64,000 nt of DNA, taken from contig OX422184.1 in NCBI GenBank assembly GCA_949130485.1, positions 5,436,655 through 5,500,654 of the forward strand, written 5' to 3'. Below the pieces are notes generated by a model, which ran no database searches, was not told where the DNA came from, and saw nothing but the letters and a program-made list of their open reading frames with translations. Each line of letters begins with the position of its first letter. The stretch's first letter is position 1. This document shows, piece by piece, positions 1-64,000 of this stretch. Both the position numbers and the translations under genes were made by a program. Source of the stretch: Agelas oroides. Its lineage: Eukaryota; Porifera; Demospongiae; Agelasida; Agelasidae.

Positions 1-243
1 TCAATATGGCATTACAAAGCAGCTGAGTACAAAATCCTCATAAAGAAACACACGACTGGGTAGCCCCTTTGAATCATGTCGTGAAAGTGACTCAGCCGCG
101 TGAATCTCGAGGTCATGATCTCGATCATAGAGAGCACTTCTGAACAAGCGAGTGAGCCTGGCGTTAGCTTCCAGCTTGACTTTCATGTGAACAAGCGAGC
201 AAATTTGGCGTACGCACCCAGCTCGATCTGCACAGCTTAGCAA
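1..243 (-). other. Unassigned 80-residue ORF at left edge
   Basis: A closed reading frame runs from an ATG near 243 to a stop at the first bases of the window. It contains charged stretches such as RDHDLEIHAAESLSRHDSKG. I see no domain, signal peptide or splice context. It may be a fragment of a dispersed repeat rather than a gene. Function unknown. Confidence 0.15.
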
Positions 244-1560
244 TTTCTACCCTTTTTAGTGGGCAGTGTATTGCCGTTTGTCTTCCCTAACCAAACTCCC
301 TCACTCGCATCAGTTCTGGACTGACTGAAGAAAAGCTGAGCACTGGCTTTCCACGAAGGCCTTTCAACAGCTACTGTTCAAGAACTGTCTAGCCTCGTAC
401 CCAGGCCAATGAACAGCTTATGTACGGGGCTAAGGACCATCAGGTAGCTATTTCTACTTGTGCTTACAGCCGCCATTGTAGTCTATCACTTATACACTGT
501 TAATATATGGTGCAGCAGTTATACCCCACAAATTGCAGCTCATTTTGTGGAGTGTTATTACAACACTGACTGAAGTGAAGGGTAATTAGTGGCTCATTGC
601 TATGTTTTAAGGAGTGGCCAGGCTCCGCTTTGCTTGAGGCTTTCTGCATTCATGTACCCTAGTATAAGCCTAATAGCTACATGTGGAAAGCAAAACGTAC
701 CTATTCGTGGATGAGGAAGCGATGGAGAGGTGGGAGGGAAGGAGCACTATGAAATGCCTTGCATCGCACGACTTTGTTTACAGGGACCAAACCACACACG
801 TACCCTGTTATGTGAGCAGTGGATTCATTTCTTGAAAAATTACAGCATGTGTCCCACTTGAAGATTTTGCAAAGGTGCTGTCGTAGTCAAGGTACACTGT
901 CCTTCCAGTTTGATGTGAGTTGAAAGCTTTTACGGTAATTTCTTGACGTTAGCATATTTTAGCACATCACTAATCACTGGGCAAACACATTACTAACCAC
1001 CACACTTGTTTGTGTAGAGGGTGAGAACCAGTATCATTGTGTAGCTAGAGCTGTTGGCGTTTGAGGCAGCCTTGGCCACTCCACTTTTTGGGTAAATTTC
1101 AAAAGGCCTTTTTAGCATATTTAGCATTATGACAATGCTCTAACTGGAAGAAGAGGTTGATGGTACTAACTGTTGAAATCAAACAGGGTTGTTAAGTTAT
1201 GAGGTTGGTATAAGTACACACAGTGTATGTATGGCATCTAGGGTGGAAGACACGATGTGAAGTATAGTTTTATGGTTTGTTGTGTATGTGGATGTTTGTG
1301 CCATGGATATGCCAGTTCACATTTATGATCTGTGGATAGGGATGGACATACTTTCAATGAGGGAAGTACTGCTGTATACTGTAGCGTTAGGCTGCAGGCT
1401 AGTTGTTGATAATGGTAAGTAGGTGTTATATATACAGGTTTTGCATGTGTCTGATGCACAAACATACAGGGCGTGGGTACAGCCTGTATCTTTGGTAGTA
1501 GTTTCCCTTTGGCTGTTTCGGGGTTGGAAGCAAGGGAGCTTGGCTTGGAAGTGTTGTAGA
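244..1560. other. Gene-free stretch
   Basis: No convincing exon is seen on either strand. The DNA is AT-leaning with short open frames only. A form of the recurring sponge-like AGCCTCGT-CCCAGG module sits near 391. Confidence 0.5.
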
Positions 1561-1569
1561 TGCATCAGC

Positions 1570-1795
1570 GGCAGAAGGGGGTAGAGGGTGGTGGGTGGTG
1601 ATGGCCGGGGAGGAAGTGGGGTGGAGGGTGGTGGAGGGTGTGGGAGAGGGGGTTGGTGGGGGTGGTGGTGGGCAGCGTGGTAGGGGGGTGGAAGGTAGTG
1701 AAGGATGAAGTAGGGTGGTTGTTGGTGGAGGGTGAAGGGGTCGGGAACTGGGAGGTGGTGGAGAGCAAGAGGGTGGTGGTAGTTGGTGGTCTTGC
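1570..1795. repeat. G-rich minisatellite (GGTGG/GGAGGGTG variants)
   Basis: About 220 bp of strongly strand-biased G/T/A sequence with degenerate GGTGGAGGGTG-like units and almost no C on the plus strand. It forces Pro/Ser/Thr-rich open frames on the minus strand and Gly/Val-rich frames on the plus strand, which I do not treat as genes. Runs of three or more G make quadruplex formation possible (inference). Confidence 0.8.
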
Positions 1796-2125
1796 ACTGG
1801 TTCCGTCTGCATGTGTGGAGACTGACAGCTTCCTAATGTTGTGTACTACTTACATGCGCGACTTGGAGAAAAAACGGTGCGAAAAAGTGCATGCTTACCG
1901 GATGCTACCTTTTTCCCACATTCGCCTTTCTCTGGTTTCCAGTTCTAATTGTGTTGTGTGTACTTTGAGGTGAACCAATTCATGTGAACCAGCAAACAGA
2001 AACCGAACAGTAAAACTGTGTTGTCGTTCATCGCTTTGCAATATTGAAGATTTGCCGCAGAACATGAGCTTTAACTCTTCTCGGCGTGGAGATAGTACTG
2101 AAGTGTTGACTACACTCTCACCTAC

Positions 2126-2472
2126 CTAGCCTGCTTCTTCAGTGGTACCATGTGGTCTACCACCACTCTTGCTAACGCTAGAGCCTGCCTCTTGAGTGGT
2201 ACCATGTGGTCTGCCACCACTCTTGCTAGCACTGTAGCCCGTGTCTTGAGTGGTACCATGTGGTCTGCCACCACTCTTGTTAACACTGTAGCCTGCATCT
2301 TACTGGTACCATGTGGTCTGCCACCAGTCTTGCTAACATCATAGCCTGCACGTTGGCTAGTACCACATGGTCGTTCCTTGGTCATTTTTTGACCACAGTT
2401 AAACTCTTTACAGCGTGTATGCACTGGCTGCCCACAGCTTTTACAAATGGTATAACCTTTGGGCATCGTCAA
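2126..2472 (-). pseudogene. AT-hook-like GRPHGTT repeat protein, frame-broken
   Basis: Read on the minus strand, an N-terminal Cys cluster (CKSCGQPVHTRC, then CG) is followed by 18-residue repeats built on GGRPHGTT-x-x-AG-x-x-VSKS, ending GGRPHGTTEEAG and a TAG at about 2126. The DNA period is 54 bp, which keeps frame, but one unit near 2300 is 53 bp long and shifts the frame, so a continuous ORF reads the remaining units out of frame (VVADHMVPL). GRP cores resemble AT-hooks, suggesting a DNA-binding tail (inference). From memory, similar GRP-GTT repeat proteins with a short zinc-binding head recur in invertebrate genomes; this copy looks decayed. Confidence 0.6.
2141..2355. repeat. 54-bp tandem repeat, about 4 units
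   Basis: Units begin with AGTGGTACCATGTGGTCTG at 2141, 2195 and 2249, spaced exactly 54 bp; the next begins at about 2302, spaced 53 bp. They encode the 18-residue GRPHGTT repeat on the minus strand. Confidence 0.9.
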
Positions 2473-2794
2473 TGTAGTTCAAATGGATTGAATTACTTAA
2501 TTACTTAGAACAATTTATGCACTTGCCTGGGCAAGCTGGAGCAGTTTTCTGTGCTGTATACAGACGCTGTATACAGCACTGTGTGCTGGTGAATTATTCT
2601 GCAATTTGAGGATAGTAGCTGTTAGTGTACTTACGTAGGTTAGCTGGAAACAGTAGTTTAGTGCATAGCACGAAGATAATGGCTGTCCGAAGAGAGCTTA
2701 AAGCCTGGGGTGCGAATTTTCTTAGCGAAAGATCTAGCACGTGGGATAGTGGCCCGTGGAATAGTGAGGCAGCCGGTTACAGCGGGCGCGTGTA

Positions 2795-3165
2795 GCAATG
2801 GTTTTATGGTATATTGAACGTATGATGTCACGTAAGCGGGGAAACCGATTCAAGAGTCGCTGTGAGGGGTGATGGTGGTGTAGCTGGTGAAGGGAGAATT
2901 GTTTGTGTACCAAAGTTTCATTCCTGAGGTAAGTGCACCATGCAATTAACGGATATCAACTCAGATTGGATGTCCTAGCAAGGTAGCGTGCTCAATACAT
3001 GTAGTAATGATTTTACACGTAGGTATATTGAACTTGTGACGTCACTTAAGCAGGAAAACCGCTTTGGGGATCGCTGTGAGGGGTGACAGTGGTGTAACTG
3101 GCGAAGGGAGAATTTTTGGTGTACCAAAGTTTCATTCCTGGGGTAAGTGCACCATGCCATTATGC
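2795..3165 (+). repeat. Dispersed repeat R3, two direct copies
   Basis: Two copies (about 2795-2950 and 3000-3165) share a TATTGAAC...TGA-GTCAC-TAAGC core, then CTGTGAGGGGTGA and a tail ending at GTAAGTGCACCATGC. Further copies lie near 11860-12020 and, more divergent, 26750-26860. The conserved TGACGTCA-like octamer in several copies resembles a CRE site (inference). No coding content. Confidence 0.8.
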
Positions 3166-3193
3166 GGATCCTTCGCATCTTTGGGTGTAATAG

Positions 3194-3639
3194 TTAATTG
3201 CTAAGCAGCAGTAGGTGGTTTATGGCTTTAAAAAAAGCCAGTGATTCCCCAATACCCAATGCATGAGCAAGAACTAGAGAAACAAGAACAGAGTCATAGG
3301 AGGGGCGATTTCTTTGTTGCACACCACACATGCCAACACCTTTAAGTGTGTGTTGCAGTGGTGGCATATATCCAGCACGCTGCGACCAAGGTGTTCGTCG
3401 GACCCACAACGTGGCATTTCACATAACTCTGGTCTCTGCAACATTGTCCTCTGCCTCACCAGCATCCAGCCACACTTAGCACACTTGTTTCCTTGATCAA
3501 AAGTAGCCTTCAAAAATCTGGAATGGGCCCTGTACCTAGATCTAATCAACCCTCTCACTGTTCTAATTGCATTTGCATTATTGATTGAAGGGACTGCAAC
3601 CCCCAACCTGCTCTCCACCCATCTCCAGAAATTGCTCAC
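3194..3639 (-). pseudogene. Cys-rich RING-like family, copy 1 (truncated)
   Basis: The minus-strand ORF carries paired zinc-binding motifs in order: CAKC, CEMPRC, CHHCNTH and CVVCNKEIAPP. Fuller relatives at 36.1-36.8 kb and 46.8-47.6 kb add a C-terminal CHETC and C-x2-C set, giving a RING/treble-clef-like spacing. This copy loses the reading frame just after CNKEIAPP. An N-terminal segment (FWRWVESRLGVAV) matches the other copies. The function is unknown; a ubiquitin-ligase-like zinc fold is only an inference from Cys/His spacing. It sits alone among repeats. Confidence 0.6.
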
Positions 3640-4100
3640 AACCAGCTAAACGAACCAGCTGAAATAGGCATTGGTATGATGGAAGTACAAACTGTTCCGG
3701 GGGGATTCACGCTAAATCTGATTAGGTCAAGCAGTAGTGTCATATCGCTTTGAAATGACGTCATTTCCTGTATGGAATGCTGTGACGTCATTTTCTAGCA
3801 TAATAGGAAATGAACTTACGGCTAAGCACTGATATGCCGTGCCTATATTTCAGCCCTACCCACTTTTTGCTGTGCGGTGTTCAATTCCATCCACGACCTG
3901 ATGGAGAAGCAGAAGACAGAGGGTTGTGGACTCCATCAAAGTCTGATAAAAGAAAAGCAGCAGTTAAGGGTGGTTGTAACTAAAAACCATGTGGATCCAA
4001 AAGTATACAAAAGCTGTTGTCATAAAACAACCTGGGCAATTATTTTGATGGACCCCAAGCAACTTACTGGAAGCCTCAGGTACACCTGCCTTTACATTGT
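3640..4100. other. Gene-free stretch with CRE-like motifs
   Basis: No exon is recognised. TGACGTCATTTCC-like motifs occur twice around 3757 and 3782, probably part of repeat DNA. Short open frames lack recognisable domains. Confidence 0.4.
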
Positions 4101-4106
4101 GCCAAG

Positions 4107-4195
4107 GAGGCTGGATTACTGTACACAAGAGGCTGGATTACTGTACACAAGAGGCTGAATTACTGTACACAAGAGGCAGGATTATTGTACACAAG
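4107..4195 (+). repeat. 22-bp tandem repeat, 4 units
   Basis: Unit GAGGCTGGATTACTGTACAC plus AA, four near-identical copies. Non-coding context. Confidence 0.9.
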
Positions 4196-5440
4196 AGGCA
4201 GTTCTTTCTCAATTAGCTGCTAAGTGCAGTTTACATAACTCTGTAAAACTGTTCACTGGAATTGGACTGTATAGTTTGTTTTGTGACATCCTGGCCTTTG
4301 ACACTTGACCCTAACAGACAACAATTTTGGGAAGTAAGTGCTGAAAAAAGCCAGGCATTTTACACTGCAAGCCCGTGAAAACTGTGTGAAGTGCGTGCTT
4401 TTGTTTGTCTTATGATAAAGAGCATTCTGTTATTTGGATTCCTCTCGTAATAACAGCTCTGTAGACGGTGTTCCAAGTCAGTAAGTTACTCCAAAAATTT
4501 TATCAACAAATAGGTTTGAATTTGGCCACTCTACTGTTTAGCTTGTGAACAAGGCAGACTCATAAGCTTATACGTGTGTTTAGTAGTCCATACGGACGCT
4601 AAGTTGCAGAAAGTATGCGTTTTTATTGCCGAGATACAATCCCCTAGCAACTGGCCGTGCACGCGGTTAGTTCCGACCACCCTTGAATCAGTGAAATTTG
4701 GCCTACTTTTTGGACACAGCATATGAGGACTTATACTTTTGCCACAAATTAGTTTATACAAATTGATAATTGTCAAACAGTCATATCAATATTGTAACAT
4801 AATGTTAGTGTACAGAAAAAGTAATGTGAAATATGGCTTCAACTTGAGCTGCAGACGTTACAAAAGAAGTTGTGAAACAGAATGCAGCGATTGATTTTCG
4901 ATAACTTTCTGAATGAAATTGCAAGTCGAAATTTGACCGTGAACTGATGGTTATCTTGCTGAACATGAGGGAGGTATGACCAGCTTGGATTGTGTTGTCT
5001 CTTGGTCTGAGGTACAGTTGTTCGAATTTGTCGCTCCATCAATAACTCGGATGGACTCAAACATTTAGTTTGCTAGGATGTAATAACTTTAGGGGCCATT
5101 GCAATGAATTAACATCACCTCTGTCAACATCCTGTTGCAATTATTGGCTTCCACACGCAATAGGTAATTTCAACACAACATATCTTCGGTTAGAAGCAAG
5201 CTATTAACATGGAATGAAGTCGAACGTATAGCTAAGGCTTATGCATAAAACATATCTAAGAATCAAGAAAAAAACTTCCTCAGGACTACGATGGTTCCAA
5301 GCGCTATAAGTTGGTGGGGTGGGGTTTGGCGATGATCGATCACTTGCCGACTGTATCTCTGGTTCTTGAACAGCTACAAACATGGGACACGATTGTCATA
5401 TACAGAGACTCTAGCCCTAAAACATATCATGGGTTGAACA
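4196..5440. other. Gene-free stretch
   Basis: AT-rich sequence with only short open frames lacking domain character or splice context. I see nothing I can name. Confidence 0.4.
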
Positions 5441-5441
5441 G

Positions 5442-5490
5442 CATTGGACATAGGACAGCATTGGACATAGGACAGCATTGGACATAGGAC
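5442..5490 (+). repeat. 17-bp tandem repeat, 3 units
   Basis: CATTGGACATAGGACAG repeated three times head to tail, about 130 bp outside the hAT left terminus. Confidence 0.9.
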
Positions 5491-5703
5491 ACAGCTGTTA
5501 TAAACGTTCAAGTACTTTGGCCGAATGTTACAGGGAAGCTATATATACTTAAGCTGAAAAGTTTGTCTGCACCCACAGTCATAGAGCAACTAAGTAGTGG
5601 AGCTGCAAAAACAAGAACTGAAAATTAGGGCTGAGACTAAGGTAATATTTTGTCCTTCGAACCTTCGTTTGCATAACCTTTGAAGGTACTGAACCTTCGT
5701 GGT

Positions 5704-5976
5704 TTATTTGTGTACACTAGGGACGGTGTAACCAGGCTCTAGGCATGCCACCAAGTCTTTGCATTCCACCATGTAAACTCTGAGGTCAAGTGCTAGCATA
5801 CTTACGATCCGATCTGTAATATCTTTTGTTCGAGCCTCTGAGTAATGCCGGGGCTTGGAAAACGAGTCCAGCGTTGCTTGCTTCTTACTACTAGCTTTGG
5901 GCTTATAGTTTAACGGGTGTTGAGTGAGCAAATGCTCCCGAAGATTGCTGCTCGTTCCCCCACGGTCTTTTTGCAT
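5704..5976 (-). pseudogene. BED zinc-finger fragment of hAT/ZBED-type transposase
   Basis: The minus-strand ORF of 90 residues contains GTSSNLREHLLTQHP, the C-terminal half of a BED finger, then QATLDSFSKPRHYSEARTKD and ITDRIVSMLALDLR, the segment that follows the BED finger in hAT-family transposases and ZBED proteins. The first Cys pair of the finger and everything after EPGYTVPS are missing. The fragment points towards the left terminus and stops about 80 bp from it, so the catalytic part cannot lie inside the element in this orientation. Non-functional remnant. Confidence 0.65.
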
Positions 5977-6499
5977 CAGAATCTCTAGAAAATGTCCCCA
6001 CTATCTTCCAACAGGCACCCACCCCTCCCACTCTTGGCCTACACACTGGCAAAACCGCGGGAAATTCAAATAATTTCAGCTAGTGTAGCAAACTTACGGC
6101 ATAGGGAGGGCGGGGGCGCTGCTGCTGTTGCTGATGCTGCTGGCGCTGTCATGGCGCCCACAAGTCCTTTAGTGAGACCGAGTTGAGGTGGTCCATACTC
6201 AAATGATCCCTGGCACCTTAGTAGTATATGTCCAACTCTGAAAAGTAAAAGTAGGGCTGGATGTGCGATCTGGATGCTAAAAGGGGGTCAATACACAAAG
6301 CACATCAATACAAGCGAACCCATCAAGTACCATGCCATCTAATACCTTTCAGCAGTATCACTGGCAAGTGTCCGTCATCTATACTCTGCACAGCAGAACT
6401 TGCCAATATTTCTACAACAGCCTGTCTGTCTAATAAGTGAAATAAAAAGACATTTTGTTATGAGGTGACAAGAATTTCTAACCATCGAAATAAGCATCT

Positions 6500-8030
6500 G
6501 GTTAACCATTTAATTAACCCTGATATGCATGCACAGGATTATATCATATGGTTATGAGAAGATGTGGAAAGGCAATTTTGTGTCAGGTAAAGTGGGATGC
6601 AAGATTCTTAAGCATGGTGATGAAGGGACACCGTATTTCTTTGATGCGGCTACTATTTATTTCGCTGCTCATTTTGTGCGACTACTATTCGAGGGTGGCG
6701 TTTATTTCTTTGGAACTTGAGCCAGGAGACATCCAAGACAGCTGGATAAGGTACCTATGACTCATCGAGTGAGACAGTGATGGTTGCTTGACGCTGTCAG
6801 TCGTACGCGCAGCCTCTCAGTCCTGCTGTCAGCAGTGGAAACGACTCATACAACACAAATAGCCCTAGCGCTAGCTTGGCGACCGTCGTCAGAAATCATT
6901 CGCACACGTGTGCACGTGCCACGTTTACTAGCCGTGGCTACTATTCGAGGGCGGCGTTTATTTCGCTCAAGAGTTTTGGATTGTGCGGCTATTCAAAGAA
7001 ATACGTTATTCTCTCAAGTCTCACTAAACTTCTTGGCTTCACGCGGGAAGTACATAGTGCTTTACGGGCCATTAAACTGGCCTCCTTCATGCACTTAATT
7101 TAATACAGTGAACTAAATAAAGTGGCTTCCCGTGTGCAAGGAGATAAAATGACTAGTAGATTCCTAAAAGCTTACCAGATGACAGCTGGTCAAATGTAGT
7201 TAGTGTTTTGATAGTTGTGCTGTTCGGCTCAGCAAGGAGAGTGTACACTTGCGATGACGCCACCATGCATAGTATATAACTTGAGGAAGGGAAGGGAACT
7301 CGGTTCCACCAACTAAATCGATGTTGCCGTGAGGCATTCCTCCGACTTGCATTCCCTTGATAGCAGCTTGTTCAGCAACTACATAAGGGCACTGCCCAAA
7401 TGTCAATAGTGTGTTCTGAAAAACTTGCTGATCGTATGTTTCCTGAAGTATGAAATAAGCACATGTACATAACAGTTGACAGCATGAAAACGTGTGCTTA
7501 ACCCTTTACCGACCATTACACGTGATTGCAATGTTACGTAAAAACCGTAATAATTATGAGCGAAACGGTTCATAGAATGTGTTGCATATTCTAGCCCGTT
7601 ACTATGTGGTTGCTATGTAATAGAGTGCATTATATTTCAGATAAAGCCTTGTAATTTGTATCCTGAGGGCATAAAGTACAGGTAACTTTGTTTGCTTGGG
7701 ATTATGCAGAAATATGTATATTTATGTGTGCGTTCTAAACCGCTCAGCATTGCGACAATTGAATGGGTCGACGACAGCGATAGCTAGTCCGATAACGAGC
7801 CAGCGCAGAGAAGCTTCAACAAGCCCCAAGAGGACGATAACCAAACCGGTAGTGCTCTGTGCTCGTGGTGGCTACAAAGCTAGCTTTGAGGCTTGTCTCG
7901 TGGACTTAGGAGGCCTTGAGAAACACAATTTTTCAACAGCGCTGTTGGAAAACAGCAGAAAGCGTCACGGCATGGCGTGGTTCTCCGTCAATTCTCACAA
8001 GGCTTCTCCACTCGGGCCCGTTTTCGGACT
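6500..8030. other. Interior of hAT element, no assignable gene
   Basis: Contains a duplicated motif (CTACTATTCGAGGG-GGCGTTTATTT near 6684 and 6939) and several short open frames. The frame ending near 8058 (WFSVNSHKASPLGPVFGLAVV) has a diverged partner outside the element at 10260-10340 (WFSVDSHKSSPLGHIFGLAVI), so a shared repeat or old gene piece is present in both. I cannot assign a function. Confidence 0.4.
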
Positions 8031-8532
8031 GGCTGTTGTCATCCCACCGCAGTGTTGAACGGTTTCAGCTTAGTCCACCCCCGCATAATTAAGTCGTGTC
8101 TATCCTTGATGTCACGCACATGATAAAATGTACCAGGCTCCCCCCTCCTTGGCGGGGAGCCTGGGAACGAGGCTATAAACGAGGCATGCATGTACAGTTT
8201 ATTTCCCATTGGATAACATTGTAAACCTGTGATCGTTGGGATCCAGGGAATTAAACAATTGGGGTTCGAGTAAGCTTGCCAGCAGCTGGTACAGTGCTGT
8301 CGGTGCATGTTTGCTTCCATCTTGTTTGCGCGTCATATACACTGAGCTCGTGTAGCTAGTGAGCATGGCCACATTATGTCCATCCATACAGCTATCGTCG
8401 CTTGCAGGGGACCCCTCCCCCCCTCTGTCTACCGAGGTAGACACTCACGTCATTCACGTGATAAAATGGACCAGGCCTTCTCCCTCAGTTTTTACATACT
8501 GCAAGTGATCAAAAACTGGATGGTGCGAGGCT

Positions 8533-8572
8533 ATAAAAGATCCTTGTCCTCAAAGCAAGGATCTTTTATAGG
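8533..8572. repeat. Short hairpin, 15-16-bp arms
   Basis: TATAAAAGATCCTTG is followed after a few bases by its reverse complement CAAGGATCTTTTATA. It lies inside the hAT element beside AGCCTGGGAACGAGGCT-type repeat DNA. It is not a bacterial-style terminator in this eukaryotic context. Confidence 0.85.
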
Positions 8573-8620
8573 TTAAAAAGTGGTCTGGGGATGAGGCTAT
8601 AAAAGGTTTCCATTCAAACA

Positions 8621-9214
8621 ATGACAAAAGACTTGACTCACTGTTGGATCCTCAGATTCTTCCCCTGCTGTGTACTCATTTGGTTAGCCGGTTGTGGTTG
8701 TTCTCCCCTTGGTAACTCACTTTTTGAGACTGATTCCTCAGTTGCCACTACTGTATCTGTACATCCCATGATTCCTTTCAAAATGGGATCAATTATCCCA
8801 AATCTCACATCGGCCTCAGATAGTGGTTTGCCTGTAGGAAAATTATACAAAATAGCAACCACAATCTCTATTTTCAGGAAATCTTTATTAACTCACCAAC
8901 ACATGCTTGATGTAGCATCAGTTTACAAACCGCAATATCAGCAGCAATGGCAGGCAATTGTGTCATTATAGTATAGTTCCTTCGCACATGGAAAGTTCAA
9001 TTGGACAAAATGGCAAACCACGGTTGAGACCATGCCGTACTGTCCTCCGCCTATCCCATTCACGGGTCAGCAAGCAAAGTAAATCACAGTTATCTGGTTG
9101 TCTTTCATCTATTTGATGAGCATTTAGCTGTCTTCTATATCTCTGGACTCGTTTTCTAGCCTGCCTACCTTGTTCGCATACTTTTTGGTGTGCCACACCT
9201 AAATCTTTTTCCAA
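8621..9214. other. Unassigned open frames in hAT interior
   Basis: Overlapping frames of 74-116 residues occur on both strands. One minus-strand frame (8862-8638) reads like protein (FPTGKPLSEADVRFGIIDPIL) and another (9214-8966) is Arg-rich with a coiled-coil look (CEQGRQARKRVQRYRRQLN). No known domain and no clear splice link between them. They could be exons of element cargo. Confidence 0.25.
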
Positions 9215-10617
9215 TTAGCCTCCTTTCCAGGCCTTTGTGTGTTTGTTACCTGCAGTATGAAATTTGAGACGTTTGTGACTGTCTTTTACGAGAGGTTCAG
9301 AAAGGTATGCCCACACGCCTTGATGCCATTATTCTCCACTCAGAAATGATTCACCAGGAAACAAAAGTCCACAAGGGGAAAGTCGCAATAAGAGCACATT
9401 TTGCCTTGTTTAACTCAGCAGACTTTTCAAAGTACTTTTCACACGTCTGACTTTGCACTAGAGGGACTTACACTAACACTTGTACTTGCACTTGTACTTG
9501 CACTTGCACTACTAGTATCATCCATGTCTACAGACTGACCAAACTGCTAGTCCTACAAACTGTTATGTATTGAGCAATCTCCAAATTGTGCTGGTGTGGG
9601 TGACTGTGCACACGCAAGTGATACATAATTAATTTACTGCTGCATGCACTGGGTGTGGCCAAAGGTCGAAGGTTCAAAATTAACCTTAGAAGGTTAGTAC
9701 CCAAAGGTTCGAACCTTTGTCCCAGCCTTACTGAAAATAGGACAATGCTTTTGAAAGTGCTATCAAGCCTTAGGTTTTTGCTTAGACAGGGACTTGTGAT
9801 TAGGGGTCACAAAGAGGCTGATGGCAACCTAACACAATATGAAGTGATGATTGCCCTCAACTTGCCAAGTGACTTTGAGGAACTTCTGTAGGGTTGAACC
9901 AGCCTGAACTCGTGTGAGACTCCCCAGCAGACCTTGTTCCTTTCGTTGTACAGCGGTTGGAACAGATTTGGAACAGATTTGGAAGCATTGATATAGTAGA
10001 TATACACAGGTTATTCTTGCCTCTGGTCGTAGGGGCCTGGGAACGGTGAGACATTTTCCTCGCCTCTTTACCACGGGTTGTCATCGCTGCCATTTGTCAT
10101 GGGGAGGCCTATGAACTACTTTGAACTCATGTGAAATATACCCTATAGTCTTTGTTCCCACAATTAGTCAGTTCTTTTAGGAACTTCTGTGGGTTTGAAC
10201 CAGCCTGAACTCGTGAAACTTCCCAACAAAGCATTGCTTATTATACACTCAAAACACCAGGATGTCATGTCATGGTTTTCTGTCGATTCTCATAAGAGTT
10301 CCCCACTTGGGCACATATTTGGACTGGCTGTCATTGCGCACGGCGTTGAACGGTTTCAAAGTCATAATATTTGCTGCTACAACCAAACATGATTGCTACT
10401 ACAGGTAACTGAGTAGCTATAAGCTAGCTAGACTGCTAGTGCAACTATCAAGAAACATCCACGTTCACAAATGAACATATTGCTAACATGGTTTCACTCA
10501 GGAGTCAGAAGAACCATTGAGTATCTGAACTTGAGATGTCATGCAATCATGCATGAAAGCTGATGTATGACTGGCAAAAACACTTTCTCATGGAAGCACC
10601 ACATTAATAGTAAAAAA

Positions 10618-11560
10618 AAGTCACAACTGCAATGCCCAGAAGCACTATAGTGACGTGGAGGACTACAATATAGTTTGAAGAGAGAGAGATTTGCATTGAG
10701 CAGTTGTTAACACACAAGTGAGAACGTTCCTTGATTTTTTTTCCAACCATTAGCATACGAGTGCAGAAGGTCCCTCGTATCCCCTCAGTGATTTCTACAA
10801 GGACACTTGTTCACCAGAGGTGAAGTTGGCAGCCAGTGGTATGATTGTGTCCAGTCTCCTGACTGAACTTTTTTGACTTCGTTTTCAGGAAAAATATAAA
10901 TTTATATTAGTATGTGAGAAGCTTTTGAGCTGGTTTGCATCACTCCATATCAGTTAACTTCATGGATGGATTGGGAGGAGTATAGCAACAGTTTGATGGA
11001 CGCACACACGATTGCCTATGGAGTTCTTCAAGTGTGATTTGTACTTGAGGTACAAGAGTTCTTTAGCACTTTCTCTGTAAAGCAACCATTAGCATACGAG
11101 TGCAGAAGGTCCCTCATATCCCCTCAGTAATTTCTACAAGGTCACTTGTTCACCAGAGGTGAAGTTGGCAGCCAGTGGTATGATTGTGTCCAGTCTCCTG
11201 ACTGAACTTTTGACTTTGTTTTCAGGAAAAATATAAATTTATAGAAGCTTTTGAGCTGGTTTGCATCATCCATATCAGTTAACTTCATGGATGGATTGGG
11301 AGGAGTATAGCAACAGTTTGATGGACGCACACAGAATTGGCTGTGTGACTTGTACTTAAGGTACAGGAGTTCTTTAGCACTTTCTTCATAAAGCAACCAT
11401 TAGCATACAAGTGCAGAAGGTCCCTCATATCCCCTCAGTGATTTCTACAAGGGCACTGTTGTTCACCAGAGGTGAAGTTGGCAGCTAGTGGTATGATCGT
11501 GTCCAGTCTCCTGACTGAACTTTTGTTTTCAGAAAAAATGTGAATTATTTTTATATTAGT
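10618..11560. repeat. Dispersed repeat R2, three tandem partial copies
   Basis: Units begin with ACCATTAGCATAC-AGTGCAG at 10746, 11085 and 11396, so the periods are 339 and 311 bp. Each continues through TTCACCAGAGGTGAAGTTGG and most include TCATGGATGGATTGGGAGG. Related copies are at 19040-19150, 40560-41000 (two units) and 57168-57256. The leader from 10618 is nearly identical to 40439-40570, so a larger segment moved. No protein is apparent. Confidence 0.85.
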
Positions 11561-11859
11561 ACGAGCAAAGTAACCGCACCCCAAGATGCTTAATGCTTAT
11601 AAGAGGTAATGTTTGCTGGTAGGCCACTGCTACTTAGCTACAAGACCTGAAGTAGGTTTTAGAGATCAGGATTTTGTGCTGCAAATTTACCTGAAGTAGA
11701 AAGCCTTGAGTTCAGAGTTTTGTGGTTTCTTAAAAAAGCTTTACCCTCAAGGGAGGAGCCAGACATCAGTTTATCAATCGTGAATAGCAAGGCACGCCTT
11801 CACCTCCTTTATACTCGCGCATTACCCGCGTAATATCAGCCCGAAGCCGGTAACGCGCT

Positions 11860-12020
11860 CAATACACGCAATGATTTTATACGTAGTATATTGAACGTGT
11901 GACGTCACGTAAGTGGAAAAATCGCTTCGGGAGTCGCTGTGAGGGGTGACAGTGGTGTAGCTGGTGAAGGGAGAGTTGTTGGTGTACCAAAGTTTCATTC
12001 ATGGGGTAAGTGCACCATGC
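11860..12020 (+). repeat. Dispersed repeat R3, third copy
   Basis: Same core as the 2.8 and 3.0 kb copies: TGAACGTGTGACGTCACGTAAG, CTGTGAGGGGTGACAG and GTAAGTGCACCATGCC. Confidence 0.8.
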
Positions 12021-12209
12021 CATTAACAAATATCAACTCAGATTTTCAACGCTTCCTCCGGCCTGTGTATTAGTTATTTACGCGGGTCCTTTAAGTTGCA
12101 TCTTGGGGTGTAATGTGTGAAGCTTTTGAGCTGGTTTGCTTCAATCCATATCAGCTTGATGGACGCACACACACATGATTGCCTATGGAGTTCTTCAAGT
12201 GTGTACTTA

Positions 12210-12533
12210 ACCCAATACATGCCAAATTGAATGGAATGCAATCAACTTCAAAACCGGAAATAAATTGACTTCGCGTAATGGCAATTATTTTTCCCGAGAA
12301 CTAAAGCGTCAGGAAAGCCAAACGAAGCGCTGCAGAGTGAAAGAAGGAACGGAGAAAGTCTTTATAAAGTTATTTCTAACCTAGGTAAGCTTTTCAGAAG
12401 CGATATGTAACCGTTTATGAAGGACGCTTACCTACCGCGTTTTGCGGGTAGCGTGTTTGGCTTTTCCCGCTGATAACAAGGTGTAGCTCCAAAACAACTG
12501 TCTTGATATTTAAGAAGCCCAGGGACCGCTGTA
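12210..12533. repeat. Repeat R1, first half (interrupted)
   Basis: Matches in reverse complement the distal half of the uninterrupted R1 copy at 63.69-64.0 kb, including the TTGAATGGAATGCAATCAAC end and the stretch around TCTTGATATTTAAGAAG. It stops at GCTGTA, and the remaining half resumes at 18692 after the 6.16-kb element. Confidence 0.85.
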
Positions 12534-12599
12534 CAGTAGCGGTCAATAAAAAGTTTACGTTCCGTTTCCGTTGTACGATCATTCTTCCGTTCGACCGTT
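12534..12599 (+). repeat. Left terminal inverted repeat of the 6.16-kb element
   Basis: Begins CAGTAGCGGTCAATAAAAAG, continues as a CGTT/CCGTT-rich tract and ends near GACCGTT. Partner at 18626-18691. Confidence 0.85.
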
Positions 12600-12732
12600 C
12601 CTAAAAAAACGAAGACAGAACGAAATTAATACGGTATTAGATGGAACGTGGAACGGAACGTAGAATGGAACGAAAATTCGCACCTTCGATTTATAAAACG
12701 CTGCACAACACGGTTGGCAACAGAAGACAGCG

Positions 12733-12885
12733 GAGTTGAAGAATCACAGCAGAGTTGAAGAATCACAGCGGAGTTGAAGAATCACAGCGGAGTTGAAGAA
12801 TCACAGAGGAGTTGAAGAATCACAGAGGAGTTGAAGAATCACAGCGGAGTTGAAAAATCACAGCGGAGTTGAAGAATCACAGCGG
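12733..12885 (+). repeat. 19-bp tandem repeat, 8 units, upstream of BEN gene
   Basis: Unit GAGTTGAAGAATCACAGCG, eight copies with few substitutions, ending 6 bp before the BEN start codon. It probably lies in the 5' UTR or promoter. No upstream frame extends the protein cleanly through it. Confidence 0.9.
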
Positions 12886-12891
12886 TCAAGG

Positions 12892-14995
12892 ATGACGCTT
12901 CGACGAGTTCTCAAGGAGCTACAGGCTGATCAGAGTAAGTTGCTAGCTACTGCGCACCGGTTTTAAGTGACTTCACTGCGTTTATTAATACTATGGCGTG
13001 TTCTGCAGAACGGTTCTGCCTGATCTACTGGACAGGAGAGAACTCTGTGACCTTAGTTCCGAGGGAGAAAGTGATGGAGGCAGAGATTGAGGTTGGCAGT
13101 GAGTGCAAGGTGAAGCAAGGGAGGAAGATGTACACTGGGAAAATAGCCGCAATCGGTAAGCACAGTGTTTAATACACAGTTGAGTTCTGCAGGCCAAGTA
13201 CATTTAAGCGTCTGGGCCCCCCCTGACAAACCCCGCCCTCAAACCGTGGCCAATCAATTTGATTGGCCACGGTTTGAGGCGGGGTTTGTCTCCACTTACA
13301 TAACTACTTGTCCCTTCTGTGAATAGTCAATGCCTGTGTTTGTTGTTAGCAAAACTCCTGCTGTGAAATGTGTGCTTCCTTTCTTTATAAGGTTCGGAGA
13401 AAGAGATCAGCAAGTTGGAGAAGTTTGAATTGAATGAGTGGACACCACCTGTTTTGTGCGAGGAGCATACTCCCAGCAGAACTGTAGATCATGGTGCAGC
13501 TAACAGTGCTCCCAAGCAGGTAAGATCAGGAAAGGAGAATATGAAGAAGACAGCTAAGAAAAGGAAACAAGCAAGTGGAGGGAAGAATGAGCCGAAGCGG
13601 AGAAAGGCAAAAGGTATTTATGCACATTAGCCTAGCTATGTGCACACTACCACTACTACGGTTTGCCATTCCATGTTGAATTGATTCAACGACCTACACT
13701 TTTTTAAATTCATCTTCTTATACGTAGATGTAGGAACTATCATCGAGGTGCAGCAGCACATCATTGCAGCAAAAGCTATCGAAACCACCAACAAGCAGGC
13801 TCCAGTTACAGCAACAGAGTGTGCTGCCTCCACTTCACAAGTGGAACCTTCGGCTACAGAGGCTGGTAGTCCCGCCACCCAAGTGGTGGAGCTGCTGACT
13901 TCAGAGTCTGATACTCCCAGCCCTCAAGAAATGGAGCTAGTTGACACGAGCCCAACTGCAGAGGAGTCAGACAGTTCTATTCCTCCACCCAAAACTTCCC
14001 TTCACAAGTCCTCTGGAAATCTCTCAGATTTTTCTGAAACTGGTACGTTCATATGGAACAACCCTATATATGTAGCCCAACCCATAATATGCTATGAAAG
14101 TTCTATAGCTACAGACAACTGTGTAAACAATACTCTTTCTCTCCAGACCCACTGCTTTTGGAAATGGAGGTGGAGGAGTTAAAACAAAAGATCCAGGTGT
14201 TAGTCTGCCTTGGCAGCCCAAGAATCCATTCGAAAAGTGAATAGCTCTTTACTTCAGAGACTAGATTATCTCGAGCAGAGGGATCACTTTTGGCAGAGAG
14301 CAAGTGGACCACCAAGTCCCTTTACCCCTGAATATCCCAGGACCCACCATTACCATCACCCTTCCTACCAGTATCCACCTTTTGAGGAAGAGTTCGAAAC
14401 ACCGTATGGTATTTTTCCATCCTCATTGAACAACACTGCTTTTGAGTCAAGCCACTACGAGTCAACACCATCAAGAAGAAGAGGTAGCCCAGTCAACCTG
14501 GTGCTACAGTCTCACCATACACCAGCCATCAGGCCTGAGCCTTCTGCACCTTCTGTAAATACAACACCAACTGCCGGCCAACAAGGTACTTCTACAGCTC
14601 CATTTCAAGCTGCTCCTCTCCCTATTAAGGCAGCCAATCCTGATAAAGCTTTACCCTCAAACATAATCCAGAAGGAGAAACTTATGGCACCCAGTGAAAT
14701 ATTTGCGAAATACCCGAATCTCCGCTGTGTATCGAAGGTCAAGACCCTGGCTGTAAAGCTAGCACGAGATGCCATTTTTGGTGACGATGTTCTGATCAGA
14801 TGTACTGTGGCAGGAGGAAGGGACCATCCAGGCCTTCCTGTGAATGAACTATCGCAGCTGAAACAGGTTCTGTTTACACAGTTTCCACAGTTTTGGCCTT
14901 CGCCAATAGAGTTTGAGCCCCTATGGAAAGACTGTGTAGATTCGATAGGGCAAGCATGTAAACAACTTCGCTTTAAGAAGCCTGGACAGAATTAA
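12892..14995 (+). CDS. BEN-domain protein (5 exons), carried inside the TA-flanked element
   Basis: Model: 12892-12934, 13009-13155, 13392-13613, 13728-14042 and 14217-14995, all GT-AG and in phase, giving 501 residues. The N-terminal exons encode a compact module (RFCLIYWTGENSVTLVPREK to KQGRKMYTGKIAAIG). Exon 3 is Lys/Arg-rich (KKRKQASGGKNEPKRRKAK), a likely nuclear localisation region. A long Ser/Thr/Pro-rich linker follows, with a short helical stretch near LLQRLDYLEQRDHFW. The C-terminal about 90 residues (from NLRCVSKVKTLAVKLARDA through GLPVNELSQLKQVLF to SIGQACKQLR) fit a BEN domain, known for DNA binding and chromatin roles. An alternative exon at 14147-14196 encodes LLLEMEVEELKQKIQ, but including it shifts the frame, so it is skipped or marks a one-base lesion. 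Lying within TIRs, it may be transposon cargo. Confidence 0.75.
13223..13291. repeat. Near-perfect palindrome in BEN intron 2
   Basis: GACAAACCCCGCCCTCAAAC and the following GTGGCCAATCAA are mirrored by their reverse complement with essentially no loop, giving arms of about 33 bp. Typical of a hairpin MITE inserted in an intron. Confidence 0.9.
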
Positions 14996-15231
14996 CACTT
15001 GACCCACTACTTTGTATCACAACCTGTTTGTGTATGTACATGCATCTTACCACTCACATTGTGTACAGCTGACTGTTTTATCTTTATCAGCAAGATCTTG
15101 ATCATGTACAAGTACTTAGTAAGATTGGCAACACCCATGCTTGCTACTCCCTGCAGTTCAAACATTCACACAGTGGTCTGACTGGATTACAGATACATAA
15201 AATTTGTAATTCAGAATAGCAATTACAGTAA
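14996..15231. other. Spacer between convergent BEN and transposase genes
   Basis: About 235 bp separating two genes that converge. No exon. AATAAA-type signals are not obvious. It probably holds both 3' UTRs. Confidence 0.4.
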
Positions 15232-16448
15232 TCAATATCCAGTGGCATTGCCACCAACTTCTATAACCTTTGGTATAACTTTTCTAAGATGTCCTATATA
15301 CTTGTTGCATTTCCGTACATCGACAGTTCTCCAGAATTCTTTGATTCCTTCGACAAGTTCCTCCTTACTCTTTGGCTTGACAACACGACGAATGTACTCT
15401 TTAAGTTCGTGCCAGAGATTTTCGATCGGATTCATATCTGGGGATTCAGGTGGAGTTTTCCACCAGTTGATCTCCTTCTCCTCGATCCAATCCTTGGCAT
15501 ATCCTGAAGTGTGTTTTGAGTCATTATCTTGCATAAACCTATGCTGGGGAATGATGTCCTTGACGAATGGAAGGAGGGTTTTGTCCAGAATATCCACGAA
15601 CAGCTCTTTGACAAGAATTCCTTGAAATATGCATATCCCTGTGGCTCCCTGCTTGCTAATGCCAGCCCATACATGGACCTTGACAGGATGTTTGGGTCTA
15701 CAGAAAGCAAAAACACATGCAAACATTCTAGTTAGCATGTAGCATAGTACGTGGAGGAATACATACATGTATGACATCATCACGACATTACTTCACTCGG
15801 TCATGCTCTCCTCGTGCAATGGTACACAAACCTTGGCTTAGGTCTTGGAGCTTCTCCCCTCTTGTGGCAGCAGAATCGTCTGTGACTTTCCATCTGGACA
15901 GTACACTCGTCAGTCCAAATAACGTTGTCGAAAGTGTCATCTCGGTACTTGCGAGCAAAATCTAATCGCTTCTGTTTGTTAGCCTCTCGGATCACTTGAC
16001 AATAAGCGCTCCCTCTGAATGTCCATCCAAGGGATGTACGGCAGCGGAGGATGGTGCGTAAACTGATGCTGTAGCCAGCGTTAGTGAGCAATTGATGTAG
16101 CTGATACGCTGTCATTTCGTCATCGAGGCGCATTTGCTGCTCGACGAGATCTTTCACTTCACGAGTAACCTTCGATGGTCTACCCGAACCAGGCTGTCTG
16201 CAAATAGACCCCGTACGCTCAAACACCTTGATAAACTTTGCGATGCCAACGCGACTGCACACGAGATTTTCAGAAGCAAGAAACTTCTGAATAGTTGGTG
16301 CCTTGTAGCCTTTCGAATAGAAATGTAGGATGCGCTGCTTTTTGTACGCGGTGTAGACCATCCTGACAAAACAGTTTGACAACGATCTCTCAACGGTAGC
16401 ACTCACTCTCACGGACAGCGTCTTCCTCAATCTCTCCAACAGTCTCAA
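15232..16448 (-). CDS. Tc1-type DD34E transposase, two exons
   Basis: Exon 1 is 16448-15832 and exon 2 is 15697-15232, joined across a clean GT-AG intron that restores PRPKPR-PKHPVKVHVWAG, the usual junction in this family. The product is 360 residues from the first ATG, or about 330 if it starts at MVYTAYKKQR. In order: a helix-turn-helix (KAPTIQKFLASENLVC), a GSGRPS AT-hook-like linker, a second helix-turn-helix (SLRTILRCRTSLGW), then the catalytic triad as WTDEC, QDNDSKHT and SPDMNPIENLW. There are 34 residues between the second Asp and the Glu, so DD34E. No stops or shifts are seen, so it could be active. It cuts and pastes DNA at TA sites. Introns are uncommon in Tc1 genes. It converges on the BEN gene within the same TIR-bounded element. 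Confidence 0.85.
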
Positions 16449-16566
16449 AACGATTGCGTTCCGTCTCTGTTTTAATTCCGTTCCGTAGTATTGAAAATTC
16501 CGTTTTCTGGTTCCGTTTTCACACGTGTCAATACAGGTGCTATCGTTTTGAGACTGTTGGAGAGAT
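16428..16566. repeat. Hairpin with core C1, arms derived from transposase 5' end
   Basis: The arms (CTCCAACAGTCTCAAAACGAT and its complement) match the 5' end of the transposase ORF. They flank an approximately 86-bp core (16455-16541) that begins GCGTTCCGTCTCTGTTTTAA and ends GTCAATACAGGTGCT. The same core sits in the centre of a different hairpin at 18480-18691. Confidence 0.85.
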
Positions 16567-16569
16567 CGG

Positions 16570-18477
16570 GCAAGTACCTAAGTTAGTTGTAGCTCCTGCT
16601 GTCATACTGGCATTTGTTTTGTAATTTCTGAAATTTTTTGTATGCAAATTAACTACACTATAAATATGACAATAATTTTCTGCATGAAAGCTGGTGAGAA
16701 AGCAGTGAACGGGAGTGCATAATTCACACACATAGTATGACGTAATGATGCATATACGGATAGATAGTGGGTGTGGCACTGTGATGACAAATTGGTTTGC
16801 AGCACCGGAATCTGATACAATCAGAACCTGGTATAGAAGATATAGCTAGGGGAGGAGCCAAGGTCAGGTCACGAGACTATTTATATCCCACACACTATCC
16901 GTATACACTTCAGCATGTACGAAACCAACTTACAGTAGAAGTCAGCATCAGCAGTATATTCTTGAGAAACATGCCTTGATGGTATATGTGCCATTATTTT
17001 TATGGTACCACCATTTTGGAGAATACTGTAAACTCCACCCTGTAATATCTGTTGTTGGTACAGTTGAAAGCAAGGAAGATACGCCATCTGGGTCATACAT
17101 GTTTCAGACCATCCACGTCCACACCAAGCCCATGCACATGTATCACTACTTCACACCACATGTACCATACCTGCAATGGTAAGTGCTGCAAAAAATACCT
17201 TCTGGCAATTAGTCTTGTGCCCAGACTTCCCTCTTGCAAGGAGTGGTCTGGTGTCTATCGGCACAGTGGGGTTGTTGCTGTGTCAGCAGGAAACTGGTTA
17301 TGTAATTGGGCTGATTACTGTATTACATCTTGAAATTGATTCCTTTGACGATGATTACAGTATTGAATCACCAGTTTAGGTAAGCAGTAAGGTGTATTTG
17401 CCTACAGTACATTGATAGGTGTAGGAAAGGCTTGAAATTGTAATGTAAATGTGTAGAGGGGGCAGGCATGGAGGTCTACACTGGTGGTTCATGCTTGCCA
17501 CACTCTCCCCCCAGGCTGTATGAGCTGGCCATAAATTCTCTCTGCTTGTACACAAGACCAGCATTTAGCTACTGGTTTGCAATAGAATGAAGCTATCAAG
17601 TGGCTATGTTAGTGCAAGGTTCAGCCAGGCAAAACCCTTGATAGAATGCTTGGGGCAGCTTTGCACACTGCCTCTAGTTCAGCAAATGAGAAGCGGAAGT
17701 GGGTCACTGGTTGTCATAGCAACCTCTTGTACTGTCATTGTCTGCATGGGTTATGTAAGCTACATGTAAATACTACTGCTCCCACCAGTATTGAACCCAG
17801 TTGGAGCAAGAGCTCAGCGTGAGAGGAGGAGCAGGAAGCATGATACATACCCCATGCAGAAGCAGACTTGGGACAAATCAGGTTTTGAAGCTTGGGTTCA
17901 CCAGTTGTCATGTTTCAGGTGTAGGGACAGATTACTATTAATTTTGATTGCTCCTTCTCATAACCTTGTAACTACAGCTGCTAAGTTTTAGACACTCTAG
18001 GGACATTTTGAGCCTAAAATCGGCATGTTGGCATAATAGGAGAGGCTGAAAGTGACTTGAATAATGGGAGAGGGCGAATGTGAGTTGAAAGAGGGGAGAG
18101 AGTGAATGCGAGTGAGGAGTTGTGAGTGGAAAGCGGGACCCTCCAGTTTTGGGTGATACTAGTAGTATTTATCATGCAGCTGCCAGTTCAAAGGGAACTG
18201 AAATCAACTGTAATTCCCTTGTACAACAAAAAACAAAAACAGTTCAAAATCAACTGTCCTTTTCTTTTCAGTTACGAAAATGGTCCGATTATTTTATGTG
18301 TCATGGTCATGGTGCCTTTCCCACCTGGTTGAATATCGAAATACGTTCCTCCACATAGTCCAGCAGCAAGTGACTCAGCAGACCATTGTCGAAGTGCTGT
18401 AAAATAACCTTCCACTGCCGATAACTGTTCTTTTGCCATCCTGTGGTACAATCCTTTCATAACTGTTGAGTCTTGTT
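16570..18477. other. Element interior without assignable gene
   Basis: No exon is recognised. Holds a partial inverted pair (ATACGGATAGATAGTGGGTG at 16752 and CCCACACACTATCCGTATAC at 16888), and several TACAGT/ACTGTA motifs around 17029 and 17312-17363 that could be decayed TA-insertion ends. Open frames of 60-93 residues lack domain character. Confidence 0.35.
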
Positions 18478-18479
18478 TT

Positions 18480-18691
18480 TTTAATAAAAAGTTTACGTTT
18501 CGTTTCCGTTGTACAATCATTCTACGGTGTGACCGTTTGCGTTCCGTCTCTGTTTTTAATTCCGTTCCGTAGTATTGAAAATTCCGTTTTCTGGTTCCGT
18601 TTTCACACGTGTCAATACAGGTGCTAACGGTCACACCGTAGAACGATTGTACAACGGAAACGAAACGTAAACTTTTTATTGACCGCTACTG
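18480..18691. repeat. Palindromic right end with core C1
   Basis: Arms of about 55 bp (AATAAAAAGTTTACGTTTCG on the left and its complement in 18626-18691) flank the same roughly 86-bp core seen at 16455-16541. The right arm is the right terminal inverted repeat of the 6.16-kb element, ending CCGCTACTG before TA. Confidence 0.9.
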
Positions 18692-19020
18692 TACCTTTGT
18701 AGTTAGTGTTGTGCTTCTGCCTATAGGTGCTCAGAAGAAAACATGGTCAATAAGTCGTTTTTACGATCGAGGTGATCGACGACAACCCTGGCTTCTACCA
18801 TTCATTGTGCTCTGCCCCTTGATGGCTTCCGGACCAAACTGCTTGTATTAGTAGGGGAAGCCCCGACCTAACCACAGACCGGATACAAAGCTTGTAGCTA
18901 TTTACACTGGGCTGTGATAACGCTTAGCCGTAGCCTTGACGTCTTTAGACGTCATTCGTCATTAACGCATGTAAATTTTTGACGGATTTATCCGTCATTC
19001 GCGTATAAAGGGTTAAGCTT
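18692..19020. repeat. Repeat R1, second half (interrupted)
   Basis: Continues R1 from the other side of the inserted element and matches 63356-63670 in reverse complement, ending GGATTTATCCGTCATTCGCG and TATAAAGGGTTAA. Confidence 0.85.
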
Positions 19021-19930
19021 AGTACAAGAATTCTTTAGCACTTTCTTTGTAAAGTAATCATTAGCATACGAGTGCAGAAGGTCCCTCATATCCCCTCAGT
19101 GATTTCTACAAGGACACTTGTTCACCAGAGGTGAAGTTGGCAGCTAGCAGCATTGATCTTGGTTCTGGATGCCTTGGCATGTAAGTATTCTTTGCAACAT
19201 GTATTGGCAGATAATGAGTACACAATGTGCTCTTACCTACCTGCTAAATTTGATTCGAAGGGGAAGTGGCTGGCTTTGCTGTGCTCGTAACACATGGCTG
19301 GTAACTTTCAGCATCTGTGCTATCTTCTCTTGCATTTGTAGTTGATCATACTGAGCAATGTGAAGACAACAACACTATAAATGGTCACTACGCTAAACTA
19401 AAAGCTTCACTTGCAAAAAAACACTCTTCGTTCTTTGCTGGGAATATCATGAATTTTGTTTTACACTGCGTTGAGATTGCTCAGGTGGCAGGGAGATTGG
19501 TCACGATATTACACTATATGTGAAACCTGGGCAGTAGAAATATAGTGTATATGCAACAGTGAGGAATTTTTGGGTGAACTTTGATTTCATTTGTACTAGG
19601 TATGTACTTTTATCTTTAAGAAGGTACGTACACTATTGGCATTGAGAATTAAACGTGGCTAATGAGTTGTGTTTTCTCGATCGAGGAGATCGACAACCAC
19701 CTGAGCTGTTATCGCTCACTATGCTCAACCCCTTGAGGGCTTCTGGACCACCCACTTGTACTAGTAGTGGAAGCCTCAAACATAACATACATACAAAGCT
19801 TATAGCTATCTGTCCTGGGCCGTGATAACGCTTAGCCCTATCCATGACGTCGATTGGTGTCTATCGTGTTTTGTGACTTAAGTGCGTATTACCCCAATTG
19901 ACGTCTACTGCATATAATCGCTTAATACAG
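19021..19930. repeat. Repeat R2 copy followed by partial R1 copy
   Basis: 19040-19150 repeats the R2 core. 19150-19620 matches 40990-41640 (GCATTGATCTTGGTTCTGG, TGGTCACTACGCTAAACTAAA). 19640-19930 is a diverged partial R1 (CTCGATCGAGGAGATCGAC, ACTAGTAGTGGAAGCC). No gene seen. Confidence 0.7.
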
Positions 19931-19952
19931 TACAATACTAAAGTCCTGCACG

Positions 19953-20549
19953 CTAGTAAAGATGTTGCAAAGTGTAAGTAAACATAAAGTTGTGAAACGT
20001 CACTCGAACTTTGGTCACGCACGACACTTCCAAATTCCTTGGAATGACATACCCAACACAACTCCCAACTGAGGTGTCATACGCACGCAAAATGTGAAAT
20101 TGTTCAATAACATTTATGACTGCTTTCTTGACTGTTCCCTCATAACTCGTACCAGACAAAACTTCCACAGTAAGAATAGGCAAGTTTGCATTTGGTGTAG
20201 ACAGCACCACGGTAACATCTGGTTCGATCATATTAGTTGAGTGGAAAGCACTGAAATGGGACAACTCTGGCAATGCAGTGGAAGGATCCAATACTCGCAA
20301 ACTTGTTTGAGAAGATTGTGGAAGCAATCTGCTAATCCAATTTTTTGCAATGTGTTCTGTTTTCAGATCAGTGTTTTGGCCTGTCAAATCATTGAGTGTA
20401 TAAATTTCTGGAAAGTTGGCTCTCAAACGGTCAATTAGTACATGACCTGCCACCATCTTGTGAGCGAAAATTGAATTTGGACCATGAAGTGGACTTTCAG
20501 AAGCACTTGATGACCTACGTCTGGCTGCAGAAGACATCTTCATAGGCAA
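19953..20549 (-). CDS. Unassigned protein with possible PD-(D/E)xK-like motif
   Basis: A single open frame of 198 residues, longer than most chance frames here. The N terminus is Ser/Arg-rich (SSAARRRSSSASES). A helical region follows, then EPDVTVVLSTPNANLPILTV and EVLSG, where Asp in PD and Glu in VEV are spaced like the PD...ExK core of restriction-endonuclease-like folds; the Lys position is not clear, with KK about ten residues later. A tail (CVGYVIPRN...VTKVRVTFHNF) reads as beta strands. The last residues may run past a missed splice site. Function unknown; the nuclease idea is inference from spacing only. It may be a repeat-family gene. Confidence 0.45.
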   Translation of the reverse strand: MPMKMSSAARRRSSSASESPLHGPNSIFAHKMVAGHVLIDRLRANFPEIYTLNDLTGQNTDLKTEHIAKNWISRLLPQSSQTSLRVLDPSTALPELSHFSAFHSTNMIEPDVTVVLSTPNANLPILTVEVLSGTSYEGTVKKAVINVIEQFHILRAYDTSVGSCVGYVIPRNLEVSCVTKVRVTFHNFMFTYTLQHLY

Positions 20550-20802
20550 CTTTGTCTGTCAAACAGTCGAATCGCCAGCGTACGTAAAACGGGGACTTTA
20601 ATTGCAATGACGTAATCCAAGAGGCACTATTTGGAGTGGGAAATGCGGGAGCGGATAGCCTCGTTCCCAGGCCTTCCCCGAATTTGGAAAGTATAGTGTA
20701 CCTATTCGTGACAAGACAGATGGCATAAGTAATTTTATGGCTTTTTTTGACCTTGTGCCGAGGCTGACCCTGATTTGTAACACTTATAAAGTCCTGTCCA
20801 GC

Positions 20803-21725
20803 GAATGCTAAATCATCGCATTCAATATGAACTCATAAATCTGTGTGGAAACCAGATTCGAAATAAATCAATAGCTTCGATTAGAACTGTGGGCATATTT
20901 ACTGGCATAGAGCTTCCTCTCCAGAGCACCCAGAGCTACAGCTTTGCGACTTGGTTCATTGGTGTAACCTCCTCCCACATTTCATCTTCTCGGATAAAAC
21001 TGCTGATGTCAAAAAGACACTTCAGCTAGCCTTTATGAGGACGTAGGTGGTAAGCTGCTGAACAGGGTGTGTGACAATGGCAGGTGGCGACAATGTCGTG
21101 CCAGGTCTATCCCAATATAGGGCTTTTTGCAAATGTGAGGATTGTTTTGAGTGGAGGAGCATTGTCTGCAGTGTAGTTACAGTGAGAACACATGCAAACC
21201 TTGTCCATTACAAGATCCTCCTCTTGCTTCAGGTAGCTTAGTGAATCATGTTGCCATGATTATACAAGTGTCCAGCGAATACCAAATCATTGCATTCTAT
21301 CTGGAAACCAGATTTGAAATAAAATAATAGCTTTGATTAGAACTGCAGGTATGTTTACTGGCATAGAGCTTCCTCTCCAGAGCACCCAGAGCTACAGCTA
21401 TGCTACTTGGTTCATTGGTGTAACCTCCTCCCACATTTCATCTTCTCGGATAAAACTGCTGATGTCAAAATGACACTTCTGCTGGCCTTTATGAAGACGT
21501 AGGTGGTAAGCTGCTGAACAGGGTGTGTGACAATGGCAGGTGGCGACAATGTCGTGCCAGGTCTATCCCAATATAGGGCTTTTTGCAAATGTGAGGATTG
21601 TTTTGAGTGGAGGAGCATTGTCTGCAGTGTAGTTACAGTGAGAACGCATGCAAACCTTGTCCATTACAAGATCCTCCTCTTGCTTCAGGTAGCTTAGTGA
21701 ATCATGTTGCCATGATTATATAAGT
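20803..21725. repeat. Tandem duplication of about 450 bp, two copies
   Basis: Segments from about 20805-21245 and 21275-21722 are nearly identical apart from a small internal deletion: TAGCTTCGATTAGAACTG versus TAGCTTTGATTAGAACTG, then TAGAGCTTCCTCTCCAGAGC and CAATGTCGTGCCAGGTC. No exon recognised in either. Confidence 0.85.
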
Positions 21726-21989
21726 CTATTTTCGCTGGAATAGAAGGAGGCTATTGATATGTTTCTCTGCACTGGCATAATTTCACACAGCATGTGCCTC
21801 TTCATCCCATAAGCTTGCTTTTGGTATGCCATGAGCAGTGTTTGTTTCTCTGAGCTTAACACAATAGACCCTTTCACGTAAAACATGAAAGAATTCATTA
21901 TTGCAGTAATGAACGTTGGACGTCATGGCTGGGATGCATTCTTCCGCCATCTTGGGGTGCAACTAAACCATGACACATGAGTGTAGCCT

Positions 21990-22091
21990 CGAACCCAGGC
22001 TTTCCGTTCCGGATTTTGTCTCGCAGCTTTGGAGAAAAATCGTCTGCGAGACAAAATCCGGAACGGAAAGCCTGCAGCTGGGTTTGAGGCT
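21990..22091. repeat. Hairpin MITE with AGCCTCGAACCCAGG ends
   Basis: GCTTTCCGTTCCGGATTTTG and TCTCGCAG are mirrored after a short loop, and the outer AGCCTCGAACCCAG is mirrored by CTGGGTTTGAGGCT. It is one of many forms of the recurring AGCCTCGTTCCCAGGC module. Confidence 0.9.
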
Positions 22092-22250
22092 AACATGAGT
22101 GCACCAGGGTCAAAGCATCAGTGTTTTATTGAGGGCATTCCACTTCAAACAACACAAAAGAACACAAACAAACTAACAAACAAAAAAAAAACAACTTGAA
22201 AACACAACAGTATGCAAATGAGGCACTGTTTTCCAGGGGGCACTCCACCT

Positions 22251-23985
22251 CTAGAAACCAGTAGCATCCCCATTCAGTTCGACAATACGAGGTAACACCC
22301 TCCTGAGATGACCAATGTACCTCCTGCACTTCTGTACGTCCACTGTAGCCCAGAACTCCTGAATTCCTTGGGCCAGCTCATCTTTGTTTGCAGGTTTGAT
22401 GACTCGACGAATGTATTCCTGCAGAATCAAATACAGAGAAGAGCATTAGTTGGCTTATCCATTTGTACTTCATATAGTTGTAGTTGTATATTGTCATGCC
22501 TGCAAACACCAGGCAAGCTAGACTAGTTCAGTTAAAGAGAGCAAGGCATGCATGCAATTCGTAGGATACTGTAGCTATCATGAAAAGACATATGTAGCTC
22601 ACTTTAAGTTTCACTGACCTTCAGCTCGTGCCAGAGGTTCTCAATTGGGTTGGCATCAGGACTCTCTGGAAAGGTGTGCCACCAGTTTACTCCATTTTCA
22701 GCAAAAAAGGCTTTTGCCACTCTTAAGGTGTGCTTTGGATCATTGCATTGCCAGAAATTTGAATAGCGCGGCGGTCACAGCGTTATTTCCGTAGCGTACG
22801 GAGTTATAAGTAAAACGCGGAAGTTTACGTTGTACCGTATTTGCGATTATCCGTAATTGTATATGCTAGCGTACATTTTGTACCTATTTTGTACTGATTT
22901 GGCAAATTCTGTGAACAAAATCTGCAAAAACTTTACGGCCAGTCGGGCAGAGGACATCAAAAATAAGTGAATTATATCGTTAACCAATCAAAAATGAACT
23001 GCAAAAGTGTATATTTTTATTTCAGAAAATTTGAAATGCCTATTTTTTCACACTTCAATGTGTGAAAATATGGTAAAAATACTATCACGAATAGCAAATT
23101 CTGTGACCCTCAGGAGCCAGCACTGTAGATATCTGTGGCTAGTAGAGAGAAAGCAGAAGGTGAATATATCGTTAACAACACATTTACGGACAAGGTAAGC
23201 TCGTTACTAAAGTTAGTAAAACATGAAGTACGTGTAACGGAAATGTAACGGACGTTCCAAAGAGTGCGAAGTCCGTGTCGTTGCATTTCTGGCAATGTCC
23301 TGCATAAAATGGTGACCTTTCTCATTCTCTGGACGTTGAAGAGTAGGCAGGAGAGCTACCTGTAGAATCCTGACGTACATTGCTTTGCTGCATCCATTAT
23401 GCCATCAAAAATGCAGATTTCGGTAGCTCCATGCCATCCGATTCCAGCCCATACATGCACCTTGACGGGATGCTTGGCACGGGGCCTTGGGCGGGGCTGC
23501 TCGCCCTTCTTCCTGCAGCAAAATCTTTTGTGGCACTGTAACTGTACAGATGATTCATCTGTCCACAAAACATCCTCAAAATTGTCCTGAAGGTGAGCAC
23601 GAGCCCATTCAAAGTGTTTCTCTTTGTTTGCCTGGCGAATAAGTTGGCAGTACGCTGAACGCTGACCCTCGGTACGTCCAGCCCAGTTCGCGTTGGGCAC
23701 GCAGAATCATGCTGAGTGATAGCAGCCTCTGGCCTCGCTGCAGCAGGTAGGAGCATATTTGAACTGCAGTCGCCTCGTCGTCAGGTTGCATTATGTCTTC
23801 AATTGTCTGAAGAAGGGCAGCAGTGCGCAGGGTCGGCCTTCCTGATCCTCGTCGCCTCGCGATGCTGCCAGTCTCGACATAGCGTTTGTGGCAACGTCGT
23901 ACACTCCGCGTTGTAACATGAACCACGGCTCCTTCACGCTTTAGTATTGCTACAACCTCGCGGTTAGTGAGGCCCCTTGCTGCCA
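22251..23985 (-). pseudogene. Second Tc1-type transposase, broken by a frameshift and a nested insertion
   Basis: Starts at MAARGLTNREVVAIL and contains a first helix-turn-helix, GSGRPT, a second helix-turn-helix (LLSLSMILRAQRELGW) and the first catalytic Asp in WTDESS. A 7-bp direct duplication (TCAGCGT twice, near 23655-23670) shifts frame just after GWTYRG. The second Asp motif is cut in two: MQD lies beside 23298 and NDPKHT resumes at about 22740, with a 552-bp insertion between. The Glu motif is intact as SPDANPIENLW. A GT-AG intron (22618-22419) follows HELK, and the protein ends ELNGDATGF with a stop at 22251. It is homologous to the 15.2-16.4 kb transposase but differs in intron position. 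Not functional. Confidence 0.85.
22746..23297. mobile_element. Nested 552-bp insertion with 13-bp terminal inverted repeats
   Basis: Begins CATTGCCAGAAAT and ends ATTTCTGGCAATG. Removing it rejoins GATCATTG to TCCTGCAT, restoring the conserved MQDND of the transposase, which fixes the boundaries. No clear target duplication remains. The interior has no ORF of note. Non-autonomous element of unassigned class. Confidence 0.8.
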
Positions 23986-24104
23986 TGATGTAACAGCTAG
24001 CTAAAACTGCATCACACAAACATACGCACGCACTAACTAATGCACTCACCGCGTACGCCCGCGGCCACAGCATATATACCAGTTTTGCAGAAGCTACGTA
24101 CCAC

Positions 24105-24200
24105 TTCTTCCGAAGATGTGGAAGGCTTCTTCAGAAGCTTTCCGCATCTTTGGAAGGCTTCTTCAGAAGAAGCCTTCCGATTTGCGGCAAACCTGCGCCG
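24105..24200. repeat. Nested GGAAGGCTTCTTCAGAAG inverted repeats
   Basis: Several direct and inverted copies of GGAAGGCTTCTTCAGAAG pack into about 90 bp and can fold into alternative hairpins. Adjacent GCGGCAAACCTGCGCCGC adds a short stem. Confidence 0.75.
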
Positions 24201-24293
24201 CAAACGCAAGTCCGGAAAAACGTTCCGAAGGGTGGCGTCATTTTATAAGACGTGTACCGTACATAACTTGCGGGTATGTCAGAATGGTTTTAA

Positions 24294-24335
24294 CTCGACT
24301 GAGCTGAGCAAGAAGGCAGGAGAACTGGAAAACCA
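24294..24335 (+). pseudogene. Scrap of SSRP1-like HMG box
   Basis: Encodes STELSKKAGELE, matching the HMG-box segment SITELSKKARELWKSL that lies intact about 500 bp downstream. It is too short to be an exon by itself and is probably a partial duplicate. Confidence 0.45.
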
Positions 24336-24660
24336 AAGTTTTGTACCACTGGGTTGAACCAGTTGCTCTACCTGCAAGGTGCGCACAAGGGGTGACTGAA
24401 TCACTTTTCAAGGTATGACATACAGTGTGATGTTGGTGACGTCGCAAGCCCATGGACTACAGGGAAATTGGACTCATGTCCAGAGGAGCTTTGGTAAGTA
24501 TAAAGTGCAAGCAGACTGCAGCTGTAGCGAAAGTACCGTAGTGTCTTGGATTTTGCTAAGGCATTTGACAGTGTCCCACACCAGAGGTTGTAACCCATTC
24601 TTCTGGACAAAATCAATTTAACTAACTAACCCCAGTTGTAACCTTGTAACCCCACTTTCA

Positions 24661-25192
24661 GGAAAGAAATACAGAAAAGAGAGGAAAAGGTTCGAAAAAG
24701 CAGAAGAAAGATCCTAATGCACCAAAGAAGCCACCGACGGCTTATATGGTGTGGGTAGGAGAAACCAGACCTGCACTGAAGTCAAAATACCCCGGTCTGT
24801 CGATCACCGAGCTTAGCAAAAAGGCGCGAGAACTCTGGAAATCCCTTGATGGCAAGTCGGTGAGCAAGCTAAGTCCAAACCTTCAGTGGTTGATTGCTTT
24901 CATGTTTACATACTGGATGTGGTCAAACACCGGAGATGGTGAAGGCCTAGGAACAAGGCTACACAATTTACCTTCAGACCTTGAGGTGCCCAAGCAATAG
25001 GCCTAATTCTTGTGTGATAGCCTGGCCTCTTCGTCTTGTTGTTGGAGCCAGAGAGCCAAGTGTTATCTAGTTCATGTTCTCCTTTGCTTACAAAAATGGA
25101 CAGAAGAGGCTGAGAGACTGAAGCGTAGGTACAAGGAAGAGATGGCAGAGTACCAGAAAACAGGTGCCACCTCCACAGCTGCCACCAAGTGA
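24661..25192 (+). pseudogene. SSRP1: SSRP1 C-terminal HMG-box exons
   Basis: Exon 24661-24859 encodes the start of a FACT-type HMG box (KKDPNAPKKPPTAYMVW, then YPGLSITELSKKARELWKSL) and ends at a good GTGAGC donor. The last exon, about 25094-25192, gives KWTEEAERLKRRYKEEMAEY and ends TAATK-stop. The expected acceptor just before it reads TTACAAAAATGG, without AG, so splicing is probably lost. SSRP1 is the histone-chaperone subunit that pairs with SPT16. The middle domain of the same gene type lies about 5 kb further right (29990-31050), the reverse of protein order, so these are displaced fragments. Confidence 0.75.
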
Positions 25193-25199
25193 AGATGGG

Positions 25200-25500
25200 T
25201 AAGATCATTGGCTCTCTTTCCTTTCACCTCCTAGAGGTCCACTATCAAGCAGGATTGACTATAGGAGATAACTATCTCATGGCACGTTGCTAAAAAACAC
25301 AAAAATTTCTTCTGGGGGCATTTCCGTGAGATTTTGTGTTATCTTTTTATTTTTGGTTAGTGCATATTAGAATGTCCTGTTTGATTTTCTGTAGGTCAAA
25401 GACGTCTTCTGTAAGTTGCATCTTGGGGTGTAATTAATATATATACAAATATATATACAAGACTTAAAAAACATTAAAAATGTAAAAACCATTGCTTGTG
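25200..25500. other. Gene-free AT-rich stretch
   Basis: No exon seen. Contains ATATATAC microrepeats near 25437-25460. Confidence 0.4.
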
Positions 25501-25504
25501 AAGC

Positions 25505-25640
25505 AGCTAAAGAAGAGGGAGAAAGAGAAAGAGGGGGAGTCATTAGCATAATTGTTCTACGATTACCTTCACAAGGTACAACAAGATGACGTATCGAATT
25601 GACCACCTAGACTGAAAAAAAAGCCCATGATGCACCTTCG
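25505..25640 (+). pseudogene. Piwi PAZ-domain fragment A
   Basis: FTRYNKMTYRIDHLD is encoded around 25570-25615, matching the PAZ signature (TRYN-x-x-TYRIDD-x-x-W) seen more fully at 43.6 kb. It is preceded by a KKREKEKEGESLA frame shared with 45655-45700. The Trp codon of the motif is disrupted and the frame is lost in an A run. Non-functional. Confidence 0.6.
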
Positions 25641-25789
25641 CTGCGTTTGAATTTTTTAATGTGATTTTATCACAAGGTGCATGGCACCAGAAGTTTTGAT
25701 CTAGACCAGCCATTGCTGGTGAGCCATAAATGAAGCCTTTTACGATTACTTCGATCAGCTTCCCACCAAATGCCAATCACTTTCTAATC

Positions 25790-26210
25790 TAACTACGTAG
25801 GTACCCAGGTATGTTCTCAGCAGAGTGTGAGCATGTGAGGATAGGTTGGAACGTTGAGTCATATAAAGCTATTAGTGTGTAGGAGTAACCCAACAAACGG
25901 TACACAGATTTTTTATCTAATTGTTCTCACGTATATATTTGAGGGGTGCATGGTATCCCATGGCATTTTCTATCCCGGATAGCAAGGTGTACCCAGATAT
26001 GTTCTCGGCAGAGTGAGAACATGCGAGGATAGGTTGGAACATTGAAGGAGTCATAGTGTGTAGGAGTGACCCAAGAAACGGTACACAGATTAATGCGATC
26101 ATCACATTGGGAGCCATGGCAGAGTAGGTGAGAGTAACGACAGAGCCATGGCAGAGTAGGGGACAGTATGTAGAAGAACTCACATTACATGACTTTGTAA
26201 CTTTTATGTA
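25790..26210. repeat. Spacer repeat R5, copy 1 (two internal sub-copies)
   Basis: CAATCACTTTCTAATCTAAC, GTACCCAGGTATGTTCTCAG and GGATAGGTTGGAACGTTG recur at 45930-46140 and 54690-55040, with the CAGATATGTTCTCGGCAGAG half repeated again within this copy. It consistently lies between Piwi PAZ scraps and guanidino-kinase scraps. Confidence 0.8.
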
Positions 26211-26214
26211 TGTT

Positions 26215-26555
26215 ACTTTTATGAGCATGCAGTTGAGTACAACAGGTGATATACCCTTGTTTTGTAAAAATTGTCAACTATTTGGACAGAATACCTATAC
26301 TACACTCGATGAGTCACTGAAGCCGAGGTTACTAATCAGGAATCAAAAACCCTGACTCAACTGTGGGATGCTACGCTTGTCAGCCGGATGACTACGACAT
26401 CTTCAAGCAAGCCTTTTTTCGCAAAGGTGTTACAAAGCTATCACAACGTTGACCTTTTTACTAAGAAGCATGTCAACAACTGGAATCTTGACAGCGTCGA
26501 AGGTCTACCAGCAGATGGCAAGTTGGACCTGACCAAATTGGGTCTTCCTTGGTAA
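26215..26555 (+). pseudogene. Guanidino-kinase fragment, copy 1
   Basis: Across frames this reads TTLDESLKPRLL, QPDDYDIFKQ and NWNLDS-x-EGLPADGKLDLTK. In the fuller copy at 55.1-55.7 kb these join to IENPDSTVGCYTC and a kinase core, the order seen in arginine/creatine kinases. Frameshifts and a stop after RNQKP make this copy dead. The parent enzyme transfers phosphate between ATP and a guanidino compound. Confidence 0.6.
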
Positions 26556-26749
26556 GAACAATACTAATCTGTATAACAAATATATAATGTAAAAAAATGT
26601 ATGATTATAACATCATTATTTAGAAGCTAAATAAACACTGAATCGTTATCTGTAACCGAATTTCACTTCATTTACGAGTAAGGAATAACGCTGCGTGTCT
26701 GAATACGGAGGTATCTGTTATTAGCCTCGTTCCCAACTATTCATGGATT

Positions 26750-26860
26750 TCATACTGTAAGCATAGTGTATTAAACGCGTGATGTCACATAAGCGTGAAA
26801 ATCCCTTCTGATGCAACTGTGAGTGGTGAGGGTGGTGTAGTTGGTGAAGGGAATCAAATC
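26750..26860 (+). repeat. Dispersed repeat R3, diverged copy
   Basis: TTAAACGCGTGATGTCACATAAGCG and CTGTGAGTGGTGAGGGTGGTG align with the R3 copies at 2.8, 3.0 and 11.9 kb. Confidence 0.65.
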
Positions 26861-27568
26861 ACTAGTGCTACAACAACCATATGCCTTCTTTGGTGTAAAA
26901 GAGCTTGATGTTTAGAAGCAATTCACTAGCTATGTAGGCCTAATCTTCTGCCCAAGAGTGATCCTAACACTAGCATTTCTAGTCTCTAGACACTTCAACT
27001 ACTGCAACTGGCCCCCTGAGTCCTGACAGTCTCCCTACCGTTCATCATTCGTCAGTAGTGATTTGAGGTGGCTGAATCACTTTTCAAGGTATGACATGCA
27101 GTGTGATGTTGGTGAACGTCGAAAACCCGTGCACTACAACCTTAGCTTTAGTACAAAGCTCAGGGGGGGGCTTATACGCGGGATGCGACATTTTCTCTCG
27201 CTAATACGCCCTCCCTTCCGGTGCCCCGCCCACAACTTCGTGTCCAGATAGAAGAAGACAACGCATTTGACGACTTGTAGTTGGTATCTGAAAGGATATT
27301 ATTTATACATGTGGCAGTCCCATGCAGAAATCGAAGGTTATTCCGTCGTGTATTTCGATCACATTGCTGTGCCATATCGCTAAACTTCCATTAAGGGCGG
27401 GGCTCAAACATCCTTCGAATATCTAAATCTACGAAGCGCATATGATCCCCGCCCTTAACGGAAAGTCAGCGATACAGTGCTTCAACACAGCGATGCGAGC
27501 GAAATACGTGACGGATTGGACACTCTGCAGCTCTCTGTCGATTTAAGACAACTCGGTGCAACTAGTGT
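26861..27568. other. Stretch with a diverged inverted repeat
   Basis: No gene assigned. 27375-27470 holds arms CTAAACTTCCATTAAGGGCG and CGCCCTTAACGGAAAGTCAG around a loop of about 55 bp, a probable MITE. CGAATATC/CTACGAAG motifs lie within the loop. Confidence 0.5.
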
Positions 27569-27689
27569 AGAAGAATTAATTTAGCCTCGTTCCCAGGCCC
27601 AAAGAAGTGGAGAAAGGGCCTGGTTTCAGCCATTTGCGCGTGCGCTTAATCGCTGTGGAATTCCACCGCCTCCGCATACTATTGATATA

Positions 27690-29320
27690 CAGTGGACCCA
27701 GCAAAGAGAGCAAAAAGTGCTTTTTTGACTTTACAGGCTCATATCTTATGTACACTAGCACTTAGAATGGCTTCATGTTAAGTACCTGCTAAGCATATTC
27801 AATGCTGATTGTCCTATCCAAATGGCGGGTATAGAAACAATATGGGAGTTGCACACTCTTCCTGTTATAAACTCTTGGCCAACAAACATGGCTCTTACGA
27901 GAGCCATGGAAAGGATATAGGTCAACAGAAAGGTGCTATCTTTTGAAATGCGGTGGCTCTTAGAAGAGCCGGTCAAGGATGTCCAGGTAAGTCCACGTCA
28001 ACAAGCAAAGAGTTCGTCAATGGAGATGTCAGGTATGTCAAAATGTTTGGCAATCTTCTTGAGGGTCGTGCTTGTACATGTACGTCCATTGTCAATGTTT
28101 GTGTGAGTCGTGGTTGTACGTCCACCGTCTAAGGTCAACCGTTCGTCAGTCTTTAAGTCATCTCCGAACTGTGAGGCAGATATAGATCAACAGTATCAGC
28201 GATGTACTGAACCATTTGTTAGTCCTTACATACCTCCAGGTCTGAAAGAACAGATTTGCCTCCCTCCAATGCTTCAATGACCCCCTCCTGGTGGAGGAAG
28301 GAACCGCTAATGAAGATATGGATATCAATCACCCGGTATCTCCAAGAGCGATTCCCTTCCAGGTGCATGGAGTATGGACGGGACATGATCCTCCTGTATA
28401 TGCACATGCATTATTTTTATCAAGTTATAATAACATTAAAAAAAAAAACAACCTACCCTGAGATGTCAAAGGGGCCCAGAAGCATCAGAGAAAGCCACTC
28501 TGCTGCTTCCTTAGCCACATGCCCCAACTTCTGCCTCCTACCATCCTCACACAGCCACACTTCGACACAGTTGGTGTCATAAGGATTGCCAGGGTCCGTG
28601 ACGAATCTGACTTTGCTCCCCTGCCTAGCGCCTACCTCTGCCAAGTCATAAAACTTGACCCCCCGGCAGTGACAGGTAAAGAACGCCAACAGCACACGGT
28701 TAGTCGCCATTGTTAATAACGATACACGTGACCTCGTCACGTTTAGTATTATTCGCGTGACAAGCCCTACGTCACAAAACAGCAAGATGGCCGTCGAAAA
28801 GTCGCGTTCGCGCTCACAAGGCTGCGTTTCTCGGATTTGGCCGCGGAGAAGTGTTCCCTGTCACTAGTTCCTGAAAATATAAAGACTTTGTGTTCGATAA
28901 CTGAAAGTTCAGACCTTAACTCATATGTTTGCACGCATACCATGCTAAACGCTTGGAGGGCTCAAAAATGACTACTTTGGCCCTGCTCTCTGAAAGTGCT
29001 GACAGTTAAGAATACTTTGTGCAGTTCAAGGGACCTTACCTGGGTGAGATTCCAATGGCAGTGGTTTGGGACCTTAAATTGCAATGCTTGACAAATCCCA
29101 TGCTAAAAGTCACTTTTTGACCTAGGGTTGTTTCCCCGCCATGTACTGTCACATGACTGTCACATGACTGTCACATGATGCCTTTGCACCTACCCGTCTT
29201 ACTCAGTTTTTCCTGGAGATCATGAAAATGTGTTTGTATTTCTTGTGTCATGTTTACTTTTAAAGATATGAGCCTGTAAAGTCAAAAAAGCACTTTTTGC
29301 TCTCTTTGCTGGGTCCACTG
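27690..29320. mobile_element. 1,631-bp TA-flanked element with perfect 58-bp TIRs carrying the HIRAN gene
   Basis: The first 58 bases (CAGTGGACCCAGCAAAGAGA onward) are exactly mirrored at 29263-29320. TA flanks both ends (27688-27689, 29321-29322). CAGTGG ends and the TA target fit the Tc1/mariner/pogo-type group. The only recognisable gene inside is the three-exon HIRAN gene; there is no transposase. The perfect TIRs suggest recent movement, presumably driven by a transposase elsewhere. Confidence 0.85.
27998..28710 (-). CDS. Stand-alone HIRAN-domain protein, three exons, inside a TIR element
   Basis: Exons 28710-28457, 28393-28234 and 28168-27998 use GT-AG sites, keep phase and end in TGA, giving 194 residues. 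Residues about 10-85 form a HIRAN domain: CRGVKFYD, then VRFVTDPGNPYDTNCVEVW and KLGHVAKEAAEWLSLML, the classic NPYD...V pattern followed by a GH-x-x-x-x-A segment. Known HIRAN domains, such as in HLTF, bind 3'-OH ends of single-stranded DNA; free-standing ones are known in microbes. The remainder (RVIDIHIFISG, then KKIAKHFDIPDISIDELFAC) has no recognised domain. No stops or shifts are seen, so it appears intact. It occupies the left-central part of a transposon-like element and is the only gene there. Plausible roles include DNA-end binding during transposition or repair, but that is inference. Confidence 0.85.
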
Positions 29321-29389
29321 TACTTCCGTACGCTTGTGACGCCAACATCGATACTAAACGTAACACTGTCCGTAGATTTATGATAGCAA

Positions 29390-29530
29390 CGTATGCCATG
29401 CAAGAAACTCACTCGATTGTACTCATTCAGCAGCCGATTTGACTATAAACAGATAGTGCGAGCTCCCGTGGAGTCGGCTGACGAGAAGAAGAGGCTACCT
29501 ACCGGCAAAACCATTGCAAGAGGTAAGCTG
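29390..29530 (+). other. Possible small exon in the outer element
   Basis: An open frame (MPCKKLTRLYSFSSRFDYKQ onward) runs into TTGCAAGAG followed by a GTAAGC donor. No acceptor partner or domain is found. It could be a first exon of outer-element cargo, or chance. Confidence 0.2.
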
Positions 29531-29989
29531 GACTTCCATTGCGCCTCCGTCTGCTCTTTTTGCTCGAGATCTTTATTGATAAACAGCGCAAGGATGTTGG
29601 CAAAGGCGCTGAGAGAAAAGCTACTCGGGTTAACTAGCTAAAGCCTACACTGGTATGATATGGTGAATAGCGACGTCATGCAATCAACCATGTGACTTTG
29701 AAGGCGTCATTGGCACCCTCCCACTGATCAACACGTGGTTAAATCAGAGATAATTAAGCGCATGCGCAAATGGCTGAAACCAGGCCCTTTCTCCTCCTCC
29801 TCTTCGGGCCTTGGGATGAGGCTAAGAAGAATTGGACACATAGCACGTGCATGCAAGACAAAACCCTCTCAGTTCCTCCCAAGACAACCTCGGCAACAAG
29901 GGCACGGTAACAGGACCCAAGGACCACCAATTTCCCACCAAGTAGAGGTGTCTAGAGAGTCCTAGCAGCAGGAGGAAACAGAAACAGAA

Positions 29990-31050
29990 ATGGACATAGC
30001 AGATATTGTTCGAGTCCATGCTGTGTCTCCCTCAGCTCCTAGAAGCTACAAGGTCTCCTTGGAGATAAACAAGGTCCCTTACAACACAATCAAGTGGCTC
30101 TTCCTGCTGCCTCGATCAAAGAAAGATGGTTTTTTTTTGTGCTTGATTTATACCCTTCGATCAGGCAGGGACAGACATGATACTACTTTGTTATATTTTT
30201 AAGTCTCACTCACCCTCACCAAAGAAGAGATTGAGGAACATTATTAAAGAAAAGTAAAACAAGAGATGTCGGGGACACTCTACGAGGTCTTCAGCCGTGT
30301 CATGCAGGTTCTGGTGGGGAAAAAGATCACAGTGCTAGACGTTATCTCCTGCTCAAATCGAGCCACCAACGGTTTCCTATACCCTCTGGACAAAGGGTTC
30401 ATCTTTGTCCACGAGCCCACCATCTACATCAAGTTCTATACCCTCTGGACAAAGGGTTCATCTTTGTCCACAAGCCCACCATCTACATCAAGTTCTATAC
30501 CCTCTGGACAAAGGGTTCATCTTTGTCCACGAGCCCACCATCTACATCAAGTTCTATACCCTCTGGACAAAGGGTTAATCTTTGTCCACGAGCCCACCAT
30601 CTACATCAAGTTCGAGGGCATCGCCTCCGTCAACTTTGGCCGCATGTCTGGTGGAGCTGGAGTCAGCAGATATATACTTTGACTTTGATGTCGAGTTAAA
30701 AGATGGAAACGTCCACCATTTCAGTAGCACGATGAAAGATGCGATAAACAGCTCAGAATCAAGAACAAAAGGAAAGTAGAGGTGGTGACATACGATGATG
30801 AGGGCTCATCTGACAGTGAACACGATGCATACCGAACAAGGATGACTGCAGAAAGAGAATAAAAAGACTCAGAGGAGGACAGGAGAAAGTGGCAGTGAAG
30901 ATGACTTGGAGTTTGACTCAGCTGCTCAGTCTGAGGGTGGAAGTGGAGAGGAAGGAGAAGAGCCTAAAGCCAAGAGGCAGAAAATGGAGAGCAAGCCAGC
31001 CAAGAGGAAGAGAGAGGAAAGAAAGACCAAGAAAATTAGAGGTATGAGAT
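29990..31050 (+). pseudogene. SSRP1: SSRP1 middle-domain pseudogene with internal 59-bp amplification
   Basis: In order: VPYNTIKWLFLLPRSKKDG, SLTLTKEEIEEHY, MSGTLYEVFSRVMQVLVGKK, then LYPLDKGFIFVHEPTIYIKF, FDFDVELKDGNVHHFSS, IKNKRKVEVVTYDDEGSSDS and an acidic/basic tail (EEPKAKRQKMESKPAKRKRE). This is the PH-like middle domain and acidic linker of SSRP1. There are stops (HY-stop) and frame changes. LYPLDKGFIFVHEPTIYIKF lies in a 59-bp unit repeated four times. The HMG box that should follow is at 24.66-25.19 kb, upstream, so the locus is rearranged. No intact SSRP1 is present in the window. Confidence 0.8.
30378..30613 (+). repeat. 59-bp tandem repeat, 4 units, inside SSRP1 sequence
   Basis: Units start TATACCCTCTGGACAAAGGG at 30378, 30437, 30496 and 30555. 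Because 59 is not a multiple of 3, successive units are read in three different frames, and the three extra units (177 bp) bring the frame back. Confidence 0.95.
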
Positions 31051-31129
31051 GTAGTATGGATGCAAAGTTATGGTGGAAAAGAAAAATGGATTCCAGGAAC
31101 TGTTGTTTCAAAGTCTGGTAGTCCCCTTT

Positions 31130-31760
31130 AGTTATATAATCGGTGCAAGTGGTCAGAAAGACAAAAGACATATTGATCAGTTGAAGAGAGTGAGAAAAGG
31201 GAATGACAAATTTCAGTGTTGTTGTCAATTAATTACCTAATGTAATCATTAGAAAAAAATCTTCCAAACAATGACTTGCAACAATTAATTACAAGGGAAG
31301 ATGGTTTACATTCATTACTTATTTAGAAGTAATTGCAAACAAAGCAATCTGCTTGGTAAATTAATATGCACAATTTCAACAGTAATAATTAACTTACTAG
31401 AGATGGTGTAATTGCAATTAACAGATAGTAGACAATCCAGTCAAAGCAAGGCAGAATTCACCTTCACATATAATAGAGTCCTGAATTCCTTTGAAGCCTC
31501 GTTTACAGACCACTAACTGTTTCATTGGTCTTGGAACAACATGACACATGTAGCATGACCTTTGTCGTGTAATTCTGGTAATCATGCTAATTTGGAATTG
31601 CTTACAGCGAAAATTGATTCCTGGGAAAAGCAGGTAATGATTAAATATCTACTGTTGTGGAGTCAACCAAAATTACTTACAATTAAATACAATATGTAAC
31701 CATTACAGCATAATTACACTACCATTACTACAACACTGATGACAATGGTGACACATGATG
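31130..31760. other. AT-rich gene-free stretch
   Basis: Rich in AATTA and TAATTAC motifs. No exon or element end recognised. Confidence 0.5.
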
Positions 31761-31769
31761 ATTTTATGC

Positions 31770-32060
31770 AAGTTTCGAGTGGATGGGCAGCATTGGACCG
31801 AGCCCCAGTTGAACCAGATCACGGCACTCCTGAAGAATCATTACATGAACCAGGAGAAACTGACACATAATTTCATTATCAAACCATAGAGACGAGACGA
31901 TATCAGCTGCGTCAAAATCGACATCCTCCCGGACATTAGTACTAGAACTTCAGACAGGAGGAGTGTTATGTATGTATTCATGACTTATAGCCTGTTGCTA
32001 GGTGGTTGCTAAGATTATAGAAGACTTATAGACTTATAAATGGCCAACATGCCCACAGGA
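31770..32060 (+). mobile_element. 3' remnant of an LTR retrotransposon (pol C-terminus, PPT, LTR start)
   Basis: ETRRYQLRQNRHPPGH followed by a stop resembles the basic tail that ends many Gypsy-type pol proteins. It is followed by the purine tract ACAGGAGGAG and TGTTATGTATG, fitting a polypurine tract and the TG start of an LTR. The rest of pol is unreadable. Only this end is present. Confidence 0.4.
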
Positions 32061-32154
32061 GTGCTGACTCAGCTATATCAGGTGTGAAGAGTGGCTATAT
32101 CAGGTGTGAACTGTGACTATATCAGGTGTGAAGAGTGGCTACCCCACTGGAAAT

Positions 32155-32485
32155 GTCTTGCAAGATCCTGGAGAGAATCTTATCAAGAATCTTTCAAGAA
32201 TCTTTCAAGATTTTTGAACATTTCTTACATGATTCTTTCAAGAATCTCACATGATTCTCTCAAGAATCTAACAAGATTCTCTCAAGAATCTCACAAGATT
32301 CTCTCGAGAATCTTACTTGATTTTCAAGAATCTCACAAGATTCTCTCGAGAATCTTACTTGATTTTCAAGAATCTCACAAGAATCTTACTTGATTTTCAA
32401 GAATCTCACAAGAATCTTACTTGATTTTCAAGAATCTCACAAGAATCTTACTTGATGTTTCAAGAATCTTACAAGATTCTTGAAA
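32155..32485 (+). repeat. Satellite rich in TTCAAGAATC/AAGATTC
   Basis: About 330 bp of imperfect repeats of TTTCAAGAATCTCACAAGA and TTCTCTCGAGAATCTTACTTG. TTCnnGAA (TTCAAGAA) occurs many times, the spacing recognised by heat-shock factor dimers. Function as a regulatory array is inference; it may be plain satellite. Confidence 0.85.
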
Positions 32486-32620
32486 ACTCAACTGCTGTCA
32501 GGTACTGGAAATTTAAATACTGAAAGGGTACTTCTGTTAAAACGATAAGTAAATGCATGAGTACAAGTTAGGGCAAGAAATACACAAAAAGTAACAGTAA
32601 GTGTAAATGTATAATAACTA

Positions 32621-33807
32621 CTACTCAGTATCGTTCTTTGCAGAATCTCTGCATTTTTGATTTAAGTTCTTAATGAGTTCTTTGTGATTGTGGTCAGGAA
32701 ATCTTCGGGCGACACAAGCTACAGATAGAAAGTACAAGTAATATGCGTGTAAACACGTGGAACACACAAATAGTACTGCTAATTGCTATTGCTGTTGTAT
32801 ATGTCTACCATTGAGGGTGTCCACAAAGCAAAATCGAACATTATATTCCGTTGTGTATTTACTGTATGTAACACACTCGATTACAATTTTGAAGTCAAAC
32901 GAAGAAGAGCCACATAGAGTTGCTCCATTCTGGCTAGCATAAAGTTCACAAACCCCACACCTTATGGCTCACAGGTCTAGCTTACACTCATACACCATGC
33001 AATTATTAACCAGAGTCAACGGTATTGCTGGGGCAAATTGAAACATAAGGAGTATCACCCTGGCAAAGAATTGTGTTAGCGTTTAGTTCACAACTTACTT
33101 AGAAGCAGTTCCACCTTCTTTCTATCCAGTCCAGGTTTTTCGCTCTTTTTAGAATTAAAGAGCAACGACTGCTTCAACTCGTTTCTCGTAAATAAAATGT
33201 CCAGTAACATGCGGCCATATGCCAATTCATTTGCTGCATGTACTTTTAGGAGGTTGATTCCATTTACCTTCAGAAATAAACAGAATGAATACAATGGTTA
33301 TAAAGGCTATTCAGCAACAAATGTATGTGCATGGCCTTGTTCTCAGGTCCCACTCAACTTTTCATCCCTTAAGTATATGGAAAATTGAAAAAGGACCTGG
33401 AATATTTTATCATGGAGTGATTTAGAGTGTAGAAAGGATCTAATTGAGTGTTGGAAGATCATTGATGCGTTTACACCTGTAGTTGCACAATTGAAAGTAT
33501 ACTTCCTGGGAACGAGGCTAGTACATGCGCTTCCAGAACACCAACAAAAAGTTACACTGAACTTACAATAAAATCACTGGACTCTTCTTTTACTCGCATT
33601 TCTCCAGCCCCTTGAACAGTCTAAATGTAAACAAAGAGTGCAATAGTCCAAAGACAACCAAGCAAGCTTGACAAACAGAATTAAGATCATAAATAAGCAT
33701 ATTCACATTGATATGAATATGCTCTTGAACCTGGGCTCGCTATCACCCTGCACACTTGGATGAGGTGGGAAAATGTGAGACAAACCCATACTTACAAAGT
33801 GAGCAAG
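32621..33807 (-). CDS. Second BEN-domain gene, C-terminal exons
   Basis: Exons 33620-33567 (TVQGAGEMRVKEESSDFI), 33267-33099 (VNGINLLKVHAANELAYGRM, then LLDILFTRNELKQSLLF and KPGLDRKKVELLL) and 32718-32621 (CVARRFPDHNHKELIKNLNQ to KNDTE-stop) join in phase at good GT-AG sites. The last two exons form a BEN domain: the L-x-D-x-LF-x-x-x-EL helix, the DRKKV helix and the closing FP helix. A 12-nt microexon (33807-33796, LAHF) with both splice signals may precede them. The 5' exons are not found. It is not closely similar to the BEN protein at 12.9-15.0 kb. A hairpin-type MITE sits between the first two exons. Confidence 0.7.
33333..33521. repeat. MITE with CCTTGTTCTCAGG...CCTGGGAACGAGGCTA ends
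   Basis: Short insert in a BEN-gene intron whose ends are forms of the AGCCTCGTTCCCAGG module, with a further inner pair (AACTTTTCATCCCTTAAGTA on the left, AAGTATACTTCCTGG on the right). Confidence 0.55.
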
Positions 33808-34113
33808 CTGCAGCACTATAAAGAGGGACAGTCAGACTAGTGCAAGTAGCTAAGAAGCTACAACGAGTGCACGTGGAGGATGTGCACTGGCTATAGCTTC
33901 TAGCTTTTCGTTTTATAGCATGCAAACAATAACATAGCTATGAGAGGCTTGTCATAATTTCCACAAACAAATAGAGAAACGGCAGAATTAAGAGTTGGAC
34001 TGACAAGATGCATACTATAGGAAAAAAAATTTTGCTACAATAGCAACACTATTAAACATCATTCCTTCATGATTATATGGATGTAATTCAAAGCAATAGG
34101 GGAAAAAAAAAAA

Positions 34114-34186
34114 TCCTAGGCAGGGTTTGAAACCGTGCGTCATTGGATCAACAGTCCTAGACCTTAACAGCTACACCAGCCAGTCT
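34114..34186 (-). ncRNA. tRNA-derived SINE-like or tRNA pseudogene (Asn-type anticodon arm)
   Basis: On the minus strand: an A-box-like GGTGTAGCTGTTAAGG, an anticodon arm GGA-CTGTTGA-TCC with GTT in the loop, a B box GGTTTCAAACCC and a run of T just past CCTAGGA, a Pol III terminator. The 5' acceptor strand does not pair well with the 3' side, so a pseudogene or SINE head is more likely than a working tRNA. Confidence 0.5.
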
Positions 34187-34339
34187 AGCACTCCCCAAAA
34201 AAGTACAGTACATGTACAACACAACAAACATTAAACCCCCAAAATGCAGGTCATACATGAACTCATGAAACTCAGTCATGATCAGTTAGACCCAGCACGG
34301 AACTGGAAGGCAAGGTAAGAGGTGAAGGAACACTGTGGC

Positions 34340-34980
34340 TAAGTTTGTTTGAGTGTAGCTGCTCTGCTAGTGAAGTGTGTTATGGCAAAACAGGGAGCAG
34401 AATTGATCTCACCCTCACTTTTGGCAAATATCTCGAAACTCTCCAAGGAATGCCACGAGCGGTTTCGTTTAGACATGGGGGAGTGGACTGAGTCGAGCGA
34501 TGAAAGTTCTACAGAGAGTGAGACGCCTAAGCAAACTTAGCCACTTGCTAAGGACAGCAGTATCGGTGTTTTCAAGGAGATCCATGGGGACTTGCTTCTC
34601 GGATTCAATGCAATAATGAGCGCTTCGGCCATCTCGCCACGCAACAAAGTTCGACACAGCCCATTTTGTGCTTGTAGCGGTACTTTTGGGTACAAACTTT
34701 TCTGAAGAGTTGCTTCCTTTGCTTTGTCCACAAATCGCCATCGATTTTCCTTGCCTTCCTTTGGCAGACTCAACTTTTTCTTTGGTGGATTCGAGTTAGG
34801 CGCCTCACTCTCTGTATAACTTTCATCGCTCGAATCAGTCCACTCCCCCGTGTCTAAACGAAACCGCTCATGGCAGTCCTTAGAGCATTTCGGAATATTT
34901 GCCAAAAGTGAGGGCGACATCAATTCTACTCCCCGTTTCGCCATAACACTAGCAGAGCAGCTACACTCGAGCAGCGAGCA
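34340..34980. repeat. Fold-back pair flanking the Crypton/QRICH1-like fragment
   Basis: Plus-strand 34345-34560 and minus-strand 34975-34780 encode the same peptide start (SPSLLANI, CHERFRLD, GEWT-SSDES), about 90% alike. The minus copy runs on into the inverted partial copy, giving a long imperfect palindrome. Confidence 0.8.
34469..34944 (-). pseudogene. QRICH1/ZMYM-type (Crypton-derived KRIME) N-terminal fragment
   Basis: MAKRGVELMSPSLLANIPK is followed by an acidic Ser-rich stretch, then RWRFVDKAKEATLQKSL and, one frame over, STATSTKWAVSNFVAWRDG and VPMDLLENTDTAVLSKWLSL. This order is the N-terminal part of the domain found in QRICH1-like and Crypton tyrosine-recombinase-derived proteins. 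One base is missing in the LVPKST region, which breaks the frame. The sequence ends at the fold-back junction, so the catalytic part is absent. Dead fragment. Confidence 0.7.
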
Positions 34981-35103
34981 GCGAGCACCCAGTTCAAATT
35001 CGAAAATACGGCAATGCGCGAATGGAGTATACGGACAGTAATGACGTCATTTCCGTGTTGCCAAAACAACCACCTAGCAACAAGCTATAAATCTGTTAAA
35101 TCA

Positions 35104-35212
35104 CCCTCCCACTCGGGATGTTGCGGTTTATAAGCCCTCCCCCTCGGGCGCTACGCGCCCTTGGGTGTCGGGCTTATAAACCGGCAACATCCCTCGTGAG
35201 GGTGATTTAACT
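35104..35212. repeat. Long hairpin MITE (about 45-bp arms)
   Basis: AATCACCCTCCCACTCGGGATGTTG and GGTTTATAAGCCC pair with GGGCTTATAAACCGG and CAACATCCCTCGTGAGGGTG, with a GC-rich loop centred on GGGCGCTACGCGCCC. Confidence 0.9.
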
Positions 35213-35480
35213 AATACATGTCTATAATTGGATTATATTTCTATTTCCTGTAAGAGTTACTTAAATTTCTGTGTTGTGTATGCATAGTTCAGTTCACTGT
35301 AAAGTCCTTCTATGAAGTTGTTTCTAAGTCCGAGATGGTGTTATTCGAAGTTCTCCTAGAGAATAAGAGAATAAAACATAACTGTGTCCTCCAAGACTAA
35401 CAAAGTGATTCACATTAAAGAAGGGGACATTGAAAGTGGGGAGTGGTTGTGCGCTGCACGAGGATATGAGATGACAGCTA
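35213..35480. other. Gene-free stretch
   Basis: No exon or repeat boundary recognised. Confidence 0.4.
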
Positions 35481-35489
35481 CAGTTCTAA

Positions 35490-35641
35490 CACCAAGGGCA
35501 ACCAGTACAGTGCATAAACAAAAACTAGAGAAGTAACAAACACCGAGGGCAACCACTACGGTGCATAAACAAAAACTAGACAAACACAAACACAGAGGGC
35601 AACCACTACGGTGCATGAACAAGCAAGAAAACAACAAACAC
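35490..35641 (+). repeat. About 50-bp tandem repeat, 3 units
   Basis: Units share GGGCAACCA-TAC-GTGCAT and AACAAAAACTAGA. They lie directly beside the RING-like block. Confidence 0.8.
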
Positions 35642-35689
35642 TATGATAACTAGTAGGTTCCTCTGCCATCGTATTTGATTCAGTGTCAT

Positions 35690-36064
35690 TTCCCTCAAGA
35701 AAAATGCACTCCGCAGCATCCATAAGGTCATGATTAATTTCCCATCTGTGTTGAATAACCATGCACAGACACACTGCCGACGCTGAAAAAGTTGATCATG
35801 GCATGTTTCATGTCAGTCTGCGAAGCAGCAGGGTGTTCTAAGTGCCATGTGGTATGCCTCATCTGCTGTGGCGTCAGGAAGGGTGATTTCTTTGTTGCAT
35901 ACCACACATGCCAACACCTAAGTGTATGTTGCAGTGGCAGCATACATCCAGCACGCTGCGACCGATGTGTTCATCACACCCACAACATGGCGTTGCACAC
36001 AACTCCGGCCTCTTTAACGATGTCCTCCCCCTCACCAGCATCCAGTCGCATTTGGCACACTTGT
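35690..36064 (-). pseudogene. RING-like family, copy 2a (partial tandem duplicate)
   Basis: Shares with copy 2b the DLMDAAECIF segment, the CHVALTT-like region (here frame-broken) and the HPAASQTDMKHAMIN stretch, then KSPFLTPQ-type readings of the CNKEIAPP region. Several frame changes. It sits immediately next to copy 2b, so a local tandem duplication is likely. Confidence 0.6.
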
Positions 36065-36072
36065 TCCCTTTG

Positions 36073-36790
36073 TCAGAAGTAGCCTTCCCTCCTCATAAAA
36101 ATGCACTCTGCAGCATCCATAAGGTCACGATTAATTTTCCTATTTGTGGTGAGTGCCACATGGCACAACACACTGCCGACGCTGAAAAAGTTGTTCTTGG
36201 CATGTTTCATGGCAGTTTGCAAAGCATCTAAGTGCCATACGGTCCCCCTCATCTGCTGTGACATCAGGAGGGGCGATTTCTTTGTTGCACACCACACATG
36301 CCAACACCTTTAAGTGTGTGTTGCAGTGGCGGCATATATCCAGCACGCTGCGACCAAGGTGTTCGTCACACCCATAACATGGCGTTGCACACAACTCTGG
36401 CCTCTTTAACGATGTCCTCCCCCTCACCAGCATCCAGTCGCATTTGGCACACTTGTTCCCTTTGTCAAAAGTAGCCTTCAAAAACCTGGAATGGGCCCTG
36501 TAGCTAGATCGAATCATGCCTCTCACAGCTCAAATTGGATTCACGTTATTGATCCCCAACCTGCTTGCCACCATTTCTAGAAATTGCTCGCAACTGACTA
36601 AACGAACCAGCAGAAATAGGCGTTTGTACAATGGAAGTACACTAAATCTGATGAGGTCCAGCAATAGGGTTATATCATTTTGAAATTCATTGGTCTGTGG
36701 TGGGTAAAACGTGGTATTGTCATGTGACCATTGTTTGTTCATTAAGAGGTACAAATAGGGTGTACACTGAAGGAACCCTCTCCCCAGCAC
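36073..36790 (-). pseudogene. RING-like family, copy 2b (longest)
   Basis: Reads across one stop: DITLLLDLIRFSVLPLYKRL, CEQFLEMVASRLGINNVNP, then RGMIRSSYRAHSRFLKATFD, CAKC, CATPCYGCDEHLGRSVLDIC, CRHCNTHLKVLACVVC, NKEIAPPD and CHETCQEQLFQRRQC. The Cys/His spacing suggests two zinc modules, the last like RING or treble-clef folds. A helical N-terminal region precedes them. The parent family is not identified. Stops and shifts mark it as a pseudogene. A near copy lies 11 kb right at 46.79-47.59 kb. Confidence 0.65.
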
Positions 36791-36989
36791 AAGTGACTCA
36801 TTTCCCCAGACAAAGAGTCACCTGCAGGAAAATGATGAGTACGTCAAGATTCACCCACTGTGCACACTTGAGCTTATCTATATTCGCAGCCTTTGACCTA
36901 AGAATCAATCCTGCCTACCATGGTACTTTTTTAGCCAAAGGTGCCAAGGTAAGACCTACTTGAGATAGCTAGGTAGGCTAGTTTACTAC

Positions 36990-37150
36990 TACGGTTTGAT
37001 AAGTTATACAATCTACCATGTGTCTTTGTAGGCATGATTAGTACCCTCCCACTGATGAACCAGTGCTTAAAATCAGTGATAATTAAGCACGTGCAAATGG
37101 CCGAACCCAGGCCCCTTAATCTCCTCCTGTTAGGGGCTGGGAACGAGGCT
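36990..37150. repeat. Right-end block of the AGCCTCG element family
   Basis: Contains CCCTCCCACTGATGAACCAG, ATAATTAAGCACGTGCAAAT, GGCCGAACCCAGGCC and GGGCTGGGAACGAGGCTT, matching 29660-29824 and 47750-47902. Confidence 0.75.
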
Positions 37151-37368
37151 TGAATGCAAAGCATGTTACTTTCTATTTAAAGCACAGCAATATCTCTCTA
37201 ATATAGTTTACTATGGTTTGATGCATCATACGAAATGGCCATAGGCCAAAACCATCCCCACGAAAGAGGCACATCATGTAGTAGAGTTCCTCTATGCACG
37301 TTGGCGTTTGACGTGATAAGGGAAGAGTTTGTGCAGGTGCTACATTCTGGGGGTAGCCATTGGCTTTG

Positions 37369-37690
37369 AGGTGATTTGCCTTATACCTGAACTTTGCTGC
37401 ATGACAGGCCTGACTGACATGGCACGAGCTGACTTTAAAGTCATGAAGGATATAGCCACACATGCTTGCATCAGTCCAAACCACAGACAACTAGTCTTTA
37501 AGAAGTTTCTGGAACGTGTCAACCAGTCTCCCAAGCATAGGAGGAGTTGGAATCTTGGGGCTTACAACTGGACATGCAGATGATCAACATCAAGGGGAGG
37601 AAGCTACCATTGGAGAAAATCTTCCACAACAAGACCATCATTGCCAATGAGGAGCAGACAGGGGGTGGGACGCAGTAAAAGAACACGTCA
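37369..37690 (+). pseudogene. Piwi fragment B (linker after PAZ)
   Basis: EVICLIPELCCMTGLTDMAR, FKVMKDIATHACISPNHRQL and FKKFLERVNQSPK are followed by a frame change, then the equivalents of LDMQMI-x-IKGRKLPLEKIF and NKTIIANEE. This is the region between PAZ and MID in Piwi-clade Argonautes (cf. LPEL-x-x-MTG). No MID or PIWI domain follows here. Confidence 0.75.
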
Positions 37691-37699
37691 TCTTAAACT

Positions 37700-39760
37700 A
37701 TAAAATAAAAATAAAATATGTGTTTTATAAGTGTCTTATAGTCGTCCAGCTAATACATTTACTTTAGGATGGGTTGAAAATGCTCTTCGGTAGTTGTGGC
37801 ACTGTGTATCTAACTCGAACGCAGGATCAAAGTTGGTCTATGGGTGAGCTATGTAAAACTAACGTATGTATGACGAATGTTATCAAGAATCCTAGATTGG
37901 ACATATTGCTAGTAAGCAGAGCCCTCATACCTGATGTACAGTCCAAGCTTTACCATCATTTCAGGAGGCATTATCAACACCAAGTTCAGGGAGATTGCTA
38001 CAGCTGTGGCACACATCACTATCACCATGCATACTGTAAAGCAATTTTCAGATCTGTGCATTTTCTTTTGAGTTTTTAAACTTATGCAGTGGTATTGCAC
38101 AGACTTTGTTATGCCCTTTTTTATGTTCTTTCATGTTTACATGCTTGTAAAATTATTGGTAATATTCGTGAAAAGCGATCTTTGAAGATTTCGTTGAAAT
38201 AATTTCGCGAATTCGCTGCACGCGCACACCGCAGGCCGCGTGTCAAACGTTTTTGTTGAAATATTTTCGCGAATGGTTGAAAATTCACGAATTTCGCGAA
38301 ATTAAAGACCCGCGAAAATTTAGCGCTATACGGTAGTTTCTAATATAGGCACCCCCCAAAATTAATTTCAGCACTGGAAGGCGCTTCTTATTAGAATGGA
38401 AAAAATTATGCAATGGTCAAAGGGTGCTTTAATTGGAGTGGTGCCTAGCACATGTATTGGAACGAAAAGGACGTGTGAAGTTGCTGATTGGAGTTGTCAA
38501 TGGCAGGCTCTGAAGGTGAGTGGAACCTTTTGTGCGTGGTGAGGGGCTACGACGTCTACAAAGACGTGCATGTGGGATCCGTATCTGTCACAAAAACTTC
38601 AACTGCCGCTGGATGTTCTTTCGCGGAAATTCTGCGAAAGAACACACGAAAGAACATCCAACGGCATAATGCCAAACTTCCAGTTTCAGTGGGATGAACT
38701 CCGTGGTGTCTAGTGTATGCTGCATTTGTTTCGCAGTGTATTGTTATTGAATGGACTTGGCACTCATAGCTTCCTCGCCATCAGCAGGTGCCACCTGGAC
38801 ATTCTCCTTGTCAGCCTGTGCCTGGCCACTGCTTTCCAGCGGGCGCTTTCTAGATCTCCCTACAGGTCTCTTGACCGTATTCTTCCCACGTTCCGTGGAC
38901 CTGAAGTAAGCAGCGATGTAGCCCTCTGTACTAACACGGCTAAACTAGTCTGTCATGGACGCCATCTCGCTCGTGCTCACGTGTAGGTGGACGTGTGAAT
39001 TTCGTTCTAACAATTTAGGTGCTGCTTAAAATTAATTCCAAGGCCCATTGGCACTTACATTTGGAACGGAAAAAATTACGATATGCCCCAGGGGGCTTCT
39101 ATATTAGAATGCTACCATATTGCATAGTCGGCACTTTTGGTCTCGTGCGCATGTGACGGGATCACGTTCCGCGTGGTTTCATTCTGCAATCTGATTGGCT
39201 CCTCAAAATTTTGAGAGGTAATGGCCGACAGAAAATACACGGAAGCGCTACCAGACCCCTTCCCCGATTTTTCGGGCGGGGCCTAGGGATGAGGCTAGGC
39301 TCACCCTAGGATGATGCAGCATCCCCCTAAGTAGGGAATGTCTGGTAAGAGTAGTTCCACTGTATAACCATTAACTCCTATACTGTCTTACGCGACGTGA
39401 TGTCAGAGGCAGGAACAATCCATTGTCATCCAGTATGCAATTTAGTACTGCCTCCAACTGGTCAACTCGACTCTCATGAACCTCGGGTAGTTTGTCAGTA
39501 ACACTCCCAGTACACCTTGCAAGAGAAAGAGCAAATACCTGCTTGTAACAGAGGAAATGTTACAACCCAAGATGTGAAATAAAGGATTCATAAAATAATA
39601 CACAGGCTAGGGGAAGCTGTGGACATCTGAATGGTGCACCTACGCCAGGAATCAAACTTTCATACAACAACAAGCGTGGGAAAGTGGTGCTAAATGTCAA
39701 AACCAGGGTTTCATACGGAGGGTGGGGGGGTGCACTGGGATTTCTCACCCCCAAGTCAGA
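37700..39760. other. Mostly gene-free, with TTCGCGAA-rich repeat and hairpins
   Basis: 38170-38340 has many TTCGCGAA/AATTTCGCGAA motifs in both orientations, ending AGCGCTATACGGTA; a relative is near 40005-40100. 38610-38665 is a hairpin (CTGGATGTTCTTTCGC and GAAAGAACATCCAACG). 39250-39292 carries a GGCCTAGGGATGAGGCTA module. Open frames of 60-100 residues lack domains. Confidence 0.5.
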
Positions 39761-39763
39761 GTT

Positions 39764-39782
39764 CCCCCCCCCCCCCCCCCCC
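39764..39782 (+). repeat. Poly-C run, 19 C
   Basis: Uninterrupted 19-base C homopolymer next to G-rich sequence (GGTGGGGGGG). Length is prone to assembly error. Confidence 0.9.
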
Positions 39783-40438
39783 AAAGAAATTTGACAACAT
39801 TGGTGATGTCATAATTGCCTCAACAGGTACAATAGGGTATACAACACAATAGCAATGTACAGCATAATTAAAGGCTTAATGTATTATTATCAGGAGACCT
39901 AAAATCTTGGGGGGTGCGCATGCGACCTTTGCATATGTCTACATTAAGCATTGTAAATACGCGTGTGTCTGTCTGTTTGCTTGCGGCCACTTACTGAACA
40001 TACCGTACAGCGCTTTATTTTCGTGGGTGGAAATTTTTTGTGAAAAGCTCAAGGCCTTCGGAATTAAATTTTCGTGGTTCTAAATTTCGTGACCCTGATG
40101 CGCGGATTCAATATTGCGTGTGACGAAATACCGACGAGGGAGTTTCAATGTCTAGTTGTGCATGACTCACAGGCTACCATGTCTATAAACACATCTTGGA
40201 AGGCCAGTGTTGGAGAAGAATTACTGTACCACAAGGATGGTAATCATACTTCCGTACCTAGCTACTTGCGCCTTCACCGCGGTAGATGAGAGCACCCTTC
40301 TTCTTTCGCCTGTGTCTCTTCAGTTTATTAAATCTCAACTGCAACACGAGGGACTACTTGTAACAGACGTTCCTGTGGATCGACAACATTGCCAACGGGT
40401 GGGATGCAGGAGGCAAAAGAGAGCCGCACTTAGATAAG

Positions 40439-41640
40439 AAAAGTCACAACTGCAATGTCCAGAAGCACTATAGTGACGTGGAGGACTACAATATAGTTTG
40501 AAGAGAGAGAGATTTGCATTGAGCAGTTGTTAACACACAAGTGAGAACGTTCCTTGATTTTTTTTTCCAACCATTAGCATACGAGTGCAGAAGGTCCCTC
40601 GTATCCCCTCAGTGATTTCTACAAGGACACTTGTTCACCAGAGGTGAAGTTGGCAGCTAGTGGTATGATGTGTCCAGTCTCCTGACTGAACTTTTGATTT
40701 TGTTTTCAGGAACAATATAATAAATTTTTATATTAATATGTGAGAAGCTTTTGAGCTGGTTTGCGTCAATCCATATCAGTTAACTTCATGGATGGATTGG
40801 GAGGAGTATAGCAACAGTTTGATGGATGCACACACGATTGCCTATGGAGTTCTTCTAGTGTGACATGTACTTGAGGTACAAGAGTTCTTTAGCACTTTCT
40901 CTGTAAAGCAACCATTAGCATACGAGTGCAGAAGGTCCCTCATATCCCCTCAGTAATTTCTACAAGGACACTTGTTCACCAGAGGTGAAGTTGGCAGCCA
41001 GTAGCATTGATCTTGGTTCTGGATGCCTTGGCATGTAAGTATTCTTTGCAACATGTATTGGCAGATAGTGAGTACACAATGTGCTCTTACCTACCTGCTA
41101 AATTTGGCACGGAGGGAAAGTGGCTGGCTTTTGCTGTGCTCATAACATGTGGCTGGTAGCTTGCAGCATCTTGCATGTGTCAGTTATACTCACAACCTTG
41201 GCTAGCTGTTTGATGCACTTTGTAGTTGGTCATACTGAGTAATGTGAAGACAGCAACACTATGAATGGTCACTACGCTAAACTAAAGGCTTCACTTGCGA
41301 AAAAACACTTAGTTCTTTGCTGGGAATGTTAAGTTCTCATCCTCCTCCTTACCGGAGAGGAGGATGGAGATGTTCTCATCCTCCTCTCGGTCCTCCTCTT
41401 GAGTCAGACAAGGCTTCTTGTGCTGTTTGCTGCCAGCTGACTCATATGCAGCCCTTTAAAGTGATTCAAGCGTACAGTGCTTGGTGTGGACACCATGGAT
41501 TTTATTTTACACTGCATTGAAGTGCTCAAGTGGCAGAGGCAGATTGGCCACAATATTATACCTGGGCAGTAGAAATCAAAGCATATGTGCAACAGTGAGG
41601 AAGTTTTGGATGAAGTTTGATTTCATTAGTACTAGGGTAT
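40439..41640. repeat. Repeat R2, long copy with two core units
   Basis: Core units begin at about 40571 and 40911. The leader and the 40990-41640 tail match 10618-10740 and 19150-19620. A small hairpin (CATCCTCCTCCTTACCGG and GGAGAGGAGGATG) interrupts it at 41337-41372. Confidence 0.85.
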
Positions 41641-41761
41641 GTACTTTTATTATCTTCAAGTACAAGGCATTCTGTAGTATGGAAATTTCATTATTGAATC
41701 AGTTTTACTTATATGTAGCACTTATTTTTCAAAGTAAAAGGAAAGTACACTAAAACAATGA

Positions 41762-43050
<1,289 letters not shown>

Positions 43051-43259
43051 ACTACACCTTGTCAGTATGCTCATAAGCTGGCGTTAGTTGGCCAAAGCCT
43101 TCACCGGGATCCTTCCCTGGACCGGACTGTGGAGCAGTGGATTATAACAGGTGATATACCCCCATTGTGTAAAAATTGTCAAATATTTGGACATAATACC
43201 TATCAGTACTTAGGAGTATGAACGTGACGTATACGTACTTTGCTATGTAGATTGTTTAC

Positions 43260-45303
<2,044 letters not shown>

Positions 45304-45514
45304 ACGGACCTGGGACTATCCGAGTGCCTGGCCCTTGTCAATATGTTCATAAGCTGGCATTACTTGGCCAAAGCCTTCACCGGGATCCTTCCCTGGACCC
45401 GTCCGACAGACTGTGGAGCAGTGGAGTATAACAGGTGATATACCCCTGTTCTGTACAAAATCGTCAAATAATTGGACATAATACTTATACTAGGAGTATA
45501 AACGTGACATAACT

Positions 45515-45780
45515 TTGCTGTGTAGATTGTTTACCAACGTGATGCTGTGTGCAGACATTTCTCACAAGATCCTCCTCACGGACATGGTTAACGATTACCT
45601 GAGAGATCTTTATTATCGTAAGGTGTGTATGGTTCCGAAATTAGTGGTGAACCAGCTAAAGAAGAGGGAGAAAGAGAAAGAGGGGGAGTCATTAGCATAA
45701 TTGTTCTACGATTAAGTTCACAAGGTACAACAAGATGACGTATCGAATTGACCACCTAGACTGAAAAAAGCCCATGATGC
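45515..45780 (+). pseudogene. Piwi PAZ-domain fragment E
   Basis: LCADISHKILLTDMVNDYLR corresponds to the ADVSHKV segment that opens the Piwi PAZ domain. KKREKEKEGESLA and FTRYNKMTYRIDHLD follow across frames. The second half is shared with fragment A at 25.5 kb. It then runs into spacer R5 instead of the rest of Piwi. Confidence 0.7.
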
Positions 45781-45929
45781 ACCTTCACTGCTTTTGATGG
45801 AGAGATTTCTTTTATGGGATAGTATCACAAGGTGCAGGGCACCAAAATTTTAGATCTAGACCAGCCATTGCTGTTGAGCCATAAATGAAGCCTTTTACAA
45901 TCTGCCTCAGCTTCCCAGCAAATGTTATA

Positions 45930-46150
45930 ATCACTTTCTAATCTAACTACGTAGGTAATGGTTCTCACGTATAAATTTGAGGAGTGCATGATATCCCAGG
46001 GCATTTTCTAGCCTGGATAGCAAGGTATACCCAGGTATGTTCTCGGCAGAGTGTGAGCATGCGAGGATGGGTTGGAACATTGAAAGAGTCATATAATCCA
46101 TTAGAGTATAGGAGTGACCCAACGGATGGAACACAGATTAATGTGATCAG
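45930..46150. repeat. Spacer repeat R5, copy 2
   Basis: Matches 25790-26110 and 54690-55010 (CAATCACTTTCTAATC-type start, CCAGGTATGTTCTCGGCAG, GAGTGACCCAACGG). No guanidino-kinase piece follows here. Confidence 0.8.
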
Positions 46151-46789
46151 CACGCTGGTAGCATTTGTGCACCACTGAGAGTGCGTGTGTTATTACAATA
46201 TGCAAGAATATAAGTGAACATGTTAGTGCAAAACCCAACTTGTTGCTTATATCACTATATTTATGCAGCAGGTAGGTAGACCTCGCAAGGTAGGCTTTGA
46301 ACACTTTCATCTTACTGACTACAAGAGCAACAGTGTGACATGAAGTCTTAGACTGTGGACATGTGAAGATGTGCTCTATTTTAACACCACCTTCTTCCTC
46401 CCTTTGCAATAAAAATGACAATGCACTTTGGTATAAGACCAGACTCTGTAGATGGTACTAGTAATAATCAACCTGCCTTCCTCCCTTGTATCACTGATGG
46501 TACAACGTTTTGAGCCGCTGTCAATCCCAGTACTGTATGAACTACACCGTCCTCTCCCAGTATTATTGGAGCTCTAGCGTCTTTCCCTTTTTTTTTTTTA
46601 GGTGCTTTCTCTTGGTCTTTTGCTTCTAACTTTTTTTGGTTTTACTGGAGGTGACACCATCTCCAAGCTGCATGAAGGAGACACCCACCATGCACGAACT
46701 TAAACCTTTAGAGGAGATAGGAATATAAATATCATAATGCTGCATTATTTTGTGTGTAGTTTAGTAATGTGTTTGAATTTTCCATTGCG
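46151..46789. other. Gene-free stretch
   Basis: Minus-strand frame 46421-46101 has no domain. A poly-T run lies near 46590 and a CTTTTGCTTCTAACTTTTTT tract follows. Confidence 0.4.
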
Positions 46790-47591
46790 TTACCGAGAAG
46801 ATTCCTCTGCCATCGTCATTGTCCTTTCCCTCCTCATAAAAATGTACTCCACAGCATCCATAAGGTCATCATTAATTTTCCCATCTGTGGTGAGTGCCAC
46901 ATGGCACAGGACACACTGCCGACGCTGAAAAAGTTGTTCACGGCATGTTTCATGGCAGTCTGCGAAGCAGCAGGGTGTCCTAAGTGCTATGCAGTATGCC
47001 TCATCTGTGGCGTCAGGAGGGGCGATTTCTTTGTTGCACACCACACATGCTAACACATTTCAAGTGTGTGTTGCAGCGGCATACATCCAGCACACTGCAA
47101 CCAAGGTGTTCGTCACACCCACAACATGGTGTTGCACATAACTCTGGCCTCTTTAACAATGTCCTCCCCCTCACCAGCATGCAGTCACATTTGGCACACT
47201 TGTTCCCATCAGCCTTCAAAAACCTGGAATGGGCCCTGTACCTACCTAGATCGAATCAACCCTTTCACAGCTTGAATTGGATTCACATTATTGATTGTAG
47301 CAACTGCAACCCCCAACCTGCTTGCCGCCATTTCCAGAAATTGCTTGCAACCGCTAAAATCAGCTAAACAAACCAGCTGAAATAGGTGTTGGTACAATGG
47401 AAGTACAAACTGTTCCGGCGATTCATGCTATATCTGATGAGGTCCAGCAGTAGGGTTATATCATTTTGAAATTCAGTTGTCTGTGGTAGGTAAAACGTGG
47501 TATTATCTTGTGACCATTTTCCGATAGGTCTGAATAGGGTGTACACTGAAGGAACCCTCTCCCCAGCACAAGTGACTGGTTTCCCGAGCAA
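46790..47591 (-). pseudogene. RING-like family, copy 3
   Basis: Contains TLLKRPELCATPCCGCDEHL, CRCNTHLK, LACVVCNKEIAPPDATDEAY, CCFADCHETCREQLFQRRQC and VLCHVALTTDGKINDDLMDA, the most complete C-terminal zinc module of the family (C-x2-C ... CC-x3-CHETC ... C-x2-C). A small deletion near 47210 and frame changes split the ORF. Flanks match copy 2b on both sides, including the AAGTGACT-GTTTCCC stretch, so a block of about 1.2 kb was duplicated. Confidence 0.65.
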
Positions 47592-47749
47592 AGAGTCACC
47601 TGCAGGAAAATGATTAGTACATCAAAGATTTACCCACTGTGCACACTTGAGCTTATCTATATTGCGTTTTACCTAAGAATCAATCCTGCCAACCACGGTA
47701 CTTCTTCAGCCAAAGGCGCCAAGGGATAGCTAGGTAGGCTAGTTTACTG

Positions 47750-47902
47750 CGGTTTGATACGTCATACAATCTACCATTTGACTTTGAAGGCATGATTAGC
47801 ACCCTCCCACTGATGAACAAGTGCTTAAAATCAGTGATAATTAGCGCATGTGCAAATGGCTGAAACCAGGCCTCCTCCTCTTAGGGGCTGGGAACAAGGC
47901 TA
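47750..47902. repeat. Right-end block of the AGCCTCG element family
   Basis: CCCTCCCACTGATGAACAAG, CAAATGGCTGAAACCAGGCC and GGGGCTGGGAACAAGGCTA match 29660-29824 and 36990-37150. Confidence 0.75.
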
Positions 47903-48600
47903 ACTATTTGAATGCAAAGCATAGATAGATAGATAAACTTTTATTTTGAATAGGAATACTCCATCAGCTCATATAGCCGGTCTTCCCATATCACTTTCTA
48001 TTAAAGCTCAGCAATATCTCTCTATTATAGTTTACTACGGTTTGATACATCATACAATCTACCATGTGACTTTTGCATGGGCACTAATATATTGTTCTAT
48101 CGCTTGATTTGCTCTCACTACATTTGCCCGTCACTTTATGAGGAATATCTCTCTATTGTACCCCTGAAGGTTCAAGAAATGGTTCTTCACATGAGCATAC
48201 CTGAACATTGTTGGTTGGGTCAGTAATACGTGATCCCTGTGTCGTTCTTGACCTCTTTGTCTTCCTGGCCACCTGCACCTCTCTGGACCCCCCCATGCCT
48301 CTTCCACCTGAGGCTGAAACCTAAGATCCATGATCCAAGAGAAACTTCAGCCTATGTGAAAGAGAATAAACAATACATCTATCATCATAAAACCATTCTC
48401 ATAGCATAATCCACATTACCCAACAACACATAATTAAGGCCTCCAACAATCACCAAAAATCACCTAGGGAATGCAAAACCTTTAAGCTGCAAACATGGGA
48501 TAAAGATTGGCAAGGAGGTACACTCGAGGCATCGCTCTTGAGTGGTGGATGCAGCTGTAATCAATACTCAAGTTATCAAGCAGTGGAAAACAAGTGTCCA
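47903..48600. other. Gene-free stretch
   Basis: Short ATAG microrepeat (ATAGATAGATAGATAAAC) near 47924. No exon recognised. Confidence 0.45.
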
Positions 48601-48609
48601 CTGTGCGCT

Positions 48610-49200
48610 CTGTTAACCCTTTCCAGCTCATAACGTGGATAGCGATATTGCGAAGAAAGAATGTGCTGTGTATTGCATTTTATATCTCCAGTTAAGAAAC
48701 AGCTACTGATTTGTGGCAAAAACTGTTAACCGATTATACCTGTAGGTGCAACTACAAGTGGGTTGGTCCAGTAGGCTAAAGGGGCTGAGTATTGTGAGCA
48801 ATAACAGCCAGGACGGTTGTTGATCTTCTCAATTGAGGAAATGACTTATTTGCAACGTTTTCTTCTCAACGCTAATAAGCAGAGACACAGTAGGTACAGC
48901 ATCTCTTGGGCTTCATAAATATCAAGACAGATCTCGAGCTCTGCCTTGTTAATCAACGAGCAAAGCCGAAGACGGTACATGCAACACGCGACTGGTAAGT
49001 GTCCTCTGTAAACCGATTACATTTGACATACCTAGGTTCGGAATAACCTTGGAAAAGCTTTCTCTGTCCCTTTTGTCACTCTATAGAGCTTCATTTGGCT
49101 TCCCTGATGGTTTAATCCTTGCAAGAAAGTAAAATTGACAATCACTTGAAGCTAATCTAATAGAGTTTTCTTTACTCTGCTGTCATAATTCAAAACTTTT
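48610..49200. repeat. Repeat R1, uninterrupted copy
   Basis: Same order as 63356-64000: CCTTTCCAGCTCATAACG, CCAGTAGGCTAAAGGGGCTG, GGCTTCATAAATATCAAGAC and AAGCTTTCTCTGTCCCTTTTG. At 48893-48900 it reads GGTACAGC where the 12.5/18.7-kb copy holds the 6.16-kb insert. Confidence 0.8.
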
Positions 49201-49467
49201 CAGAAGCAGTTGTAGTTTCTTTCTTCGAGTGTAAACACGGCCTGTTCTTGTCTACGAGTGTTAAAATGTTATCCATTGGTACAGTACGTATGTCCTGGGT
49301 TCCTGGATATTTGTATGAACTGGAAGGCCCATGTGGATAAAGAAATGTTAGCTTTACCTGACTGTCTTCCTGGATGATTTCTAATACACAAGCCAACACA
49401 CACCACTTTCCATCACACAAGCACGTGACAAAGCCAATTATTGATTCTGGTGGAAGATCATTTGTTC

Positions 49468-51150
49468 TTAGAGTAACTCTTTCCTCCCTGGAAGTGTCAG
49501 AAGCTGAATAGTATCTGACTTAACTTCACTGTTTGAGATGGGAACAAATGAGTGCAGTTTTCTCGTACCTGGAATTGTGCGAGATTGGTGAAAGCGTCGC
49601 TCAAGAAAATGCTGTTCTCTTTCATAATCTTCCATACTGCAATAGCCAAAGTGAACAGATGGCACAGCTGTGGATGCCCAATCGAACAGCTGGCGAGGAG
49701 TCATTATCTGGTCATTGTACGGCCTTTGTAAACTAGCTCAAGATGCTAGTCACTTTACTGTTCCACCTAGACCATCACAAGCCCCTTTTCCGTGCAAGGT
49801 GTAGAAAAATGCCACTCAGCTGATATGCCAAAATCCTCCTTGTAGAGACACAAATTGACAAAGTTTTTTCGGTTCTTGTATTGAGAAGCAGCACCATCAG
49901 AAAAATAGATTATTTTTTTCGGTTGCAACCTTTCAGGCAGCAAGGTTTCAAGAATGCTATGAAGCATTTTTGGAAAAGGTAAACTGCTATAGTGTCGTGG
50001 TGTAGGCAATCTGAAATTATCACATAGCTCAGGTGGCATAGCTCTCCAGAATCAACATAGTAGGCAACAAAAGGGTGGAGTGTTGCCTGTGAATTATTCC
50101 AGTGGAACCCTTGGACAGCATCCTGGAGAATGAAGGAGTAATTTTCAGAAAAGTCAACAGTGACCAAAATTTCTCCTGGCTGCAGACTTGTTTTGGACTT
50201 CGTATAGAATGCAGCTTGCTCCCTAGCTGTGAAAGAATGTGGGCGAAGGAGCTCTAACTTTTCACAGAAGATCTCAACGAATTCCTCAGGTGGCACACAA
50301 AATGTTTCAAGTGTTGATCTGTCAGTAGAAATCCATTGCTTGTAGACAATTTGGTCCATGTCTATTTCATCTAGGAGAACGATAAGCTCCTCTTTGAACT
50401 TCACAACACCAGGACAGGCATCACACTCACCCAAGTAGCATTTAGGCAGTGGTGGGTTGCAAATGATCCTTGCCAAGCAATGATGATATGTTGGTAGATC
50501 AGATAGTTGCATGCTAAACATCATCAATTTCACATTTTGATGAATTGTACACACACATACAGAGTGTGTACCACTGGCTCCCGCCAAGATGCAGTGTTTA
50601 AGACGAAGCTCAGCAAATTTGGAAAAACCAATTTTTGATCAGGAAATTTGTTTTTGAACTCACGATACACCTCTCTCAAGTTGCTCAGCATCAGTCGCTT
50701 TTGGACATGTACACGCTTACCCTCTTGTTTTACCGATACAAAATCCTTCTTGCCAGACATAACTCGGCTGATGTCGTCATATTCATAAAATTCATGAACA
50801 ATGTCAACTGTTTCCAGCGGCAGTGAAGGTCCAGGTTTTGGACCACGAAGAGAAAGAACCCCCTTCTCTTTTACAAGATCCTTTGATTTTCGTGCCATAT
50901 AGTTTGACACACCAAATTCCTGCTGAATTTTCTTTACTGACCAACTTTTGGGCAATACAGTAAGAATTTGCAGTTGCTCCCCCCTTTGTGGTGTTGACCG
51001 AAGCTTCTCTTTCAGCTGTTGGATCATCTCACTTCCATCATCAATAGTTTCTCTACTGATAATGGTATGTTTCATTGCTTCAGTGATCTTTTCAACCTTT
51101 TGTCTGGAGTACTTCTTCCCACATATAATATGAGAGTAAGGTCTCACCAA
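49468..51150 (-). pseudogene. Transposase-like gene of unnamed superfamily, decayed
   Basis: An N-terminal region with a helix-turn-helix look (ILTVLPKSWSVKKIQQEFGV) leads to RVHVQKRLMLSNLREVYREF. After a frame change near 50635 come AGASGTHSVCVCTIHQNVKL, PLPKCYLGECDACPG, VDFSENYSFILQDAVQGFHW and, after another shift, IIYFSDGAASQYKNRKNFVN and GKGACDGLGGTVK (last in a third frame), then MTPRQLFDWAS and FHQSRTIPGTRKLHSFVPIS. The Asp-bearing motifs (VDFSEN, FSDGAAS, DGLGG) could be an RNase H-like active site (inference). From memory, near-identical proteins are numerous in cnidarian and other invertebrate genomes, which fits a mobile element. Stops after GGTVK confirm decay. Confidence 0.7.
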
Positions 51151-52440
51151 TTAAAACAAATATTTTCCCAGCTCTTTGACGCTCATCTAAACTTTCGTTC
51201 ACTGGTGATGATGCAGTGTCTTCCACGACGAGTTTTCCTTCTTGAGTAGTACTGTATGACCAGTTCGTTCCGTATACAATCATGGCTGCAACTTGCAGCC
51301 GAGTTGTAACATACTCTGTAGCAGGGAGAAACGAACAATCTTGGATTGTGTGTGTAGCCTTTTGATGATAACAAATTTTCCATGGGGCATAGGGTGAGGC
51401 AGCTGTTTTTCCCTTGGCTTACTATGTTAACAGTTCTATTGCATGGCATGAGAGCCTGGGAACGAGGCTACAATCTCTACTGCCACTCATTTCTCTGCAC
51501 TTTCTGCTGCTCATTGGCTTTTATTTCAGCAAAGTACATGATAGCAATGCCCTCAGAAATCTTTGCTTTGCCTCAACAATCCTCTCTACGCAACATACAC
51601 ACATCCTTTTAGCCAAATGCCAATTACATAAGGGTGTATTCTCTAGCAACAGTCTGTGCATACTACCTCCCTTTTACCTTTCCCACCTTAGCATTCTGTA
51701 CATTCGAGCACAATGGCTGTCATACCTCTCAGCAATCTCTACTGGCCCTTAACATTGTTGTCTACTGTGTGCATCATCAGAGAGTCAACTCCAACAAGAT
51801 CAATGTCACCCCGACATGACCACTCCCACATTCCCTCACAAACCTTGCCAGTGCAACTGTTGTGTTCGAAAGAACCCACACAGTAGATTCGATTGTGGAT
51901 TTTACTCACCACTTGGACGGTTCACACGTCAATACTTCTTTGACCACCGAATTGCCCTGAGTATTCACTTGTGAATATCTGAAGCTAACAATGTATGTTC
52001 ATTAACATTAGAAGTAACCGCAATGGTGACCACTTACAATAGACAGTGATAAAAGCAAAAACATTGGCATCAACACCGTCGGAGATCTCTCTGTTGAACA
52101 CTATACACCTAGTATAGTCTAGGCTTAGAGAATGTATTGCTATGCAAGCCTTGTACTGGTCTAAGACAATTTCTAATTACCAGTATATGAAGCCTGCAGG
52201 ACTCACTGGATATCAGCATTTTGTTATTATTTTGTAGATCTATATCTGGTAGGAACTGTATGCAGTAGTTCTACAGCATGTGAATAGCACAAATTGGCTT
52301 GCAACCAGACTAATGCCTGGTAAGTCTTGGGATGAGGTTTAGACCTGCTGAATGGCAATTTGATTTGCCTGCTCATATCAATCAGGCATTTTCTCAGCGC
52401 GTGATAATACTACTCAATGATACATATTGATAGCTAGCCC
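51151..52440. other. Gene-free stretch
   Basis: Carries GAGCCTGGGAACGAGGCTA at 51449 and short open frames without domains. The minus-strand frame 51449-51183 may be an upstream piece of the transposase-like gene. Confidence 0.4.
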
Positions 52441-52485
52441 TGCATTATTAGAAAATGTACACACATGCAGGGATCACTTCCATAC

Positions 52486-52675
52486 CTGTCCTACCGTTGC
52501 TCAATTCTGACGACGAACCGCTGCTGAGTGCCAAGCCTAAGGAATGACTGCTATCACTACGCTCTGGGACATCCAGAGAGGACAAATACTTGATAGATTT
52601 CTTGGCTTTTTCCACCTCAGCAGTAAAAAGAGACTGGCTCGAGGATTCAGTTGACCGATCTGAGCGCTGTGCCAT
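52486..52675 (-). CDS. Possible first exon, Ser-rich protein
   Basis: From ATG at 52675, MAQRSDRSTESSSQSLFTAE, VEKAKKSIKYLSSL and SSHSLGLALSSGSSSELSNG, then a GTATGG donor at 52485. No downstream exon is identified and no domain is seen. Ser-rich, probably disordered. Confidence 0.3.
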
Positions 52676-52737
52676 CTTCTCTGATACACATGGCACGTAT
52701 GCATGCGCATTAGAACGAACAAGGGCACATCGAGCCA

Positions 52738-52872
52738 CTCTTTGAACAATTTTCACAACGTTCTCATAAACGTTCTGTAGAACATTCTCATAAACGTTTC
52801 GCAGAATGTTCTCATTAATGTTTCACAGAACGTTTTCAGAAACGATTTTTAGAAACGATTTTTAGAACGTTC
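52738..52872. repeat. Tandem AACGTTCT-type imperfect palindromes
   Basis: Units of about 24-31 bp such as AACGTTCTCATAAACGTTCT and AACATTCTCATAAACGTTTC, about five in a row, each itself partly palindromic (GAACGTTC-like). Confidence 0.85.
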
Positions 52873-53023
52873 AATGGTTCGGTGAGTGAGTCACGATCGA
52901 AAAATCTCACTTTGTTGAACGAATTAGTTAGCCACGATCACATTCTCACATGACACTTTTGTCGCATTCCGTGTTCCATAGAACTCGAACTCAAACTCGA
53001 CAATTATACTATACAGGAAACAT

Positions 53024-53092
53024 CCACCTCTAGGCTACTTCTACTCTAGTCTACCTCTACTCTAGGCTACCTCTACTCTGGGCTTTAAGGTT
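53024..53092 (+). repeat. Short tandem repeat (CTCTAGGCTACCTCTA)
   Basis: Three to four imperfect copies of a roughly 17-bp unit, CTACTCTAGGCTACCT. Confidence 0.8.
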
Positions 53093-53900
53093 ACGGGATA
53101 CAGTTAGCTTATTAATATTCATGAGAAAATATTACCTTCCTTTTCTCCGTGTAGGAACCAATGTACAGCACGCAATAGAAGCGACAAATAACAGTACTAT
53201 GAGTACCTTTTAACCAGTATGGTATTATTTCTTATGTACAGCATACTAAAGCGAGCGGTGATGACAAAGTTCGTGACTTTTGGCGTCAGATTTTGTCTTC
53301 AGAGATTATTACAGGTACAACTTTTCAACACCTACGGGTAATACTCAACTTACTTGAGGGCGGCTCGGAGCAACTTCGTCGCTGTGTGCCAGGGGAAGCG
53401 AGTGACATGCGTTTCTATCTAAAACTCGGGTGGTTTTCGACCGACTAAGCGACTAAATCTTAGGCGTATATCTAAAACGGTAAGTCGTCTCGGCGAAAAC
53501 TCTTCAAGCCGCCCTGTGCCTATCTTCGTAGAATTCGAATACAGTGTAATATGTTCTTCCAGCAGGAAATAACTGATGCCGAAGTCAGTACTTCGTACGC
53601 GGACTATTAACCGCAGGCACTGCTATCAAATTGCCTGCTCCGCCCACCCAACCAGCACAGCTGTTACAGGCTAATGCAACTTTTTTAGCGGTAAAGTTGA
53701 ACACATGCATGCCTGGATCCTGCACAAAGAAAAGGAAAGTAATATTTGTCATGAATATTAATGAGCAAACTGTATCCAGTAACCTTAATGTAAGCTGTTA
53801 ATTACTTAAGCATAAGTTGTTGATTAGGGAGAGACACACTGCTGGCAAACTAAGCATAACTGCTGAAACCACAACATAACAGATGCACTAGTGGTAATGA
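53093..53900. other. Gene-poor stretch with one possible terminal exon
   Basis: On the minus strand a CTTTTCTTTGTGCAG acceptor at about 53725 precedes an open stretch (DPGMHVFNFTAKKVALACNS) that stops at about 53590. It might be the 3' exon of the tandem-exon gene just upstream, but the phase does not fit the last tandem exon as I read it. Confidence 0.25.
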
Positions 53901-53904
53901 GCCT

Positions 53905-54410
53905 ACCAGGCTGGAGGTCTTAGGGGTAGGTGGAGAGCCATTGGCTGTGCAGGGTCTTGGAGAGTTGGAGTTGGAGTGGATCCCTCAACAGCCGCAATCT
54001 GTTGTGAGTAATGCAAGAGCACTAGTGAAGCATTGGTGAAGTGATAAGTGTCTGTTGCCACATGTTTGAACACATCAACAGAAGAAAGAATTGACAATCA
54101 GTTCTAAACATATGTGCATAGGACGTACCAAGCACGCTGAGGACTCCAACTGTGCGGAGTCTGGGATAGGGGTCGGAGTGGAGCCCTCAACGGTGGCAAC
54201 CTGTTTAGTAATACAAGAGCAATAATAAAGCAATGGTGAAGTGGCAAGTGTCTGTTGCCACATGTTTGAACACATTAACAGAATAAAAGATTGACAATCA
54301 GTTCTAGACATATGTGCATAGGACGTACCAAGTGCGCTGAGGACTCCATCGACTGTGCGGGGGCTGGGAGAGGGGTCGGAGTGGAGTCCTCAACGGCGGC
54401 AACCTGTTGT
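53905..54410 (-). CDS. Three tandemly duplicated exon-intron units (Pro/Thr-rich)
   Basis: On the minus strand three units of about 190 bp each show an AACAG acceptor, a short exon and, in the first two, a GTACGTCC donor. The exons read VAAVEDSTPTPLPAPAQSME-SSAHL (75 nt), VATVEGSTPTPIPDSAQLES-SACL (72 nt) and IAAVEGSTPTPTLQDPAQPM followed by RPPAW-stop or a GTAGGC donor. The first two are phase 0, so they can be skipped or joined without frame loss. Introns of these units are also highly similar. No domain; a disordered repeat in a larger unrecognised protein. The start of the gene is not found. Confidence 0.5.
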
Positions 54411-54529
54411 GAATGATACGAGAGAGTAATAGGGTGTGTTTGTTACGGCACACATCAACAAGAATAGGAACGCATACAAGAATTTAAGGCTATGTACTAT
54501 AACGTTGAGGGGTCCAGCGACTGACCGGT

Positions 54530-54630
54530 GGTATTCTTTAGACAAAAAGCGTTACAAGGAAGTGAATATTTGGGCAGTATTCTGTAGACAAAAAGCGTTA
54601 AAAGGAAGTGAATATTCACGTTTCCAAGTC
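54530..54630 (+). repeat. 50-bp direct duplication
   Basis: GGTATTCTTTAGACAAAAAGCG and AGGAAGTGAATATT occur twice in succession with two or three differences. Confidence 0.85.
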
Positions 54631-54689
54631 AGCTAGTCTAAAACTTTCTACTGGACTCTTACACTATTCGCACCACTCCCGCAATCACT

Positions 54690-55040
54690 TTCTAATCTAA
54701 CTACGTAGGTACCCAGGTATGTTCTCAGCAGAGTGTGAGCATGTGAGGATAGGTTGGAATGTTGAGTCATATAAAGCTATTAGTGTGTAGGAGTAACCCA
54801 ACAAACGGTACACAGATTTTTTATCTAATGGTTCTCGCGTATATATTTGAGAGGTGCATGATATCCCATGGCATTTTCTAGCCCGGATAGCATGGTGTAC
54901 CCAGATATGTTCTCGGCAGAGTGAGAACATGCGAGGATAGGTTGGAACATTGAAGGAGTCATAGTGTGTAGGAGTGACCCAAGAAACGGTACACAGATTA
55001 ATGTGATCATCACATTGGTAGTATTTACAACATGTCTTTG
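54690..55040. repeat. Spacer repeat R5, copy 3
   Basis: Nearly identical to 25790-26110, including the doubled GTATGTTCTCAGCAGAG / ATATGTTCTCGGCAGAG halves. It precedes a guanidino-kinase piece, as at 26.2 kb. Confidence 0.85.
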
Positions 55041-55049
55041 TAACTTTTA

Positions 55050-55703
55050 TGTATGTTACTTTTATGAGCAGTTGAGTATAACAGGTGATATACCCCTGTT
55101 TTGTAAAAATTGTCAACTATTTGGACATAATACCTATACTACACTCGATGAGTCACTGAAGCCGAGGTTACTAAAGTGCATCGAATCAGGAATCGAAAAC
55201 CCCGACTCAACTGTGGGATGCTACACTTGTCAGCCGGATGACTACGACATCTTCAAGCAAGACATTTTTCGCAAAGGTGTTACAAAGCTATCACAACGTT
55301 GACCTTTCGACTAAGAAGCATGTCAACAACTGGAATCTTGATAGCATCAAGGGTCTACCAGCAGATGGCAAGTTGGACCTGACCAAATTGGGTCTTCCTG
55401 CTCTATCCATTCGTGTTCGCACAGGGAGAAACCGGAAATGTTTTCCGCTTCCAGGCTCTATGACCAAGCCGGATAGGATCGACATGGAGAAGGCAATGGG
55501 CAAGGTGACGGATGAATCAACTCATCTCTATGCCACAGTATAGAGGTCGATATGTCTCGATCACACCAGGCCATCCGAACTTCATCAGTGAAGCAGAATA
55601 CCAGGAACGTGTCAATGCACACATCATGTTTAAAAGCATAGCAGCTGACAAATTCCTTGTTGCAGCTGGCATTTCCAGTGACTGGCCACATGGTCGTGGT
55701 TAG
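55050..55703 (+). pseudogene. Guanidino-kinase (arginine/creatine-kinase type) fragment, copy 2
   Basis: In order: LFGHNTYTTLDESLKPRLLK, CIESGIENPDSTVGCYTCQP, DDYDIFKQ, a frame change, VNNWNLDSIKGLPADGKLDL, LSIRVRTGRNRKCFPLP, a second change, YVSITPGHPNFISEAEYQER, AHIMFKSIAADKFLVAAGIS and SDWPHGRG. STRVR-G-R-like and F-x-x-x-D-x-FL-x-AAG-x-x-x-WP-x-GRG patterns identify the kinase family. The active-site Cys and ADP-binding C-terminal half are absent: the sequence passes straight into Piwi linker at 55704. At least two frameshifts; dead. Confidence 0.75.
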
Positions 55704-56460
55704 CCACACATACTTGCATCAGTCCAAACCACAGACAACTAGTCTTAAACTCATTACGTGGGCGGGAAGCGTAAATATAGGCTTACGTGCTACAACTAGT
55801 CTACGTGGAAAGCCTAATAATAGGCTTGTAAAGTAGAACTCACCGTTTACCGTGAAGCTAGCAAGCTTAGTGAATCTCGGGGGTAGGCCACTTTATATTT
55901 AGGAGTAATGAGGCTAGACCATACCTTTTGGCTGACATCACTCTGGATAGGCAGGAAGAGGCAGTGCTAGTTCGGAGGTGATTGCGAGTTTAGCCGGATA
56001 TGAAGCTTTTACTCGAACACAGCAAGCAAACAGCCTCCAGTTTCACTTGAGGTAGGAGTTTTACCTTTATATAACTTGGAAATCAGCCTATAAGTCAGAA
56101 CTGTAAGTATCCAGTGGTAGAATCATGCCGTTTCAAATCGCTAGTCAGCTTCGTTGTAAAGCGAGCACAGAATGGCTTCAGAAATAGCTTAGTTGGCATT
56201 GATAAGCCACTCAGATAAACTAGTCCGGCCTAGTTACACGCTGTTTATACAAATCAAGCCACTGACACAGCTCAGTGCTTGGTAGCATGCTTGTCAACTT
56301 CGACCTTCAGAATGACAACGCTGATTGCGGGCAATTTCCGCATTGCTAATAAAACTGGGACGTGTAAATAACTTCCGCGTGCAATGAATTAAGAAGTTTC
56401 CGGAATGTCTCAACCAGTCTCCCAAGGCACAGGAGGAGTTGGAAGCTTACATGTAGCCCA
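55704..56460 (+). pseudogene. Piwi linker fragment F, split by a TTAA-flanked MITE
   Basis: ATHTCISPNHRQL is encoded at 55704-55745 and continues at 56390 as KKFPECLNQSPKAQEELEA, matching KKFLERVNQSPKARKELES of copies B-D. Between them lies a 640-bp element. The left side is fused to the guanidino-kinase fragment. Confidence 0.75.
55749..56388. mobile_element. TTAA-flanked MITE (piggyBac-type target), copy 1
   Basis: TTAA occurs on both sides (55745-55748 and 56389-56392). The ends ACTCATTACGTGGGCGG and CCGCGTGCAATGAA form an imperfect inverted repeat. The insertion site is confirmed because removal rejoins the Piwi reading order. The interior resembles 59.86-60.37 kb (GATATGAAGCTTTTACTCG, CCAGTTTCAC, AATCGCTAGTCAGC). 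No transposase. Confidence 0.85.
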
Positions 56461-58700
56461 CAGGATTATTAGTCCAACTACGTATAAATTTACCAAATGG
56501 TTCGGAAAAAACTTTCCGAGTGGCATACATTTTCTTATGACTTCCAACAACGGACAACATGCTTCCTGAATAAAGATTTCGAGCCTTGCTGGAAGTAGCC
56601 CACTCTGTGAGCTCACTGAAACTGCACAAGAAAAATAAACGTAGTGTTACAGAACATACAACAAGTAAGTGTTACAGAACGTACGACAAGTGTTCTCTTT
56701 AGTAAGAGTATGTTAAAGATAGTGTCTGTTGGGTATCGTTGCTGGACAGCATGGAAGAATGACAGCAAACCCTATACTATCACTTCCACATAATACCTAC
56801 CGGTTTCCTCTCTCTTGGGATTGTCGTGCATGTCATTATTGGTCCTTCGAGAGTTCTATGGGTGCTACTATTCACAATACTCAGCTGATTCGCTTCAAGA
56901 AAGGCAAAACTGTGTTGACACTTCATCCTCATGTCACCCATGGCAAGCTCGGGTCGACATGTGGGCGTTTAGATACAGAAATTGTGACAGTAAAATTTTC
57001 GTATTACACTACTACACACTGTACCTACACTCCGTGTGGGGTGTAATGATTGCATAGATCCCACGTACTTTTCATTCCATACTTGTATCACAAGGAGCAG
57101 TTGAAGAGATTAAGCAGTTATTAACGTGCATGTGAGAAGGTCTTTATGCTCACTTTGCATTTGGGTAAAGCGACCATTAGCATACGGATTCAGAAGGTCC
57201 CTCATATCCCCTCAATGGCTTCTACAAGGACACTTGTTCACCAGAGGTGAAGTTGGCACTGATGCTTGTACTCATAATAATACCTTACCTCCACTCCACA
57301 TGTTGCCGTGCAAAATCAAGCACAGTCACAGTAAGACATATACATATTCATGTATCAAAATCAGCCAGCAGCTGTAGTGGGACAAGCTCTTGTGGGAGGC
57401 TAAGGGCTCTTACTATGTTATTCCTGTAACCACAATTAACACACAAATAAGAAGCTCGTCTCTTGGTTTGCATTGTTGATCAAGTTCATGGATTGGGAGA
57501 AGGAATGAGTGTAACGATTAGCGCGGGGAGAGGTGTGCTGCTACGCCGGGAAATAGTATCAGGATTGATGCCGAACACATGAACTACTCATCAAGCACAG
57601 GTGCTTACTTAAATACAGTACACTTAACAAAGAAATCCACAACTCTACAGAACAAAAAGAAAAATACTTATTGGAAGGGGCCTGCGCTAACTATCCAAGA
57701 AGACAAATGTACAAAAAGACACTTACAAATTAAAGGATACTAGGTAGTGATTCTTTGAGCTAATAAGCCGTAGCAAATTTCTAGAGGTAGCAGATCCTCT
57801 TGGATCTATACTCGATTATACTCGAAAGGAAACCATACATGCATGATGGATTATAGCAAAACGCCTATACAGAACAAAAGAACAATAAAACCAGCATGAG
57901 TAGCTACTACCTAAGCTATTACAAAACTGAGTAACAAAGAAAAGAAAAGAACAAAGAAAAGGGTCCATCCCTTACATAATGGTTTGTAGAAGTCTTGGAG
58001 GCGAACGAGGGTACTTCGAGGCCGTAAGGAGGATCGGGGCTCCATCCACATCCACTTAGGAAAAGTGTAGATGAAATAGGTAGCAGTTTTTAAGTATCTG
58101 CTAGTGATGGTCAGTCTGAAAATATAGATATTCTTCTGCTTTTTTTTTTGGTATAATTGTATCCAGTGCTCTGCACTAGACCAGTATAGCATTGATTTTA
58201 CCACTTATCTCTGCTGTTTGTCAAGGAGAGGCATTTTTCCAGCGCCAGCCAGCCAGCTCCATTTTGCAACTCGGCTTGAGCAATACTAGCAATGGCTGAC
58301 TAGCCCAGTCAGTTTCAAATTGCTAGTATTAAATGACACTTTTTTTTTACATATATATATACTATGTGCAATCTAGAAACTATAATAATTGCATTTTGTG
58401 AAACAACTACGATACAAAACATGTGCCAAACATTTTAGTGTTCTGTAGTGTAAGATTTGGACGATATTGTCCTCACAAATTACGTGAAAGTACAGTTCAC
58501 CCGTAATGTCATGTCGAAGATGTTAAACTCGTGGAAACCTGAATTGTGTATTTCACAATAGTAATGTCGTAATTTGGAAACAGTAACAATGTTACTAGGT
58601 GGGTGAGTCTTAGGCGTGAGCCTGAGCCCTGGAGCCTAAGTGAAGCCCCATGCCATTTTATGCCCATATTATTGCTGATCACATGACCTACAGCCAATCA
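56461..58700. other. Gene-poor stretch with an R2 fragment
   Basis: 57168-57256 is an R2 core copy (ACCATTAGCATACGGATTCAG to TTCACCAGAGGTGAAG). GAAAAGAAAAGAACAAAGAA A-rich tract near 57935. Open frames of 60-105 residues show no domains. Confidence 0.5.
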
Positions 58701-58735
58701 CATCCCTTGAAAGTAGTCATGTGATCACATTTTAA

Positions 58736-59475
58736 CTAGCATGCACACTTAAGTGTGCAATAATCTGATAATGCACACTTTGAACTACTAAATATGGACA
58801 CAGCTGCATGGATCAAAGAGATTGCATATGAAAAAATGAATTGTACAGAATGGAGATGCACAATAAAGTAGCAGTGTACAGAACAGTTGAACAATGAACC
58901 ACTAGTGCATGTGTTTGTCGTAGCTACGCAATCCAAACAGCAATTATAGTAGTAAACAGTATTGATTAAAACCATCACGCAGTGCGTACCAAACTGCTGG
59001 CTCGTCCAGAGTAGTGCCTCCTCGTCTGGAGTAATAGGTTCCGCCTGTTTTGAGCTGGTACCCAACCCAAGTCCGTGCAATCTCTTCATCTCTGCATCAA
59101 GAGTCACTCTAAAGTTACCAAACTAGAATCACTGGAACTCAAGGGGTCATTGAAAACCCCAGTTTGCTCATAGTAACGCTTAAAGCGACATACCAAGGTG
59201 TATAAAGACTTGGGCGGGTACTCCTTTCCATCCTTCTTGCGGAGGGGATCTCCAGCTGTAGTAACTGGAACAACTCCCTCGTGATGTACATCAGCAGTAA
59301 CTCTGCTTGCAGCCCACTCACTCGAAACGCGTATCCCGCAATCGGTTGATGCTTTTGTGTTTCCAGGAAGGGTGCTTGCACGCACCTGAATTTCATCAGC
59401 ATCACTCACTGGTTGCGCAAAGCGTGACATAGCCATGGCACCACGATTGTCGATAGAACTAGTGAACGGCTGCAA
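58736..59475 (-). pseudogene. Crypton-type/KRIME-domain fragment with intron
   Basis: From the ATG near 59475: KASTDCGIRVSSEWAASRV, then KKDGKEYPPKSLYTLVCRFK and RYYEQTGVFNDPL, and a following exon with LDAEMKRLHGLGLGTSSKQA and EPITPDEEALLW. These are the N-terminal core of the domain shared by QRICH1/KIAA1958-like proteins and Crypton tyrosine recombinases. The catalytic Arg/His/Tyr region is not present; the frame ends in a stop after the LLW region. It belongs to the same broad family as the 34.5-34.9 kb fragment but covers a later segment. Confidence 0.65.
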
Positions 59476-59736
59476 ACGGGACTGAAACTGGCTGAAACTG
59501 GCTAGCTGGCTGGAAAAAGGTCACTATCAACCGCCAAAAAACCGGCTTTGGATCCAGAAAAACCGGTCAGATCCAGACAAAGGTCACCAACAACAATGAC
59601 TCAGCAAAGATTACAGGCATGTGATTGGCTGTAGGTCACGTGATCAGCAATAAATTCTTTATAACACACTTAGCTAACCCCATGTGTTTTAATTTGGCGC
59701 ACTCGGATGATGCAATAACGGTCTCGGTTACGTTAA

Positions 59737-60370
59737 CACTTAGAACGCGAAGCGCCAATATATTGGCGCACGGGCTGTACACGCGTAGCGCGATGCGCCA
59801 ATATATTGGCGCGGGAGAGTTTACGCGGTAAGTAGCGAAGCCAAGCGAGCTTTTGGGGTAAATCCCTTCCTGTTGAGTAGTAATAAGTGTAGACCACACC
59901 TTTCCACTTAGATCACCTCGCAGGGAAGGCGGAAGGGGCGGTGCTAGTTCGTGATCGTTCGTGAATTTTAAGAAGGGCCGTCAAAGCGAAGCTTTTTCTT
60001 CAACATGTGGAGCAAGCGGCTTCCAGATTTCACATAAGGCTGGAGTACTAGCTTCAAATAACTTGGAAAAGGGCTTAGTCCGTCGGAGCTGTACGTAACA
60101 AATGAGAAAATCGGCACCGTTTCAAATTGCTGGTAAGCTACGATATACACCTACAGATAATGGCTTCAAACAGGTACAAATCGCTTACCTAGCGGTGATC
60201 AGCAATTTAGATGAACTAGTCCAGCCTTGTTACATGCCACCTATGCAAATCAGGCCGCTGGCAAGGCCCAGGGCTTGCTAAGCAACGCTTGTCACTTTGA
60301 CCTCAGACAGATAATTTTAATTTCCGCGTTAATAAACGGTGACGTGTATATAATTTCCGCGTGCAAAGTG
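59737..60370. mobile_element. TTAA-flanked MITE, copy 2
   Basis: TTAA at 59733-59736 and 60371-60374. The ends CACTTAGAACGCG and CGCGTGCAAAGTG are inverted repeats. At 634 bp it is almost the same length as copy 1 and shares much of the interior and the right end (TTTCCGCGTGCAA). Confidence 0.85.
59752..59812. repeat. Two identical 18-bp perfect palindromes
   Basis: GCGCCAATATATTGGCGC at 59752-59769 and again at 59795-59812, centre-to-centre 43 bp, within the left part of MITE copy 2. Confidence 0.95.
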
Positions 60371-60714
60371 TTAATGCACTCTCCTTCAGCTCGTGCATTG
60401 CATATGTGTATTTATTATATACCTAGTATACGTGCCAATAGTATTTCCCATAGAGCAACACGACTAATATTTTCCCATATTCGATAGTCCGTATTCGATA
60501 GCCCGCAGGGCATATGCTGCGTAGCAACCGCGACGTGTGCTTTAATTGGAATGCACCCGTAGCCGCTGCTGAAACAACGAATAAGCTTTCATTACGGATG
60601 AAGACGGCATTATTTACTAACTTACGGTACTTTCTTCCACTGGTAGAGAGATCGATACGCGTGCTGGTGCCGTCCAAAGCTAGAAACAGGCCAGCAGCCT
60701 GAAGCTCATTAAAT

Positions 60715-60987
60715 ATGCACGCAGCAACGACCTTTGTACTAGTAGCTGTCTATCTTCTAGGTGCTGCTAAATCAGAGTAGTATATAATAAATCTGTTATT
60801 TGATGTGTGAGAAGGCAATATGGCTGGATATTGCCTTCTCACCCATCAAATAATATATATGTAATTATCAATGATTATTCTGCAGCTGGTCGAGTGCTCC
60901 ATGCAGTGCGTGAATGAAGATGGTTACAAGCCAGGCTACTGCTCACCAAACGCAGAGGGCGTTCTGCTAGATTCATGCATGGTTTGA
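60715..60987 (+). CDS. Candidate small secreted Cys-rich peptide (two pieces)
   Basis: 60715-60780 encodes a signal-peptide-like MHAATTFVLVAVYLLGAAKS. After a hairpin insertion, an exon with a TTCTGCAG acceptor (60886-60987) encodes LVECSMQCVNEDGYKPGYCS and LLDSCMV-stop, with four Cys. I could not find a donor that joins the two in phase, so the hairpin MITE at 60796-60853 may have damaged the intron boundary, or they are unrelated. Function unknown. Confidence 0.35.
60796..60853. repeat. Hairpin MITE, about 26-bp arms
   Basis: TTATTTGATGTGTGAGAAGG plus CAATAT is mirrored by ATATTGCCTTCTCACCCATC plus AAATAA with a loop of about 6 bp and one or two mismatches. Confidence 0.9.
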
Positions 60988-61673
60988 GTGTGCAAGATGA
61001 ATATCTACATGCATGAGTATGGAGCTATAAACTAGATCCATGCTTACATCTGCTTTCCTCGACTACGGCTAGGCTGTGTGCTAGACAGCCACAACCACAG
61101 GCCAGACCTTACAGGCCGTATGTAGAACACTCAGCCAAAGTAGCTACCCAGGCAGTTGTAGTAGAAGTTGCTTCAAGTAGGGACTTGCGTATGGGTTGAG
61201 CAGTGACAAAACTCAGTGCTGGTGAAGCAGTTCTGGTCAGCTCGCACCCATGCAGCATTCTACATTCCTCTAGGTATATTCCACACTAGAGAAACGTGTA
61301 TTTATCTAACACACATAGTACAAACCAGAATTCTGCAAACAATGGTGATGACGATAAATGTCAGATACAACATGTCAGTAGGAGGTACGATGGGAAAGAT
61401 TTCAAAACACTGTCCAACACACAGGAAGACTTCTTCGGGCAAAAGTTTTGTGTTTTAGTGTCTTTCCTCTTTCCTGTAGTTGGTGAAATCTTTTGACTGC
61501 ATACACGACACCTACCACAGTGTGTGGGCGCCTCCATAGTAACCCTTTGATATGCCATGAGGATAAATAGGTTATCCTCCTGTGAAACCTTAGAGCTACT
61601 AATTGAACTTTGGTACAATCATGTTTTCTTATTTAAGTTTTAAAAGCTGTGTCATACTGTACAGAAAGTTTTA

Positions 61674-61977
61674 ATGAAATATCTGTGTCTACTTGTTGTC
61701 CTCCTCGTCTTTGTCCCAACAACGTCCCTCGCTCTTCAATGTTGGTCACACTTCTGTGAGAGGTTCTTTTTGTATTGAAACCTGTAGCAGCAACCAGACA
61801 AGCTGTGTGCCTTCGTACCATCGCACGGAAGCTGGAGCCACCACCCCAACATACTTTGCCTGCAGCTCCACAGGCGGGGGGATTATGTCTGCTGCCAGAA
61901 TGTACGCCATCGCTGAATTGAAGAAACAATGTTGTAGAGCAAGGCAGGAGGGTATTGCTTACCATCCCGCCTTGTAG
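61674..61977 (+). pseudogene. Secreted Cys-rich protein (Ly6/three-finger-like?), frame-broken
   Basis: ATG at 61674 starts a strong signal peptide (MKYLCLLVVLLVFVPTTSLA) followed by LQCWS. The frame then stops at 61778, but one frame over the sequence continues SVRGSFCIETCSSNQTSCVP and TPTYFACSST with regularly spaced Cys. LQCW just after a signal peptide followed by spaced Cys is reminiscent of Ly6/uPAR-type domains. The one-base shift near 61750 may be a lesion or an assembly error. A possible following exon begins after TTGTACAG at 62038. Confidence 0.4.
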
Positions 61978-62089
61978 CTTCCTTGACGAATCGACTCAAC
62001 AGCAAATTCATTCTATCACTACTCGTTTCTTGTACAGATGAACTCCTTTGAGCAGCTTAGCATGGTCATCGAGGAGCAGAGTGTGTCGA

Positions 62090-63355
62090 GTGGACTTTCA
62101 TCGACTTTGGACTTCACCTCCAGCTGCACTTAGAAGTGGAGACAATTTTCCGCCCTGCTAGCAAACACAGTAGTCATTATGCAGTAATGCCATCAGGTAA
62201 GTTGACAAAGTTAAAGTTCCAGTTACATTTATAGTAGTACAAAAATATTGCTTCCCTTGTAGTTGCAAGTGTCCACTTGGCCACCAGGTACCCAAGTGGA
62301 TGCATGGAACTGTCACATGCCTTACTCATTGATCATTTTTTAGACTGTCCCAAAGAAGTCAGCATCAGCACAAGGAAACTAGTCAGTGACAACATTAAGA
62401 TGAATTGGAGTGGAAGTTGTGAATTCTGACTCCGATTCAGATTTCCGGTGCACAAGAAAGCTGTTAAGAAGTACCCACAACCAAGCCTGCTCTCAAACCT
62501 GTGTAGATGCCCTTGCACTTAGTGAGAAGTGGAGACAATTTTCCGCCCTGCTATGGCAGCTTTGTCCATCACGGGTATGTCTATCCTGCGCAAAACCTCC
62601 GGGCTCAAGAAATCTTGAAAGATTGCTTCCCACACATTGTCAGGAACCTCGTCGATCTTGTCAACAGGTGGTACGCTCATCGCTAGACAATAGATAGCAG
62701 TTTTCTCTCCCAGATTGTCACCGTGGAATCGCTTCAACTGTAGAATTGCTCAAACTCCAATAATGCTCATCGCATTCTTTAGCTGTTGCTGTGGTAGAAG
62801 GCGGATCTACTACGTAGACTTGGATGGTTTTCATACATTGCCTCATCTCTTTGGTGCGGCATACTACTTCCTCCTCCCAGCTAGCTACCTGTTGCCAAAA
62901 ATGATTTTTGTGAGGTTCTAGTGAAGTGCGGAGGTTATGCGATTTATCCTCCATGGTAAAGTTTGGCCGAGGCAGAATCCTATACCTCTCTTTGCATTCT
63001 TGTATGCAAAATGCTTCCCTGAAAGACGCTTTTCACATGCTGCTCAAGGACGCCTACTTTTGGTGTCTTGAAGTTATTGAGGACAATCGGAAGTTGCCCG
63101 CAGGTCTAGCAATGGCTGCACAAGTTCCTCAATTAGCTTCAGACAGAAGAGCCTTTGAGACTTGAAAGCCGAGTGTGGAATATTTCAGTGAAATATAATG
63201 ATCGAATTGACAATGCAGATGTCAATAAGCCTCCAAAAACTTTTTTTCCACCACTTGTGAGTTTTTTTCATCACTCTCTTCTACAGGTGAAGCAAGCCCG
63301 CACCTGATTGCTCCTTCAACCCTATAAATAAACCAGTATTATGTTTTCAAGTGGT
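62090..63355. other. Unassigned minus-strand frames
   Basis: Two overlapping minus-strand frames (62954-62718, QVYVVDPPSTTATAKECDEH; 62737-62519, TAIYCLAMSVPPVDKIDEVP and DNVWEAIFQDFLSPEVLRRI) read like one broken protein, unassigned. GTGGAGACAATTTTCCGCCC occurs twice (62137 and 62528), marking a partial direct duplication. Confidence 0.3.
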
Positions 63356-64000
63356 GTATTAACCCTTTATACGCGAATGACGGATAAATCCGTCAAAATT
63401 TACATGCATTAATGACGAATGACGTCTAAAGATGTCAAGGTACGGCTAAGCATTATCACAGCCCAGTGCGAATAGCTATAAGCTTTGTATCTGTTTGTGG
63501 GTAGGTTGGGGCTTCCCCTACTAATACAAGCGGGTTGGGCTAGAAGCCCTCGAGGGGCGGACCACAATGAACGGTAGAAGCCAGCGTGGTCGTCAATCTT
63601 CCTCGATCGTAAAAACAACTTATTGACCACATTTTCTTAACGCCTTTAAGCAGAAGCACAACACTAGCTACGAAGGTGCAGCGGCCCTTGAGCTTCATAA
63701 ATATCAAGACAGTTTTGGAGCTACACTTTGTTATCAGCGAGTAAAGCCAAAGATGCTACCCGGAAAACGCGGTAGATAAGCGTACTTTGTAAACGGTTAC
63801 ACATTGCTTCTGAAAAGCTTATCTAGGTTTAAAAAACTTCATAAAGCCTTTCTCCGCTCCTTCTTTCACTCTGCAGTGCTTCATTTGGCTTTCCTGATGC
63901 TTTAGTTCTTGGGAAAAATGCATTAAATAATTGCCATCACGCAAAGTTAATTTATTTCCAGGTTTGAGGTTGATTGCATTCCATTCAATTTCGAATCTAT
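63356..64000. repeat. Repeat R1, uninterrupted copy reaching the right edge
   Basis: Starts TTAACCCTTTATACGCGAATG and runs to the window end. It is the reverse complement of 18692-19020 plus 12210-12533. GTGCAGCGG at about 63677 marks the position of the insertion in the interrupted copy. Confidence 0.85.

Follow-up and report, generated by a model that had tools for sequence, protein, structure and literature searches.

A HIRAN gene with a histone-type mRNA 3' end in two groups of DNA transposons of the sponge Agelas oroides

Why would a mobile element carry a gene for HIRAN, a domain that grips DNA ends? The question is raised by an element in the window analyzed here, a 64,000-nt stretch of the Agelas oroides genome: its ends are perfect inverted repeats, and the one gene between them encodes a free-standing HIRAN protein. 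The initial annotation proposed a cargo or helper that touches transposition intermediates or repair. Judged by their titles, none of the papers found outside Repbase and the subscription literature reports a HIRAN gene from an animal transposon. Here, we ask to what kind of transposon the element belongs, how the HIRAN message ends, whether the gene is kept by selection, and what it may do.

The window element and its full-length relatives

The features of the element, in window coordinates, are these:

27688..27689, no strand: left target-site duplication TA, read from the sequence (TA is likewise present at other copy ends)
27690..27747, + strand: left terminal inverted repeat, 58 bp, exact reverse complement of 29263-29320
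27740..27877, + strand: repeated stretch, 86-88% identical to at least 11 further places in the genome among those listed
27939..27954, - strand: CAAAAGA region directly 3' of the stem-loop, like the H4 histone downstream element of the same genome (sequence comparison)
27955..27970, - strand: histone-type 3' stem-loop GGCTCTTCTAAGAGCC (Rfam RF00032 and genome-wide list)
27998-28168, - strand: HIRAN exon 3, including the stop codon (open frame)
28234-28393, - strand: HIRAN exon 2 (open frame)
28457-28710, - strand: HIRAN exon 1, with the start codon and the Pfam HIRAN match (open frame, Pfam)
28784..29320, no strand: long-terminal-repeat match of ~537 bp (positions 3443-3969 of the L010 element aligned to the window)
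29263..29320, - strand: right terminal inverted repeat, 58 bp, exact reverse complement of 27690-27747
29321..29322, no strand: right target-site duplication TA, read from the sequence

The TA-flanked, identical 58-bp repeats that the initial annotation described at 27690-29320 are indeed exact reverse complements, and the inverted match grows to 60 bp once the flanking TA is counted on each side. TA adjoins all copy ends listed, the exception being a short match at window position 50100 that is not a family copy. Such identical arms would fit recent movement of the window copy. The HIRAN gene also proved to be intact and stand-alone, as described: its three exons are open throughout, the introns (63 and 65 nt) are GT-AG, and the product has 194 amino acids. 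Its exon-1 frame matches Pfam HIRAN (PF08797) with 33.5 bits (E 3.7e-8), over the cut-off of 24.7, as do the HIRAN frames of the relatives discussed below (L010, 42.8 bits; L013, 46.2; pogo type, 33.3). Two observations concern the surroundings. Inverted arms of 47 bp (94%) at window 27604-27650 and 29753-29799 enclose the entire element, which from these outer arms may be sitting inside an older repeat, and a partial copy of the same family (L021, C2:5434379-5435253) is found just beyond the edge of the window, ~30 kb upstream of the element.

In a DNA search covering the whole genome, 259 Mb in 141 contigs, the best 40 of 545 candidates yielded 105 matches, so the free-standing HIRAN gene is multicopy and mobile, as had been supposed; the copy number contradicts, and rules out, a single-copy host HIRAN gene fixed in place. 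The initial annotation also called for a cognate transposase with the same ends, and full-length relatives supplied one. L009 (~4.0 kb) and L010 (3969 bp) are near-identical full copies with 527-bp terminal repeats and TA, in which HIRAN, close to one end, is approached from the opposite end by a convergent single-frame transposase of 626 aa; the near-identical long repeats lie close to the starts of both genes. HIRAN is thus the sole gene of the window copy but not of the family, whose transposase-bearing relatives have the same ends, and HIRAN as the sole cargo of the family is ruled out. What is left in the window copy is HIRAN including its 3' end, a single long end, and 58 bp of the opposite 527-bp repeat. 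Judged by its sequence, it is a non-autonomous internal-deletion derivative of a two-gene transposon of the IS630-Tc1-mariner type.

Other relatives vary in what they retain. L011 has both HIRAN and transposase, each with its 3' end deleted. L013 represents a diverged subfamily with the same two-gene layout, identical HIRAN intron positions, and one in-frame stop in the transposase. When 23 loci were compared with the L010 element, 10 (L016, L022, L023, L024, L007, L030, L032, L036, L037, and L043) turned out to have one internal deletion in common; it leaves both long ends and, of HIRAN, an exon-1 fragment only. The deletion in the window copy is a different one.

The transposase was classified from its relatives. 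The L010 protein alone gives weak matches to DDE_3 (E 0.1) and HTH_33 (E 0.007), and an alignment of 30 relatives has DDE_3 in 22 and HTH_33 in 13 (E 1e-3). The distance from the second D to the E is 111 residues in L010, a value found also in 23 of the remaining 29 aligned members (overall 110-132), and the sole relative in the PDB at E 0.1 is Sleeping Beauty (E 0.053). The TA duplication and a DDE_3-type domain with an HTH place the family in the IS630-Tc1-mariner group, as a DD111E element; we do not call it Sailor, from whose description it is set apart below. A protein search found 191 transposase relatives, of which the 120 listed span 74% down to 36% identity. Viral contigs yielded no relatives. 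In one scan of prokaryote genome contigs there was one relative transposase (L055). Its contig, recorded as that of a poecilosclerid sponge symbiont, stops 377 nt past the transposase match, and no HIRAN lies in the part so covered.

How tightly is HIRAN linked to this transposase? A transposase search of the genome (best 70 of 118 candidates) found three frames of the family, two of them intact (626 aa) and one altered (619 aa), along with many more diverged relatives. A listed HIRAN lies within 6 kb of 5 of the 27 best transposase places (C5, C4, C22, C2:10296830, and C2:7212787), the HIRAN at C2:7212787 being of the pogo type described below, and the transposase places L009 and L012 contain HIRAN sequence though it falls outside the HIRAN list. 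Among the same 27, the places at 58% identity or less have no listed HIRAN within 6 kb, save the pogo-type C2:7212787; the list covers the best 150 of 402 candidates, and unlisted HIRAN near diverged transposases is possible. A HIRAN profile search of proteins found 32. Among these data, P0250, from a contig of 1357 bp, combines a transposase N-terminus (84% identity with P0001 across 102 aa) and a HIRAN (67% identity with L013 across 81 aa); it is evidently a rearranged copy. Equal contig sizes suggest that the transposase and HIRAN of two further pairs, P0023/P0251 (1863786) and P0038/P0257 (524245), each share a contig. So far, the association of HIRAN with the transposase appears established for close subfamilies only.

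As a separate observation, a hairpin of histone type lies inside the transposase frame (L010:5253-5297, minus strand; GGTTCTTTTCAGAACC; 22.9 bits), in the codons of the peptide TGSFQN. It is also present in L009, L012, L013, and L014. TGSFQN is one of only 2 among 90 runs of six conserved residues with all codons identical between L010 and L013, and the motif is repeated in some relatives (P0015).

The 3' end of the HIRAN gene

To our knowledge, the histone mRNA 3' end pathway is regarded as nearly exclusive to histones. Behind the window HIRAN gene, the stop codon is followed after 27 nt by the histone-type stem-loop and then by ACCGCATTTCAAAAGA. The stem-loop scores 30.4 bits with Rfam RF00032 (Histone3; E 2.9e-6 in the stretch searched), which is under the gathering score of 34, and a scan of 10 loci without the H4 controls at the gathering threshold gave no stem-loop match. 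H4 controls from the same genome score 35.7 (L061) and 34.6 bits (L056), and the pogo-type HIRAN of L048 scores 32.2. A perfect stem and CAAAAGA are both present behind four of the six H4 loci read; the imperfect loci have one stem mismatch (L060) or CTAAAGA (L057). Within the transposon family, the stem-loop and TTTCAAAAGAT are kept in both L010 and L013 despite a dS of 1.3 in HIRAN and 1.8 in the transposase. L013 and L046 score 23.8 bits and have an extra degenerate stem-loop between the stem-loop and the downstream element.

Genome-wide, a stem-loop with CAAAAGA within 4-14 nt occurs at 204 places, the window element being among the 100 of these listed, and the reversed control pattern occurs at none. 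The Histone3 search had 43441 candidates. Its 75 best matches comprise 9 that follow H4 and 40 that follow HIRAN matches; 4 more (L009, L012, and two pogo ends) bring those behind or within HIRAN elements to 44. Of the 14 matches that exceed the gathering score, 5 are among the remaining 22, which are unclassified. Scores behind H4 run from 33.6 to 42.3, and one HIRAN-linked place, the pogo-type C2:15164437, is above gathering at 36.5. The five unclassified stem-loops above gathering, of 36.4-37.5 bits (C3:11544993, C2:10193874, C2:10442338, C3:10988448, and C8:7934059), have no H3, H4, H2A, or listed HIRAN upstream, in a comparison with H3, H4, and H2A searches; three of them have identical scores and may belong to one repeat. 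Behind other HIRAN loci (L062-L070, L044, and L027), there is no stem-loop at E 1.

In the 237-345 nt examined downstream, H4 genes lack canonical poly(A) signals just as transposase and HIRAN genes do, so this lack cannot tell one kind of 3' end from the other. From its stem-loop and downstream element, the HIRAN transcript would be processed without a poly(A) tail and would be confined to S phase.

A second HIRAN transposon and selection on the gene

The genome-wide HIRAN search, with the best 150 of 402 candidates scored, returned many genes that are not of the window type. One of these belongs to a second transposon. L048 is a TA-flanked element of 2.37 kb with 28-bp ends, a 455-aa transposase frame of pogo type, and a divergent, intronless HIRAN gene of 120 aa. 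The transposase matches DDE_1 (E 4e-28) and has a CENP-B/Tc5-type HTH DNA-binding domain, which together with the TA duplication assigns the element to the pogo/DDE_1 type. Its HIRAN stop codon is followed by 14 nt, by GGCTTTTCTAAAAGCC, and further downstream by CAAAAGAT. Profile comparison relates its HIRAN to that of the window family (probability 90%, E 1.8e-6).

Could HIRAN, by binding DNA, be a cofactor or regulator of the transposase, serving in end recognition, target choice, or titration, with a histone-type end merely for strong poly(A)-free expression? The divergent gene pair of the pogo element would suit such a partnership, and so would a possible shared promoter in the near-identical long repeats near which both window-family genes start. 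However, the transposases that accompany the two HIRAN families belong to different groups and have different ends, so that binding one specific end offers no common denominator, and we think this explanation quite unlikely.

HIRAN copies of the pogo family are far more numerous than its transposases. A search of the genome with the pogo HIRAN protein (best 150 of 1094 candidates) gave matches of at least 93% identity throughout, with an in-frame stop in 22 of the 150. The transposase search (best 95 of 174 candidates) found two intact copies, one fragmentary copy beside HIRAN, and more distant relatives; two intact transposases thus stand against at least 150 HIRAN copies. We read 27 copies, namely 20 systematic picks from a list that favours intact proteins plus 7 fetched earlier. 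Two are full, and 25 have no transposase part beside HIRAN; where both ends were recognized (23 of the 25), these HIRAN-only elements measure 702-800 bp. Of the 27 copies, 25 have the stem-loop (at most 2 edits) together with CAAAAGAT, the exceptions being L052 and L075. Two deletion junctions are frequent, ~9 nt (13 of 25) and ~33 nt (7 of 25) upstream of the HIRAN start, and both leave the whole gene in place. Other junctions occur in single copies, and the start codon is disrupted by the junction in L088 and L095. Since many of the copies read have one common junction, they are not independent events.

Derivatives without HIRAN were sought from the element ends. Among the best 40 of 300 candidates for the transposase-side end, there were none; HIRAN sequence is adjacent in all 40 (34 by the lists, 6 by fetching). 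Of the fetched ends, L094 is frameshifted, L095 is frameshifted and truncated, L091 has an in-frame deletion, and L092, L093, and L096 were read to residue 107 only. From the right end, HIRAN is present in all 32 places checked of the best 40 of 308 candidates (31 by the lists, 1 in L095).

HIRAN is also found near other transposases. At L067 (C1:23127500-23130100), a 340-aa frame combines HIRAN with a Ulp1/C48-type peptidase domain (E 8e-4, just below the Pfam cut-off), and the MULE transposase frame that adjoins it (E 2.5e-12) represents a third transposase group near HIRAN. L068 (C3:1091900-1094500) has a 315-aa HIRAN-C48 fusion frame beside a DDE_1 C-terminus (E 7.5e-4, below the cut-off), directly adjoined by a stop-free, pogo-like frame of 493 aa at C3:1094348-1095331. 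L062 and L070 have HIRAN frames near fragments that resemble pogo-type transposases by eye, without a Pfam match, and L070 also contains a Type I hammerhead ribozyme (2167-2211, + strand, 44.1 bits).

Is the gene kept by selection? The initial annotation had proposed a dN/dS test across copies, and the outcome differs by level: there is purifying selection between subfamilies (~0.23), while single pogo HIRAN-only copies look near neutral. Between subfamilies, HIRAN dN/dS is 0.22-0.24; for L010 versus L013 it is 0.22, with dS above 1, compared with 0.10 for the transposase of the same pair. The constraint is uneven, with 0.13 over codons 1-85 and 0.5 over the less constrained codons 86-138, later codons being not computable. 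The window HIRAN differs from L009 by 4 non-synonymous and 6 synonymous changes (binomial P 0.02) and from L010 by 5 and 9 (P 0.002), with an assumed neutral non-synonymous share of 0.75. These counts, together with the between-subfamily ratios, indicate that HIRAN is maintained by selection along the element lineage.

In the 27 pogo copies compared with L048, singletons comprise 12 synonymous, 22 non-synonymous, and 2 nonsense changes, plus 32 in 263 non-coding sites. Per site, nonsense changes (2/12.7) are about as frequent as synonymous ones (12/80.7), and the non-synonymous rate is ~0.55 of the synonymous (P 0.09); the selection of copies favoured high-scoring proteins. Individual pogo HIRAN copies look close to neutral, and selection on each single HIRAN-only copy is unsupported by these singletons.

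It is therefore fair to ask whether HIRAN is a mere passenger, a captured host S-phase gene that hitch-hikes without a function for the transposon. The near-neutral decay of the pogo copies points that way, as do the loss of exons 2-3 in ten deletion copies of the window family and the more diverged transposase relatives without listed HIRAN nearby. Against it stand the purifying selection between subfamilies at a dS above 1, the association of HIRAN with two transposon groups, the conservation of stem-loop and CAAAAGA between L010 and L013, and the two frequent pogo junctions that spare the whole HIRAN gene. On balance, we regard a passenger as improbable.

Possible roles of HIRAN and comparison with known systems

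Structure prediction relates the pogo protein, and less clearly the window protein, to the HIRAN domain of HLTF. A model of the window exon-1 product (84 aa, pLDDT 77) has as its top 11 structure matches 8 HLTF HIRAN chains and 3 lp_0118 chains, with E 0.03 at best, and a model of the pogo HIRAN (pLDDT 88.9) has human HLTF HIRAN as all of its first 12 matches (E 1.4e-5, TM ~0.7). In HLTF, Y72 and Y93 flank the dinucleotide cavity (PMC4666394). At these positions the window protein has F and Y; N91, D94, and the GH motif are conserved in it (residues matched in an alignment made with L010, with the numbering N90-N91-P-Y93). The Y93 position holds R in L013 and H in the pogo HIRAN, so the dinucleotide clamp is only partly conserved.

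Such proteins could work against the host. As decoys, free S-phase HIRANs would compete with a host HLTF/Rad5-type remodeller for 3' ends and weaken fork protection or silencing at the element. A free-standing HIRAN without helicase or RING, an S-phase-type 3' end, and the predicted HLTF-like fold of the pogo protein are what a decoy might look like, and frequent HIRAN-only elements are expected of any product that acts in trans. But the DNA-contact residues are conserved only in part, and the purifying selection is equally compatible with a direct helper role; we think it unlikely that HIRAN is a decoy of this kind.

The reading we prefer, with a probability of about one half, is a two-gene transposon with a HIRAN accessory protein that would be expressed in S phase and act on DNA ends or forks. 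At the level of sequence, our data document the linkage, the gene structure, the selection between subfamilies, the histone-type 3' signals, and the recurrence in a second transposon group with its many HIRAN-only copies; from there, we infer a role of HIRAN at transposition intermediates or in repair. DNA transposons depend on replication for copy gain. Like the HIRAN of HLTF, the transposon protein would, with less certainty than the predicted processing of its mRNA, bind single-stranded 3' ends at excision breaks or forks. By steering repair to use the sister, or re-insertion to occur ahead of the fork, it would let the element multiply while the DNA is replicated.

It is tempting to go further and see HIRAN as a gene that recurs in transposons and ties their cut-and-paste movement to replication through the histone mRNA pathway, reading 3' ends so that excision or repair occurs when copies can be gained; HIRAN-only elements would be satellites that, in trans, provide the factor or profit from it. 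This proposal is weakened because no HIRAN is listed near the more diverged transposase relatives, and we offer it tentatively, as possible but doubtful. We know of no element-encoded link of DNA transposons to S phase. If the proposal is true, a transposon gene that ends like a histone mRNA would provide one, HIRAN would be a non-histone client of the histone mRNA pathway, and a DNA-end-binding repair domain would have been put to use by different transposon groups. The histone-type end on a transposon gene makes the S-phase link directly testable by standard RNA and excision assays.

Each part of these elements has a known counterpart. The window family is closest in description to Sailor (DD82E). 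In PMC8533490, Sailor spacers range from DD78E to DD111E, elements are long (one Porifera element has 4115 bp), and very long terminal repeats are known from one fungal Sailor; its section 3.3 gives mostly TATA duplications and TIRs starting with GT or CC, and its main text does not contain the terms "accessory" or "second ORF." Compared with that description, the present family is likewise long and its spacer of 111 lies at the top edge of the range, but it has a TA duplication, CAGTGG ends, and an extra HIRAN gene. The second element resembles pogo/Tigger-type (DDE_1) transposons in its DDE_1 domain, Tc5-type DNA-binding domain, and TA duplications; it differs in its added divergent HIRAN with a histone-type 3' end and in that 25 of the 27 copies read have no transposase part. 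The HIRANs of HLTF and Rad5 (PDB 4s0n, 4xzg, 5bnh, and 6kcs) resemble the pogo protein in its predicted fold and share the DNA-contact motif in part, whereas the present HIRANs are free-standing, transposon-encoded, and without helicase or RING. Finally, the HIRAN 3' ends share with replication-dependent histone 3' ends (RF00032) the 6-bp stem, the 4-nt loop, the AC flank, and the downstream CAAAAGA, with a stop-to-stem-loop distance of 14-27 nt compared with 24-37 nt in the H4 genes read. They differ in a TCTA rather than TTTA loop, in scores below gathering save at one pogo-HIRAN place, and in their position behind a transposon gene.
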